Source of the DNA: Dehalococcoidia bacterium
GTDB taxonomy: Bacteria; Chloroflexota; Dehalococcoidia; Dehalococcoidales; BS750m-G39
DNA length: 56,043 nucleotides
NCBI GenBank assembly: GCA_030608005.1
Contig: JAUWIX010000004.1
Location: 1-56,043 of the forward strand
Reading direction: 5' to 3'
Below the pieces are notes generated by a model. The model was not told where the DNA came from. It saw nothing but the letters and a program-made list of their open reading frames with translations, and did not search any database. Position numbers and translations under genes: made by a program. Of the stretch, positions 1 to 56,043 are shown one piece after another (positions within the stretch are counted from its first letter, which is position 1; every line of letters starts with the position of its first letter).

Positions 1-180
1 GTTTTACAAGCACTTCAGCAATACACTAATGTAGCAGAGCAAATAGGAGAAGCGGTTGTGAAATTCCAAAAGGCTTTGGTTAGACCTGAGGTTTTACAAG
101 CACTTCAGCAATACACTAATGTAGCAGAGCAAATAGGAGAAGCGGTTTTGAAATTCCAAAAGGCTTTGGGTAGGTCTGAA
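1..180 (+). repeat. Two tandem 90-bp direct repeats (1-90 and 91-180) inside the alaS reading frame
   Basis: First 78 bp of each unit differ at one position (gttGtg vs gttTtg); divergence is confined to the last ~12 bp. Encodes VLQALQQYTNVAEQIGEAVxKFQKAL twice. Confidence 0.97.
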
Positions 181-1836
181 ATTCTACAGACAGTTCAGCA
201 ATTAGGTGAACGGTATCAAGGAATGGCTGAAGTACTACAAAGGTTACAACCAAATTCTGAAGTTCTTAAGGCAGTTCAGCAATGGGGTGAAGAGTACCGT
301 AGGTTGATAAAGATTCCAGGCGAAGATGTATTTAAGCTATATGATACCTATGGCTTCCCCGTGGAGCTAACCGAGGAGATTGCAGCTAATCATGGCTTTT
401 CAGTAGATTTAGACGGCTTTGAGAGAGAGATGGAGAGACAGCGGGAGAGAGCAAGAGCAGCTTGGCCTAAGACTGAGATTAAAGATTTGAGAATTACAGG
501 ACTCGAAGTTATACGCAATGGTAAGATTTTACAGAGAGTTACCTTTCCCAAGGTTAAGTTTGTTGGTTATAAGAATCTCAAACATAAGTCAGTTATTATT
601 AGCCTCTTGGCTGGTAATGACTCTGTAGGAACAGTTGACGAAGGACAAGAGGCAAACCTGATTTTAGAGTCCACTCCTTTCTATGGGGAGATGGGGGGAC
701 AGGTAGGGGATACCGGTGAGATAATCAGCCCATCAGGTAGATTTTCTGTTACCAATACTATTGGAGTTCCACCAGACATTATTACCCACCAGAGGTATGT
801 TATTATCCACCAGGGGTATGTTACCCAAGGCAGTTTAGCGGTGGGGGATGAGGTTGAGGCTATAGTGAATAGAGAGCGGCGGCTTGATATTGCTCGTAAT
901 CATACCGCCACCCATCTACTTCAGTCGGCGCTCCGTCAGGTATTGGGTGCGCATGTTCAGCAACGGGGTTCGCTGGTAGCCCCCGACCGACTTAGATTTG
1001 ACTTCTCCCACCTCAAGGCGCCGACCAGGAAGCAGATAGCTGAGGTGGAGCGAATCGTCAACGAAAAGATTCGCCAGAACCTGAAGGTATATGATGAGGA
1101 CATCCTCTATAAAAAGGCTATAGAGGAAGGGGCTATTGCCCTGTTTGATGAAAAATATGGCGATGTAGTTCGGGTAGTGAAAATTGGCGAACCGAGAATT
1201 AGTGCTGAGCTTTGTGGCGGCACCCATGTCGCTGCCACCGGAGAGATAGGTCTGTTTCTTATTATTAGCGAAAACAGCATTGGTGCCGGCTTGCGCCGCA
1301 TTGAAGCAGTTGCTGGCAGAGGAGCAGAGGCATTTATCGCTCAGCGTTTATCAGATTTACAGGATATTGCCCAATCTCTAGGAGCTTCGCCAGAAGAGAC
1401 TCAGGATAAGGTCTCTAGCCTGGTCGCCGAGCTGGAGAAGGAGCGCAGACAAAGTCTGGCTCTGGAAAGGGAACTGGCTAAGAGAATAGCCGAGTCTTTA
1501 CTAACTCAGGCTGAGGTTATTAATGGAGTAACCGTGCTAGTAGCCAGGGTGCCATCTTTGCCGATGCCGTCCTTGCGAGACATGAGCGATTTGCTTAGGG
1601 ATAGGCTGAGAAGTGCTGTGATAGTCCTGGGAACAGTCTATGAAGACAAGCCTGCTTTTCTAGCCGCAGTAACCCCTGACTTGGTGGCTAAAGGCTATGA
1701 TGCTGGAGAAATAGTGAAACAGGTAGCCAGGGTAACCGGGGGCAGTGGTGGGGGTAAAGCAAGATTAGGTCAGGCAGGGGGTAAAGATAAAAATAAACTA
1801 GATGAGGCTCTCAAGTTGGCGAAAAGCTTAATATAG
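1..1836 (+). CDS. alaS: Alanyl-tRNA synthetase, 3' portion (5' truncated by window), with an in-frame repeat segment at its N-terminal side
   Basis: ORF is open from base 1 in the same frame. Translation contains GEDVFKLYDTYGFPVELTEEIA, HTATHLLQSALRQVLG and AELCGGTHVAATGEIG, which are AlaRS linker and editing-domain motifs, plus a C-terminal GGSGGGKARLGQAGG. Confidence 0.93.
   Translation, partial: VLQALQQYTNVAEQIGEAVVKFQKALVRPEVLQALQQYTNVAEQIGEAVLKFQKALGRSEILQTVQQLGERYQGMAEVLQRLQPNSEVLKAVQQWGEEYRRLIKIPGEDVFKLYDTYGFPVELTEEIAANHGFSVDLDGFEREMERQRERARAAWPKTEIKDLRITGLEVIRNGKILQRVTFPKVKFVGYKNLKHKSVIISLLAGNDSVGTVDEGQEANLILESTPFYGEMGGQVGDTGEIISPSGRFSVTNTIGVPPDIITHQRYVIIHQGYVTQGSLAVGDEVEAIVNRERRLDIARNHTATHLLQSALRQVLGAHVQQRGSLVAPDRLRFDFSHLKAPTRKQIAEVERIVNEKIRQNLKVYDEDILYKKAIEEGAIALFDEKYGDVVRVVKIGEPRISAELCGGTHVAATGEIGLFLIISENSIGAGLRRIEAVAGRGAEAFIAQRLSDLQDIAQSLGASPEETQDKVSSLVAELEKERRQSLALERELAKRIAESLLTQAEVINGVTVLVARVPSLPMPSLRDMSDLLRDRLRSAVIVLGTVYEDKPAFLAAVTPDLVAKGYDAGEIVKQVARVTGGSGGGKARLGQAGGKDKNKLDEALKLAKSLI
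781..822 (+). repeat. 21-bp tandem duplication within alaS
   Basis: attacccaccagaggtatgtt / attatccaccaggggtatgtt, encoding ITHQRYV-IIHQGYV. Confidence 0.85.
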
Positions 1837-1878
1837 GATTGATACCCATTATCTAAAACAACCAGAAGGGCTGAAGAC

Positions 1879-2493
1879 GTGGAGTTAAGCGACATTATAG
1901 GAATCGTAATTGGGGTAGTTGGTGCTATTCCTTCTTATATTATAGCGTGGAATAAATGGCGGAAGAGGAGTCCTAGTTTATCAGTGGGTAAATGGTTGCG
2001 GGAAACGCGACAGAGTTACCCCTTCCTATTGGGTATAGTTTTTTCAGCAGTAATGGTTATGCTTTTTGTCTGTCCATTTGGGGAAGGGAAACCGGAAATT
2101 ACTATTACCTCTCCACTAGACAATGCTTTAGTCTTTCAAGATATTACTGTTGAGGGTTATACTACTAAGGAGCTAAGTAAGGACGCATATCTATATATAG
2201 TGATTGAACGTGGAGGGCTGTGGTGGCCACAGTGCAGCGAGGTCGCAGTTGGATATTCTCAGACGACTAAGAAATACCAATTTCAAACTCCTGCTAGGAT
2301 TGGGCAAGAAGAAGAGATTGGGCAGACATTCATAATACGAGCTATTTTAGTTGATTCAGCAGTACACCAGTGCTTTCAAAGCTGGTTTCAGCAGCATACT
2401 ATCGGAGAAGACTGGCCTGGGATTCCAATAACCGAAGTAAGCCGTAGAGGGGAAACAGAGATTTGCCACAGTATCACCGTAACACGCCGATAG
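1879..2493 (+). CDS. Hypothetical protein with N-terminal transmembrane segments and a Big-like extracytoplasmic region
   Basis: GTG start with upstream AGAAGGG; hydrophobic segments IIGIVIGVVGAIPSYIIAW and LLGIVFSAVMVMLFV; followed by PEITITSPLDNALVFQDITVEGYT. Confidence 0.75.
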   Translation: MELSDIIGIVIGVVGAIPSYIIAWNKWRKRSPSLSVGKWLRETRQSYPFLLGIVFSAVMVMLFVCPFGEGKPEITITSPLDNALVFQDITVEGYTTKELSKDAYLYIVIERGGLWWPQCSEVAVGYSQTTKKYQFQTPARIGQEEEIGQTFIIRAILVDSAVHQCFQSWFQQHTIGEDWPGIPITEVSRRGETEICHSITVTRR

Positions 2494-2939
2494 ATAAGTT
2501 TATAAAGCCCAGAAGCCGCTGCCTGGGACTTGATATTGGTGATAAGAGGATTGGGGTGGCTCTCAGTGACTCTGAGGGCATATTAGCCAGCCCATTTACT
2601 ATTATCAACCGCAGGGACGAGAGCCTGGATATAGAGGCTATTACCGACATTATCAGCCAGAAGCAAGTGGGGCAAATTGTTGTCGGTTTGCCACGCTCTA
2701 TGGATGGCAGTCTGGGTGGGCAGGCAGAGAAGGTAAAAGAATTCACCCAGAAACTATGTAGCCATACTGAAGTTCCTGTTGAGTATAGGGACGAGCGTTT
2801 AACCACGGTATTGGCTAAACGCCTGATGCAGGCGGTTAAGACCAAGAAAACCAGGGAAAAAGCCAGGAGCGATGCTCAAGCCGCAGCTCTCATCCTGCAA
2901 GGTTATCTAGACGAAGGACATGGGCCAAAGTTACCATAA
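2463..2939 (+). CDS. ruvX: Putative pre-16S rRNA nuclease / Holliday junction resolvase-like, YqgF family
   Basis: LGLDIGDKRIGVALSDSEGILASPF, VVGLPRSMDGSLGGQAEKV and DERLTTVLAKRLM motifs. Exact start uncertain. Confidence 0.92.
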   Translation: MPQYHRNTPIDKFIKPRSRCLGLDIGDKRIGVALSDSEGILASPFTIINRRDESLDIEAITDIISQKQVGQIVVGLPRSMDGSLGGQAEKVKEFTQKLCSHTEVPVEYRDERLTTVLAKRLMQAVKTKKTREKARSDAQAAALILQGYLDEGHGPKLP

Positions 2940-3014
2940 ATTGCCCTCGGCCGGTCATCTATTTTGTTGAATGTATCAGCTGGCATAAGCTTTTGATATA
3001 AGCAGCCCTTATCA

Positions 3015-3557
3015 TTGGAAATGTGGCTATATTGGTATATGAGAGGAGTAGCTATGCAGATAATTGATAAAGGGTTTGTGAGAGCGCCTAAAAGCTACAT
3101 CATACAGAGCTTGTTTGCCGTGGCGGCGGTAGCCATAATTTTATATTTTGTTGAGGTGCTAACCCACGCTGCTATCGTGGCTGCTCTTGGAGCCAGCGCC
3201 TTTATTGTTTTTGCCATGCCACATTCAATTACCGCCACACCAAGAAGGTTAATCGGTGGGCACACTATTGGAATAATCTGTGGCTCCCTGTGCTACTACG
3301 CTTTTCTCACCGGTCCTTTAGGGGAACTAGCTGCAAATTGGGAATTTAGCCTTTGGTTTGTTTGTGCTTTGTCAGTAGGGCTGTCCATCTTTCTAATGGC
3401 AATTACCAACACTGAGCATCCACCAGCATCAGCTACAGCCCTCGGTATTGTTGCCCATGGAGGGTCATATCAAATAGTTATTTTTGTCTTATTATGTGCC
3501 GTAAGCTTAGCTATTATCAGAAGATTGCTGAGGGGGTACCTAAGAGACTTGTATTGA
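3015..3557 (+). CDS. HPP family membrane protein
   Basis: Four or five hydrophobic segments and the NTEHPPASATALG signature; GHTIGIICGSL. Confidence 0.85.
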   Translation: MEMWLYWYMRGVAMQIIDKGFVRAPKSYIIQSLFAVAAVAIILYFVEVLTHAAIVAALGASAFIVFAMPHSITATPRRLIGGHTIGIICGSLCYYAFLTGPLGELAANWEFSLWFVCALSVGLSIFLMAITNTEHPPASATALGIVAHGGSYQIVIFVLLCAVSLAIIRRLLRGYLRDLY

Positions 3558-3564
3558 GGTAAAT

Positions 3565-4686
3565 ATGGACTTCAATCTTAATGAACAAGAGAAGATGTTG
3601 CAGAGGATGGCAGGGGAGTTTGCCATCAAGCTAGTCGAGCCGCGAGCTGCTGAAATTGACTCCAGCGGGCAGTTTCCCTTTGACCTAGCTAAGGAAATAG
3701 GCGAACGGGGATACCAGGGGCTGCCCTATCCTGCCGAGTACGGAGGCAGTGAGGCTGGCTATACCAGTTATACTCTGGTGTTGGAGCAAATTTGCCAGGC
3801 ATCAATGACTGTTGGTGCCATTATGGCAATAAATACTGTCCCAGAGGAGGCAATATTTCGCTTTGGTAATGAGGAGCAGAAAAAGACCTTCCTGGCTCCT
3901 CTGGTTCAAGGTGAGTTGCTTGGCAGTATCGCCTTTACTGAAGCCGAGACAGGCTCAGACCCGGAAGCAATCGCTACCATCGCCAGGAAAAGCGGCGATG
4001 GCTATGTAATCTCCGGTCAAAAGCACTTTGTCGCTCTCGCCCCCGCAGCCGATTTAGCCCTGGTCTTTACCAGGCGTGAGGGAAAAGGGCTAAACGCTTT
4101 TATCATTGATACCTCCTCTTCAGGGTATAATGTCCGCGAGCCTTGTGAAACCATGGGGTTAAGGGGGTTAGGCACCTCGGTGGTGTATCTTGATGACCTT
4201 TATGTACCTCAGCAGAACCTGCTTGGAGAGGAAGGACAGGGCTTTGGAATCCTTCTTGAAGCTATAACCCTGGGACGGCTGGGGGTAGCGGTGGAGGGAG
4301 TAGCTGTTGCCCAGGCAGCGCTGGAACTGTCTATAGATTATGCTAAGCAGAGAAAAGCCTTGGGTAAACCGCTTGCCAGACTACCCACTATTCAGTGGCA
4401 CCTGGCTGAGATGGCGAGCAGGATAGAGGCTGGCAGGTGGCTGACATATCGGGCTGCCTTCCTCCGTGACCAGGGACTGGATATCAAATATGAATCTTCG
4501 GTAGCCAAGCTCTTTGCCTCTCAAATGACGGTTGAGGTCACCCGGATGGCAATGCAGGTTCACGGTTCATATGGTACTATGAAGACCATGCCCATAGAAC
4601 GGCTATACCGGGATGCTAAAATGACTGAGATATATGTGGGTATCTCCGAGATGCAGCGGAATATCATTGCTAATTATTTAATTTGA
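3565..4686 (+). CDS. Acyl-CoA dehydrogenase family protein
   Basis: IAFTEAETGSDPEAIATIA, YAKQRKALGKPLARLPTIQWHLAEMA and QVHGSYGTMKTMPIERLYRDAKMTEIYVGISEMQRNIIA. Confidence 0.95.
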   Translation: MDFNLNEQEKMLQRMAGEFAIKLVEPRAAEIDSSGQFPFDLAKEIGERGYQGLPYPAEYGGSEAGYTSYTLVLEQICQASMTVGAIMAINTVPEEAIFRFGNEEQKKTFLAPLVQGELLGSIAFTEAETGSDPEAIATIARKSGDGYVISGQKHFVALAPAADLALVFTRREGKGLNAFIIDTSSSGYNVREPCETMGLRGLGTSVVYLDDLYVPQQNLLGEEGQGFGILLEAITLGRLGVAVEGVAVAQAALELSIDYAKQRKALGKPLARLPTIQWHLAEMASRIEAGRWLTYRAAFLRDQGLDIKYESSVAKLFASQMTVEVTRMAMQVHGSYGTMKTMPIERLYRDAKMTEIYVGISEMQRNIIANYLI

Positions 4687-4861
4687 GGGGGAGTTTGAGA
4701 GGGGTTTCGCTTTCCTTTATAACCTATCCCCCTTACCCCCTTCCCTTACTAAGGGAAGGGGGAGTGAAAGCAAGAGAGGGGGCGAAGCCCCCTCTCTAAA
4801 ATCTCTTCCCCCTCTCCTTTTAAGGAGAGGGGGATTAAGGGGGGGAGGTTGATAAGCAATC
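4687..4861. repeat. Composite palindromic intergenic element, copy 1
   Basis: cccccttcccttactaagggaaggggg + agagagggggcgaagccccctctct + ttccccctctccttttaaggagaggggg, ending ggttgataagcaatc. Confidence 0.85.
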
Positions 4862-6030
4862 TTAATAGCTTCCATTTAATACAAACCTGCCTCCATAGTA
4901 AAGCCCGGGCTGGAGAACTCCTGACGCCGCATGGCGTAGTCCCCACGCCGGTATTTCTACCCGTGGGGAGCCAGGGCGCAATTAAAACGCTGACCCCTGA
5001 AGAGGTTAAAGCTCTTGGGCTCGCTATGGTATTGGCTAACACCTACCATCTCTACCTGAGACCTGGCATAGGCATAATCGAGAAAATGGGAGGTTTGCAT
5101 AAGTTTATGAGTTGGGACCGGCCTATTCTTACTGACAGCGGTGGCTATCAGATATTTAGCCTGGCCCCGCTGCGCCAGGTCAACGATGAAGGGGTTATAT
5201 TCCGCTCTCACATTGATGGTAGCCAACATCATATTACCCCAGAGCTAATTATTCAGTTTCAGGAGACCCTTGGTGCTGATATTATTATGGCTCTAGATGA
5301 GTGTCCAGCATATTATGATAGCTTTGAAAAGGTAAACAGGGCAATGGACAGAACACATCGGTGGGCGGAGAGATGCCAGAAAGCTCAAAAACGCCATGAC
5401 CAGGCTCTATACGCTATTGTGCAGGGCGGCATCTTCCCTCAACTTCGGCGTCAATCGGCGGAATACCTTACTTCATTAGAATTTCCCGGTCACGCTATTG
5501 GCGGCTTGAGCCTTGGGGAACCCAAAGAGGTAACTCTAGCCATGATTGAAGAGACGGCGGCTTTGTTGCCGGAGAGTAAACCACGATATCTTATGGGGGT
5601 GGGCTCTCCAGAGGATATTATTGAGGCTGTAGCTAGAGGGATTGACATCTTTGATAGTGCCCTGCCTACCCGTGTAGCCCGAAATGGCGCCCTCTTTACC
5701 TGGCAGGGGAGGCGTAACATTGGAAATGCTGCCTATAGCCAGATGGAGCAGCCTATTGTTCCCGGCTGCGATTGCTATACCTGTCGTAATTTCTCAGCAG
5801 CTTATCTACACCACCTGTTCGGTTGTGACGAGCTATTAGCCTATAGATTAGCTACTATTCATAACCTGAGCTTCATAAGTAACTTAATGGGTAAAATAAG
5901 AAATGCCATTCAGGATGGCACCTTCCTCTCTTTTAAGGATAACTTCCTGACAAATTACCAGCCTACTGATGAGCAGATACGGCTCAGCCAAAAGCAGAAG
6001 TGGCTGGAAAGGCGCAACTTGAGCCAGTAG
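4849..6030 (+). CDS. tgt: tRNA-guanine transglycosylase
   Basis: LANTYHLYLRPG, DSGGYQIFSL, GGLSLGEPK, YLMGVGSPEDI and the zinc-site CDCYTCRNFSAAYLHHLF. TTG start. Confidence 0.95.
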   Translation: MISNLNSFHLIQTCLHSKARAGELLTPHGVVPTPVFLPVGSQGAIKTLTPEEVKALGLAMVLANTYHLYLRPGIGIIEKMGGLHKFMSWDRPILTDSGGYQIFSLAPLRQVNDEGVIFRSHIDGSQHHITPELIIQFQETLGADIIMALDECPAYYDSFEKVNRAMDRTHRWAERCQKAQKRHDQALYAIVQGGIFPQLRRQSAEYLTSLEFPGHAIGGLSLGEPKEVTLAMIEETAALLPESKPRYLMGVGSPEDIIEAVARGIDIFDSALPTRVARNGALFTWQGRRNIGNAAYSQMEQPIVPGCDCYTCRNFSAAYLHHLFGCDELLAYRLATIHNLSFISNLMGKIRNAIQDGTFLSFKDNFLTNYQPTDEQIRLSQKQKWLERRNLSQ

Positions 6031-6044
6031 TTGATTAAACCCGG

Positions 6045-6278
6045 CTATATCTCCTCACCAACCGGGTCAACCCTCACCCCTCTGGAGATAGCCCAAGCAA
6101 TTCCAGCTTCAATATCCTTCTCCTCACCCTCAAGCTCCAGTTCTATCCAGCCTCTGTCCTCGGTGGCATCAGCCCGGTGAATATTGGTTGCCAGGTTGAA
6201 CTGCTGACCAATATTATAAATAATTGGCTCAGAGCTTACCTCTGGGCAAAAGGTAAGCATTACCCGCCGTTTTGCCAT
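6045..6278 (-). CDS. Stand-alone NIL domain protein
   Basis: 77 aa; MAKRRVMLTFCPEVSSEPIIYNIGQQFNLATNIHRADATEDRGWIELELEGEEKDIEAGIAWAISRGVRVDPV resembles the NIL domain in the ferredoxin at 8224..8634. Confidence 0.8.
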   Translation of the reverse strand: MAKRRVMLTFCPEVSSEPIIYNIGQQFNLATNIHRADATEDRGWIELELEGEEKDIEAGIAWAISRGVRVDPVGEEI

Positions 6279-7264
6279 TTCTGCCCCCTTTCTACCGGCA
6301 TTCCCATTTTATATAGGCGCTGCCCGATGAGCCTCGCTTCATTGATAATACCCTCAATGCTCTCTCTTACCGTGGGTATTTCATGTATTAATCCTACCAC
6401 CTGACCACAGGCAATAGTGGCATCATTGACATCACCGCTAATGTAGCTCCTTTTGCTTCTATCACCGCTTATCATCGGCAGGAGCTGTTCCAATGTAGCC
6501 CCTTTCTCTTCCATCTCCAGCACTCTTTGGGCGAAATCTGTCTTCATTACCCTGGCAGCATTTTTGATAGAACGCTCAATGATTAAGGTATCCGTTTCTC
6601 TAGCTTGTAGCAGCCACTGCACGATTTCGGGATGCAGGGCACATTCCTTGCTGACCATGAACCGAGTGCCCATAAGCACACCCTCAGCGCCCAGGGCTAA
6701 GGCAGCAATAAAGCCCCTGGCATCGGCAATACCTCCGCCGGCGATAACCGGGATGTTAACCGCACCTACAGAAATAGGGATAAGGACTAGGGAGGTTACA
6801 TCATCCATACCTGGGTGCCCAGCCGCCTCAAAGCCAACAATGGTTACTGCATCCACTCCCACTCGCTCCGCCGTTTTAGCATCTTTTACCCTTGCTACCT
6901 TGTGTATTATCTTCACCCCGGCATCCTTGAGTCGCTTCATATATGGCTCTGGGCTTCTCCCAGCGGTCTCAATAATCTTTACCCCTTCCTCAATGGCAAC
7001 ATCAATATACTCTTCGTAGTTTATCTGTTGCAAGGTTGGCAGCAAGGTGATATTTATGGCAAATGGTTTATCGGTCAGGCTTTTTGTCTTCTTAATCTCC
7101 TCTCGGAGTTCTTTGGCAGTGGAGAAGGTGAGTGCGGCAATAATGCCCAAGCCCCCAGCTTTAGAAACCGCTGCTACCAGCTCAGCCCGCGATAGCCATA
7201 GCATTGCCCCCTGGATTATAGGATATTCTATACCCAACATTTCGGTAATTCTGGTTCTAAACAC
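6260..7264 (-). CDS. Nitronate monooxygenase / 2-nitropropane dioxygenase-like FMN enzyme
   Basis: YPIIQGAMLWLSRAELVAAVSKAGGLGIIAA, GFEAAGHPG, VIAGGGIADARGFIAALALGAEGVLMGTRF. Confidence 0.93.
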   Translation of the reverse strand: MFRTRITEMLGIEYPIIQGAMLWLSRAELVAAVSKAGGLGIIAALTFSTAKELREEIKKTKSLTDKPFAINITLLPTLQQINYEEYIDVAIEEGVKIIETAGRSPEPYMKRLKDAGVKIIHKVARVKDAKTAERVGVDAVTIVGFEAAGHPGMDDVTSLVLIPISVGAVNIPVIAGGGIADARGFIAALALGAEGVLMGTRFMVSKECALHPEIVQWLLQARETDTLIIERSIKNAARVMKTDFAQRVLEMEEKGATLEQLLPMISGDRSKRSYISGDVNDATIACGQVVGLIHEIPTVRESIEGIINEARLIGQRLYKMGMPVERGQKWQNGG

Positions 7265-7286
7265 AACCGCCCCCTATTCTATTATA

Positions 7287-7489
7287 GATTGTTTACTAAC
7301 CCCTCACCCTTTATCCCTCTCCCCTTACATAAGGGGAGAGGGAAGAGATTCTAGAGAGGGGCTTCGCCCCTCTTAAACACCCCCAAACAAGATAAGGAGA
7401 GTCAAAGAGAGGCTTAGCCTCTCTTAAAAAATCATTTCCCCCTTCCCTTATTAAGGGAAGGGGGCAGGGGGATAGGTTGCTAAACAATC
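7287..7489. repeat. Composite palindromic intergenic element, copy 2, with both inverted ends readable
   Basis: Left end GATTGTTTACTAACC (7287-7301); right end GGTTGCTAAACAATC (7475-7489); internal hairpins tagagaggggcttcgcccctctta and agagaggcttagcctctct. Confidence 0.88.
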
Positions 7490-8220
7490 TCTTCTATAGA
7501 CATTTGACAGAGCTTTACCTCACCCCAGAGTCCCACCTTATCATCCTTGATAATAATCATTCCCTTCAACCCATCAATACCCTGGGCGAATTCAATCCCA
7601 CTGGGGATATCGTTGGGCTGGGCAATCAGGTTGCCTATGGCAGTGGCGGCAGCATCAGCCAGAGCAGCTGATTTGGAAACCACTATAACTGCATCGGCTT
7701 TACCATAACTCAGAGAATGCCCCACTGTTCCAGAAGAGGTGCAAATGCCTAGCGGTGTATCCTGCCCATTGATTTCCAGACCAATCTTGCCAGTTAAGGG
7801 CGATTTTCCAGCGTAAATCCCTATTAGTCTTTTCCTCGAGCTCTTCAGATAGATATCGCCCCCGTTTTCTACAATAATCTCGGGGGAAAAGGCTAGAAGC
7901 TGGCTGCCAACAAACTCAGCTATAGCTCCAGCTACTGAAGCCATAGGACCAATTCCTACTTTCCTTGCTGATTCTGCCATCTCGCTTACAAGGGGAGGGG
8001 CATCATCACCGATGGTGACCGGCTCCAGAGAGGTGAGAAATGATGGATGTCGCTCAATATACCTTTCCAGGGTGTCACGATATTTCAATACTAGCTTAAG
8101 TGCTTTCCGCTTCAGGTTAGTCCGGGCGCGGATATATAAATCTGTCTCCTTTACCACCACATTGAAAGAGACTAAGTCTTTATCTTTAACCCAGTGGCGA
8201 TAGGCTCTTGGCTGATACAT
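7480..8220 (-). CDS. UPF0280 family (COG2122, ApbE-like) protein
   Basis: IGDDAPPLVSEMAESARKVGIGPMASVAGAIAEFVG and NGGDIYLKSS; clustered with DUF39 and NIL-ferredoxin. Confidence 0.87.
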   Translation of the reverse strand: MYQPRAYRHWVKDKDLVSFNVVVKETDLYIRARTNLKRKALKLVLKYRDTLERYIERHPSFLTSLEPVTIGDDAPPLVSEMAESARKVGIGPMASVAGAIAEFVGSQLLAFSPEIIVENGGDIYLKSSRKRLIGIYAGKSPLTGKIGLEINGQDTPLGICTSSGTVGHSLSYGKADAVIVVSKSAALADAAATAIGNLIAQPNDIPSGIEFAQGIDGLKGMIIIKDDKVGLWGEVKLCQMSIEEIV

Positions 8221-8223
8221 GGA

Positions 8224-8634
8224 CTAGAAATGCACCTCCATAGCTCGTGGAGGGCAAGCCTTTATACATAGTCCACAAGCCACGCACTTTTCATTATGAA
8301 AGTCGACCTGCCTGGTTACGGGGTCAAGTTCAAAGGCGCCGGTGGGGCAAATAGTGATGCAGGCACCGCAATGGGTGCATCTTTCCTCATTGCGAATAAC
8401 ATTCTGGCTGAGTGATTGAATTCTCACCCCACTTTTAGTCAGATACCTGATACCTTTATCATATTCTTTCTGTTTCCCACTCAATTCCAATACCAGTAGC
8501 CCCTCCTCTTCAGGGGTAATTGAAGCTTTTAAAATATTAAATTCAAGGTCATAATCCTTAGCTAGCCGGCATACTATAGGATGCTCCACGACCCACTTTG
8601 GAAAATGTAGGACTATTCTCTTGGAAACAGCCAT
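8224..8634 (-). CDS. NIL domain plus 2x[4Fe-4S] ferredoxin
   Basis: NIL-like N-terminus; CTHCGACITICPTGAF and CVACGLCIKACPPRAM. Confidence 0.92.
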   Translation of the reverse strand: MAVSKRIVLHFPKWVVEHPIVCRLAKDYDLEFNILKASITPEEEGLLVLELSGKQKEYDKGIRYLTKSGVRIQSLSQNVIRNEERCTHCGACITICPTGAFELDPVTRQVDFHNEKCVACGLCIKACPPRAMEVHF

Positions 8635-8665
8635 TTTTGTCTCCTTTCCCAGGACAGGGTGTTTG

Positions 8666-9871
8666 CTATTCTATGGGGCGTTCATTAAGTGGCTTAAGGG
8701 TTATGCCTGCTTCCACACCAGGTAGAGGTGCCACTGGCTCGGTTAGCAGGAACTTTCCACTCAGTATCCATCTCTTTAGAGTATTGGCAATTTCTACCGC
8801 CCTTGGGTAGCTGGACAGGGAGGCAGTAGGCACTTCTTTACCCTGGACTGTTACCCTTCCACTTTTTAATTGAGCATAACTGACTTCACCCAAGATGTCT
8901 GGTTTCAGATTGGGATAGGCATCAGAATAATCAACAATGGCGGAAAAAATCTCGGCATCAGTTACTGTAGTGTAGCCCAGGGTTTCTTCAGAGAGTATAG
9001 GAATAGGTACGCCGATTCCTACGGTTAGGGTGCAGCCATAGCCTAGCATGCTGGTTCCCATCAGCCATCTGGGGCTCATTTGCTTTAAATCGCCGATAAC
9101 AGAAAGTGCTCCTGCTCCTCTTTTGGGCACTCCCTTTTCGGTGCGAGGCACGTTCGGATTATGCTGAGTGCCATGCCAGGCGACAAAGCCTATTCCGCCG
9201 CCTAAGAATATCTTGGTGCCTATGCCAATGGTCTTGTAATAGGGGTCATTCAACAGTGGAGAGAGCTGTCCAGCGGTAGAATAATTAATATTACCTAGGT
9301 TTGCCCGTAACACGCCCATATAGGTATAGATTGTTTTACTTGAGGTATTTGCCGCCACATCATAATTCTGGTAAGCATTCCTGATATTAAATAGCACTGC
9401 CTCGTTGAGGTCTTTTATGTTAATCCAGGTCTCAAGCCGCTTCCTTGGATAGCAATCTGTGCCATAGGCGTTTGCCACCAGTCTGATATCCTTGCCAGCG
9501 ACAAGTTCCTCAATTACATGCCCACCCCCATAATTGAATTCGCCAGGATAGACTTTGTTTCTGGGGTCATCATCAGGGAGGGCATTGGCACCGATGAATA
9601 TATCTACTGCCGCCAACCCGGTATAAGCTGGGACATCATTAAGGTAGGCTCTGCCACCACCGAGCTTGATTCTTGGCTTAGAGTGTCCAATATTAAGATA
9701 GGCACCAGATGAACACATAGGACCGAAGGTGCCGGTGGTAACTACATCCACTTCCTGGGCTGCCTGCTTAATGCCCTTCTCTTTGGCAATATCTATTATC
9801 TCCTCAGCAGTAACTACTACCGCCTTTCCCTGCTTTATCTTCTCGTTTATTTCTGCGATTGTTTTTGCCAT
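8666..9871 (-). CDS. DUF39 / COG1900 protein, candidate L-aspartate semialdehyde sulfurtransferase (homocysteine biosynthesis)
   Basis: TIAEINEKIKQGKAVVVTAEEI, VDVVTTGTFGPMCSSGAYLNIGHSKPRIKLGGGRAYLNDVPAYTG and GGGIGFVAWHGTQHNP. Confidence 0.9.
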   Translation of the reverse strand: MAKTIAEINEKIKQGKAVVVTAEEIIDIAKEKGIKQAAQEVDVVTTGTFGPMCSSGAYLNIGHSKPRIKLGGGRAYLNDVPAYTGLAAVDIFIGANALPDDDPRNKVYPGEFNYGGGHVIEELVAGKDIRLVANAYGTDCYPRKRLETWINIKDLNEAVLFNIRNAYQNYDVAANTSSKTIYTYMGVLRANLGNINYSTAGQLSPLLNDPYYKTIGIGTKIFLGGGIGFVAWHGTQHNPNVPRTEKGVPKRGAGALSVIGDLKQMSPRWLMGTSMLGYGCTLTVGIGVPIPILSEETLGYTTVTDAEIFSAIVDYSDAYPNLKPDILGEVSYAQLKSGRVTVQGKEVPTASLSSYPRAVEIANTLKRWILSGKFLLTEPVAPLPGVEAGITLKPLNERPIE

Positions 9872-9921
9872 ATCTTCAAGATGATAATATTAAACCGTAG
9901 GCTTGTCAATTTACCCATAGA

Positions 9922-10165
9922 GATTGGTTTATTAACCCCATCCCCCTTTATCCCCCTCCCTTAGATAAGGGAGGGGGAAAGAGAAGAAAGAGGGGGCTTC
10001 GCTCCCTCGAAGACTCCCCAATTAGGTATTTGGAGGCTTCGCCTCTCTGTGCCTCTCTGTTCTCTGGGGTGTTTAGGAGGGGCGCTAGCCCCTCTTAACA
10101 AAATACTTCCCCCTTCCCCTCCGAGGGGAAGGGGGTCAGGGGGATGGGGTCAACGCCATAGAGAA
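9922..10165. repeat. Composite palindromic intergenic element, copy 3
   Basis: Left end gattggtttattaacccc; internal ccctcccttagataagggaggg, aggggcgctagcccct and ttcccccttcccctccgaggggaaggggg. Confidence 0.83.
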
Positions 10166-10225
10166 ACAAAATATAATAATCGGTGTCACCAATCTATCTG
10201 AACTAGCCCATTTTTTACTCCTTAT

Positions 10226-10277
10226 GTTGAAGAACACCCCCTTATGAGCTATAATTAGCTATAAACAGGAGGTCAAT
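10226..10277 (+). promoter_or_regulatory. Putative promoter/RBS region upstream of hicB-like gene, near-duplicated upstream of aspS
   Basis: gttgaagaacacccccttatgagctataattagctataaacaggagg compared with 10645-10695. Confidence 0.6.
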
Positions 10278-10511
10278 ATGCGCCATTCTATCAGGGCGTT
10301 TGTGCATAAGGGTGAGAACTATTATGTTGCCGAGTGCATGGAGATAGCGGTGGTCACCCAGGGTAAAACTCTGGATGAGACCATGGCAAATCTCCAGGAA
10401 GCTATTGCTCTGCATCTTGAGGGCGAGGACCTGGTAGATTTTGACCTTGCCCCTAACCCTTCCCTCCTAGTGACTCTCGAGTTGGAGCCCACGGTCTTAT
10501 TTCTACACTGA
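10278..10511 (+). CDS. HicB-family (HicB-like N-terminal domain) protein, no adjacent HicA
   Basis: RAFVHKGENYYVAECMEIAVVTQGKTLDETMANLQEAIALHLEG matches the HicB-like fold pattern; RBS AGGAGG. Confidence 0.85.
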   Translation: MRHSIRAFVHKGENYYVAECMEIAVVTQGKTLDETMANLQEAIALHLEGEDLVDFDLAPNPSLLVTLELEPTVLFLH

Positions 10512-10529
10512 TTAGTCTGCGGTCATTTA

Positions 10530-10628
10530 TTAAGGGAGTTTTAGAGGGGCGAAGCCCCTCTTTTTAATATCCTTCCCCCTCTCCTTGAAAGGAGAGGGGG
10601 ATAAAGGGGGTAAGGTTGGTAAACAATC
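10530..10628. repeat. Composite palindromic intergenic element, copy 4
   Basis: tagaggggcgaagcccctct and ccccctctccttgaaaggagaggggg; right end ggttggtaaacaatc (10614-10628). Confidence 0.83.
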
Positions 10629-10644
10629 TCATTAGCCCCCGCAA

Positions 10645-10695
10645 GTTGAAGAGCCCCCTGTCATAAGCTATAATCAGCTATAATCTATATAGGAG
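10645..10695 (+). promoter_or_regulatory. Putative aspS promoter/RBS region, second copy of the hicB upstream region
   Basis: gttgaagagccccctgtcataagctataatcagctataatctatataggagg. Confidence 0.6.
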
Positions 10696-10701
10696 GCGAT
10701 T

Positions 10702-12498
10702 TTGCTCAAAAGTCATAGCTGTGGTGAGCTAAGTAGAAAGGATGTTGGTGCCGAGGTAACCTTGGCTGGTTGGGTAGACCGCCGCCGAGACCACGGGAGA
10801 CTGATATTCATTGACCTGCGAGATAGAGAGGGCGTAGTTCAGGTGGTGTTCAATCCAGAAACATCAGCCTCTTGCCATAAAGTAGCCAGTGAGATGCGTA
10901 ATGAATATGTGGTTACGGTCAGTGGTGAGGTTGCCCTTCGCCCCCCGGGAACCGAGAACCCTAAATTGCCCACCGGTGATATTGAGGTTATTGCTCATAA
11001 TACCGTTATACTTAATCCATCAAAGACTCCTCCTTTCTATATAAATGAAGACATTGAAGTGGAAGAAAACCTGCGGCTCAAGTATCGCTACCTTGACCTG
11101 CGCCGGGCTCGGATGAAGGAGAACCTGCTCCTTCGCCACCAGGCAGTGAAGTTTATTCGCGATTTTCTGGATGCTAGGGGGTTTATTGAGGTAGAAACAC
11201 CAATCCTGATTAAGAGCACCCCTGAGGGGGCTCGTGATTACCTGGTACCCAGTCGAATTCATCCGGGAAAGTTCTATGCCCTTCCCCAGTCGCCACAGCA
11301 ACTTAAACAGCTATTGATGGTAGCCGGGGTGGAGAAGTATTTTCAAATAGCCAGATGCTTTCGTGATGAGGATACACGGGCTGACCGTCAGCCTGAGTTC
11401 ACCCAGCTTGACTTGGAGATGAGCTTTGTCGAGGAGGAGGATATTTTGAACCTGATGGAGGAATTATTCACCTCTATGGTGGAGACGATTAAACCTGAAA
11501 TGCGGGTGCTCAAGCCTTTCCCTCGCCTTACCTATGCTGAGGCAATGGAGCGCTACGGTACGGATAAGCCTGACTTGAGATTTGGTCTGGAGATAGGAGA
11601 TTTAACAGACATTGCTGCTCAATCTGACTTCTCTATCTTTCGTTCTGCCATCGCTGATGGGGGTAAGGTGAAGGGCATATGCGCCCCTGGCTGTGGCAAT
11701 TATACCCGAAGCCAGCTTGAGGAACTAAATAGGCTGGCGCAGAGCCTGGGAGCTGGGGGCTTGGTCACTATGTCACTGGGCGCCGCTGGCGGCGGTTTGA
11801 ATGATTTAACCATTGAAATGGTAAAGTCTGTTGCTGCTAGATTTCTAACCCTAGACCAAATAAAGCAGATGGCACATCGTTTAGGAGCAGATATGGGAGA
11901 CCTTCTGCTTATTATTGCCGGCAAACCTGGGCTAGTTGATATGACATTAAGCGGACTGCGTCAGGAGGTGGGACAGCGGCTTAAGCTGGCTGCCCCTAAT
12001 CTATTCGCCTTCGCTTTTATTCAGAATTTTCCGTTACTGAGATGGGATGAAGAGGCAGGACGATGGGATTCAGAGCATCATCCCTTTACTGCACCTAGGG
12101 ATGAGGATGTGCCCTTGCTGGACAGCGCCCCGGGAAAGGTACGCGGCAAGCATTATGACCTAGTATGCAATGGGTATGAAATAGGTGGTGGTAGCCTTAG
12201 GATTTACACCAGTGAGCTTCAGAAGAAGCTCTTTAAGTTGCTGGGCTATAGTGATGAGGAGGTTGAGGAGCGCTTCGGGCACATGCTTGAGGCTTTTCAG
12301 TATGGGGCTCCACCTCATGGTGGCATAGCCCTGGGTATCGACCGCATTGTGATGCTACTGGCGGGGGAAGAAACCATCAGGGAAGTTATTGCCTTTCCCA
12401 AGAACCAGAGTGCTGCCGATTTAACCTTTAATGCCCCTTCACCGGTTAGCGAACAGCAGCTAGCTGAATTACATCTGCGTCTGCGGGAGGAAAGGTGA
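10702..12498 (+). CDS. aspS: Aspartyl-tRNA synthetase (bacterial type)
   Basis: [51 protein letters not shown] and [15 protein letters not shown]. Confidence 0.97.
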
Positions 12499-13793
12499 AA
12501 GTAACCAGAGAGAAAATAGAAAATAGCCAGGCATTTCTTAGAATTGAGATGGAGCCTGCTGAGGTAGAGGAATCCTTGGAGGATTCTTATCGCCGCCTGG
12601 CTAGGAAAACGAATATCCCCGGCTTTCGTAAAGGAAAGGTGCCACGAGCTGTGCTAGAACGCTATATAGGTAGAGATAGCCTCCTTGAGGATGCCCTAAA
12701 TAATCTGCTTCCTCAAGCTTATGAGAAGGCTATCAAGGAGCAAGAGATTGAAGCTATTGCCAGCCCATCTATTGAAATAGCTCAAACTGACCCTGTGGTA
12801 TTTAAGGCGACAGTGCCGCTAAAGCCTACAATTGAGCTTGGCGACTACCATAACATTCAACTTACCCCAGAACCTGTAGAACTAACCGAGAATGATGTCA
12901 ACACCGTAGTAGAGCAGCTACGCCGCCAGCATGCCACTTGGGAGTCTGTAGAACGCCCAGCAAACTTTGATGATTTGGTGGTGTTAGATATTGAAAGCCA
13001 TATTGAGGAAAAGCCGTTCATCAATCAACAGGGAGTTCAATATCAAATCCTCCATGACCACCCCTTCCCTGTGCCGGGGTTTGCCGAGCAGTTGCCTGGG
13101 ATGAAAGGCGGTGAGGAGAAAGAGTTCAAACTCCAACTCCCCAAAGATTATCCTAGAGGTGAGCTGGCAGAGAAGGAGGCTTGGTTTAAGGTAAGGGTTA
13201 CTGAAATAAAGCAGCAGCGGCTTCCCAAGCTAAACAAGGAATTTGCCCATCTGGTTAACCCCGAGTTCAAGACCCTGGCTTCACTGCGGAAACAAGTCTC
13301 TACTAACTTACGACTCATGGCTGAGGAGAGAGCCAGGAGAGAATTTGAGGAGCAGATAATTGACGCAGTGGTTGATATCAGCCAAGTAGAATTCCCGCCA
13401 GTTTTGGCTGAGATGGAAGTTGACCGACTCCTTGACCAACAGGCGAGGCAATTGCAGATGACTGGTAGAGGGCTGGAAGAATATCTTAGCAGGGTTAATA
13501 AAACAGAGGAGGAACTACGGGAAGAGCTGCGTCCATTAGCCACCAAGAGGGTTACCCGCTCCCTTGTGTTAGGCAGAATTGCCGAACAGGAAAAGATTGA
13601 GGTCGGTGATTCTGAGATAAGTGCTGAGCTGGAAAATATGGCGCAAACTGCCACCAAGAATAAGGATGAGGTGCAGAAACTTCTAAACTCTCCTCAAGCT
13701 CGTAGCTCAATTGAGCAATTGTTAACTACACGAAAAACTATACAGCGACTGGTAGAAATAGCTAGAGGTTCAACAGATGACCAGGAGAAATAA
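12495..13793 (+). CDS. tig: Trigger factor
   Basis: [48 protein letters not shown] overlap with aspS. Confidence 0.95.
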
Positions 13794-15837
13794 TACCAAG
13801 ATTGTAAAGAGCCTTTGCCATATGTGTCTGAGCTGCTGTGGAATAGATGCCTATGTAGAAAAGGGCAGGCTAGTAAAGGTTACCCCTATGAAGGAGCACC
13901 CGGTCAATAGGTTATGTGTCAAGGCGCAGGCGATACCCGATTTGTTATATTCGCCAGAGCGGATTACTCATCCGATGAAAAAAGTGAATGGGACATGGCA
14001 CGAAATCTCTTGGGATGAAGCCTTTGATATTATCGGAGACAAGCTGGCTGGTATAAAGGGCAATTATGGAGCTAAGGCACTGGCGGTGCATTTGGGCGAG
14101 CCCCTGATAAGCACAGAGGTACCAAGGGTAGCCGCCAGATTCTGTAGCTTATATGGAACACCTAATTATACCTCAGGGGCTTCCCTTTGTTTTGCCGCCC
14201 GGGGGATAGGGCATGGTTTAACTCTGGGTAAACGAATGTTACCCTTGTTTCCAAGCTATGAAAATACCCGCTGTATAGTAGTCTGGGGGCATAACCCCCA
14301 CCAATCCAATGTAGGGGAGGAGACAAACATCCTTGCTGCTCAAAAGCGAGGAGCAAAGTTAATAGTGATTGACCCTAGGGTGACCCCTCTGGCTAAAAGG
14401 GCAGCTCTTCATATCCAAATTAGACCCGGAACTGATTGTGCCCTGGCACTGGGTTTAATACATGCAATCATAGCTGAGAAATTATATGATGCGAATTTTG
14501 TGAACAACTGGACCTTTGGTTTTGATAAGTTAAGGGAACAGGTCAAAAAATATAGCCCTGAAGTAGTGGAAAAGATTACCTGGGTTCCAGCCAAGGCAAT
14601 CAGGCAATTTGCCAGAATATATGCCACCAGTAAACCGGCAACTATCAGCCAAGGTGTCTCATTAGACCACTGCACTAATGGCGTGCAGAATAGCCGAGCT
14701 ATTTCAATCCTGATAGCCATCACTGGCAACCTTGATATACTTGGGGGGAATATCTATAACTTCCCATTGAGGCAGGCTAGTGTCAGGATAAAGGGGAGGG
14801 TTTCGGTTGAGGAGGCTATTGGAGCACACTACCCAATATTTGGCAAGTTTACCAGTGAGACAACATCCCTGCCAATAGCCAATGCTGTAATTACCGGAAA
14901 ACCATATCCGGTTAAAGCCCTCATAGTTCAAGGTTGTAATCCTGCCTTGACCTGGCCCAATAGCAGTAAGGTCAGGGAGGCGCTTGAGAGATTGGATTTG
15001 TTGGTGGTATCTGACCTGTTCATGACTGAAACAGCCAGGCTGGCTGACATTTTCCTTCCTGCTGTCGCCTTCCCGGAGAGAAAAATTATTAAGGATTATG
15101 TCTTTGGAGGACTGCCGTTAATTGCGATGGGCGGCAAGGTAATTGAGCCTCCGGCTGATTGCTTGGAGGATTGGCAAATATGGTCTGAGCTGGGCAGAAA
15201 AATGGGCTACGCTGACTATTTCCCCTGGCAGAGCGCCGGTGAGCTTTTTGCTTATCTGCTTGAGCCATCGGGTATTACCCCCGAACAGCTTGAGCAAAAT
15301 CCAGGTGGCATACTATATCACCAGCTTGACCGCCAGCGAAAATATGAGCAGGAAGGATTGGATACCCCATCGGGGAAGGTGGAGCTCTTCTCCCAGACAA
15401 TGGCAGACTATGGATATGACCCCTTGCCAACATTTACTGAGCCACAACAGAACCCGGTTGATAACCCCGGGCTTGCAGAGAGCTATCCCTTCACTCTGAT
15501 TACAGGCACTAGGGTAAATGCCTTCACCCACTCCCAACATCGCAATATTGCCCGACTTAGGAAGCTGGTTCCCCAACCTTTGGTTGAGCTCAATCCTGAT
15601 TCAGCAAAGAACCTGGGTATTACTGATGGAGACCAGGTAGTTGTTGAATCTCCAAAGGGGAGCATCAAGCTGCAAGCCAAAATTACTGCTGATATTCATC
15701 CCAAAGTGCTTAGCCTGCAGCATGGATGGAGTGAGGCTAATGCCAATATCCTGACTGATGATGAACAACTTGACCCCATTTCAGGCTATCCCGGGTTTAA
15801 AACTACTCCATGCCGGGTGAGAAAAGCTGGGGAGTGA
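13777..15837 (+). CDS. Molybdopterin-dependent oxidoreductase with N-terminal [4Fe-4S] domain
   Basis: CHMCLSCCGIDAYVEKGRLVKVTPMKEHPVNRLCVKA, GHNPHQSN, RPGTDCALALGLIHAI, VQGCNPALTWPNS; C-terminal molydop-binding domain. 17-bp overlap with tig. Confidence 0.93.
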   Translation: MTRRNNTKIVKSLCHMCLSCCGIDAYVEKGRLVKVTPMKEHPVNRLCVKAQAIPDLLYSPERITHPMKKVNGTWHEISWDEAFDIIGDKLAGIKGNYGAKALAVHLGEPLISTEVPRVAARFCSLYGTPNYTSGASLCFAARGIGHGLTLGKRMLPLFPSYENTRCIVVWGHNPHQSNVGEETNILAAQKRGAKLIVIDPRVTPLAKRAALHIQIRPGTDCALALGLIHAIIAEKLYDANFVNNWTFGFDKLREQVKKYSPEVVEKITWVPAKAIRQFARIYATSKPATISQGVSLDHCTNGVQNSRAISILIAITGNLDILGGNIYNFPLRQASVRIKGRVSVEEAIGAHYPIFGKFTSETTSLPIANAVITGKPYPVKALIVQGCNPALTWPNSSKVREALERLDLLVVSDLFMTETARLADIFLPAVAFPERKIIKDYVFGGLPLIAMGGKVIEPPADCLEDWQIWSELGRKMGYADYFPWQSAGELFAYLLEPSGITPEQLEQNPGGILYHQLDRQRKYEQEGLDTPSGKVELFSQTMADYGYDPLPTFTEPQQNPVDNPGLAESYPFTLITGTRVNAFTHSQHRNIARLRKLVPQPLVELNPDSAKNLGITDGDQVVVESPKGSIKLQAKITADIHPKVLSLQHGWSEANANILTDDEQLDPISGYPGFKTTPCRVRKAGE

Positions 15838-15901
15838 GTTATAATTGTGTAATAGTGAGCACTTGCCTTGAACTATATAAAAGCTGGTGGGAGGACAAAA
15901 A

Positions 15902-16504
15902 ATGAATATCCAACCGATGAATGTAATACCTATGGTAATTGAGAGTGGTGCCAGAGGGGAGCGAGCCTTCGATATATACTCGCTCCTGCTGAGAGAGCGC
16001 ATTGTCATGTTGGGCATGCCGATTAATGACCAGGTGGCTAATGTTATTATTGCCCAGCTTCTCTACCTTGAGCGAGAGGACCCGGACAAAGACATAAGCC
16101 TTTACATTCACTGCCCTGGTGGCATCATTTCCAGTGGTCTCGCTATTTATGACACCATGCAGCTCATACGCCCTGATGTTTCCACCATTTGTGTTGGGCT
16201 GGCGGCTAGCATGGGGACTTTGCTTCTTTGTGCTGGGGCTAAAGGCAAACGCTATGCCCTACCTAACTCCACTATACACCTGCATCAGGCGTTTGGTGGT
16301 GCTCAGGGACAGGCAGCCGATGTAGAAATTGCTGCCCGAGAGATTATGCGTATGCAAGAGCTAATCCGGGGCATTTTATCTAAGCACACCGGTCAACCAC
16401 TGGAGAAAATAGTCCATGATACTGACCGGGATTTCTACCTTAACCCTGAGCAAGCGGTGGAGTATGGGATTGTGGATGAAATCCTCAGCAAGCCACAAAA
16501 ATAG
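15902..16504 (+). CDS. clpP: ATP-dependent Clp protease proteolytic subunit
   Basis: [69 protein letters not shown]; catalytic Ser and His present. ATG at 15902 preceded by GGGAGG. Confidence 0.97.
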
Positions 16505-16513
16505 CTATAGCTG

Positions 16514-17467
16514 CTAGTTATAAAGCTCTCGGTAGTGCTGAGCCAGTTCACCCAAGGTGGGGAAGCCCTGCCTTGTGCCCAGCTCGGCGATAGAGAGACG
16601 AGCTGCAATGTCACCTAGAAGTCCACATTCCCTCAGCCCCTTATCTTTAAGTAGCCCGTAGAGGAATCCGGCAGCAAAAGCATCTCCGGCGCCAGTAGTA
16701 TCCACTTCAGCCCCTATATCTCGGCTAGGGGGAATTACATATTCATTCTCGGCATCTCTGATATAGCCGACGGCGGTGGTTTTTCTAAGCCTGCTCCCTT
16801 TGCCCAGGGTAACCACAACATTCTGGCAGCCCTGCCTGAGACAGCTTTCTGCCCCGACGATAACATCCTCCCCGGTCAATTGCCGTATCTCATTCTGGTT
16901 AATGAACAGGATGTAGGTTCTGCCTAAGAGCGGGGCGAGAGTCTTGAGCCCCTTAATGGCATATAGTGCGCCCGGGGCAAAACTGAGCTTGACTGATAAA
17001 TCTAGCCTGTCTATCAATTCCAGCAATACCTTGAACTGCCTATCATCAGCAAAGGAAGAGAGATGAAGTATCCTTGCCTGATTTATATAGCTCAAGTCCA
17101 GGTCATCTATGGTGAGTAAATTATTGGCACCGGGTAGGACATAGAGGGAGCGCCTACCCAGCCTATCACTAAGGCATAATACCGAGCCAGTTTTTGCCCC
17201 GTGTTTAACCCTGATTTGACCGCTCTCCACCCCTACCGCTTGAAAATCCTGGAGCAATATTTTGCCTTCAGCGTCATCGCCAATAACGCCGCAAAAGCCG
17301 GCGCTTATCCCAAGTTTCGCCAAACCGTAGATGGTATTGGCGGCTGAGCCACCGGGAGACGATTCGGCCTCGTTTACCACCGCCTCCCCATCATCAAGGA
17401 TGCGCTCTACCTTATATATATGGTCTATATTCAGTGCCCCCAGCCCAACTACTTCAATATTAGACAT
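16514..17467 (-). CDS. PfkB-family carbohydrate kinase
   Basis: SPGGSAANTIYGLAKLG and DTTGAGDAFAAGFLYGL. The ORF track extends to 17506, but MSNIEVVGLG (17467) is the likelier start. Confidence 0.92.
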   Translation of the reverse strand: MSNIEVVGLGALNIDHIYKVERILDDGEAVVNEAESSPGGSAANTIYGLAKLGISAGFCGVIGDDAEGKILLQDFQAVGVESGQIRVKHGAKTGSVLCLSDRLGRRSLYVLPGANNLLTIDDLDLSYINQARILHLSSFADDRQFKVLLELIDRLDLSVKLSFAPGALYAIKGLKTLAPLLGRTYILFINQNEIRQLTGEDVIVGAESCLRQGCQNVVVTLGKGSRLRKTTAVGYIRDAENEYVIPPSRDIGAEVDTTGAGDAFAAGFLYGLLKDKGLRECGLLGDIAARLSIAELGTRQGFPTLGELAQHYRELYN

Positions 17468-17469
17468 AT

Positions 17470-17556
17470 GAACCCTATCCCCCTTAATCCCCCTTCCCCT
17501 TACCAAGGGGAAGGGGAAGGATAGTTTCTTTAGAGGGGCTTCGCCCCTCTAAAACT
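17470..17556. repeat. Composite palindromic intergenic element, copy 5
   Basis: ccctatcccccttaatcccccttccccttaccaaggggaaggggaag + tagaggggcttcgcccctcta. Confidence 0.8.
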
Positions 17557-17707
17557 CCCAATCTTGTTGTTATGCTTTTTATGCAGAGTGTCGTTTGAAG
17601 CGATTAGAGTGTGGCACTACCTACCGTGTGAAGCTAGTCTCTTACGCTGATAGGTGCTTTGTCTAGCAGAGGGTAGCCAAAGCAAATAAAATTTTGATCA
17701 TTGGGCA

Positions 17708-18250
17708 CTATCGTGTTCTTCCTTTCTCGCCCAATATGATATTAGTCCACCCCTCTAAGCTACGGTCTCCCTTTTGGTTCCATTGGGGTATCTTCAATTT
17801 CTTGGATAGTTCTTCTGTAGGCAACAGAATCAAACGTTGCATAAGAGGAGCAATAGATTTCTGTCTGGAGGTTTCTCTAATTTGAGGAAGACCGCAATCC
17901 GATGCAAAAGCCTTGACATCACGTATGGTGGGCAAAACGCTCTTCGTCTGTAGAGCATCGTAGAAAGCTGAGATAAGTTCATACTTCTGTGGTTCGGTCT
18001 CTTGGAGAAGCGCTAAGGTTTTCTCTATCAATGTTACAGTTTTTTTCTTAGTGGCTTTTCCCGTAATTGGGGTCTCTCTGGCTATCCTCGCACCAGTTGA
18101 TAACAGATGAGTTAGTTTTTTCATAAGGTCAGTTGATCGACTGGAATTTGCCAGAATTTCAAAAGGTTCTGGCCCGTACTTCCTTATGAGCCTTGCCAAA
18201 TCTACCAATAAATCTAACTCAGGGCGGTCTTTTTCAAGGGGGGTTTTCAT
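17708..18250 (-). CDS. Hypothetical protein, second gene of a parA operon
   Basis: 180 aa; ATGA overlap with the parA-like gene indicates translational coupling. No recognised domain. Confidence 0.8.
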   Translation of the reverse strand: MKTPLEKDRPELDLLVDLARLIRKYGPEPFEILANSSRSTDLMKKLTHLLSTGARIARETPITGKATKKKTVTLIEKTLALLQETEPQKYELISAFYDALQTKSVLPTIRDVKAFASDCGLPQIRETSRQKSIAPLMQRLILLPTEELSKKLKIPQWNQKGDRSLEGWTNIILGEKGRTR

Positions 18251-19095
18251 AGTCCTATCCTATCCGCAAATTCCTTTGCGAAACTATGGAACTTTTGAGC
18301 TTGATCCCATCTAGAGTAAGATGTTCTAAATATTGGTTTACCCTCACGTGCTCCTTTGGGATATGACCTAGAATAGCTGACTTCCGCCTTAAACACATAC
18401 CATCCATGCTTTTTCGCCTCAGCCTTAACCTCTGCTTTGGATGTTGCCTCCTCAGGCACATATTGAGTGGTAGAATTAAAAACTATTCCGGCAAGTTCCA
18501 AGTTGTGGTCTTCATGATGCGCATGGAATTCAGCCATTGAGCGAACAAGTAATGGCAAGCCTATAGTAGATAAGTATTCTGGCTTAACAGGGACGAGTAT
18601 ATAATCACTCGTTAGATAGGCAGCCATCGTTAGAAACGACTCAGTAGGAGCGCAGTCAAGAAGGATGAGGTCATACTGGTCATCAATCTTTGACACGAAT
18701 TTAGCAAGTAACCCTTCCTTCTGGCCTGGGTTCATCAACGAGTAAGCTAGTTCCAGGCGTGAAGGTATTAGGTCAATGCGACTTCCGTCACGAAATGTTA
18801 CAACATTGTTTATCACATTAGCGAGGTCTAGTGCTTTTAGCCCCTTACTGTCTGGAGTTCGTGTGAGCTGTTCGAAAATATCCCAAACCGTTGGTCTCCC
18901 TTCGTCAAGAATTTGCTTTACCTTTGCTTGCCCTACAAGATACTGAGTCGCATTGAATTGAGGATCTAGATCGATTACCAGTACCTTTTTCGACCAATTA
19001 GGCATTGCAGTGAATTGCCACGCCAGATTAACGGCAAGTGTTGATTTCCCGACACCGCCTTTCATATTTATGAGCGAGACCTTCTTCGCCATCAT
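18247..19095 (-). CDS. ParA/Soj-family ATPase
   Basis: KKVSLINMKGGVGKSTLAVNLA (deviant Walker A), VLVIDLDPQFNATQYL, YDLILLDCAPTESFLT. Confidence 0.93.
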   Translation of the reverse strand: MMAKKVSLINMKGGVGKSTLAVNLAWQFTAMPNWSKKVLVIDLDPQFNATQYLVGQAKVKQILDEGRPTVWDIFEQLTRTPDSKGLKALDLANVINNVVTFRDGSRIDLIPSRLELAYSLMNPGQKEGLLAKFVSKIDDQYDLILLDCAPTESFLTMAAYLTSDYILVPVKPEYLSTIGLPLLVRSMAEFHAHHEDHNLELAGIVFNSTTQYVPEEATSKAEVKAEAKKHGWYVFKAEVSYSRSYPKGAREGKPIFRTSYSRWDQAQKFHSFAKEFADRIGL

Positions 19096-19115
19096 TAACC
19101 CCCTTTGAATACCCT

Positions 19116-19143
19116 ATCCTAGACTTTCCATAAGTCTAGTCAA
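19116..19143 (-). promoter_or_regulatory. Putative parA promoter with operator-like inverted repeat
   Basis: On the minus strand: TTGACT (19143-19138), 16-nt spacer, TAGGAT (19121-19116). The perfect 8-bp inverted repeat CTAGACTT-atgga-AAGTCTAG spans 19119-19139. Confidence 0.6.
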
Positions 19144-19245
19144 TATCCCTTTTACTGTCAAATTATTCAGACGTTTGGTTAAACAAATAATCGACTCTAC
19201 GCTTTACGCTCTTCCCTTTATAAAGGACATATTCCTATAATAAAC

Positions 19246-20235
19246 TCACCCCAGCTTACCAGCCTCTTCTCTAACCAGGCGCCTTATTCTCTTATGAACC
19301 TCAATAACATCGTTTATATCTTTTCTGCCCGATAGCCAGTGAAAATAGCCCCCATCCCCTTTACCCCCCCATTTCTCTTTGTATTTCACTATTTTCTCCA
19401 CCCCCCCTCGATGACCTTTCTGCCACGCAGTTAATACCTCTGTCAGGTCACTGATGAGTGTAGAGGCTAAGCCCATAGTTGAATAGGGCAGGGCATACTC
19501 ATTAGCATTAAAGGCAATGGCTACCCCCCCCGCCTCCTCCACTGCCTGAAGCATCCTGAAATCGGTAATGCTATCTCCTACCACCACCCACTTAGATAAA
19601 GGCTGGTCATAGGCATTAGCAAATCTGGTTAAAGCGGCTACTTTACGCCGTCCCCCCATTGGCTTCACCTCTTTTATTGCCGCCCCCAGGTCGGTAGCCG
19701 GCAGTTTCTCCCAGAAGAAGTTATCCAGGCTTTGCTTAATTCGGTCATCATCAGCAACTGGGCGCATGGTCAGCATATCTTCCTCGGCCTGCTGTAGTAG
19801 TTGGGAGTCTTCTTGACATAAAGTTGCTCGGAACTTATTCAGGGGGAAGGGGGTGCAAGCAACATTATGGGCGTAAATACCTAATTTTTGGGTAATATGA
19901 ATGGCATATTGTTCGTAAGTGGTGGTGATACAAAATACTTTCCAGCCATTATACTGAAGCCAGGACACAAGCTTGGTTGCACCACCGATTAAGCCGGCTT
20001 CGGCAGCTAGAGTGGCGATGTTAGCCTCTGAAATATTATGGAGGATGAGGAAAGGCACTATAAGAGCTAGAGTATCCCCCGGCTCATAGTCTTCCCTTTC
20101 CTCCAGCGTCAGCAGGTCATCGTAGCGACTGATAACCTCAAAAATCCTATCGCCGTTGGGGAAAAGCTTCATTAACTCATAGGCATTATCCTGAGGTGAT
20201 AGTGGTCCTTCAAGGTCAAAACAGATAAAGTTCAT
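19246..20235 (-). CDS. HAD-superfamily phosphatase-like protein (COG4030-like)
   Basis: NFICFDLEGPLSPQDNAYELM and VVVGDSITDFRML, with substrate-handling region between. Confidence 0.75.
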   Translation of the reverse strand: MNFICFDLEGPLSPQDNAYELMKLFPNGDRIFEVISRYDDLLTLEEREDYEPGDTLALIVPFLILHNISEANIATLAAEAGLIGGATKLVSWLQYNGWKVFCITTTYEQYAIHITQKLGIYAHNVACTPFPLNKFRATLCQEDSQLLQQAEEDMLTMRPVADDDRIKQSLDNFFWEKLPATDLGAAIKEVKPMGGRRKVAALTRFANAYDQPLSKWVVVGDSITDFRMLQAVEEAGGVAIAFNANEYALPYSTMGLASTLISDLTEVLTAWQKGHRGGVEKIVKYKEKWGGKGDGGYFHWLSGRKDINDVIEVHKRIRRLVREEAGKLG

Positions 20236-21058
20236 TTTTGTAAGCCCCTTTTAATTGTTCATCAATCTCGTCGGTCAGATTATACCCGCTAATAGGTTTT
20301 CCCTCGGCGTCAACCACTTTACCTGCCATAATCTTAACTTTGCCCTGGCTAAACGCCTTAATGGTAGCTATTATTAGCGGAAATTCTCTAGCCAATCCAT
20401 GTTTGCGGATGAGCTTGAACAGGCGGTTATTTTCGCCCTGCCTCTTTTTAATCTCTTCAAGAGGATGCCCCTCTATCTCCTGCCAATATCGGTCAAATGG
20501 GTTGCCTCTAATGGGGAAGGTGCAGTAGGTCGCCGGCGGTCCCTTGTCCAGCTCAGGGGTTACCAGGTGCATCATTACCCCTGTTTCCTCAGCCTGGTTA
20601 TCAATCAGTTGCCAGATTACCTCCTGCCAGGTTCCTTTAGGTCCGCGCGGAGCCGCCGGGTGAAGGTTAATCATATTGTATCTGTGGCACATCTCCTTGC
20701 CGACGATAAGCATGTAGCCAGCCAGGACGCACAGGTCAGCATGAAAGCCTCGTAGCCGATTCATCACCTCTCGGTCATAGTCAAGCCGCCATGTGGGCAA
20801 ACTCTCCCCTAGGTCTATAATAGGAATGCCTCTGTCGGCTTTAAACCTTCGGTAGGAAAAGCAGACGAGAGGCATGCCATAACTCTCAACCAGTTTGAGG
20901 AATAAATCGCTCTCTTGTGATTCACCAGACTCACGATTGTAGAAAACAAAGGCTATCTCAGCCTCAATCTCGCCCAGCGCGATGCCCCTCTGAACCACTG
21001 TCAGCAAATCCCTGGCTGCTTTATCCCTGCCTGTAGAAAACCAGCCAATTTTATACAT
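20216..21058 (-). CDS. Formyltransferase-fold protein (PurN-like)
   Basis: MYKIGWFSTGRDKAARDLL, LCVLAGYMLIVGKEMCHRYNMINLHPAAPRGPKGTWQEVIWQLI. Confidence 0.8.
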   Translation of the reverse strand: MYKIGWFSTGRDKAARDLLTVVQRGIALGEIEAEIAFVFYNRESGESQESDLFLKLVESYGMPLVCFSYRRFKADRGIPIIDLGESLPTWRLDYDREVMNRLRGFHADLCVLAGYMLIVGKEMCHRYNMINLHPAAPRGPKGTWQEVIWQLIDNQAEETGVMMHLVTPELDKGPPATYCTFPIRGNPFDRYWQEIEGHPLEEIKKRQGENNRLFKLIRKHGLAREFPLIIATIKAFSQGKVKIMAGKVVDAEGKPISGYNLTDEIDEQLKGAYKNELYLF

Positions 21059-21061
21059 GGC

Positions 21062-21715
21062 TCACCGTTTATTAAGATTACTTTTTAGCCTTGCCCAGAC
21101 ACTAGCAAAATGAATGAAAGGGTTTGTCCTATGTCCCGAAATCTTGCCCTTTTCCAGAGCCTGGAGGAAGTCATCCTTGCCATTGAATTCAGGCATCTCA
21201 ACATAGGCGTTGCCTATCTCATGAGGGGTATGGGCATCACTGCCAGCACCTTTGGCGATACCATACTTCAAGGCAAAAGCTAGAGCTTTAGCCGAAGTCT
21301 GGAGGAGAAGATTTCGTGAATTGAATACTTCTATAATATCAATTTGTTCTGCTATTTCCTCCATTATGTTGCTACGTAATGCAGATTGGCGGAATATATC
21401 AAAAGGGTGTGGTATGCATACCAGGGCACCCTGAGCCCTGATCCGAGATATTGTCTGTTCCACAGATAGTCGGCTGGGTATGGTCTCTTCAAGGAACATG
21501 CCTATAATTTCGCCATGTGAGGTTAAGATTTCCTCAGCTACAATTACCGGAAAAGGCGATATCTCCCGCATCCTTAATGCTCCCTCAGCGGTACCATGGT
21601 CACAGATAGCAATGCAGTTTATCCCAACCTCAAGGCAACGACTGACTATCTTTTCTAAAGGTGTATTGCAATCCATGGAATATTTAGTATGAATGTGGAG
21701 GTCAGCTTTTAACAA
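21062..21715 (-). CDS. PHP-domain metal-dependent phosphoesterase
   Basis: LKADLHIHTKYSMDCNTPLEKIVSRCLEVGINCIAICDHGT and GSDAHTPHEIG. Confidence 0.9.
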   Translation of the reverse strand: MLKADLHIHTKYSMDCNTPLEKIVSRCLEVGINCIAICDHGTAEGALRMREISPFPVIVAEEILTSHGEIIGMFLEETIPSRLSVEQTISRIRAQGALVCIPHPFDIFRQSALRSNIMEEIAEQIDIIEVFNSRNLLLQTSAKALAFALKYGIAKGAGSDAHTPHEIGNAYVEMPEFNGKDDFLQALEKGKISGHRTNPFIHFASVWARLKSNLNKR

Positions 21716-21721
21716 TTCAGC

Positions 21722-22294
21722 TCAACTAACCCTCTCTAGATATTCGCCAGTGCGAGTATCAACCTTAATAACATCCCCGTTGTTAATAAACAGAGGAACC
21801 TGGATGGTAATGCCGGTCTCCAGCTTGGCAGGTTTATTGCCGGCTGTGGCTGTATCCCTTTTAAAACCAGGTCCGGTATCAATCACCTGAAGCTCGACAG
21901 CAGTGGGCAGCTCCACACCTACCAGCTCGCCCTTATAGCTCGATACCTCCAGCGACATGCCCTCTTTTAAGTAGTTGAGGGTGTCACCTAGCTGACTGGC
22001 AGCGATGGGCATCTGCTCAAAGTTTTCCTCGTCCATAAAGTAGTGTAAGTCGCCATCGTTATAGAGGTATTGCATGGTGCGATAGTCTAGGCGTGCCCGG
22101 CTAAACCTTTCGCTAGCCTGAAAGGTTCGCTCAATAGTGTGACCGCCGCGGATATCACGGAGCTTAAGACGAACTACAGCGCTACCACGCCCTATCTTAA
22201 TATGCTGATAATCCAGAACTTGATACAGCTTTTCCTCCAGCTCAATGGTAATCCCTTTCCTTAGCTCACCGCTATCTATCATGAAAAACTCCAA
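21722..22294 (-). CDS. efp: Elongation factor P
   Basis: IDSGELRKGITIELEEKLYQVLDYQHIKIGRGSAVVRLKLRDIRGGHTIERTF; C-terminal TRTGEYLERVS. Confidence 0.97.
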   Translation of the reverse strand: MEFFMIDSGELRKGITIELEEKLYQVLDYQHIKIGRGSAVVRLKLRDIRGGHTIERTFQASERFSRARLDYRTMQYLYNDGDLHYFMDEENFEQMPIAASQLGDTLNYLKEGMSLEVSSYKGELVGVELPTAVELQVIDTGPGFKRDTATAGNKPAKLETGITIQVPLFINNGDVIKVDTRTGEYLERVS

Positions 22295-22299
22295 ATTGT

Positions 22300-23376
22300 T
22301 TATTTTTTGGCTTTTGAAATTTCCCTGACTTTCCCATTTTCTATCACTACCAAATCCTCAACCCTCACCCCTCCCCACCCGGCAAGATAAATGCCAGGCT
22401 CAATGGTAAATACCATACCATCAACAAGGTGTTCTAACGAATTTGGACCAAGGCGTGGCTGCTCATGGGGGGCTAGCCCTACACCGTGACCTAAGCCATG
22501 ACCAAAGGCTTCACCATAGCCCGCCTGTTCAATAATTATCCTGGCTACCTCGTCAGCCTCGCCACCGCTCATTCCCTCCCTAATTATAGCCATTACCGCT
22601 AGCTGGGCTCCAAGAACGATATCATATACCTTATTGAAGGTATCGTCAGGAGTGCCAAGGCAGATAGTTCGGCTCAAGTCACTGCAATAACCTCCAACTC
22701 TGGCTCCAACATCAATTATTATCGGCTCACTAGAGTGGATAGCACGCGCCGAAGGTTTGGCGTGGGGCAGGGCAGAATTTGGTCCTGAGGCAACAATAAC
22801 ATCAAAGGGTATAGTCTCGCTGCCCCTTTCTCGTAAGAATTTCTCTATCTCCCAGGCTACTTCTCTCTCCCTCATGCCAATGTGAATCTTGTCCTGGATA
22901 TATTCAATAGCAGCATCGGTTATTTCTGCCGCTTTGATGATAAACTCGATTTCCTCAGGCTCCTTAATTGCCCTGAGGGATTCTACCATTCTATCTACCG
23001 GGATAAGCTTGAGCTTGGATTCGCCTTTATTCAGTATATCACATAACTGCCGATGCATGGCGAAGGTGATATGTTCAGCCTCAAATCCCAGCCTTTTTAT
23101 GTCTAACTCAGCTACCAGTCTGGGAAACCAGCCGCCTAAATCACCAGTTACTCGAAAAATCTCATAATCAGGGGCTTGTCTCTTGGCTTGCTCTATATAG
23201 CGAAAGTCAGTGGCTAAAATTGTGTTTTGGGCTGTAATCAGCAGAAAACCGGAAGAGCCATCAAAGCCAGAAAGGTAGCACCTATTCTCCGCTTGGGAGA
23301 TGAAGATGCTGTCAATCTCCTTTTCGCTTAGCCCTTGGCGCAACTTTTGTATTCTATTGCCTATTTTCAGATTCAT
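22300..23376 (-). CDS. M24 family Xaa-Pro peptidase
   Basis: IIDVGARVGGYCSDLSRTICLG, FGHGLGHGVGLAPHEQPRLG, GMVFTIEPGIYLAGWGGVRVED. Confidence 0.95.
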   Translation of the reverse strand: MNLKIGNRIQKLRQGLSEKEIDSIFISQAENRCYLSGFDGSSGFLLITAQNTILATDFRYIEQAKRQAPDYEIFRVTGDLGGWFPRLVAELDIKRLGFEAEHITFAMHRQLCDILNKGESKLKLIPVDRMVESLRAIKEPEEIEFIIKAAEITDAAIEYIQDKIHIGMREREVAWEIEKFLRERGSETIPFDVIVASGPNSALPHAKPSARAIHSSEPIIIDVGARVGGYCSDLSRTICLGTPDDTFNKVYDIVLGAQLAVMAIIREGMSGGEADEVARIIIEQAGYGEAFGHGLGHGVGLAPHEQPRLGPNSLEHLVDGMVFTIEPGIYLAGWGGVRVEDLVVIENGKVREISKAKK

Positions 23377-24274
23377 CGTCTTTCTCCCGTGCTATTGGGT
23401 GAGCTGATAGGTATACCTTTCTCGCCTGACTTTTGGTTACATGGGTGTAAATCTGGGTGGAGGATAGCCTGGCATGACCCAGAAGCTCCTGGACCACCCT
23501 TAAATCAGCCCCTCCGTCAAGTAAGTGGGTGGCGAAGGTATGACGCAGCATGTGGGGATGAACCCTCTTATTTAGCCCAGCTCTTTTAGCATATTCCTGC
23601 AATATTCTTTGTACCCTTCGTTCCATAAGGCGCTGCCCATAGCGATTGAGGAACAGGGCATTACTTCTTTTTTCTGCCAAGAGTTTAGGTCTGCCCTGGC
23701 TGAGGTAATGGCGCAGTGCCTCGGCGGCTGGCTCGCCCATTAGCACCACCCTCTCCTTGGAGCCCTTTCCCCAGACACGGATTTCATTGGTATCAAGATT
23801 GATTTGCCCCAGATTTAGGCTTACCAGCTCGCTTACCCTCAGACCGGAGGCATAGAGTAGCTCTATCAAAGCTCGGTCACGCTGCCCCTGGGGTGTGGAT
23901 AAATCAGGGGCTTTCAGCAGTCGCTCTACCTCCTCTATGGTGAGAAAGGAGGGCAAGCGCTTGTCCAGCTTGGGTGAAGAGGTAGTGACTACCGGGCTGG
24001 CGGACACCACTCCCTCCCGTAGTAAGTAGCGGTAGAAGGAGCGGATAGCCGACAGCTTACGGGCAATGCTTGCCTTAACAAAACCCTGCTCCATAAGATA
24101 GGATAAGTAATCGCGCAAGGTATGTCTATCTACTTCCTTTAGCGAACCAATACCTTTGGTTCTAAGGAACTGAAAAAAGCCCAATAAATCAGTCTTATAG
24201 TTGCGCACAGTGTAGTGTGAAGCATTCCGCTCCACCTCAAGGTAATTTATGTATTTATTAAAAATTTCTTGCAT
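23354..24274 (-). CDS. xerC: Tyrosine recombinase, XerC/XerD type
   Basis: RALIELLYASGLRVSELVSL, VHPHMLRHTFATHLLDGGADLRVVQELLGHARLSSTQIYTHV (R-H-R-H-Y tetrad). Confidence 0.92.
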   Translation of the reverse strand: MQEIFNKYINYLEVERNASHYTVRNYKTDLLGFFQFLRTKGIGSLKEVDRHTLRDYLSYLMEQGFVKASIARKLSAIRSFYRYLLREGVVSASPVVTTSSPKLDKRLPSFLTIEEVERLLKAPDLSTPQGQRDRALIELLYASGLRVSELVSLNLGQINLDTNEIRVWGKGSKERVVLMGEPAAEALRHYLSQGRPKLLAEKRSNALFLNRYGQRLMERRVQRILQEYAKRAGLNKRVHPHMLRHTFATHLLDGGADLRVVQELLGHARLSSTQIYTHVTKSQARKVYLSAHPIAREKDDESENRQ

Positions 24275-24278
24275 AGAA

Positions 24279-25250
24279 TTATCCCACGCCCAGACGACAT
24301 TGGAAAACTATATGTTCGCCATTCCGCTTGTGATGAATGGAGAGCACCTTAAGGTCACTAGTCTCTGAACGTAATTTCTCCTTAAGCTGCTTTGTGGAAG
24401 GGCTTGCTTGTAGAATAAGATTAAAACTACTATCTGAAATTTCAGGATAAAAGGTGCTGTGGGGATTTCCTTCGGGATGCACCTCTGCCATAATCCTTAG
24501 ACGTGGTCGTACCGAAGCTCCTTCTATAATCTGAGACGCTGCTATTATAGTTTGATCTGTAATATGGGAGAGAGCTTCTTCAACTTGTTTAAGAGTTTCT
24601 GGGGGTATCGTTATTGCCTTTCTTTGTAAATGACCTCTTAGAACATTTAAAAACATTTGGTTAATAAGATGCTCTTTTGGCATCGTCTCGAAGAAAGAAC
24701 CATCAATTATAGAAACCTTTACTCTCTCATCATTCTTATAAGTTCTTACCAGATAAAATGCTCTTCTTTGATAAGCATAATAACTTTCAGTCTTAGCGAG
24801 TTCGCCATCTTTGATAGCGGCTATTCTCGAAACAAGGTTAGTGCCATTAATTACATCTATCTCCTCAAGGCTTTTATATTTAGTGGGAAGTGTTGAGTTA
24901 AAGGAGGCTATGCTTCCACTTTTTGAATCCTTTAACTCTAGCAAGCTTCCGCAGGTTAGTTTGTTCTCATAATTTATTGCCTTGAATAAAAAATCAGGGA
25001 ATTGTTCTGATTTTGAGTATAAAAGTCTTTCGTCTATTCCCTGGCTCTTAAGCCAGCTTTTATTTAGGTTGCTCCAGAAGTCGTGCTTATATTTTTGATA
25101 TGTGTCCCTTCGATTATCAATATAAGCCAGATTATTTCTACTTGCCTCTAAGACCATCTTCTCCAAAGGGGAGTGAAGAGTAAGCATTTTCTTCCTTAAA
25201 CTATTCGTTACTCCAATGAAAAGCTCTGTAATATCGGCAAATTCATACAT
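24279..25250 (-). CDS. Putative type II restriction endonuclease (PD-(D/E)XK-like), partner of adjacent methyltransferase
   Basis: SEQFPDFLFKAINYENKLTCGSLLELKDSKSG (PD-x(n)-ELK). ATG at 25250 overlaps the methyltransferase stop (ATGTATGA). Confidence 0.7.
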   Translation of the reverse strand: MYEFADITELFIGVTNSLRKKMLTLHSPLEKMVLEASRNNLAYIDNRRDTYQKYKHDFWSNLNKSWLKSQGIDERLLYSKSEQFPDFLFKAINYENKLTCGSLLELKDSKSGSIASFNSTLPTKYKSLEEIDVINGTNLVSRIAAIKDGELAKTESYYAYQRRAFYLVRTYKNDERVKVSIIDGSFFETMPKEHLINQMFLNVLRGHLQRKAITIPPETLKQVEEALSHITDQTIIAASQIIEGASVRPRLRIMAEVHPEGNPHSTFYPEISDSSFNLILQASPSTKQLKEKLRSETSDLKVLSIHHKRNGEHIVFQCRLGVG

Positions 25251-26127
25251 CAAAAAGCCTCCCTTGCTCACTAATAGTTGCTTCCTCGACCGGCCAAATT
25301 TCTTTCAAATTTGGCGTGAAGCTATAGTAAGTGTAATAATGAAGAACACTATCGGCAGGTCTCAGCGATTTTAAACGCATTTTACTGATTCTGACATGCT
25401 CAGGGTCTATTTCTATGCCTATGGAGTTTCTCATTAATTGATGAGCAACAATCAAAGTAGTTCCTGTTCCAGCAAGGGGGTCAAAAACTGTATCTCCGGA
25501 TAGGGTAGAGGATAAAATTATCCTTAAAAGTAAAGCAACAGGTGATTGCTGTGTATGAACCCTGTTTCCCTTGCTATCTCTTAGTGCTTCGTCTCCTGCA
25601 AAATACCCTGATGTCAATTCTCTGATATCATCCCATATATCTGTAACATAAACTCCGTTAGTTCTTTCATACTTATACTCCGGCAAGAGTGGTAGGTCTA
25701 TGCGCAATTTATTAAATACTCTTGGCTTATATCCTTTAGTGGCATAAGCTATAATTTGATGTTGTTTAGAGAATCTAAATTCACTTGGAACTGCAGAGGT
25801 TTTCTTCTTCCAAATAATCAAATTCTGAAATGTCCAGCCTGTTTCCCTGAGCAGCTTTAATACTTGTTCAGCGTTCTTCTCTCTTTGCATGAAATAAATA
25901 GCTCCTCCCTCCACCGTCGCCTTGTAAACTTCTGACAAAATCTGTACTAACCAAGCCCAGTATGTATCATCAGACTGGTTATCATCAAAGAACCTGTATT
26001 CCTTACCTTGCCTATAAGGGGGGTCAAGAAAAGTAAGGTGAATATCGCTTATAGAGCCTTTGCTGAAGTATTCAAGGCAATCTCCCTCTAGCACTTGGCT
26101 ATATGTAGTTGTCCTACTTATTGTCAT
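25243..26127 (-). CDS. DNA methyltransferase, beta-class amino-methyltransferase (DPPY then DPLAGTGTT)
   Basis: SDIHLTFLDPPYRQGKEYRFF and GDTVFDPLAGTGTTLIVAHQLMRNSIGIEIDPEHV. ATG at 26127 (MTISRTTTYSQVLEGDCLEYF) is the likely start. Confidence 0.92.
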   Translation of the reverse strand: MTISRTTTYSQVLEGDCLEYFSKGSISDIHLTFLDPPYRQGKEYRFFDDNQSDDTYWAWLVQILSEVYKATVEGGAIYFMQREKNAEQVLKLLRETGWTFQNLIIWKKKTSAVPSEFRFSKQHQIIAYATKGYKPRVFNKLRIDLPLLPEYKYERTNGVYVTDIWDDIRELTSGYFAGDEALRDSKGNRVHTQQSPVALLLRIILSSTLSGDTVFDPLAGTGTTLIVAHQLMRNSIGIEIDPEHVRISKMRLKSLRPADSVLHYYTYYSFTPNLKEIWPVEEATISEQGRLFDV

Positions 26128-26146
26128 CTTTTGCTCTACCCTTAAC

Positions 26147-28273
26147 TTACTTCCATTCACTATTTCGTGTCAATTTGCCTTTATACTCACATTTAGTGCA
26201 TTTTGCCCAGTTTCTCTGGTATGTGGTGAGGAGTCCACCACACTTGGGGCAGGGCTGGGGGAGGGGTCTAAGATTGGTGGCAAACTGGCAATCAGGGTAG
26301 TTGCTACAACCGTAAAAGGTGCGCTTCTTTTTGCTCCGCTTCTCCACCAGCTCACCACCACACTGCGGACATTTAACCCCAAGCTTGACCTGAAAAGATT
26401 TGGTATATTTGCACTCAGGGTAGCCACTACAGGCTAAGAACTTCCCAAAACGCCCGAATTTGACTACTATAGGCTTGCCACATTCAGGGCAAATTTCCTC
26501 GGTTAGCTCCTCTAACTTCACCTTCTCCATAAGCAGGGAGGCGTTCTGCAGGCTCTTGTCAAAGGGTGTATAGAAATCTTGAACCACCCCCACCCAATTC
26601 TTGTTTTCATTGGCTACCTTGTCTAGTTCCTCCTCCATATGAGCGGTAAATTCAATGTTAACGATGTCAGCAAAATATTTGTTGAGCAGGTCATTGACCA
26701 CTATACCTAGCTCCGTAGGCTGAAAGCTGCCGCCAGCCTTGGTGACATACTCCCGCTCCTGAATGGTGGACAGGATGGGAGCGTAGGTGCTGGGACGCCC
26801 GATACCCCATTGTTCCAACATCTTTATTAGTGTGGCTTCGGTAAAGCGTGGTGGGGGTTTGGTAAAATGCTGCTCAGGGAAAAGCCCCAGAAGCTCAAGC
26901 TTATTGCCCTTCTCTAACTGGGGAAGGGTAGAGATTCTCTTCCCTTCTTCAGCTTCATCTTTCCCCTCGGTATAGAGAACCATAAACCCGGGAAACCTGG
27001 TAACAGAGCTGGAAGCTCTTAGCAGATAGTTGGCTTTAGAATAGGGGCGTCTGGCTTGAATATCAACGGCGGTATTATCAAAAGTCGCTGCTGACATCTG
27101 GCTAGCCACCATTCGTTTCCAGATGAGCTGGTAAAGCTTAAATTGGGCATCGGTAAGGTGTGGTTTAAGCAGGGAGGGCTCCCGCCAGATTTTAGTGGGA
27201 CGGATAGCTTCGTGAGCCTCTTGCGCCCCCTTTACAGTTCTGGTGAAGGAACGGGCATGCGATGGAGCAAACTGAGAGCCATACTTATCAATAATAAATT
27301 CTCTGGTTTCAGCAATGGCTGAGCGGGCTACCCTGGTGGAGTCGGTACGCATATAGGTGATGAGCCCTACACTCCCCTCATCGCCTATAGGGAGACCCTC
27401 ATAAAGCTCCTGAGCCACACGCATAGTTAGTTTGGCGGTGAAGTGGAGTTTGCGCCATGCCTCCTGTTGTAGCGTGCTGGTTATAAACGGTGGCGCCGGC
27501 TGGCGGGTTACCTTTTTGGTGCTTACTTTGATAACCTTATAGCTGGCTTGTTTTAGCTCATCACCGAGTTCAGTCGCTTCTTCCTCGGTATGAATATCTA
27601 TCTTGGTGCCATCGGTAAGACCAATCAGCATGGCTCTAAAAGCTGTCACCTCGGCAGAGGGTGTTTTCTTGGCTAACTCAGCCTCAATAGTCCAGTACTC
27701 CACCGGGATAAATTTCTCAATTTCCCTCTCACGGTCAACAATAATCCTTAGTGCCACCGACTGAACTCTACCTGCTGACAGACCCCTCCTTACCTTCTGC
27801 CAGAGTAATGGGCTGAGCTTATAGCCTACCAATCTATCCAGGACACGCCTCGCCTGCTGGGCATTGACCAATTGCATATCTATAGAGCGAGGATGGTCAA
27901 AGGCACGCTTGATAGCTTCCTTGGTTATTTCGTGAAAGATGACACGGCGGTAGGGTATGCGGTTCCATTTTGTCACCTCGGCTAGATGCCAGGAGATAGC
28001 CTCCCCCTCGCGGTCTGGGTCTGTGGCTAGATACACTGTAGAGGCAGTTTTAGCTGCCTGTTTAAGCTCGTTTACAATCTTACTTTTCGCCCTCGGCACC
28101 ACATATTTAGGGGCAAAGCCCTTTTCAATGTTTACCCCTAGCTGGCTCCTGGGCAAGTCTCTTACATGACCCATTGAGGCTTTGAGGCTATAGTTACCGC
28201 CTAACAGCTTACTCAGCGTTCTGGCCTTAGCCGGCGACTCAACTATAACTAAATTTTTCTTCCTCGTCCTAAT
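26147..28273 (-). CDS. topA: DNA topoisomerase I (no canonical start codon at expected N-terminus)
   Basis: TOPRIM start RKKNLVIVESPAKARTLSKLLGGNYSLKASMGHVRDLP read upstream of the first ATG (28174). Also DPDREGEAISWHL, GLITYMRTDSTRV and C-terminal zinc-finger repeats. Upstream bound is the in-frame TAA at 28282-28280. Confidence 0.93.
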   Translation of the reverse strand: MRTRKKNLVIVESPAKARTLSKLLGGNYSLKASMGHVRDLPRSQLGVNIEKGFAPKYVVPRAKSKIVNELKQAAKTASTVYLATDPDREGEAISWHLAEVTKWNRIPYRRVIFHEITKEAIKRAFDHPRSIDMQLVNAQQARRVLDRLVGYKLSPLLWQKVRRGLSAGRVQSVALRIIVDREREIEKFIPVEYWTIEAELAKKTPSAEVTAFRAMLIGLTDGTKIDIHTEEEATELGDELKQASYKVIKVSTKKVTRQPAPPFITSTLQQEAWRKLHFTAKLTMRVAQELYEGLPIGDEGSVGLITYMRTDSTRVARSAIAETREFIIDKYGSQFAPSHARSFTRTVKGAQEAHEAIRPTKIWREPSLLKPHLTDAQFKLYQLIWKRMVASQMSAATFDNTAVDIQARRPYSKANYLLRASSSVTRFPGFMVLYTEGKDEAEEGKRISTLPQLEKGNKLELLGLFPEQHFTKPPPRFTEATLIKMLEQWGIGRPSTYAPILSTIQEREYVTKAGGSFQPTELGIVVNDLLNKYFADIVNIEFTAHMEEELDKVANENKNWVGVVQDFYTPFDKSLQNASLLMEKVKLEELTEEICPECGKPIVVKFGRFGKFLACSGYPECKYTKSFQVKLGVKCPQCGGELVEKRSKKKRTFYGCSNYPDCQFATNLRPLPQPCPKCGGLLTTYQRNWAKCTKCEYKGKLTRNSEWK

Positions 28274-29390
28274 CCACCTTTACCCGGTACGCCTCTCTTG
28301 CTTCCCGAGACAGAATATAATTCATAGCTCCTACCTGCTTTACCAAACCCTTGAGCTCCATCATAGCTAAAGTGCTGCTGACCGTTGATATAGGCAGACC
28401 GCTATTGCGGCAGACCTCATCAATATGGGTGGGCTCAGCACCCAGTTGCCTTAGCAACAGGGATTCGGTATCGGAGGCTGGTATAACCTCTTTAATCTCC
28501 ATCTGGTGAGCTACAGCAGTCAAATTCAATTCCTCTAAAATATCGGTGTAGTCACGAATTAGCTTAGCCCCTTCCTGGATAAGGTGGTTAGTCCCTCTGC
28601 TGGCTGGTGATAGAATACTACCCGGGACAGCGAACACCTCTCTATTTTGCTCCAGTGCCAGATGAGCAGTAATCATAGCCCCGCTAGTCTCACCAGCCTC
28701 AACCACTAACACCCCGAGGCTTAGCCCGCTCATAATCCGATTACGTCGGGGAAAGTTATCAGCCTTAGGTCTGGTGCCTAGCGGATACTCGCTTATCACT
28801 GCCCCTTGCTGAATAATATTGCGAGCTAGAGAGGCATTCTCACCAGGGTAAACGATATCCAGCCCAGAGGCAAATACAGCAATCGTCCTACCCTCTGCCT
28901 CCAGGGCACTGCGGTGGGCTACAGAGTCAATTCCTTTAGCCAAGCCGCTTACAATGGTGATTTTGTTTCGAGCTAAATCAGCCACTATCTCCTCTGCTGC
29001 CTGTCTGCCATAAACGGTAGCCCGGCGGGTGCCTACCACTGCCAGACACCACTCATCCTCGGGGAGCAGGGAACCCCTGACATAAAGTATGGGGGGATAA
29101 TCATATATCTCCTTGAGCCGAGATGGATAATCCGGGTCATGCCAGATAAGCGCCTTTACCCCGTAGCGGTCTAACTTTTCCATCTCCGCTTCCAGGGAAA
29201 TCTTGGGTCGCCAGTAGGTGATGGCATTTATTGAGCCGCTATCCAGTCCCGAGCGCTTTAGGTCAGCGGGGGTAGCTTGCCATGCCTCCTCCAGGCTACC
29301 AAAATAGCTTTCAAGCTGTGAGAGTTTGACCCTCCCAATGCGAGGTATAATACTAAAGCCTACCCAGTATTTAATGTCTTTATCAGTCAT
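28269..29390 (-). CDS. dprA: DNA processing protein DprA
   Basis: YPSRLKEIYDYPPILYVRG, CLAVVGTRRATVYGRQAAEEIV, VSGLAKGIDSVAHRSALEAEGRTIAVFASGLDIVYPGENASLA, FPRRNRIMSGLS. Confidence 0.96.
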   Translation of the reverse strand: MTDKDIKYWVGFSIIPRIGRVKLSQLESYFGSLEEAWQATPADLKRSGLDSGSINAITYWRPKISLEAEMEKLDRYGVKALIWHDPDYPSRLKEIYDYPPILYVRGSLLPEDEWCLAVVGTRRATVYGRQAAEEIVADLARNKITIVSGLAKGIDSVAHRSALEAEGRTIAVFASGLDIVYPGENASLARNIIQQGAVISEYPLGTRPKADNFPRRNRIMSGLSLGVLVVEAGETSGAMITAHLALEQNREVFAVPGSILSPASRGTNHLIQEGAKLIRDYTDILEELNLTAVAHQMEIKEVIPASDTESLLLRQLGAEPTHIDEVCRNSGLPISTVSSTLAMMELKGLVKQVGAMNYILSREAREAYRVKVD

Positions 29391-29432
29391 TTCCTAAGCA
29401 TTCTAGCATAGAGGCGAACTACTGACAATCGG

Positions 29433-29815
29433 GATTGTTTATCCACCTCACCCCCTTAATCCCCCTCTCCATGATATGGATATGTATTCCTATCATGAGG
29501 GGGAGGACTGTTTTAAGAGGGGCTTCGCCCCTCTTCGACCCTTCTTTAAACCTTATCTCATACCAAGAGGAAGGTAATATCTTTGAAAGGCTGTAGCCCT
29601 TCTTAGTAAAACCCCCACTTTTATTTAGGGGAAATATGAATCTTTAAGGGAAGTATGAAGGGGCGTTAGCCCCTTCAAAAAATACAATTCCCCTTCCCCT
29701 TACTAAGGGGAAGGGGATAAAGGGGATAGGGTTTCCAATTATCAAAAGATAAAAAGTGGAGAGCCGGAAAGAGGCGAAGCCTCTCTTAGCCAGCTCATTA
29801 GGAGGACGGAGCTTC
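29433..29815. repeat. Composite palindromic intergenic element(s), copy 6 (long, multi-hairpin)
   Basis: Left end gattgtttatccacc; hairpins aagaggggcttcgcccctctt, aggggcgttagcccct, ttccccttccccttactaaggggaagggg, agaggcgaagcctct. Confidence 0.82.
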
Positions 29816-29842
29816 TTATCTCAGAATCTCAGAATAGGGTGG

Positions 29843-29928
29843 CGGAGAGGGGGGGATTCGAACCCACGGTAGCCAAAGGCTACACGCGCTCTCCAGGCGC
29901 GCCTGATAGTCCACTCCAGCACCTCTCC
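29843..29928 (-). tRNA. tRNA-Ser (anticodon GGA)
   Basis: Minus strand ggagaggtgctggagtggactatcaggcgcgcctGGAgagcgcg...ggttcgaatcccccctctccg, followed by genomically encoded CCA (29842-29840). Confidence 0.95.
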
Positions 29929-29940
29929 ACTCAGATGTTG

Positions 29941-30028
29941 CGGAGAGGGTGGGATTCGAACCCACGCTCCACTTTTAGCGGAGACCGCTTTTCGAGAGCG
30001 GCACCATAAACCACTCGGACACCTCTCC
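29941..30028 (-). tRNA. tRNA-Ser (anticodon CGA)
   Basis: Minus strand ggagaggtgtccgagtggtttatggtgccgctctCGAaaagcggt...gggttcgaatcccaccctctccg. Confidence 0.95.
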
Positions 30029-30059
30029 CTGGTTACACGGTAATTATACCATCTTTTGC

Positions 30060-31115
30060 TCAGGCTAGGGTATAGCTGAAATAAGCCCCAAGCAAGAATA
30101 GCGCTATCAGAGCCAGATTACACCAGCTTAGCCTGAGAAATCTTTTCGGTCTGAAGTGGAGCCCAGCTATAAATATCCCGGTCATCAATATGACCACCAG
30201 AGCAGTGGTGAGATGGCTCTCCGAGACCGAAGCCAGAATAGGACCCTGTAAATAAAGCAGGTCGTCTATGGGGATGACAGTCATATTAAATAGATTTGAG
30301 CCTATCATATTGGCAACAGCCATGTCCACTGCCCCCATCCTCATTGCGGCGAAGGAGACGGTGATTTCAGGCAGGGTAGTGGTGAAACCGAGGAGGAGGC
30401 TGCCGACAAAGCTTTGCCCCCACCCGGTAATGGCAGCTATCTCGTCTCCGATTATTGCCAGCCATGTTCCAGCGCCAATGATAAAGGCAGCCGCTATAGC
30501 GAAATAGAGGCATACCCTCCTCAGGGGTATCTCTCCATAATCTGGCTCGGCTCTCTGGTCACTTGCTTGGGGAGAAGGCTGCCGCTGTTCGGAGCGCAAG
30601 ATTTTCCACATAAAGACAAGATATAAAAGGATAATAATAGGGGTATACCACCCTATCCAGCCTATGCCCAAGGCTGAAAAGCGGCTGCTGATAAAGATAG
30701 AGACAGCAGCAACCACGACTAGAACCATGCTGAGCCACCCTGTCAATCGGTGAGTTGGGCTAACTGCACTCAACAGGGAGCCATTGTGGTAGGCAATATC
30801 AAGCAGTGCCAGGTTCAAAAGATTAAAGCTGTTGGCACCAAAGAGGTTGCCGATGGTTAAATCAGGAGCACCGACTAAGGTAACAGCACTTATCCCGGTG
30901 AAGAGCTCAGGCAGGGAGGTAACCAAGGCGAGGAGAACAACCCCTATCCACACTCCACCGAGCCCGCTCTTGCGGGCAATAATGTCTCCATACCTTGCTA
31001 TCGCCCGCCCCGAGAAGAAGATGATTAAGATGCATAAAATAAACTTTACCCATACCCAGACCAAGGTGTGCCCCCTTGCCAAAGCCACTTTATTGGCATC
31101 GCAGGGAAATGTCAA
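30060..31115 (-). CDS. Sodium/calcium exchanger (CaCA) family membrane protein
   Basis: Two inverted repeats: LVTSLPELFTGISAV...GNLFGANSFNLLNLALLD and FTTTLPEITVSFAAM...ANMIGSNLFNMTVIPIDD. Confidence 0.92.
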   Translation of the reverse strand: MTFPCDANKVALARGHTLVWVWVKFILCILIIFFSGRAIARYGDIIARKSGLGGVWIGVVLLALVTSLPELFTGISAVTLVGAPDLTIGNLFGANSFNLLNLALLDIAYHNGSLLSAVSPTHRLTGWLSMVLVVVAAVSIFISSRFSALGIGWIGWYTPIIILLYLVFMWKILRSEQRQPSPQASDQRAEPDYGEIPLRRVCLYFAIAAAFIIGAGTWLAIIGDEIAAITGWGQSFVGSLLLGFTTTLPEITVSFAAMRMGAVDMAVANMIGSNLFNMTVIPIDDLLYLQGPILASVSESHLTTALVVILMTGIFIAGLHFRPKRFLRLSWCNLALIALFLLGAYFSYTLA

Positions 31116-31239
31116 TATTGGCTTCTTTCACCACGGACGAACTTTTGTTATAATGACATAGTTTTTGTCTCTACCTGCTTTTTGTGATATAAGAGAGACT
31201 TTGGGCTGACCCTCACCATGATACGGAGGAGGTATTTGA

Positions 31240-33981
31240 TTGCTGAACGGGACTAGATGGTATCAGCTATCAGCAGAACAGACTTTTGAAGCCTTAGAAG
31301 CTAGTAATGTTGGGCTCACCTCCAGCGAGGCAAAAGCCAGGCTGGCAAAATATGGTTACAACGAACTGAGGTTCAAGAAGAGGGGAGCTCTCGTCCGCTT
31401 CCTACTTCAGTTTCATAGCCCCTTAATATATGTCCTGCTTGCTGCTTCCCTTGTTTGCACTATTCTAACTATTATTAAACCTGAGACGGATATGTGGCCA
31501 GATGTGGCAGTTATTCTGGGATGTGTCTTCCTCAATGTGATAATAGGTTTCATTCAGGAGGGGAAGGGTGAAGCTGCTCTGGAAGCGCTGAAGAAGATGA
31601 TGGTGCCGGAGTGCACTGTGCTCCGGGATGGAGAGAAGAAGGTCATACCGACACGGGAATTGGTCCCCGGCGATGTGGTTATACTGGAGGGTGGTGATAA
31701 GGTGCCAGCAGATTTGCGCTTATTCTTTACCAAAAATGTGAGCGCAGATGAGGCAGCCCTTACCGGAGAATCGGTACCGGTGACCAAGAACAGTGACCCT
31801 ATTTCGAGGCCAAATCTATCACCTGGCGACCAGCGCTGTATTTCCTTCGGTGGTACCTTCATTACCGCTGGCTCGGCACAGGGGATTGTAGTAGGCACTG
31901 GAGAGCAAACAGAGTTCGGCAAAATCGCCGAACTCATGAAAGAGACCCGTAAAATCATCACCCCCCTAATGAGGAAGATAGCCGACTTCACTAGATTTTT
32001 GATTATTGCCATCCTTGCCCTTGCCGCGGTTAATTTTATACTAGCATTAGTATTTAAATATGACCTCGTGTATGCCTTCCTTGCCTCAGTAGCCCTTGCT
32101 GTTGCCGCAATACCTGAGATGCTACCCGCCATAGTAGCTGCGATTTTAGCCCTGGCTGCAGTGGCTATGTCAAAGAGAAACGCACTGATAAGGAAATTAC
32201 CGGCGGCGGAAACACTGGGCTGTGCTACAGTTATATGCTCAGATAAGACAGGCACCCTCACCAAAAATCAAATGACCGTAGTGTATATCCACTCTGGAGG
32301 GAAAGACTATAAAGTGGGCGGTGTCGGCTATGACCCCAGAGGAGAGTTTATTCTGGGGAACAAAGGAATCAACCCAGAGAACCAGGAGTTAGTTGAAACC
32401 TTAAGAGCAGGTTACCTCTGTAATAATGCAACTCTAGCCGAGGGTGAAGAGGGATATAATATTGTAGGCGACCCTACCGAAGGGGCTTTGGTGGTCTCAG
32501 CAGCTAAAGCTGCCATTACCCAAAAGCTTCCCCGATTGGATGAGATACCCTTCGAGCCTGCGCAACAATATATGGCTACCCTGCATCAGGGCAAGGTGGA
32601 AAATGTTATCTATGTGAAGGGCTCACCGGAGAGGGTGTTACGGATGTGCCAGAGCCAGTTAATTGATGGAAGTGTTGAGTCTTTAAGAAGTGATGAGATA
32701 TTGGCAAGGGTAGACGAGATGGCAAGAGACGCCTTACGAGTGCTCGGTATGGCTTATAAGTATGTGGACAGGGAGAAAACATCACTCATTGCTAAAGATT
32801 TGGGTGGGCTAGTTTTCCTCGGGCTCCAGGGGATGATAGACCCACCTCGGGAAGAGGCGATTGAGGCAGTCAAGGATTGTAAGACGGCAGGGATAAGGAC
32901 AGTAATGATAACCGGTGACCATGCTCAGACGGCAAAAGCTATTGCCCAGCAGCTAGGCATTGGCGGAAGCAGTGATAAGGTATTGACCGGGGAAGAGCTG
33001 TCAAGAATGAGCGACGATGAGCTATATGAAGTTGTGGACGAGGTCTCGGTTTATGCCAGGGTTGCTCCGGAGCACAAGTTGAGAATAACAAAGCAGTTGC
33101 AGAGAAGGGGACACATCGCTGCCGTCACTGGCGATGGGGTAAACGATGCTCCAGCGCTGAAGGCAGCCGATATCGGCGTTGCCATGGGGATAACGGGAAC
33201 CGAGGTGAGCAAGGAAGCCGCTGATATGGTTTTGACTGATGATAACTTCGCCAGCATAGTGGGGGCAGTGGAGGAAGGCAGACACGCCTGGAAGAACCTG
33301 GAAAAGGCAATCCTGTATACCCTTCCCACCAATGGGGGGCAGGCGCTACTGGTAATGGGAGCAGTATTACTGGCACCATTTATACCTCTCTTTGCCCTGC
33401 GCCTTCCCTTGGAGCCAATACACATCCTGTGGGTGAATCTGGCTGACTCTATATTTCTCACCTTGCCCCTGATGATGGAGCCCAAGGAAAAGGGATTACT
33501 GGAAGGCTCCCCGCGTAACCCTAAGGAAAAAATAGCCAATCGCCTATTTTTTGAGAGAGTCGGGTTGGTGTCGGTGGTAATGGCAGCTTCGGGCTTTATC
33601 GTATATTGGATATACGGGCATCTAGCCTTTGAAACGCATACCTCTAATATGGACTTAGTATTAACGCAGGCGCAAACAGCAGCCTTCATGGCGGTCAAGC
33701 TGTTACATATAGGCTTCATCTTTACCGCCAGGTCAGTAATGAAATCGGCATTTACCTTTAACCCCTTCTCCAATAAATGGGTGCTGATGGGTATTGCGGT
33801 AACCATAATTACCCAGCTTATGATAACCTATATCCCCGTTGTTAATGTTATATTTAGAACAGCACCCTTCCCTGCCGAGTGGTGGCCACTCATAATTTTA
33901 GCTCTATTCCCTGGATTCCTTGTAGTTGAGCTGGAGAAGTTCTTGCGAAGGCGATTTGGGAAAAGGAAGTCGTTGATATAG
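31240..33981 (+). CDS. P-type cation-transporting ATPase (P2-like), ion unassigned
   Basis: CSDKTGTLTKNQMTV, VTGDGVNDAPALKAADIGVAMG, LTGESVPV; GGAGGAGG upstream of TTG start. Confidence 0.95.
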   Translation: MLNGTRWYQLSAEQTFEALEASNVGLTSSEAKARLAKYGYNELRFKKRGALVRFLLQFHSPLIYVLLAASLVCTILTIIKPETDMWPDVAVILGCVFLNVIIGFIQEGKGEAALEALKKMMVPECTVLRDGEKKVIPTRELVPGDVVILEGGDKVPADLRLFFTKNVSADEAALTGESVPVTKNSDPISRPNLSPGDQRCISFGGTFITAGSAQGIVVGTGEQTEFGKIAELMKETRKIITPLMRKIADFTRFLIIAILALAAVNFILALVFKYDLVYAFLASVALAVAAIPEMLPAIVAAILALAAVAMSKRNALIRKLPAAETLGCATVICSDKTGTLTKNQMTVVYIHSGGKDYKVGGVGYDPRGEFILGNKGINPENQELVETLRAGYLCNNATLAEGEEGYNIVGDPTEGALVVSAAKAAITQKLPRLDEIPFEPAQQYMATLHQGKVENVIYVKGSPERVLRMCQSQLIDGSVESLRSDEILARVDEMARDALRVLGMAYKYVDREKTSLIAKDLGGLVFLGLQGMIDPPREEAIEAVKDCKTAGIRTVMITGDHAQTAKAIAQQLGIGGSSDKVLTGEELSRMSDDELYEVVDEVSVYARVAPEHKLRITKQLQRRGHIAAVTGDGVNDAPALKAADIGVAMGITGTEVSKEAADMVLTDDNFASIVGAVEEGRHAWKNLEKAILYTLPTNGGQALLVMGAVLLAPFIPLFALRLPLEPIHILWVNLADSIFLTLPLMMEPKEKGLLEGSPRNPKEKIANRLFFERVGLVSVVMAASGFIVYWIYGHLAFETHTSNMDLVLTQAQTAAFMAVKLLHIGFIFTARSVMKSAFTFNPFSNKWVLMGIAVTIITQLMITYIPVVNVIFRTAPFPAEWWPLIILALFPGFLVVELEKFLRRRFGKRKSLI

Positions 33982-34039
33982 ATATAACAGCCTATCCATT
34001 TGTTGCCAAATAATTTGCCATAGGGTATTATAGGTATTG

Positions 34040-34112
34040 GCCCCTGTAGCTCAGGTGGATAGAGCACCAGCCTCCGGAGCTGGGTGCGAGCGTTCAAGTC
34101 GCTCCAGGGGCG
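34040..34112 (+). tRNA. tRNA-Arg (anticodon CCG)
   Basis: gcccctgtagctcaggtggatagagcaccagcctCCGgagctgggtgcgagcgttcaagtcgctccaggggcg; 73 nt cloverleaf. Confidence 0.95.
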
Positions 34113-34137
34113 CTTTTGTGATAGCTAGGAGACCGAG

Positions 34138-34707
34138 TTGAGAGATACTAACCGACTTATTGAGATTAGATGGCATGGTCGTGGTGGGCAGGGTGCAGTT
34201 ACCTCCGCAGAACTGGTGGCGCAGGCAGCAATAAGCGAAGGTAAGTATGCTCATGCCTTCCCCAGCTTTGGTCCTGAGAGGAGAGGGGCACCAGTATTGG
34301 CTTTTGTCAGAATAAGTAGCCAGCAACCTATCAGGATAAGGGCTGAGATAGCCCAACCTGATATAGTGGTAGTGCTTGACCCTAGACTGCTTCGCATTGT
34401 GAATGTTGCCTCAGGACTTAAGGAAAACGGACTGCTGGTAATTAATACCAGAAGGTCGTTTCAGGACATTGAAGCTGAGCTTAAAGCTAAATGTAAACTA
34501 GCTAGAGTTAATGCCACAAGTATCGCTAGGGAGATTTTAGGGCTTCCTATTACTAATACTACCATGATTGGAGCTCTAGTTAGAGCCACCGGGGTAGTCG
34601 AACTGGAATCCTTGCTTGAACCCTTGAGACACCGCTTTGGTCGCCTGGCGGAAAGAAATATCAAGGCTATGCAAAAGGCATATGAGGAAACCTTAGTGAA
34701 GGAGTAA
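34138..34707 (+). CDS. porG: 2-oxoacid:ferredoxin oxidoreductase gamma subunit
   Basis: IRWHGRGGQGAVTSAELVAQAAISEGKYAHAFPSFGPERRGAPVLAFVRIS. Confidence 0.93.
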   Translation: MRDTNRLIEIRWHGRGGQGAVTSAELVAQAAISEGKYAHAFPSFGPERRGAPVLAFVRISSQQPIRIRAEIAQPDIVVVLDPRLLRIVNVASGLKENGLLVINTRRSFQDIEAELKAKCKLARVNATSIAREILGLPITNTTMIGALVRATGVVELESLLEPLRHRFGRLAERNIKAMQKAYEETLVKE

Positions 34708-34750
34708 AAAGTCGTTTATCAAGGGTAGATTGAAGGGGCTAATACAGGGT

Positions 34751-34777
34751 CCCCACAAAAACCTTGTTTTTGTGGGG
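34751..34777. terminator. Perfect 12-bp hairpin downstream of porG
   Basis: CCCCACAAAAAC-CTT-GTTTTTGTGGGG. Confidence 0.6.
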
Positions 34778-34794
34778 TGAAAATCCCCTTCAAA

Positions 34795-34975
34795 AGTAAT
34801 CCCTCCCTCTCCTTACTCTGGAGTAATAATTAAGGGGAGTTTTAGAGGGACTACGCCCCTCTAAAGAAATTACCTTCCCCTTATCAAGGGGAAGGGGGAT
34901 AAAGAAGGGGAAGGGGGATAAAGGGGGATAGGGTTACCAAATAAAAAACCTAAAAGGGGGTGAGGTTGACCCCCA
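34795..34975. repeat. Composite palindromic intergenic element, copy 7, between porG and porD
   Basis: tagagggactacgcccctcta, cttccccttatcaaggggaagggggataaagaaggggaagggggataaagggggatagggttaccaaat. Confidence 0.78.
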
Positions 34976-34989
34976 AAGGAGTAAGCCAA

Positions 34990-35283
34990 TTGACTAAGCC
35001 GGAGGGTATGCTGACCTGGAGAGACCTGGAAATCGGCTCAATAGTAGTCGAGCCAGGGAATGCCAGCCAGTACCAGACTGGCGATTGGAGGTCAGAAAGA
35101 CCAATCTTTGACACCAATAAATGTATAAAGTGTGGCATTTGCTATATTTTCTGCCCCGAGGGATGCGTTGAACAAAATGCTGAGGGGTATTTTGAAGCCG
35201 ATTTATTCTACTGCAAGGGGTGTGGCATTTGCGCCCGCGAGTGCTGGACCAAAGCCATTACCATGGTGCCAGAGGAGGAGTGA
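34990..35283 (+). CDS. porD: 2-oxoacid:ferredoxin oxidoreductase delta subunit (2x[4Fe-4S])
   Basis: CIKCGICYIFCPEGCV and CKGCGICARECWTKAI. TTG at 34990 has AAAGGAG 8 nt upstream; the ORF track starts at 34960. Confidence 0.92.
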   Translation: MTKPEGMLTWRDLEIGSIVVEPGNASQYQTGDWRSERPIFDTNKCIKCGICYIFCPEGCVEQNAEGYFEADLFYCKGCGICARECWTKAITMVPEEE

Positions 35284-36458
35284 TGGCAAAAAGGATAGGC
35301 ATTGAGGTTTCGCTGGCAATCGCTGAGGCAGCTAAACTAGCCGATGTTGATGTTGTGGCTGCCTATCCCATTACTCCACAGACTCACATTGTGGAACACC
35401 TGGCTGAGCTGGTAGCCAATGGCGAGTTGGATGCAGCCTATATTCCAGTCGAATCCGAGCACTCAGCCATGAGCGCCTGCCTGGGAGCATCAGCCGCCGG
35501 GGCTCGAACCTTTACCGCTACCGCCGGTCAGGGGCTTGAGCTGATGCATGAGGTGCTGTATGTTGCCTCATCAATGCAGTTACCAGTAGTTATGGCGGTG
35601 GCTAACCGAGCATTATCAGCGCCACTAAGCGTCTGGGGTGACCACTCTGATGTTATGGCTGTCCGTGATACCGGCTGGATTCAGCTCTTTGTGGAAAATG
35701 GGCAGGAGGCGGTGGATAATGTCCTGTGTGCCTTCCGCATTGGCGAAGACCCCAGGGTCTTGCTTCCAGTGATGATTCACCTGGATGGATTCCACTTGAC
35801 CCACATGATTGAACCACTGCTTTTCCCAGAGCAGAGCCAGGTTGATAAATTTATCCCTCCATATCAGCACCCCATGCCCCTACACCCGGATAGACCAGTA
35901 ACTATGGGGGCTTTCGCACCACCTATCATATACTTTGAGACAAAGAAGGCGCAGGAAGTAAATTTAGAAGCAGCCAAAGAGGTAATCCTCCAGTGCTGGG
36001 ATAACTTTGGCAAAACCTTCCAGCGATATTACTCTCCAGTAGAATGCTACCGCAGTGAAGATGCCAGGGTGCTGCTATTGACCATGGGCAGCTTTAGTGA
36101 GACGGCAATGACGGCTATAGACAAGATGAGGGGAGAGGGCAGAGAGGTGGGATTGCTCAGACTCCGCTTATGGCGTCCCTTCCCCTTTGACGAAATTCGC
36201 CAGGCGGTCGGAAATGCCGAGGTTCTCATCGTTCTGGATAGGGCGCTCTCCTTTGGTGGTCCCGGAGGCCCAGTTTGCTCTGAGGTCAGGTCAGCCTTAT
36301 ATAGTGAGGACAAGAGGCCAAAGGTCATAGGCTTCGTCGGGGGATTGGGGGGCAGGGATATTACCCCGGCGGGGTTTGAGGAAATAGTCGATAGAGGCAT
36401 AGAAATCTCACAAAAGGGAAGTGACCAGGAATTTGAAATATTCGGAGTGAGAGAGTAA
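35283..36458 (+). CDS. porA: 2-oxoacid:ferredoxin oxidoreductase alpha subunit
   Basis: VVAAYPITPQTHIVEHLAELV, FTATAGQGLELMHEVLYVASSMQLPVVMAVANRALSAPLSVWGDHSD. ATG 35283 overlaps porD stop. Confidence 0.95.
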   Translation: MAKRIGIEVSLAIAEAAKLADVDVVAAYPITPQTHIVEHLAELVANGELDAAYIPVESEHSAMSACLGASAAGARTFTATAGQGLELMHEVLYVASSMQLPVVMAVANRALSAPLSVWGDHSDVMAVRDTGWIQLFVENGQEAVDNVLCAFRIGEDPRVLLPVMIHLDGFHLTHMIEPLLFPEQSQVDKFIPPYQHPMPLHPDRPVTMGAFAPPIIYFETKKAQEVNLEAAKEVILQCWDNFGKTFQRYYSPVECYRSEDARVLLLTMGSFSETAMTAIDKMRGEGREVGLLRLRLWRPFPFDEIRQAVGNAEVLIVLDRALSFGGPGGPVCSEVRSALYSEDKRPKVIGFVGGLGGRDITPAGFEEIVDRGIEISQKGSDQEFEIFGVRE

Positions 36459-36584
36459 AATAATCAACTTAACATAACTCGAGAAACAATTTTCCTATCT
36501 GGCTAAATAGGAATTGTCTCCCCCAAAAAAAATAATTGGAATTTTTATAGCTAATAAAATAGGATTTGTTTCTTAAAACAAAAA

Positions 36585-37505
36585 ATGGAAAAGTATGCTG
36601 TCTTCGTCCCCAAATTAGTAACCAAAAGGGAAAACTTTGCCCCTGGGCACCGGGCTTGTATCGGCTGTGGTGAGGCTCTGGCAGTGAGGCTTGCCTGCAA
36701 GCCACTGGGGCAGAGGGTGATAATAGTTACCGCCACCGGGTGTATAGAGATAATCTCGTCACAGCTCCCCTATACCTCCTGGCGCGTTCCCTGGATTCAT
36801 ACCCTATTTGAGAATACGGCAGCCGTGGCTTCTGGCATAGAATCGGGGCTGAAGATACTGATGAAGAAGGGCAGAATTGCTCAGCAGGAAATTAAAGTAG
36901 TAGCCATGGCTGGAGATGGTGCCACCAGCGATATTGGGCTCCAGGCGCTATCTGGAGCCATGGAGAGGGGGCATGACTTCCTCTATATCTGCTTTGACAA
37001 TGAAGCCTATATGAATACCGGGGTTCAAAGGTCTTCGGCTACCCCCTTTGGTGCTTCTACTACCACCTCCCCTGCCGGCAGGGTGAGCATCGGGCAGGTT
37101 ACCTGGAAGAAGGATATGCCAGCCATTGCTGCTGCCCATGACATCCCCTATGTAGCTACTGCCTGCCCCAGCTACCCCTTTGACCTGATGGATAAGGTGG
37201 CAAAGGGGGCAGCGACCCCAGGTCCAGCTTATGTCCACATCCTATCTCCTTGCCCTACCGGGTGGAGATTTGCTCCCGATTTAACCGTCAGACTCGGTCG
37301 TCTGGCAGTAGAGACAGGGATATTCCCCCTGTATGAAGTGGAGAATGGTACCTATAGACTAAATTTCGATTTCCCCAAACTTAGACCGGTTACGGACTAC
37401 ATGAAGCTGCAAGGGAGGTTCAGGCACCTGTCTGAGGATGTAATAAATAAGATTCAGCAGAGGGTAAATAGGGAATATGCTAAGCTTCGGGAGAAAGTAA
37501 AGTGA
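36585..37505 (+). CDS. porB: 2-oxoacid:ferredoxin oxidoreductase beta subunit (TPP-binding)
   Basis: GHRACIGCGEALAVRLA, TATGCIEIISS, AMAGDGATSDIGLQALSGAMERGHDFLYICFDNEAYMNTGVQRSSATP. Confidence 0.95.
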   Translation: MEKYAVFVPKLVTKRENFAPGHRACIGCGEALAVRLACKPLGQRVIIVTATGCIEIISSQLPYTSWRVPWIHTLFENTAAVASGIESGLKILMKKGRIAQQEIKVVAMAGDGATSDIGLQALSGAMERGHDFLYICFDNEAYMNTGVQRSSATPFGASTTTSPAGRVSIGQVTWKKDMPAIAAAHDIPYVATACPSYPFDLMDKVAKGAATPGPAYVHILSPCPTGWRFAPDLTVRLGRLAVETGIFPLYEVENGTYRLNFDFPKLRPVTDYMKLQGRFRHLSEDVINKIQQRVNREYAKLREKVK

Positions 37506-37972
37506 GCACAGAAGTCGAACAAATGGAAGAGAGGGTAGAGTCAATATTGGATAATTACCAGCGTGAGAAGGGAATGCTGGTATCCATGTTGCAGGATATC
37601 CAAGCGGAATACAATTATCTACCCGGAGAAGCCTTAGTACAGGTTAGCCGAGGTTTAGATGTTGCCCTAAGTCAGGTCTATAGTGTAGCCACCTTTTTTA
37701 AGGCTTTCAGTTTAAAACTGAGGGGACGTCACCTAATCAATGTCTGCCTCGGCACTGCCTGCCATGTTAGGGGTGCAGTTAGAATCCTGGAGGAGATGGA
37801 GCGGAAGCTTGGCATCAAACCGGGAGAAACAACCGAAGACCTTAAATATACCCTGGAGACAGTTAACTGCGTTGGAGCCTGTGCTCTAGGCCCTATAGTA
37901 ATAATTGATGGTAAATATTCAGGGCAGATGAAGAGCAACAAGGTAAAACCTTTATTGGAAAGCTACGAGTAA
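37502..37972 (+). CDS. NuoE/HoxE-like [2Fe-2S] subunit
   Basis: [34 protein letters not shown]...[21 protein letters not shown]. Confidence 0.93.
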
Positions 37973-37974
37973 TT

Positions 37975-39849
37975 ATGGGAAAGGAACAAGCATTGAACAG
38001 GCTAAGCTCGCCACATGAGCTAGAGGCTTTAAGAAAATCAATAATTGAAAAGAGGGACCCTAATAAGTTCTGCGTAACCATATGTGGCGGCACCGGTTGC
38101 CAAGCCTGTGGCTGTGAGAGTGTAGCCGCCGCTTTCGAACAGGAAATCAAGCAGCGGGGACTGAAAACTAAGGTGGATATGAAAGTTACCGGGTGCCACG
38201 GTTTCTGCGAACGGGGACCACTTATAGTTATTAAACCGGAGAACATTTTCTATCAGCGGACAAGTGTAGAAGATGTTCCCGAGATAATCTCGGAGACTAT
38301 CATTAAAGGCAATATTATTGATAGATTACTCTATATTGACCCAAATACTGGTGGGAAAATAACCTACGAGCATGAAGTGCCATTCTATAAGAAGCAGAAC
38401 CGGCTCGTCTTTGGCAATAACGGCAACATTGACCCTACCATAATAGATGACTACCTTGCTGTTGGTGGTTACTCTGCTTTGAGCAAAGCCCTTTATAAGA
38501 TGTCTCCAGAGGAGATAATTGAAGAGGTCAAAAAAGCTGGCTTGCGGGGGCGTGGTGGTGGGGGATTCCCCGCCGGCGTCAAGTGGGAAACCTGCCGTCG
38601 GGCACCTGGCGACACCAAGTATATCATATGTAATTGTGATGAGGGAGACCCCGGGGCTTATATGGATAGGAGCTTGATGGAGGGAAATCCTCATAGCGTT
38701 CTGGAAGGAATGATAATAGGAGCTTATGCTATCGGAGGTCACGAGGGCTATATCTATGTCCGTAACGAGTATCCTCTAGCTGTAAAACATGCACAGATAG
38801 CCATTAAACAAGCCGAGGAGTATGGACTTCTAGGGAAAAACATCCTGGGCTCCGGGTTTGACTTCAGCATCAAAATAAATAGGGGTGGTGGGGCTTTTAT
38901 CTGTGGCGAGTCAACGGCACTGATGGCTTCGCTGGAAGGCAAAGTAGGCGAGCCCAGGGCAAAGTATGTTCACACTGTGGAGAAGGGCTTGTGGGAACAG
39001 CCTACCAATCTCAACAATGTGGAAACCTGGGCTAATGTCCCGCTAATAATCAAAAACGGTGCTGATTGGTATTCAACAATAGGCACTGAAGGCAGCAAGG
39101 GAACCAAGATTTTCTCACTGGTGGGTAAGATTAATAACACCGGCCTAGTAGAAGTCCCGATGGGAATAAGCTTGAAGGAGATTATCTATGATATAGGTGG
39201 CGGTATTCCCGGGGGTAGAAAATTCAAGGCGGTGCAGACTGGTGGTCCCTCAGGTGGCTGCATCCCTGAAAGTTTGCTTGACCTGCCGGTGGATTTTGAC
39301 CAACTCACCAAGGTTGGCTCGATGATGGGCTCCGGCGGAATGATTGTGATGGATGAGGATACCTGTATGGTGGATATAGCCAAGTACTTCATCGGCTTCC
39401 TCCAGGGTGAGTCGTGTGGCAAATGTATTCCTTGCCGCGAGGGGTTAAAAAGGATGGGTGAGATACTAACCGACATCACTGAGGGGAGGGGGAAAGATGG
39501 AGATATTGAACTACTTGAGCGCTTGTCGGCCACAATTATAGATAGCTCCCTATGCGCTTTGGGCAGTACTGCTCCCAATCCCGTCTTAACTACTATACGC
39601 TATTTCAGGGATGAGTATGAAGCCCATATTAGAGATAAGAGATGCCCAGCCGGTGTCTGCAAGGAATTAGTTACCTATCTCATTGATGAGGAGAAGTGCC
39701 CTGGATGTAGGCTATGCGTGAAGGCCTGCCCTGTAGAAGCAATAACCTTTATGGGGAAGAGGAAGCCGGTTGTCTTAGACCAAGAGAAGTGCATCAAGTG
39801 TGGCTCTTGCTATGATGTGTGTAAGCTCGATGCTGTAATAAGGAAGTGA
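37975..39849 (+). CDS. NuoF/HoxF-like flavoprotein with N-terminal thioredoxin-like [2Fe-2S] domain and C-terminal 2x[4Fe-4S]
   Basis: [83 protein letters not shown]. Confidence 0.95.
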
Positions 39850-39861
39850 AGGCAGGGAGAA

Positions 39862-40575
39862 ATGGTTACACTGACAATTGATGGTCGAGAGGTTCAAGCA
39901 GAAGAGGGGACAACCATATTGGAGGCGGCTAGAGAGAATAATATCTACATACCCTCTCTTTGCTATCATGAAGAGGTGACACCATATGGGGCTTGCCGAC
40001 TTTGCCTGGTTGAAATCGCTAGAGATGGAAGGCAAAGACTAGTAGCCTCTTGCCTCTACCAGGTAGAGGAAGGGCTTATGGTGAAGACCAACTCCGAAAG
40101 GATTATAGATAATCGCAGAATGATAATGGAGTTGCTGCTTGCCAGGTGCCCTAACAACAAGGTAATACAGGATTTAGCTAGGCAGCTAGGTGTTGAGGAA
40201 ACAAGCTTTAAGCTAGAGGATAATCAATGTATCCTCTGTGGGTTATGTGTTAGGGTCTGCCAGGAGGTTGTGGGTGTCTCAGCAATTAGCTTAGTTAATC
40301 GGGGCGTTGATAGAGAGATGGCTACCCCCTTTTATGAGCATTCAGAGGCTTGTATTGGTTGTGGTTCTTGCGCTTACGTCTGCCCTACCGGTGCTATAAC
40401 GGTAGAGGATGTTGGAGATAAAAGAAGAATAACTATGCCTACTTGCCAAATGGAGTTTAAGTTAAAACAGTGTAACACCTGCGGTAAGTACTGGGCTCCG
40501 GAAAAACAGCTAGACTACATAATCAAAAAGGCGGATTTAGCCCCTGACACCTTTGATAACTGCCCTGACTGCTGA
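39862..40575 (+). CDS. HoxU / truncated NuoG-like Fe-S subunit with C-terminal Cys4 motif
   Basis: CYHEEVTPYGACRLCLVEI, CILCGLCVRVCQEVVG, CIGCGSCAYVCPTGAI; C-terminus CNTCGKYWAPEKQLDYIIKKADLAPDTFDNCPDC. Confidence 0.92.
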   Translation: MVTLTIDGREVQAEEGTTILEAARENNIYIPSLCYHEEVTPYGACRLCLVEIARDGRQRLVASCLYQVEEGLMVKTNSERIIDNRRMIMELLLARCPNNKVIQDLARQLGVEETSFKLEDNQCILCGLCVRVCQEVVGVSAISLVNRGVDREMATPFYEHSEACIGCGSCAYVCPTGAITVEDVGDKRRITMPTCQMEFKLKQCNTCGKYWAPEKQLDYIIKKADLAPDTFDNCPDC

Positions 40576-40627
40576 GATTAGCCCTCCAGTTTGACCCAAA
40601 ATAAATGCTTTGCTATACTTCCCGCTG

Positions 40628-40703
40628 CGGGGTGTAGCGCAGAGGGTAGCGCGCATGGTTTGGGACCATGAGGTCGGAGGTTCAAATCCTCTCACCCCGA
40701 CCA
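40628..40703 (+). tRNA. tRNA-Pro (anticodon TGG), CCA encoded
   Basis: cggggtgtagcgcagagggtagcgcgcatggttTGGgaccatgaggtcggaggttcaaatcctctcaccccgacca. Confidence 0.96.
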
Positions 40704-40821
40704 TAGATAGGAAATTAAGAGGTTAGACCTCCTTCCTTTATCTTCTTCTCCGTCCTGAAGTTCTTATCACCTTATCATTTTCTACAAAATTTAGTATAGA
40801 GCCAACCGGGGGTTGGGATGC

Positions 40822-40850
40822 TTTACAGGGAATATTGATTATGGTATACT
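40822..40850 (+). promoter_or_regulatory. Putative sigma70-type promoter upstream of nusA
   Basis: TTTACA (40822-40827), 17-nt spacer, TATACT (40845-40850). Confidence 0.65.
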
Positions 40851-40876
40851 TATTTTAGATAAAGGCTGAGTTAGCT

Positions 40877-40901
40877 AAGTGGGTTTCATTCCCACTTTTT
40901 T
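40877..40901 (+). terminator. Terminator-like hairpin in nusA leader (candidate attenuator)
   Basis: AAGTGGG-tttcatt-CCCACTT followed by TTTT, between the putative promoter and the nusA start at 40944. Confidence 0.65.
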
Positions 40902-40943
40902 AATTGTGAGTAAGAATAACAGGGTCGGAGGTCTTAATCTCAG

Positions 40944-42353
40944 ATGAAGAGCGAATTTATGCTCGCTATAACTCAGCTCTCGGCAGAGAAGAACCTGCCC
41001 AAGGAGGTGGTTATTGCTGCGGTAGAGGCAGCGCTGGTATCGGCTTATAGGAAAGACAATTTTGCCCCCAACCAAAATATTTCGGTCAAGATTGATCCCG
41101 CTACTGGTGGGGTTGAAGTGTGGGCGGAGAAAACTGTAGTTGAGCAACCTTTAGATATACGCCGAGAAATATCACTAAGCGAGGTGAGCAAGATTAAACC
41201 AGATGCACAGATTGGTGAGACTATTAAGGTAGAAGCCACCCCGCGCAACGCTGGGCGCATTGCAGCTCAAACGGCAAAGCAGGTTATTCTCCAGCGCCTT
41301 CATGAGGCAGAGCATAGCGCCATATTTGAGGAATATTCTGATAAGGAGGGTGATATTGTCGCTGGGTTGGTGCAACGCATTGAGCCTAGGCAGATCTTTA
41401 TCGATTTGGGTAGAGCAGAGGCAATACTCCCCGCTGCTGAACAGGTGCGCAATGAGAGATATCGTGCCGGTCAAAGGCTTAAGGTTTATCTTCTAGAGGT
41501 GGCTCGGACCAGCAGAGGACCTCAGGTAGTGGTGTCACGCTCTCACCCAGATTTACTTCGTCGGCTTTTTGAGCTGGAGGTTCCTGAGGTTCTTAGCGGG
41601 ATAGTGGAGTTGAAATCTATCGCCCGTGAGGCTGGCTATCGGAGTAAGGTAGCGGTGTCAGCACGCCAGGATGGCATTGACCCGGTTGGTTGCTGTGTTG
41701 GACTTCGTGGTATCAGGATACAAAATATTATGAGAGAGTTAAATGGCGAAAAACTAGATGTCGTTACCTGGAGCCCAGATGCCCCGGTCTTCGTTGCTAA
41801 TGCCCTTAGCCCGGCACAGGTATTAAGTGTGGAGCTGGATGAGGGCGATGGGATAGCTACTGTGGTTGTCCCTGATAGGCAACTCTCATTAGCCATCGGT
41901 AAGGAGGGGCAGAATGCTAGATTGGCAGCTAAGCTCACCGGGTGGCGGATTGACATTAAGAGCGCCTCAACCGCCGAGGAAGAAAGGTTGGCGAAAGCCG
42001 AGCCTTTACCTGAGCTAGGGGGGGAGGCTGTAGTTGGTGAAGAGCTTCCTGCTGAATTACCTGCTGTTGAGGAGCCTGCCTTAGCCTCTGCAGAGGCAGC
42101 GGCTGAGCCTCTGCTCACTCTTGATACCACGCTTATTTCTCCTGAGACTTTTCTGGAACCGAAAGCAATATTAGAGAAACCTCAGCTCCGGTTTGCTGAG
42201 GATGTTTTAGTATCTGGGCCGACTAAGCCTGTGGCTAAATCGAGGATGAAGAAAAAGAAGAGCGCTCACGAGCGGGGTGCTGATGAGGGCATCAGGCTCG
42301 GGAAACAGCGCCAAAAGTCAGAAATTTTTGATGAGGAGGAAGAGGAGTATTAA
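40944..42353 (+). CDS. nusA: Transcription termination/antitermination factor NusA
   Basis: LAITQLSAEKNLPKEVVIAAVEAALVSAYRKD, GCCVGLRGIRIQNIMRELNGEKLDVVTWSPDAPVFVANALSPA, SLAIGKEGQNARLAAKLTGWRIDIKS. Confidence 0.96.
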   Translation: MKSEFMLAITQLSAEKNLPKEVVIAAVEAALVSAYRKDNFAPNQNISVKIDPATGGVEVWAEKTVVEQPLDIRREISLSEVSKIKPDAQIGETIKVEATPRNAGRIAAQTAKQVILQRLHEAEHSAIFEEYSDKEGDIVAGLVQRIEPRQIFIDLGRAEAILPAAEQVRNERYRAGQRLKVYLLEVARTSRGPQVVVSRSHPDLLRRLFELEVPEVLSGIVELKSIAREAGYRSKVAVSARQDGIDPVGCCVGLRGIRIQNIMRELNGEKLDVVTWSPDAPVFVANALSPAQVLSVELDEGDGIATVVVPDRQLSLAIGKEGQNARLAAKLTGWRIDIKSASTAEEERLAKAEPLPELGGEAVVGEELPAELPAVEEPALASAEAAAEPLLTLDTTLISPETFLEPKAILEKPQLRFAEDVLVSGPTKPVAKSRMKKKKSAHERGADEGIRLGKQRQKSEIFDEEEEEY

Positions 42354-42627
42354 TCCTGTTTCGGTCAAGCATATACCCCAGCGGACTTGTGTGGCTTGCG
42401 GTAAGGTAAGACCTAAGCGGGAGCTAATCCGTTTGGTTCGAATTTCCGGCGGTGGTATGGAGGTTGATGCTGGTGGAAAGCGGGTAGGGCGTGGTGCTTA
42501 CCTATGTCGAGCACCAGAGTGTTGGGAGATTGGACTGAAGAAGGGTCGGCTAGAACATGCCCTGCGCACCACTCTTACCCAGGATAATCGGGAGCAGCTT
42601 ATCGGATATGGGAAGGAACTGGGATAA
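42331..42627 (+). CDS. ylxR: YlxR (DUF448) RNA-binding protein
   Basis: [22 protein letters not shown] and [17 protein letters not shown]; between nusA and infB. Start approximate; ORF track opens at 42277. Confidence 0.9.
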
Positions 42628-42638
42628 GGAGCGATTTA

Positions 42639-44405
42639 GTGGCAAAAGAGAGTAAATCAGGTGAACCGGGGGCAAACCTGATTGAGATTCCTCACTCTGT
42701 AGCGGTGAGGCAATTGGCCGACCTTTTGCAGGTTAGTGCCATAGATATTATCAAACAACTGATGAGAAATGGCATTTTTGCCAATATTAACCAGGTCATT
42801 GATTATAAGGCGGCAGCCGGAGCGGTTGCTGCCCTTGGTTATGAAGCCCAACTGAAGCCCTTAGCCACTATTGGCGGGAGTAGGAGGTATCGGCCTCGGG
42901 AGGAGGAACTTAGTGGTCTGCGACCACGTCCTCCGGTAGTTACTATTATGGGGCATGTCAATCACGGCAAGACTAGACTTTTGGATGCTATCCGGCAAAC
43001 CAATGTAATGGCTACCGAGGCTGGTGGTATTACCCAGCATATTGGTGCCTATCAGGTAGAAGTCAATGGGCAAAAGATTACCTTCTTGGATACCCCCGGT
43101 CATGAAGCCTTTACTGCTATGCGAGCTCGTGGAGCACAGGTAACTGACATCACCATTTTGGTGGTGGCTGCTGATGATGGGGTGATGCCGCAGACTTTAG
43201 AGGCTATTGACCATGCCCAGGCTGCTGGAGTGCCAATGGTGGTGGCTATTAATAAGATTGATAAGCCCGAGGCTAACCCTGAGCTTGTTAAGCAACAGCT
43301 AGCTGATGCTGGTTTGCTTATCGAGGAGTGGGGGGGCGATGTAGTCTGTGTTTCCATTTCAGCTAAGCAGAAGATAGGCATCTCCGAGCTACTGGAAAAT
43401 CTTCTGGTGGTAGCCGAGATGGAGGACCTTAGGGCAGACCCGTCTCGACCGGCAGTAGGGGTGGTTATCGAAGCTGAGCTGGACAAGAGTAAGGGACCAT
43501 TGGCCACGGTACTTATTCAAACCGGAACCTTAAAGCTTAGTGATACGGTGGTAGTTGGTGACACCTGGGGTAGGGTAAGGGCTATGTTTAATGATATGGG
43601 TAAGCGGGTGAGGAGAGCTGAGCCAGCCATGCCGGTTGAAGTCCTTGGTCTAGATAGTGTGCCTAAAGTGGGTGATACCCTAACCTCAGTGGCTAGCGAA
43701 CGCCAGGCCCGGGCTTTAATACAAAAGCGCCAACAGCCATCCTTATTGCCCAAGGCAGTTAGCCTTGATAATCTCTTTGCCCAAATAAGTGCTGGACAGG
43801 TAAAAGAGCTCAATGTTGTTCTCAAAACCGATGTTCAAGGCAGTATTGAGCCGATAAGAAGTTCTCTGGAAAGGCTGGCGACGGAGCAAGTCCAGGTCAG
43901 AATTATCCATAGTGGCAGTGGCAATATTACCGAGAGTGATGTTATGTTAGCTGTTGCCTCTAAGGGGCTGGTTATTGGTTTTGGTACCGACATTGAAGCC
44001 GGGGCACGGCGTTTGGCTGAGGTAGAAGGCGTTGACATCCGCTCCTATGATGTGATTTACCAAGTGGTGGATGATGTGGATAAGGCACTCAAAGGCTTGT
44101 TGGAGCCAGTTTATGCTGAGGTTATTGATGGCAGGGCTGAGGTAAGGGCAATCTTTTCCAGTGGCAGGAAGGAAAAGGCAGCCGGTGTCTATGTTACCGA
44201 GGGCAAGGTGAGTCGGGGTGCCTCAGTCAGGGTGCGGCGTGGGGAGCAGATAGTATCTGAATCTGTGGTTAGCAGCCTGAGGCGTTTCAAGGATGATGTT
44301 AAGGAGGTAACCTCTGGCTATGAGTGCGGGGTGGGTATCAAAGATTTTAACGACTTTCAAATTGGCGATATATTGGAACTTTTCAGGAGAGAGAAGGCTG
44401 GCTAA
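42639..44405 (+). CDS. infB: Translation initiation factor IF-2
   Basis: [60 protein letters not shown]. Short N-terminal extension. Confidence 0.97.
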
Positions 44406-44417
44406 GGGGCAATAATT

Positions 44418-44786
44418 ATGGCACATCGCATCGAGCGGGTGAATAATCTTATTCGCCACGAAATTAGTGAATTGCTTCAACGCCAAGTCAAAGACCCAAG
44501 ACTCGCCAATTTTGTTGCTGTGACCGAGGTTTCCACCTCTCCCGACCTGCGATATGCTAAGGTATTCGTAAGTTGTATGGGCAGCGAGGAGGAAAAACGA
44601 GAGGCGCTAAGTGGACTGATTGCTGCCTCAGGTTTTTTCCGTAACCGGCTGGCTAAGCGTCTGAGACTGCGCCGTATCCCTGAGCTAAGCTTTCACTGGG
44701 ATGATTCTATCCAGCGGGGGGCTCACCTCTTGCAGTTGATTGATAAGGTTAGTGACAATAGCACTCCAGACCGGCATAGTGGTTGA
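44418..44786 (+). CDS. rbfA: Ribosome-binding factor A
   Basis: RIERVNNLIRHEISELLQRQVKDPRL and YAKVFVS; downstream of infB. Confidence 0.95.
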   Translation: MAHRIERVNNLIRHEISELLQRQVKDPRLANFVAVTEVSTSPDLRYAKVFVSCMGSEEEKREALSGLIAASGFFRNRLAKRLRLRRIPELSFHWDDSIQRGAHLLQLIDKVSDNSTPDRHSG

Positions 44787-45697
44787 CTGTGGATGGCATA
44801 CTAAATATCAATAAGCCCTGGGGCAAGACTTCCTTCAGTATTGTCTCCCTGGTGAAGCGGCTGAGCGGGGAGAGGCGCGTTGGGCATGCTGGTACCCTCG
44901 ACCCGGCAGCTACGGGTGTTTTACCTGTTTGCCTAGGTCAGGGGACGCGTATTATCCAATTTTTACTAGATGCTACCAAGGCTTATCGGGCTCAGATTGA
45001 ATTTGGTGTGGCTACGGACACCTATGATGCCACTGGTAGCATCACCAGTAAGGGAGACCCCTCTGGGATTAGCCGAGAGCGATTGCTGTCAGCACTCGCT
45101 TTATTCACGGGCGAAATCCAGCAGACTCCTCCAATGTATAGTGCTGTGAAGCATGGTGGTAAGCCACTTTATGAATTGGCACGCTCCGGTATCGAGGTTG
45201 AGAGGAGAAGCAGGCTGACTTGGGTCTATCACTTGGAGCTTATAGACTGGCAACCGCCTGTAGCTACTATAGAGGTGGAGTGTGGTAAGGGCACCTATAT
45301 CCGCGCAATAGCTCATGATTTAGGGCAACTTCTGGGTTGTGGCGCTAATTTGAAGAGCCTGAGCCGCTTGAGGTGTGGCTTGTTCGGTATTGAGGACGCA
45401 GTTTCAGTGCCCCAGCTTGAGGATGCCTTCCGCTATGGCTACTGGCAACACCTTGTCTATCCTATAGATATTGTGCTTTCCCATTGGGCGGCTATGGTGG
45501 TCGGTGATGCCACTGAAAAAGATATAAGGAACGGGCGCCCTTTGGTCTTTGAGAGGGATGATAGTTTGCCCAGGTCTTCTTATGGTGATCACTGCCGTGT
45601 CTATACCCGTGATGGTCGCTTTTTGGGTGTGCTATGCTTCAACTCAGAAGGGGGGCAGTGGCAACCGGAGAAGGTTTTTAGAGGGAGAGTAGAGTAA
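44783..45697 (+). CDS. truB: tRNA pseudouridine(55) synthase
   Basis: GILNINKPWGKTSFSIVSLVKRL, VGHAGTLDPAATGVLPVCLGQGTRI, GTYIRAIAHDLG. Confidence 0.96.
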   Translation: MTVDGILNINKPWGKTSFSIVSLVKRLSGERRVGHAGTLDPAATGVLPVCLGQGTRIIQFLLDATKAYRAQIEFGVATDTYDATGSITSKGDPSGISRERLLSALALFTGEIQQTPPMYSAVKHGGKPLYELARSGIEVERRSRLTWVYHLELIDWQPPVATIEVECGKGTYIRAIAHDLGQLLGCGANLKSLSRLRCGLFGIEDAVSVPQLEDAFRYGYWQHLVYPIDIVLSHWAAMVVGDATEKDIRNGRPLVFERDDSLPRSSYGDHCRVYTRDGRFLGVLCFNSEGGQWQPEKVFRGRVE

Positions 45698-45786
45698 GAG
45701 AGGGGCTTCGCCCCTCTCTAAAAACTCCTTCCCCCTCTCCAAGAATGGAGAGGGGGATAAAGGGGGCGAGGTTGACAAACAATATC
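45698..45786. repeat. Composite palindromic intergenic element, copy 8
   Basis: agagaggggcttcgcccctctct + ccccctctccaagaatggagaggggg + ataaagggggcgaggttgacaaacaat. Confidence 0.83.
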
Positions 45787-45797
45787 TTTAACAGGTC

Positions 45798-45827
45798 TTG
45801 ACAGCTTGCGTATAATAGGGGTATAGT
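45798..45827 (+). promoter_or_regulatory. Putative promoter upstream of the DUF5679-like small ORF
   Basis: TTGACA (45798-45803), 18-nt spacer, TATAGT (45822-45827). Confidence 0.5.
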
Positions 45828-45858
45828 TCAGCTGATACTAATAAGGAGGTGATTTGAA

Positions 45859-45999
45859 TTGCAAGCATATTGCTTTAAGTGTAGAAAGAAGGTAGATATA
45901 AAGAATCCCCAAAGGGTTACTCTGAAGAATGGGAGGCCAGCTACGCAAGGGGTTTGCCCTGTATGTGGAACTAAAGTATTTAGAATTGGTCAGGGCTAA
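45859..45999 (+). CDS. 46-aa zinc-ribbon-like small protein (DUF5679-like)
   Basis: Translated manually: MQAYCFKCRKKVDIKNPQRVTLKNGRPATQGVCPVCGTKVFRIGQG*; strong RBS AAGGAGGTGAT; two CxxC pairs. Missing from ORF track because of length. Confidence 0.8.
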   Translation: MQAYCFKCRKKVDIKNPQRVTLKNGRPATQGVCPVCGTKVFRIGQG

Positions 46000-46088
46000 T
46001 CGGTAATTGATTTGACGACAGGTAAGTAAATCCTCTTCAGTATGAGCATCAGAGTTTGGTTCGTTGTGCCAAGGAGGAACTTTACCTA

Positions 46089-46178
46089 TTGAGCAGCCTT
46101 TTTGGCACCGCTCTTGGTAAGGTGTTATTGGTAGCAGGGCTTCTTCTAGGCAAAATAGGTATTGTGTGGTGCGGCTAG
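46089..46178 (+). CDS. Candidate 29-aa hydrophobic microprotein
   Basis: TTG start, AAGGAGG upstream; MSSLFGTALGKVLLVAGLLLGKIGIVWCG*. Confidence 0.3.
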   Translation: MSSLFGTALGKVLLVAGLLLGKIGIVWCG

Positions 46179-46230
46179 TTTTATGCTTTTTTTCATAGGT
46201 TCTACTGTTGGAAAGGAGGGCAATTAAACC

Positions 46231-47325
46231 TTGGGCAAGATAAACGTAGCCATAATAGGTGTAGGTAATTGTGCCTCTTCCCTAGTTCAGGGCGTCTACT
46301 ATTATGGGAAAGCGAAAAAGAATGAATTTGTGCCCGGACTTATGCATGTCGATCTTGGGGGTTATCATATCAGTGATATTAACTTCGTGGCTGCCTTTGA
46401 TATTGATAAAAACAAGGTAGGCAAGGTTCTAGCCCAAGCAATTTTTGCCCCGCCCAATAATACCTTTAAATTCTGTGAAGTGCCGACTACAGGGGTTAAG
46501 GTTCAGCGGGGCATGACCCATGATAGCCTGGGTAAGTATCTATCTCAGGTAATAGAGAAGGCGCCAGGCTCAACCGTTGATATAGTTAAAATCCTGAAAG
46601 AGACCCAAACCGATGTGGTGATTAATTACCTGCCTGTCGGTAGTGAAGAGGCAACCAAGTGGTATGTTGAGCAGGTGCTAACAGCTGGCTGCGGCTTTAT
46701 CAACTGCATCCCAGTTTTTATTGCCCGGGAGAAGTATTGGCAACAGCGTTTCGAGCAAAGTGGGCTTCCCATTATCGGCGATGATATAAAATCTCAAGTG
46801 GGAGCTACTATTGTCCATCGTGTCCTTACCAGACTGTTTAGAGACCGTGGCGTTAAACTGGAACGAACCTATCAATTGAACTTTGGTGGTAACACCGACT
46901 TCTATAATATGCTAGAGAGGGAACGACTTGAGTCTAAGAAGATATCTAAGACTAACTCTGTCACCTCTCAGCTAGATTACCAGCTTGACCCTGATAATAT
47001 CCATGTAGGTCCCAGTGATTACGTCCCCTGGCTTAAGGACCGCAAGTTTTGCCATATTAGGATGGAGGGACGAACCTTTGGTGATGTTCCTCTCAACCTG
47101 GAGTTGAAACTTGAGGTGTGGGATAGCCCTAACTCGGCAGGGGTGGTTATTGATGCTATAAGGTGCTGTAAACTTACATTAGACCGTGGACTTAAAGGAG
47201 CTCTGGTGGCTCCCTCTGCCTACTTTATGAAATCACCACCGGTTCAATATACTGATGACGAAGCTCGCCAAATGGTGGAAGAGTTTATTGCTAGTGCTCA
47301 GCAGGTGGAGAGCACACCCGTTTGA
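46231..47325 (+). CDS. ino1: myo-Inositol-1-phosphate synthase
   Basis: [77 protein letters not shown]. Confidence 0.95.
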
Positions 47326-47358
47326 TTATGTCTCCACGGAGGTTTTAGGCATCTACCG

Positions 47359-48531
47359 GTGAAGATAGCATTGGTCTCCCCTTATGGTTTTGCTTATCCC
47401 GGCGGTGTTACCCTTCATATTTCCTATCTCGAGCGCTACTTTACCAGGATGGGTCATGAGGTTAAGGTCATTGCCCCCGCCTCTAAGGGTGTTTCCAGCT
47501 TTGGTGAGAGGTTCATACCTATAGGTAGACCCCGCCCCATTCCTACCAGCGGTTCCATTGCTCGGATTACTATTTCACCATGGTTATCCTCTAGAATAAA
47601 AGCCGTCCTTAGCCAGGAAAAGTTTGATGTTATCCACCTTCATGAGCCTCTAATGCCAATGTTATGTACTACTGTGCTCCGCTTGTCGCAAACAGCTAAT
47701 ATAGGAACCTTTCATGCTTGTCATGGCAGACCTGGGTATAATTTCGCTAAACCCGTTGGCAGATGGATTTTGAGGAGGTGGTTCCGCAAGCTTGATGGCA
47801 AGATTGCGGTGTCCAAACCAGCCATGGAGTTTGCTCGTGGGCACTTCCCCGGATACTACAATATTATCCCTAATGGTGTGGATTTAGACCATTTTTCCCC
47901 TGATGTATCTCCAATCGATGAATTCTGTGATGGCAAGCTCAATATCCTGTTTGTTGGTCGTCTGGAGAAGCGAAAAGGCTTGAACTATCTACTTGAAGCT
48001 TTTAAGCAGGTTAAACAGGAAATTCCAAATTCCCGACTTATTATCGTTGGTCCTGGCACCAGGCTGCGGCATAAGTATGAGAAGCTGGTTGCGAGGAGCG
48101 GTTTAAAGGACGTCGTCTTTGCTGGCTTTGTATCTTACGATGAATTACCGAGATACTATAAAACAGCCGATGTTTTTTGTGCTCCAGCCACAGGGCGGGA
48201 GAGCTTCGGCATTATTTTGCTTGAGGCTATGGCTGCAGGTAAGCCGATTGTCGCCTCAAATATAGAAGGTTATGCCAGCGTAGTAACCCATGGTGTTGAT
48301 GGGTTATTAGTGCCGCCGAAAGATAAGGAAACATTAGCCCAGGCTCTAATTTCTGTTTTGACCGACCAGTCACTTCGGCAGGAGATGGGAGCCAAGGGGA
48401 GGGTTAAAGCCTTGGAGTATAGCTGGGAACATATTGCCCAAAATGTTTTAAATTATTATGTTAGGGTGCTTGGTGAGCCACCGTGGAGGAAGCAGTTTCC
48501 AGAATTTAAAGCGATGTCAATCTCGGTTTAA
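47359..48531 (+). CDS. GT4-family glycosyltransferase (PimA-like)
   Basis: VSPYGFAYPGGVTLHISYLERYF, LNILFVGRLEKRKGLNYLLEAF, ESFGIILLEAMAAGKPIVASNIEGY. Confidence 0.92.
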   Translation: MKIALVSPYGFAYPGGVTLHISYLERYFTRMGHEVKVIAPASKGVSSFGERFIPIGRPRPIPTSGSIARITISPWLSSRIKAVLSQEKFDVIHLHEPLMPMLCTTVLRLSQTANIGTFHACHGRPGYNFAKPVGRWILRRWFRKLDGKIAVSKPAMEFARGHFPGYYNIIPNGVDLDHFSPDVSPIDEFCDGKLNILFVGRLEKRKGLNYLLEAFKQVKQEIPNSRLIIVGPGTRLRHKYEKLVARSGLKDVVFAGFVSYDELPRYYKTADVFCAPATGRESFGIILLEAMAAGKPIVASNIEGYASVVTHGVDGLLVPPKDKETLAQALISVLTDQSLRQEMGAKGRVKALEYSWEHIAQNVLNYYVRVLGEPPWRKQFPEFKAMSISV

Positions 48532-48552
48532 GCAAAAGGTGGAGGTAGTTCG

Positions 48553-49185
48553 GTTAATACCGTTTCAGGAAAATTACGGTCTAAAGCAAAGTTATCCAGA
48601 GTTCGTAGCGCTATAGCCTATCGCCTTACTGAACCAGTGGTGCGGGTTTTGGTCAGGACACCGGTAACACCCGGCGTCATAACCTGGCTTGGTTTTATAC
48701 TAGCCCTTGGCGCTGCGGCACTTGTTATTACCGCACACCTTTTTGCCGCTGGCTGGGTGGTGATTATTGCTGGTTTTTTTGATATCCTGGATGGGGCACT
48801 GGCTCGTCGCATTGAGCAAGCTACCCCTTTTGGCGCTGTCCTTGACTCCACACTCGACCGTTTATCCGAGGCGGTGCTGCTACTTGCTATTTTAGTGTTA
48901 TACCGCGGGGAACCATGGGTGGTTTTGCTGGTTTTCCTTGCCTTGCTTGGCTCTCTGTTGGTGAGCTATATCAGAGCTAGAGCAGAGGCAGTAGGCTTGG
49001 AGTGTCAGGTGGGATTATTCACTCGACCAGAGAGGGTTGTTGTGCTGGCGTTAGGTCTTTTACTAAGTCACATTGCCAATGCCTTAATTATTGCCCTGAC
49101 TATTATAGTGGTATTCAGCTTTTTCACCGCTAGTCAGAGGTTAGTTTATGTGTGGCAGCAAAGAGAAAAACCGTGTAGCTATTAG
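48553..49185 (+). CDS. CDP-alcohol phosphatidyltransferase (PgsA/PI-phosphate-synthase-like); start codon unresolved
   Basis: DILDGALARRIEQATPFGAVLDSTLDRLSE matches DGxxAR...GxxxD...D. The ORF track begins at GTG 48637, but homologous-looking N-terminal sequence SRVRSAIAYRLTEPVV lies upstream in frame with no ATG/GTG/TTG. Confidence 0.85.
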   Translation, partial: VNTVSGKLRSKAKLSRVRSAIAYRLTEPVVRVLVRTPVTPGVITWLGFILALGAAALVITAHLFAAGWVVIIAGFFDILDGALARRIEQATPFGAVLDSTLDRLSEAVLLLAILVLYRGEPWVVLLVFLALLGSLLVSYIRARAEAVGLECQVGLFTRPERVVVLALGLLLSHIANALIIALTIIVVFSFFTASQRLVYVWQQREKPCSY

Positions 49186-49244
49186 CCGCTTTTATTTATA
49201 GTGCTGTTTATGTTATAAGAAAAGTAAAGCTTAGAGGAGGAATA

Positions 49245-50528
49245 ATGCCGGTTATTGCTATTATTGGGGCTCAATGGGGAGATGAAGGGAAGGGCAAGGT
49301 GGTTGACCTGCTTGCTCAGAAAGCAAGGGTGGTAGTCCGTTTTTCCGGCGGTGATAATGCTGGGCATTCCGTGGTTAACCCCTATGGTGAGTTTGGTTTG
49401 CACCTTATCCCCTCTGGCATTTTTTCTCCCCAGGTTGTTTGCATTATTGGTAATGGTGTGGTGATTAACCCCAGAGTGCTAATTGATGAGATAGAGCTGC
49501 TTAACCAGCGTGGTGTGGATACCTCAAGGCTATTCATCAGTGACCGGGCTAACCTGGTTATGCCCTATCATATCCTCCTTGATGGTTTGGAGGAGGAGGC
49601 GCGAGGTGGCAAGGCACTGGGTACAACACGCAAGGGTGTAGGTCCTGCCTTTGCTGATAAGGCAGCTAGGTTGGGTATTAGAACCGGCGACCTTTTAGAT
49701 AAAGAGGCGTTGATAGAGCGACTCCGTTCTATCCTTGACTACAAGAACACTATTTTGACCAAAATTTATGGGGTAAGCCCGCTATCACTGGATGAAGTCT
49801 ATGCTCAGTATTGCCGGTATGGAGAGCGTCTGGCGCCTTATATTCGGGAGACAACTATAATGCTGGAGGAGGCATTGAGCCGGGGGGAGCTGGTCCTGTT
49901 AGAGGGTGCTCAAGGAACTTTACTTGACCCCGATTTCGGCACTTATCCCTATACTACCTCGTCCTCACCGCTGGCGGGGGGAGGTTGCTTGGGTGCCGGT
50001 CTGGGTCCTACCAGGATTAATCGCATTCTAGGTGTGTTTAAGGCTTACTGCACCAGGGTGGGCAGTGGTCCGATGCCCACTGAACTGAGGGATGAAACCG
50101 GCGACCTGATTCGGGAAAGGGCTCATGAGTATGGCACTACTACCGGCAGGCCTCGCCGCTGCGGCTGGTTTGATGCTGTTGCCGCTCGCTTTAGCACCAG
50201 GATTAATGGCTTTACCGGGGCGGCAATTACCCGCCTTGATATCCTTGATATCTTGCCTCGTCTGAAGATATGTGTAGCCTACCAACTGGATGGGCAGACA
50301 ATTGATTATTTCCCGGCCAGCGTAGCTGCCCTAGCCAGATGTCAACCTATCTATGAGGAGCTACCCGGGTGGCAGGCTGCTACCACCGATATTAGAAAGT
50401 ATGAGCATTTACCCCTTGAGGCTCGCCAGTATGTAGCCCGACTGGAAGAGCTTATTTCCTGCCCGGTTAACCTTATCTCTGTGGGAGCAGGGCGAGAGCA
50501 AACCATCGAGAAGGTGCCTATCTTATAG
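49245..50528 (+). CDS. purA: Adenylosuccinate synthetase
   Basis: IIGAQWGDEGKGKVVDLLAQKA, RFSGGDNAGHSVV, GTTRKGVGPAFADKAARLGIR, VLLEGAQGTLLDPDFGTYPYTTSSSP. Confidence 0.97.
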   Translation: MPVIAIIGAQWGDEGKGKVVDLLAQKARVVVRFSGGDNAGHSVVNPYGEFGLHLIPSGIFSPQVVCIIGNGVVINPRVLIDEIELLNQRGVDTSRLFISDRANLVMPYHILLDGLEEEARGGKALGTTRKGVGPAFADKAARLGIRTGDLLDKEALIERLRSILDYKNTILTKIYGVSPLSLDEVYAQYCRYGERLAPYIRETTIMLEEALSRGELVLLEGAQGTLLDPDFGTYPYTTSSSPLAGGGCLGAGLGPTRINRILGVFKAYCTRVGSGPMPTELRDETGDLIRERAHEYGTTTGRPRRCGWFDAVAARFSTRINGFTGAAITRLDILDILPRLKICVAYQLDGQTIDYFPASVAALARCQPIYEELPGWQAATTDIRKYEHLPLEARQYVARLEELISCPVNLISVGAGREQTIEKVPIL

Positions 50529-50529
50529 G

Positions 50530-50870
50530 CTGTTTATCAACCTATCCCCCTGACCCCCTTCCCTTAATAAGGGAAGGGGGAATCTAGGTAAGAGAGGGGC
50601 GGAGCCCCTCTCTATAATCTCTCCCTCCTTTCCCTTTGATAATGAGCCTAACTTAATAGGGTGTTTAAGAGGGGCGCTAGCCCCTCTTCTATAAATACTT
50701 TCCCTCTCATGGTAGGAATACATATCCATATCATGGAGAGAGTAAATACGGAAGGAGAGTCAAAGAGAGGCGAAGCCTCCCTTATATAATTAATTCTCCC
50801 TTCCTTATCAAGGGAGGGAGATAAAGAGGGAGGGTTACCGAATAGAAACTTAAAGGGGGTGAGGTTAAGT
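50530..50870. repeat. Composite palindromic intergenic element(s), copy 9, between convergent purA and dapA
   Basis: ctgtttatcaacctatccccctgacccccttcccttaataagggaaggggg; hairpins agagaggggcggagcccctctct, aagaggggcgctagcccctctt, agagaggcgaagcctccct. Confidence 0.82.
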
Positions 50871-50878
50871 GAAAATCT

Positions 50879-51769
50879 CTATACCGGCAAATCAATCTTG
50901 TAGTTTTTCAGTGTATCCCTGATGATGGAGGCTGATTTTTCATCAGCCTCGGTGAGGGGAAGGCGTGGCTTCCCTACATAGAAGCCGATATGGTTAAGGG
51001 CATATTTGACCGGAATAGGGTTGGAGATAATAAATAGGGCATCGATTAGGGGCAGGAGGCGGCGGTGTATGCTGGCGGCTTCGTCTATTTCGCCTGAAGT
51101 AAAGCTATCAATCATCTCCTTGATTTGGTTGCCAACAAGGTGTGAGGCAACGCTAATGACACCATAGCCCCCCAGGGCTAGTATGTGGAAGGTATCGCTA
51201 TCATTGCCACTCCAGACGATGAAATCTTCCCTTGCCTCGCTGATAATCTTGGAAATCTGCCCCAGATTACCACTGGCTTCTTTCACCCCGATGATGTTGT
51301 CTATGTGGCTTAATTTGATAGTGGTGTCGGCTGAAAGGCTGATAACGGTGCGTGACGGCACATTATAAAGTATGCAGGGCAGATTGGTTCCCTGAGCGAT
51401 AGTCTTGAAGTGTTGGTATAGGCCTTCTTGAGTAGGTTTGTTATAGTAGGGGACTACCAATAGGCAGGCATCAACTCCGATCCGCTCAGCTTTTTCGGTT
51501 GCTTCCATGGCTTCAGCGGTGCTGTTACTACCGGTATACGCGATTACTGAACCTCGTTCACCGACTGCTGATTTCACCTCAGTCAGAAGGCGTACTTCCT
51601 CCTCTCGGAGTAGGGTAGGAGATTCTCCGGTTGTGGCCACAAGCACCAAGCCTTCACTTCCTGAGTTGAGTAAGGCTAAGGCTAACTTCTTGGCTTGGTC
51701 ATAATTAACCGCCCCTTTTTCGTCGAAGGGGGTTACCATTGCTGTCAATAATCGTCCTAGTTTTTTCAT
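50879..51769 (-). CDS. dapA: 4-hydroxy-tetrahydrodipicolinate synthase
   Basis: GRLLTAMVTPFDEKGAVNYDQAKKLALALLNSGSEGLVLVATTGESPTL, LPCILYNVPSRT, IIGVKEASGNL. Confidence 0.96.
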   Translation of the reverse strand: MKKLGRLLTAMVTPFDEKGAVNYDQAKKLALALLNSGSEGLVLVATTGESPTLLREEEVRLLTEVKSAVGERGSVIAYTGSNSTAEAMEATEKAERIGVDACLLVVPYYNKPTQEGLYQHFKTIAQGTNLPCILYNVPSRTVISLSADTTIKLSHIDNIIGVKEASGNLGQISKIISEAREDFIVWSGNDSDTFHILALGGYGVISVASHLVGNQIKEMIDSFTSGEIDEAASIHRRLLPLIDALFIISNPIPVKYALNHIGFYVGKPRLPLTEADEKSASIIRDTLKNYKIDLPV

Positions 51770-51773
51770 TTCC

Positions 51774-52802
51774 CTAACTCCCGGGATGTATCCAATCCCT
51801 TTTAATCATTTCTTCAGCAATCTGGACTGTATTTAGAGCAGCTCCCTTGCGCAGGTTGTCAGCAACAACCCACATAACCAAGCCATTGGGGTGAGAGGCA
51901 TCTCGGCGAATACGTCCGACAAAGACTTCGTCAGTGCCAGCCGCTGACCAGGGCTGGGGATAAAGGCTGATAGTTGGGTCATCTAATACCTTGACCCCCG
52001 GAGCCTGGGCGAGGATACGTCGTGCCTCATCGGGAGATATAGGCTGGGAGAATTCTATATGGAGCGCCTCGCTGTGTCCTATAAATACCGGTGCTCGAAC
52101 ACAGGTCGCTGAAATGGCTATATCATCAGCATGCATTATCTTCCTTGTTTCTTCCACCAGCTTCCACTCTTCTTTAGTGTAGTCGTTATCCAGAAAAACA
52201 TCTATCTCTGGCAGTAAATTAAAGGCTATCTGGTGAGGGTAAACATGTGGGGCAGTGGTTTGTCCCTCCAATACCTGCTTGGCTTGTTCTGTTAGCTCCT
52301 CTACTGCTGCTGAACCAGTGCCTGATACCGCCTGGTAGGTAGCAGCAGTAATGCGCTTGATGGGATTAACCCTATGCAAGGGGTCTATAGCCACTACCAT
52401 TTGAATGGTGGAGCAATTTGGGTTAGCTATAATCCCCTTATGCCATTTAATGTCTTTGGGGTTGACCTCAGGTACCACTAAGGGGACCTTGGGGTCCATT
52501 CTAAATGCTGAGCTATTATCAACAACTACGGTTCCTGATTTGGCGGCTATAGGTGAGAAGTAGCGGCTAACCTCAGCCCCCGCTGAGAAGAGGGCAATAT
52601 CTATTTCTTTGAAGGACTCAGGGACAGTCTCTTTGACCACAATCTCGCGGTGACCGACAAACAGCTTCTTGCCTGCTGAGCGGTCTGAGGCTAGAAGATG
52701 AATTGAGTCCATAGGGAAGCTACGTTGCTCTAATACCTTAATGAACTCCTGTCCTACTAACCCAGTGGCACCAACGATAGCCACTTTATATCCCTTCATC
52801 AC
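51774..52802 (-). CDS. asd: Aspartate-semialdehyde dehydrogenase
   Basis: VAIVGATGLVGQEFIKVLEQR, VDNSSAFRMDPKVPLVVPEVN, IANPNCSTIQMVVA. Confidence 0.97.
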   Translation of the reverse strand: MMKGYKVAIVGATGLVGQEFIKVLEQRSFPMDSIHLLASDRSAGKKLFVGHREIVVKETVPESFKEIDIALFSAGAEVSRYFSPIAAKSGTVVVDNSSAFRMDPKVPLVVPEVNPKDIKWHKGIIANPNCSTIQMVVAIDPLHRVNPIKRITAATYQAVSGTGSAAVEELTEQAKQVLEGQTTAPHVYPHQIAFNLLPEIDVFLDNDYTKEEWKLVEETRKIMHADDIAISATCVRAPVFIGHSEALHIEFSQPISPDEARRILAQAPGVKVLDDPTISLYPQPWSAAGTDEVFVGRIRRDASHPNGLVMWVVADNLRKGAALNTVQIAEEMIKRDWIHPGS

Positions 52803-52807
52803 CCCTC

Positions 52808-53602
52808 CTATAAACCGAGCAGGGTATCTAGACCGTAAATTAGCCCTTTATGCTTAACCACTTCCTTAATAGCAAGCATAACGCCAGGCATATAGCACTG
52901 TCGACTGATAATATCGTGCCGGATGCTCAGTGTTTGCCCTGCTCCTCCCAGGAGCACCTCCTGGTGTGCCAGGAGACCGGGCAGGCGCACACTATGAATG
53001 GCGATACCTTCAACTTGCTCTCCCCGACTAGCTGAGGTCTTACCTTGTTGTGGGGTGAAGAATGATTTACCTCTAGCTTGAGCCATTGCTCTGGCGGTAG
53101 ATAGAGCAGTGCCTGAAGGCGAGTCAGCTTTCAGGTGGTGGTGTAGCTCTATAATCTCGGCGAAGTCAAAGTATTTGGCAGCTACCTTGGCTAGGTGTAT
53201 CATTAGCACTGCGCCTAGAGCAAAGTTTGGCGCTACCGCTGCCCCAACCTGGTGAGCTTCTGCCAGGCGGTCAATCTCGTTGATGTTGTCAGTGGTTAAG
53301 CCAGTGGTTCCTATTACCAAGTTAACACCATGTTCGGTTGTCATGCGCACTGCTGGCATGGTGGCTTGAGCGGTGGTGAAGTCTACCAATACATCTGGCT
53401 GGCAGGCGGTGAGGATGTAATCCAGGTTTGAGGAAAAGGGCACAGTGCCAGAGCCATCGGGCAACGGTAGGCGTTCCTCAGTAGCCTTTAAGTCTACAGC
53501 ACCTACTATTTGCATGTCGGGCTCATGGCATAGGGCATTGACCACCTCTTGCCCCATTCTACCCAATGCACCATGAACTGCTACCCTTATTGACTTCATC
53601 AC
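52808..53602 (-). CDS. dapB: 4-hydroxy-tetrahydrodipicolinate reductase
   Basis: IRVAVHGALGRMGQEVVNAL, DVLVDFTTAQATMPAV, IIELHHHLKADSPSGTAL. Confidence 0.96.
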   Translation of the reverse strand: MMKSIRVAVHGALGRMGQEVVNALCHEPDMQIVGAVDLKATEERLPLPDGSGTVPFSSNLDYILTACQPDVLVDFTTAQATMPAVRMTTEHGVNLVIGTTGLTTDNINEIDRLAEAHQVGAAVAPNFALGAVLMIHLAKVAAKYFDFAEIIELHHHLKADSPSGTALSTARAMAQARGKSFFTPQQGKTSASRGEQVEGIAIHSVRLPGLLAHQEVLLGGAGQTLSIRHDIISRQCYMPGVMLAIKEVVKHKGLIYGLDTLLGL

Positions 53603-55800
53603 CTAGCCCCTTTATTATAGTAACCCCGTTTATTCTGTGGAGAGCGAACCTCCCGCCGCGTCTTAAATGGGTAGTCTTTAGATAGTGAATCTTCTACCCT
53701 AGCCCCGGGCACCTGAGAAAGCTTTTCAAACACAGCCCGTCGTGATAGGTTTATCCTACCAAGCTCATCAATGTTAATTACCTTAACCGTAACTTCATCG
53801 CCAACTTTAACTATATCCTCAACCTTGGATACCCGATAGTCAGCCAGTTCACTGATGTGAACCAAGCCTTCTTTGCCCGGAGAAATCTCTACCATAGCGC
53901 CGAAGTTCAGCAGGCGGGTCACCTTTCCAGTATAGATGCTGCCAAGTTCTACCTCTTTAGTTAGACCTTCAATAATCTCAATAGCCTTGCGGGCTGCCTC
54001 TTCATTGGGTGAGCCGATAATCACTGTGCCATCATTGTCAATATCAATGCTTGCTTTAGTTTCATTAATAATTGACCTGATTGTTTTACCCCCAGTGCCG
54101 ATGACAGCGCCAATTTTGTCCGGGTCAATAGTTATTTTATACATTCTTGGCGCATAGTGGCTGAGTTCAGGTCGACTGGAGCTGATGGTCTGCTGCATTG
54201 TTTCCAGGATGGACAGGCGAGCCTGGTGGGCTTGATTTAGCGCCTTTCCCAGAATTTCCGTACTTACGCCTTTGAGCTTGATATCTAGCTGTAAGGCACT
54301 GATACCGTTAGCTGTCCCGGCTACCTTAAAGTCCATATCCCCATAGGCATCCTCTATGCCCTCGATGTCAGTTAGAATAACATACTTCCCATCCTCACCA
54401 GTGACCAACCCCATAGCTACCCCGGCTACTGCTGCCGTGGTCGGTATTCCGGCATCCATTAGGGATAGGCTTGAGGCGCAGACACTAGCCATAGAGGTAC
54501 TGCCGCTGGAGCTTAGAACCTCTGAGACAAGGCGGATGGTGTAAGGGAAGTCCTCATCCTTAGGTAGCACCGGGGCAATAGCTCGCTCCACCAAAGCCCC
54601 ATGTCCAATTTCACGCCGACCGGGTGTTCCTACGCGTTTCACCTCGCCACCGGAGAAGGGGGGGAAATTGTAGTGGTGGATGAAGCGTTTAGTCTCCTCT
54701 ATGCCCAGTCCATCAAGCGGTTGCTTTTTCCCGATAGAGCCCAAGGTGGTGATGGCTAGAACCTGGGTCTGACCTCTGGTGAATAGGGCTGAGCCATGGG
54801 TGCGAGGCAGAAGTCCTATTTCGCAACTGATGGGTCGGACATCGGTCAGACCACGTCCATCAATACGCTGTTTCTTATCAAGGAGGTTACCTCTTATTTC
54901 ACCCCTGACCTTTGACTCTAGAGCGGCGATTATATCTTTTTCAGGGAATGACTCGCCCAAACTCTCTATAAGCTCACTCTTTAGATTGCTGAGCGCTTGC
55001 TCGCGCTGTAACTTTTCTGGCTGGCTCAGGGCTTGGGCAAGCTTATCATCAACCATTGGTGAAATTGCTGAGATTGCCTCAGGGTCAACCTCGCTTATAG
55101 GGGCTTCCACCTTAGGTCTGCCCCAAGCCTGCTGGAGCTGCTCTTGGAGTTGGATAATATCTTGATTTGCCTGGTGACCAAATTCTATTGCCTGTAGAAT
55201 AATATCTTCCGAAGCCTCTTTGGCTCCTGCCTCTACCATTACTATCGCTTGCTTGGTGCTAACCACAACCAGGTCAAGCTGGCTGCTTTCAAGCTGGGCT
55301 AAGGTTGGATTTAGTATTAGCTTGTCGTTGATATAGCCCACGTGAACTGCGCTCACTGGACCATCAAATGGTATTGGTGAGATTGATAGGGCAGCCGAGC
55401 CACCGATAACTGCTAGGATGTCGGGGTCGTTTTCCTGGTCAGCGGAAAGGACGGTAACTATAAGCTGAATGTCATTACGCCATCTCTTAGGTAAAAGCGG
55501 ACGCAGCGGGCGGTCAGTAAGTCGGCTAGCTAAAGTTGCCTCTTGGCTGGGGCGCCCCTCCCTTCTGATAAAGCCGCCCGGAATTTTACCGGCAGCATAA
55601 AGCCTTTCTTCATAGTCAACGGTTAGTGGCAGAAAATCTATCCCCTCTCGTGGCTTATCACTGGCGCAAACAGTAACCAGGACTACGGTATCTCCATAGC
55701 GGGTGGTTACTGCTCCGCTCGCCTGTCCGGCGAGCTTTCCTGTGTCTATGATGAGCCTTCTACCGCCAACCTCACACTCAAAAGAATTAGATGATATCAA
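53599..55800 (-). CDS. pnp: Polyribonucleotide nucleotidyltransferase
   Basis: GKLAGQASGAVTTRYGDTVVLVT, FFIRREGRPS-type block (GGFIRREGRPSQEATLASRLTDRPLRPLLP), KH and S1 domains. TTG at 55800 has GGGAGG upstream; ORF track runs to 55848. Confidence 0.96.
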   Translation of the reverse strand: MISSNSFECEVGGRRLIIDTGKLAGQASGAVTTRYGDTVVLVTVCASDKPREGIDFLPLTVDYEERLYAAGKIPGGFIRREGRPSQEATLASRLTDRPLRPLLPKRWRNDIQLIVTVLSADQENDPDILAVIGGSAALSISPIPFDGPVSAVHVGYINDKLILNPTLAQLESSQLDLVVVSTKQAIVMVEAGAKEASEDIILQAIEFGHQANQDIIQLQEQLQQAWGRPKVEAPISEVDPEAISAISPMVDDKLAQALSQPEKLQREQALSNLKSELIESLGESFPEKDIIAALESKVRGEIRGNLLDKKQRIDGRGLTDVRPISCEIGLLPRTHGSALFTRGQTQVLAITTLGSIGKKQPLDGLGIEETKRFIHHYNFPPFSGGEVKRVGTPGRREIGHGALVERAIAPVLPKDEDFPYTIRLVSEVLSSSGSTSMASVCASSLSLMDAGIPTTAAVAGVAMGLVTGEDGKYVILTDIEGIEDAYGDMDFKVAGTANGISALQLDIKLKGVSTEILGKALNQAHQARLSILETMQQTISSSRPELSHYAPRMYKITIDPDKIGAVIGTGGKTIRSIINETKASIDIDNDGTVIIGSPNEEAARKAIEIIEGLTKEVELGSIYTGKVTRLLNFGAMVEISPGKEGLVHISELADYRVSKVEDIVKVGDEVTVKVINIDELGRINLSRRAVFEKLSQVPGARVEDSLSKDYPFKTRREVRSPQNKRGYYNKGAR

Positions 55801-55822
55801 ATAACCCCTCCCTGCTGAATCT

Positions 55823-56043
55823 TTACTTGCGTAGCCCGAGCCTGGCAATTAGACTGCGATATCGACCAACATCCTCTCTGCTCAGGTAGGCTAGTAGCCT
55901 TCTTCTGTGTCCTACCAGCTTAAGCAGCCCACGTTGCGTGTGATAATCATGCCGATTAGCCATCATATGCCCTGTCAATTGGTTTATCCTTTCTGTGAGC
56001 AAGGCTATCTGAACTTCAGTCGAGCCTGTGTCTCCTTCACGGA
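55823..56043 (-). CDS. rpsO: 30S ribosomal protein S15, C-terminal part (truncated by window end)
   Basis: Manual minus-strand translation ...[69 protein letters not shown]. Confidence 0.95.

Follow-up and report, generated by a model that had tools for sequence, protein, structure and literature searches.

A ParA-type ATPase and a fast-evolving partner protein in a Dehalococcoidia genome, with relatives mainly in prophage and island cargo

Two overlapping genes for a ParA/Soj-type ATPase and a small basic partner protein, located in the 56,043-nucleotide stretch of Dehalococcoidia DNA analysed here (the window), appear to represent a horizontally acquired and uncharacterised ParA-partner family whose sampled relatives are mainly prophage and island cargo, and which may serve the exclusion of phages or plasmids; this reading is given a probability of about 0.45. 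By sequence comparison, the family is a conserved mobile cassette that occurs in two- and three-gene forms in variable cargo slots. Exclusion of incoming phages or plasmids is its most likely role, which we infer from the defence genes that otherwise occupy the slots and islands housing the cassette and from GiPD474, a ParA-like ATPase of the Gifsy prophage that confers phage resistance (PMC12724215). Parts of the family are already known, being listed in PHROGs as of unknown function, and dyads of ParA/Soj and HEPN proteins were predicted in 2013 (PMC3710099). The freely available published papers that were searched describe neither the pair of ParA and partner nor the three-gene operon.

The gene pair

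The ATPase, of 282 aa (18247..19095, minus strand), and its 180-aa partner (17708..18250, minus strand) are encoded by open reading frames that overlap by 4 nt in an ATGA. The ATPase matches Pfam AAA_31 at 1.8e-35 as well as PHROG 164, and carries the deviant Walker A motif KGGVGKST, which includes the signature lysine of the ParA/Soj class (KGGVGK), together with a Walker A' motif (DLDPQ) and a Walker B motif (LILLDCAPT), all three being invariant across the aligned ParA relatives. Codon-position identities of 0.70/0.79/0.38 with the ParA gene of locus L016 mark it as a constrained protein. Two adjacent ATGs could serve as its start, of which the second (19092) has the better Shine-Dalgarno spacing, and a Shine-Dalgarno-like sequence upstream of parA, AAAGGGGG (19099..19106, minus strand), can be read directly from the DNA. 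Searches of Pfam, NCBIfam, PADLOC, PHROGs, and PDB sequences gave no significant match for the partner, whose calculated pI is 9.8 and whose net charge is +10. An earlier note on this DNA had described an ATGA-coupled ParA/Soj ATPase with a 180-aa basic protein that has no recognised domain and is not an evident ParB. The reading frames, the AAA_31 match and the pI bear this out, and neither ParB nor CopG is recognisable in the family searches. The GC content of the pair is 0.43-0.44, compared with 0.47-0.51 in its neighbours, and the 56 kb of housekeeping neighbourhood, in a draft genome that is 87% complete, suggests a chromosomal location.

Descent from a resident chromosomal ParAB system was considered and rejected: apart from the protein described here, no strong AAA_31 ParA occurs in the draft genomes of the host (G000) and 15 relatives, and ParB_N is matched in two of the 15 relatives and not in the host itself. 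As a separate observation, the absence of another strong Soj-type ParA and the few ParB_N matches in these drafts raise the possibility that the lineage segregates its chromosomes by means other than ParABS.

A variable slot between HAD and pfkB genes

The pair lies between a gene for a HAD protein, whose stop is at 19246, and one for a pfkB-family kinase, both conserved in relatives, in an interval that spans 17507..19245. Among 14 fetched relatives, the gap between the two flanking genes measures at most ~65 bp in eight (G027, G039, G004, G008, G022, G017, G030, and G006) and ~210 bp in one (G003), while the remaining five (G001, G005, G015, G024, and G040) carry other cargo there; the interval is thus a variable slot into which the pair was inserted. 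The cargo of G001 and G005 is a Cthe_2314-type HEPN gene, and the presence of this gene type in the slot (L125, at ~1221-1895, and L127) is itself suggestive of an accessory site. Only one sampled genome of the phylum has the pair, the ParA subfamily not being found, at the threshold applied, in ~350 genomes of that phylum, nor the partner in the 120 relatives searched.

The flanking pfkB and HAD genes agree with the earlier statement that the pair sits between unrelated housekeeping genes. The palindromic element noted on one side is present as well, though unrelated to the pair: it belongs to a palindrome-rich dispersed repeat of ~90 bp (17471..17559) that lies outside the cassette and has ~40 copies in the genome. 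Members of this repeat family also occur at positions 29690-29716 and 34835-34935 of the window and elsewhere, and several relatives have one where their HAD and pfkB genes meet. Another low-GC segment of the window (0.37-0.38; 24279-26160, minus strand), beside a topoisomerase I gene, encodes an N6/N4 DNA methylase and an adjacent, overlapping 330-aa protein without a family match, probably a type II restriction-modification pair.

Two-gene and three-gene relatives

The closest ParA, at 63% identity, is encoded at L016, on the contig of an enterobacterial P2-like prophage, and further relatives are found in a Sphingomonadaceae MAG (L003, 55% identity), a Rhodospirillaceae MAG (L004, 47%) and on the Sinorhizobium (S. 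meliloti) plasmid pSymA (L011, 39%), while a fragment at the end of a deltaproteobacterial contig (L005) is 70% identical to the window ParA over 83 residues. At L003, L004, L016, and L011, a partner of 170-188 aa follows ParA at a distance of -4 to +3 bp. In a tree of ParA sequences, which are a sample picked by similarity and not a census, the two-gene loci form one clade (support 100/99) with the three-gene locus L017 as its sister (98/86). The two genes are conserved together, the pair being shared by Chloroflexota-type, alphaproteobacterial, and prophage loci; the lack of co-conservation that the earlier note had named as speaking against its reading is not seen. Two other groups were tried as relatives and set aside, ParA-RHH-like loci of the same gene order (L007-L010) and a group of phage ParA proteins with an N-terminal helix-turn-helix-like segment (L052, L060, and their kin), both of which have different partners and fall into separate clades.

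When the window partner by itself served as query, no homologue turned up among plasmids, phages, or viral and genome contigs, and its relatives were reached solely through synteny with ParA. In the resulting 71-sequence set, phmmer matches the window partner to those of L003 (1.3e-6) and L016 (1e-4), and these two are linked to the partner of L017. In a search of 1636 ORFs, a profile built from other partners, no two-gene member included, matches the window partner at E=0.0034, with a score above those of all 2000 of its own shuffles. The two-gene and three-gene partner groups align in hhalign with a probability of 58%, whereas unrelated partners of ParA proteins reach ~1% at most; the weakness in sequence of this link between the window partner and the three-gene partners is a point against the exclusion reading. 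A single cluster takes in 39 of the 71 distinct partners, and in an alignment of 23 partners R129 is invariant and W168 near-invariant. The window protein has the features of the family, lying directly downstream of ParA and carrying both the conserved Arg (R129) and the C-terminal Trp (W168). Judged from these alignments, the partner is fast-evolving.

The AlphaFold2 model of the partner, computed from 23 sequences (mean pLDDT 76.8, pTM 0.50), consists of N-terminal helices (residues 9-59), a basic linker, a confidently predicted all-helical domain (74-152, pLDDT ~90) and a C-terminal helix bearing the conserved Trp (164-176), which is weakly predicted, the N-terminal part being uncertain as well. 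It has no significant fold match in the PDB or BFVD. A SAP-like or other DNA-binding fold had been suspected from the sequence pattern and is not claimed, the fold search having given no match.

A broad set of prophage-type loci of the family has the order ParA, a partner of 125-170 aa, and a third protein of 185-270 aa. Phage members match PHROG 164 (ParA) as well as PHROG 6264 (the partner) and PHROGs 7540/12265 (the third protein); no function is assigned to the latter three, and the window partner itself has no match to PHROG 6264. Most of the distinct third ORFs (31/46) form a single cluster; their product is predicted to be an all-helical bundle (pTM 0.85) in which R89, E93, and H157 are invariant, and the copy at L050 matches DUF5677. 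Its model has no significant fold match in the PDB, HEPN folds included, so that it is at most a possible HEPN-type nuclease. This third gene defines the three-gene branch alone, being absent at the window locus and across the whole two-gene clade, and the phage third protein has no match elsewhere in the 87% complete draft genome. The window pair thus shows no evident effector, which weighs against an exclusion role.

The three-gene relatives invite comparison with the ParA/Soj-HEPN dyads of the MAE_18760 family, proposed by Anantharaman et al. as a toxin-antitoxin type on purely predictive grounds (PMC3710099), since both combine in one operon a ParA-type ATPase and an all-helical protein, a candidate toxin in the dyads. 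The window pair might accordingly be half of a toxin-antitoxin system, the ATPase neutralising a HEPN-like RNase that has been lost here, leaving a solitary antitoxin or regulator. The helical third protein of most phage relatives with its invariant R, E, and H, the DUF5677 match of one member, and the position of three-gene L017 as sister to the two-gene clade are consistent with this, but the explanation is improbable: the two-gene clade spans several lineages, prophage and plasmid included, which is unexpected for an orphan antitoxin, and the third protein has no significant match to a HEPN fold. The dyads, moreover, use another HEPN family and have no intermediate partner described, and the HEPN RNase gene by which they are recognised is absent from the window locus together with the third gene.

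Loss of the third gene could also have left a functionless remnant of a horizontal acquisition, as its absence and the restriction of the pair to one sampled genome of the phylum might suggest. This is very unlikely, however, considering that both reading frames are intact, that the overlap, the Shine-Dalgarno sequence, and the conserved R and W are kept, and that the two-gene form without the third gene recurs in four other lineages.

The upstream region and partition as an alternative

Upstream of the pair, a perfect inverted repeat, CTAGACTT-ATGGA-AAGTCTAG (19119..19139), with arms of 8 bp around a 5-bp spacer (21 bp in total), fills the spacer of a promoter-like TTGACT-16-TAGGAT (19116..19143, minus strand), in which TTGACT starts at 19143 and TAGGAT ends at 19116. 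The perfect repeat that the earlier note had seen to overlap a putative -35/-10 spacer is therefore present, and a genome-wide search finds it to be infrequent, with one copy in the assembled 1.12 Mb when up to 2 mismatches are allowed. A repeat this good (arm >=8, spacer <=12) arises in ~2% of shuffles of the upstream 130 bp, and nothing comparable is seen at the same place in the close relatives. The promoter itself is a consensus match and plausible only, as promoter-like matches are no commoner in this region than expected by chance (2 found, 2.6 expected); a second candidate is TTGACA-17-TAGACT (starting at 19161, minus strand). A 12-base likeness between the window promoter and one in G040 was also considered and found no support in a pattern search of the host genome. 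It is reasonable, going by its sequence and position, to regard the repeat as a putative operator for autoregulation of the pair, and its location between the hexamers would allow repression of the operon by one of the two proteins.

The same features resemble type I partition systems (ParABS, ParFGH, delta-omega), which likewise combine a ParA ATPase, a small downstream partner, and an inverted repeat at the promoter. The main rival to exclusion is that the pair is the partition cassette of a mobile element stranded in the chromosome. The partner would then be an unusual ParB- or ParG-like adaptor that binds the centromere, and the inverted repeat would be that centromere or an operator. The sequence and motifs of the ATPase, the small basic partner downstream of it as in type Ib par loci, the placement of the repeat, and the PHROG annotation of this ParA family as 'ParA-like partition protein' all argue for partition, which is nonetheless held to be a possible but rather unlikely explanation. 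The partner has no ParB, RHH, or CopG similarity, and centromere sites usually comprise several repeats, whereas the window has a single 21-bp one that is neither part of an array nor conserved. Replicon genes are absent at the window locus, the pair family is located in integrated elements and chromosomes, and the reading frames are intact and not decaying. The L016 and L019 loci, furthermore, are single insertions in cargo slots of P2-like prophages, and the further protein of the three-gene relatives is not needed for partition.

Location of the relatives in cargo slots and islands

The pair at L016 lies between gpV and gpS in the tail operon of its P2-like prophage, in the orientation opposite to the late genes. 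This junction is empty in Fels-2 and occupied in SEN8 by an FRG gene matching PDC-S15, a candidate-defence family of PADLOC. The corresponding junction of RE2010 contains a 283-aa gene (L099:3463-4314) with no match in Pfam or PADLOC. The L019 locus adjoins gpQ, and the gpA-gpQ interval of P2-like phages is a hotspot of anti-phage systems (PMC9122126). L017 is located between terminase and portal genes, the operon of Lactobacillus phage LF1 adjoins the integrase, and the S. meliloti pair (L011) is found between integrase/AbiEii and SIR2-HerA genes. These relatives are in this way placed in cargo slots or defence islands. The L003 pair is flanked by ordinary chromosomal genes, which speaks against the exclusion reading. 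Two further points do so as well: no PADLOC model covers the ParA-partner family, and others have read genes of the gpA-gpQ hotspot as plasmid partition, about a quarter of phages carrying a 'putative plasmid partitioning system' there (PMC9122126), an annotation that also favours the partition alternative.

Cargo-positioning systems are generally built from a ParA ATPase and a dedicated partner that is not a ParB (PMC9178275), and a McdAB-, PpfA-, or ParC/ParP-like system spacing a protein body on the nucleoid might be envisaged for the pair. With no cargo gene nearby, a sporadic and mobile distribution, and relatives in phage cargo slots, this is the most doubtful of the explanations considered. 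The earlier note had left three options for the pair, among which a selfish or defence cassette fits best, since the relatives occupy cargo slots of prophages and adjoin defence genes; a plasmid-derived partition remnant is weaker, given intact reading frames and no ParB, repeat array, or replicon gene, and cargo positioning finds no support.

Possible mode of action and known ParA systems

Were exclusion its role, the ParA protein would dimerise with ATP and coat DNA non-specifically, as ParA/Soj proteins do, while the partner would bind it, possibly via the conserved C-terminal Trp helix, and regulate its ATPase activity while recognising a cue or the DNA of the invader. Switching of the ATPase would, in three-gene operons, control the third protein as a possible nuclease effector, and in the two-gene form the ATPase-partner complex itself would disturb the incoming replicon, much as ParI acts on IncP-7 plasmids. 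ParI is a ParA encoded on a genomic island of Pseudomonas putida that destabilises a foreign IncP-7 plasmid and needs its ATPase motif for this (PMC9178275). The ATPase of the pair would resemble it as a ParA-type protein that may destabilise foreign plasmids; unlike that ATPase, ParI is described as an orphan without a dedicated partner.

GiPD474 similarly is a prophage-borne ParA/AAA_31-type ATPase from a variable cargo region; in contrast to the pair, it is reported as a single gene near a cro/cII/repressor module with no partner described (PMC12724215). Its membership in the ParA-partner family is at best conjectural, which counts against the exclusion reading. The gp22 protein of ST160, of similar size and place, was considered as a stand-in for GiPD474 (WP_000368620.1) and not used; its motif reads KGGVSKT, and it is 24% identical to the window ParA.

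The usual label for ParA genes of prophages and islands is 'plasmid partition'. A large group of these genes has a dedicated, fast-evolving partner whose fold is not matched, often a third protein with invariant Arg, Glu, and His, and positions in slots otherwise used by defence genes, so that a testable reading is offered for many 'ParA' genes of temperate phages. If exclusion proves true, an immune system would be built around a nucleoid-bound positioning ATPase, and sensor and effector roles could be told apart by means of the two- and three-gene forms. An extended form of this proposal, more speculative and unlikely as it stands, is that of an unrecognised and widespread immunity family in which a ParA motor has a dedicated adaptor that detects or captures invading DNA, with the third protein as an optional effector and the two-gene form displacing or mis-segregating the invader without a separate toxin.

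The putative gpA-gpQ partitioning system (PMC9122126), compared by description, may be a ParA cassette in a P2-like cargo locus of the kind seen at L019 beside gpQ, while L081, a further ParA locus adjoining gpQ, falls into another family of partners. A separate family of phage ParA proteins, marked by the N-terminal helix-turn-helix-like segment (L052, L055, L060, L065, L066, L076, L077, L085, L090, and L091), has its own, different conserved partner of 126-156 aa, and a ParA frame at L004:3671-4804 is extended N-terminally by such a segment, similar to those of L052, L055, and L085.
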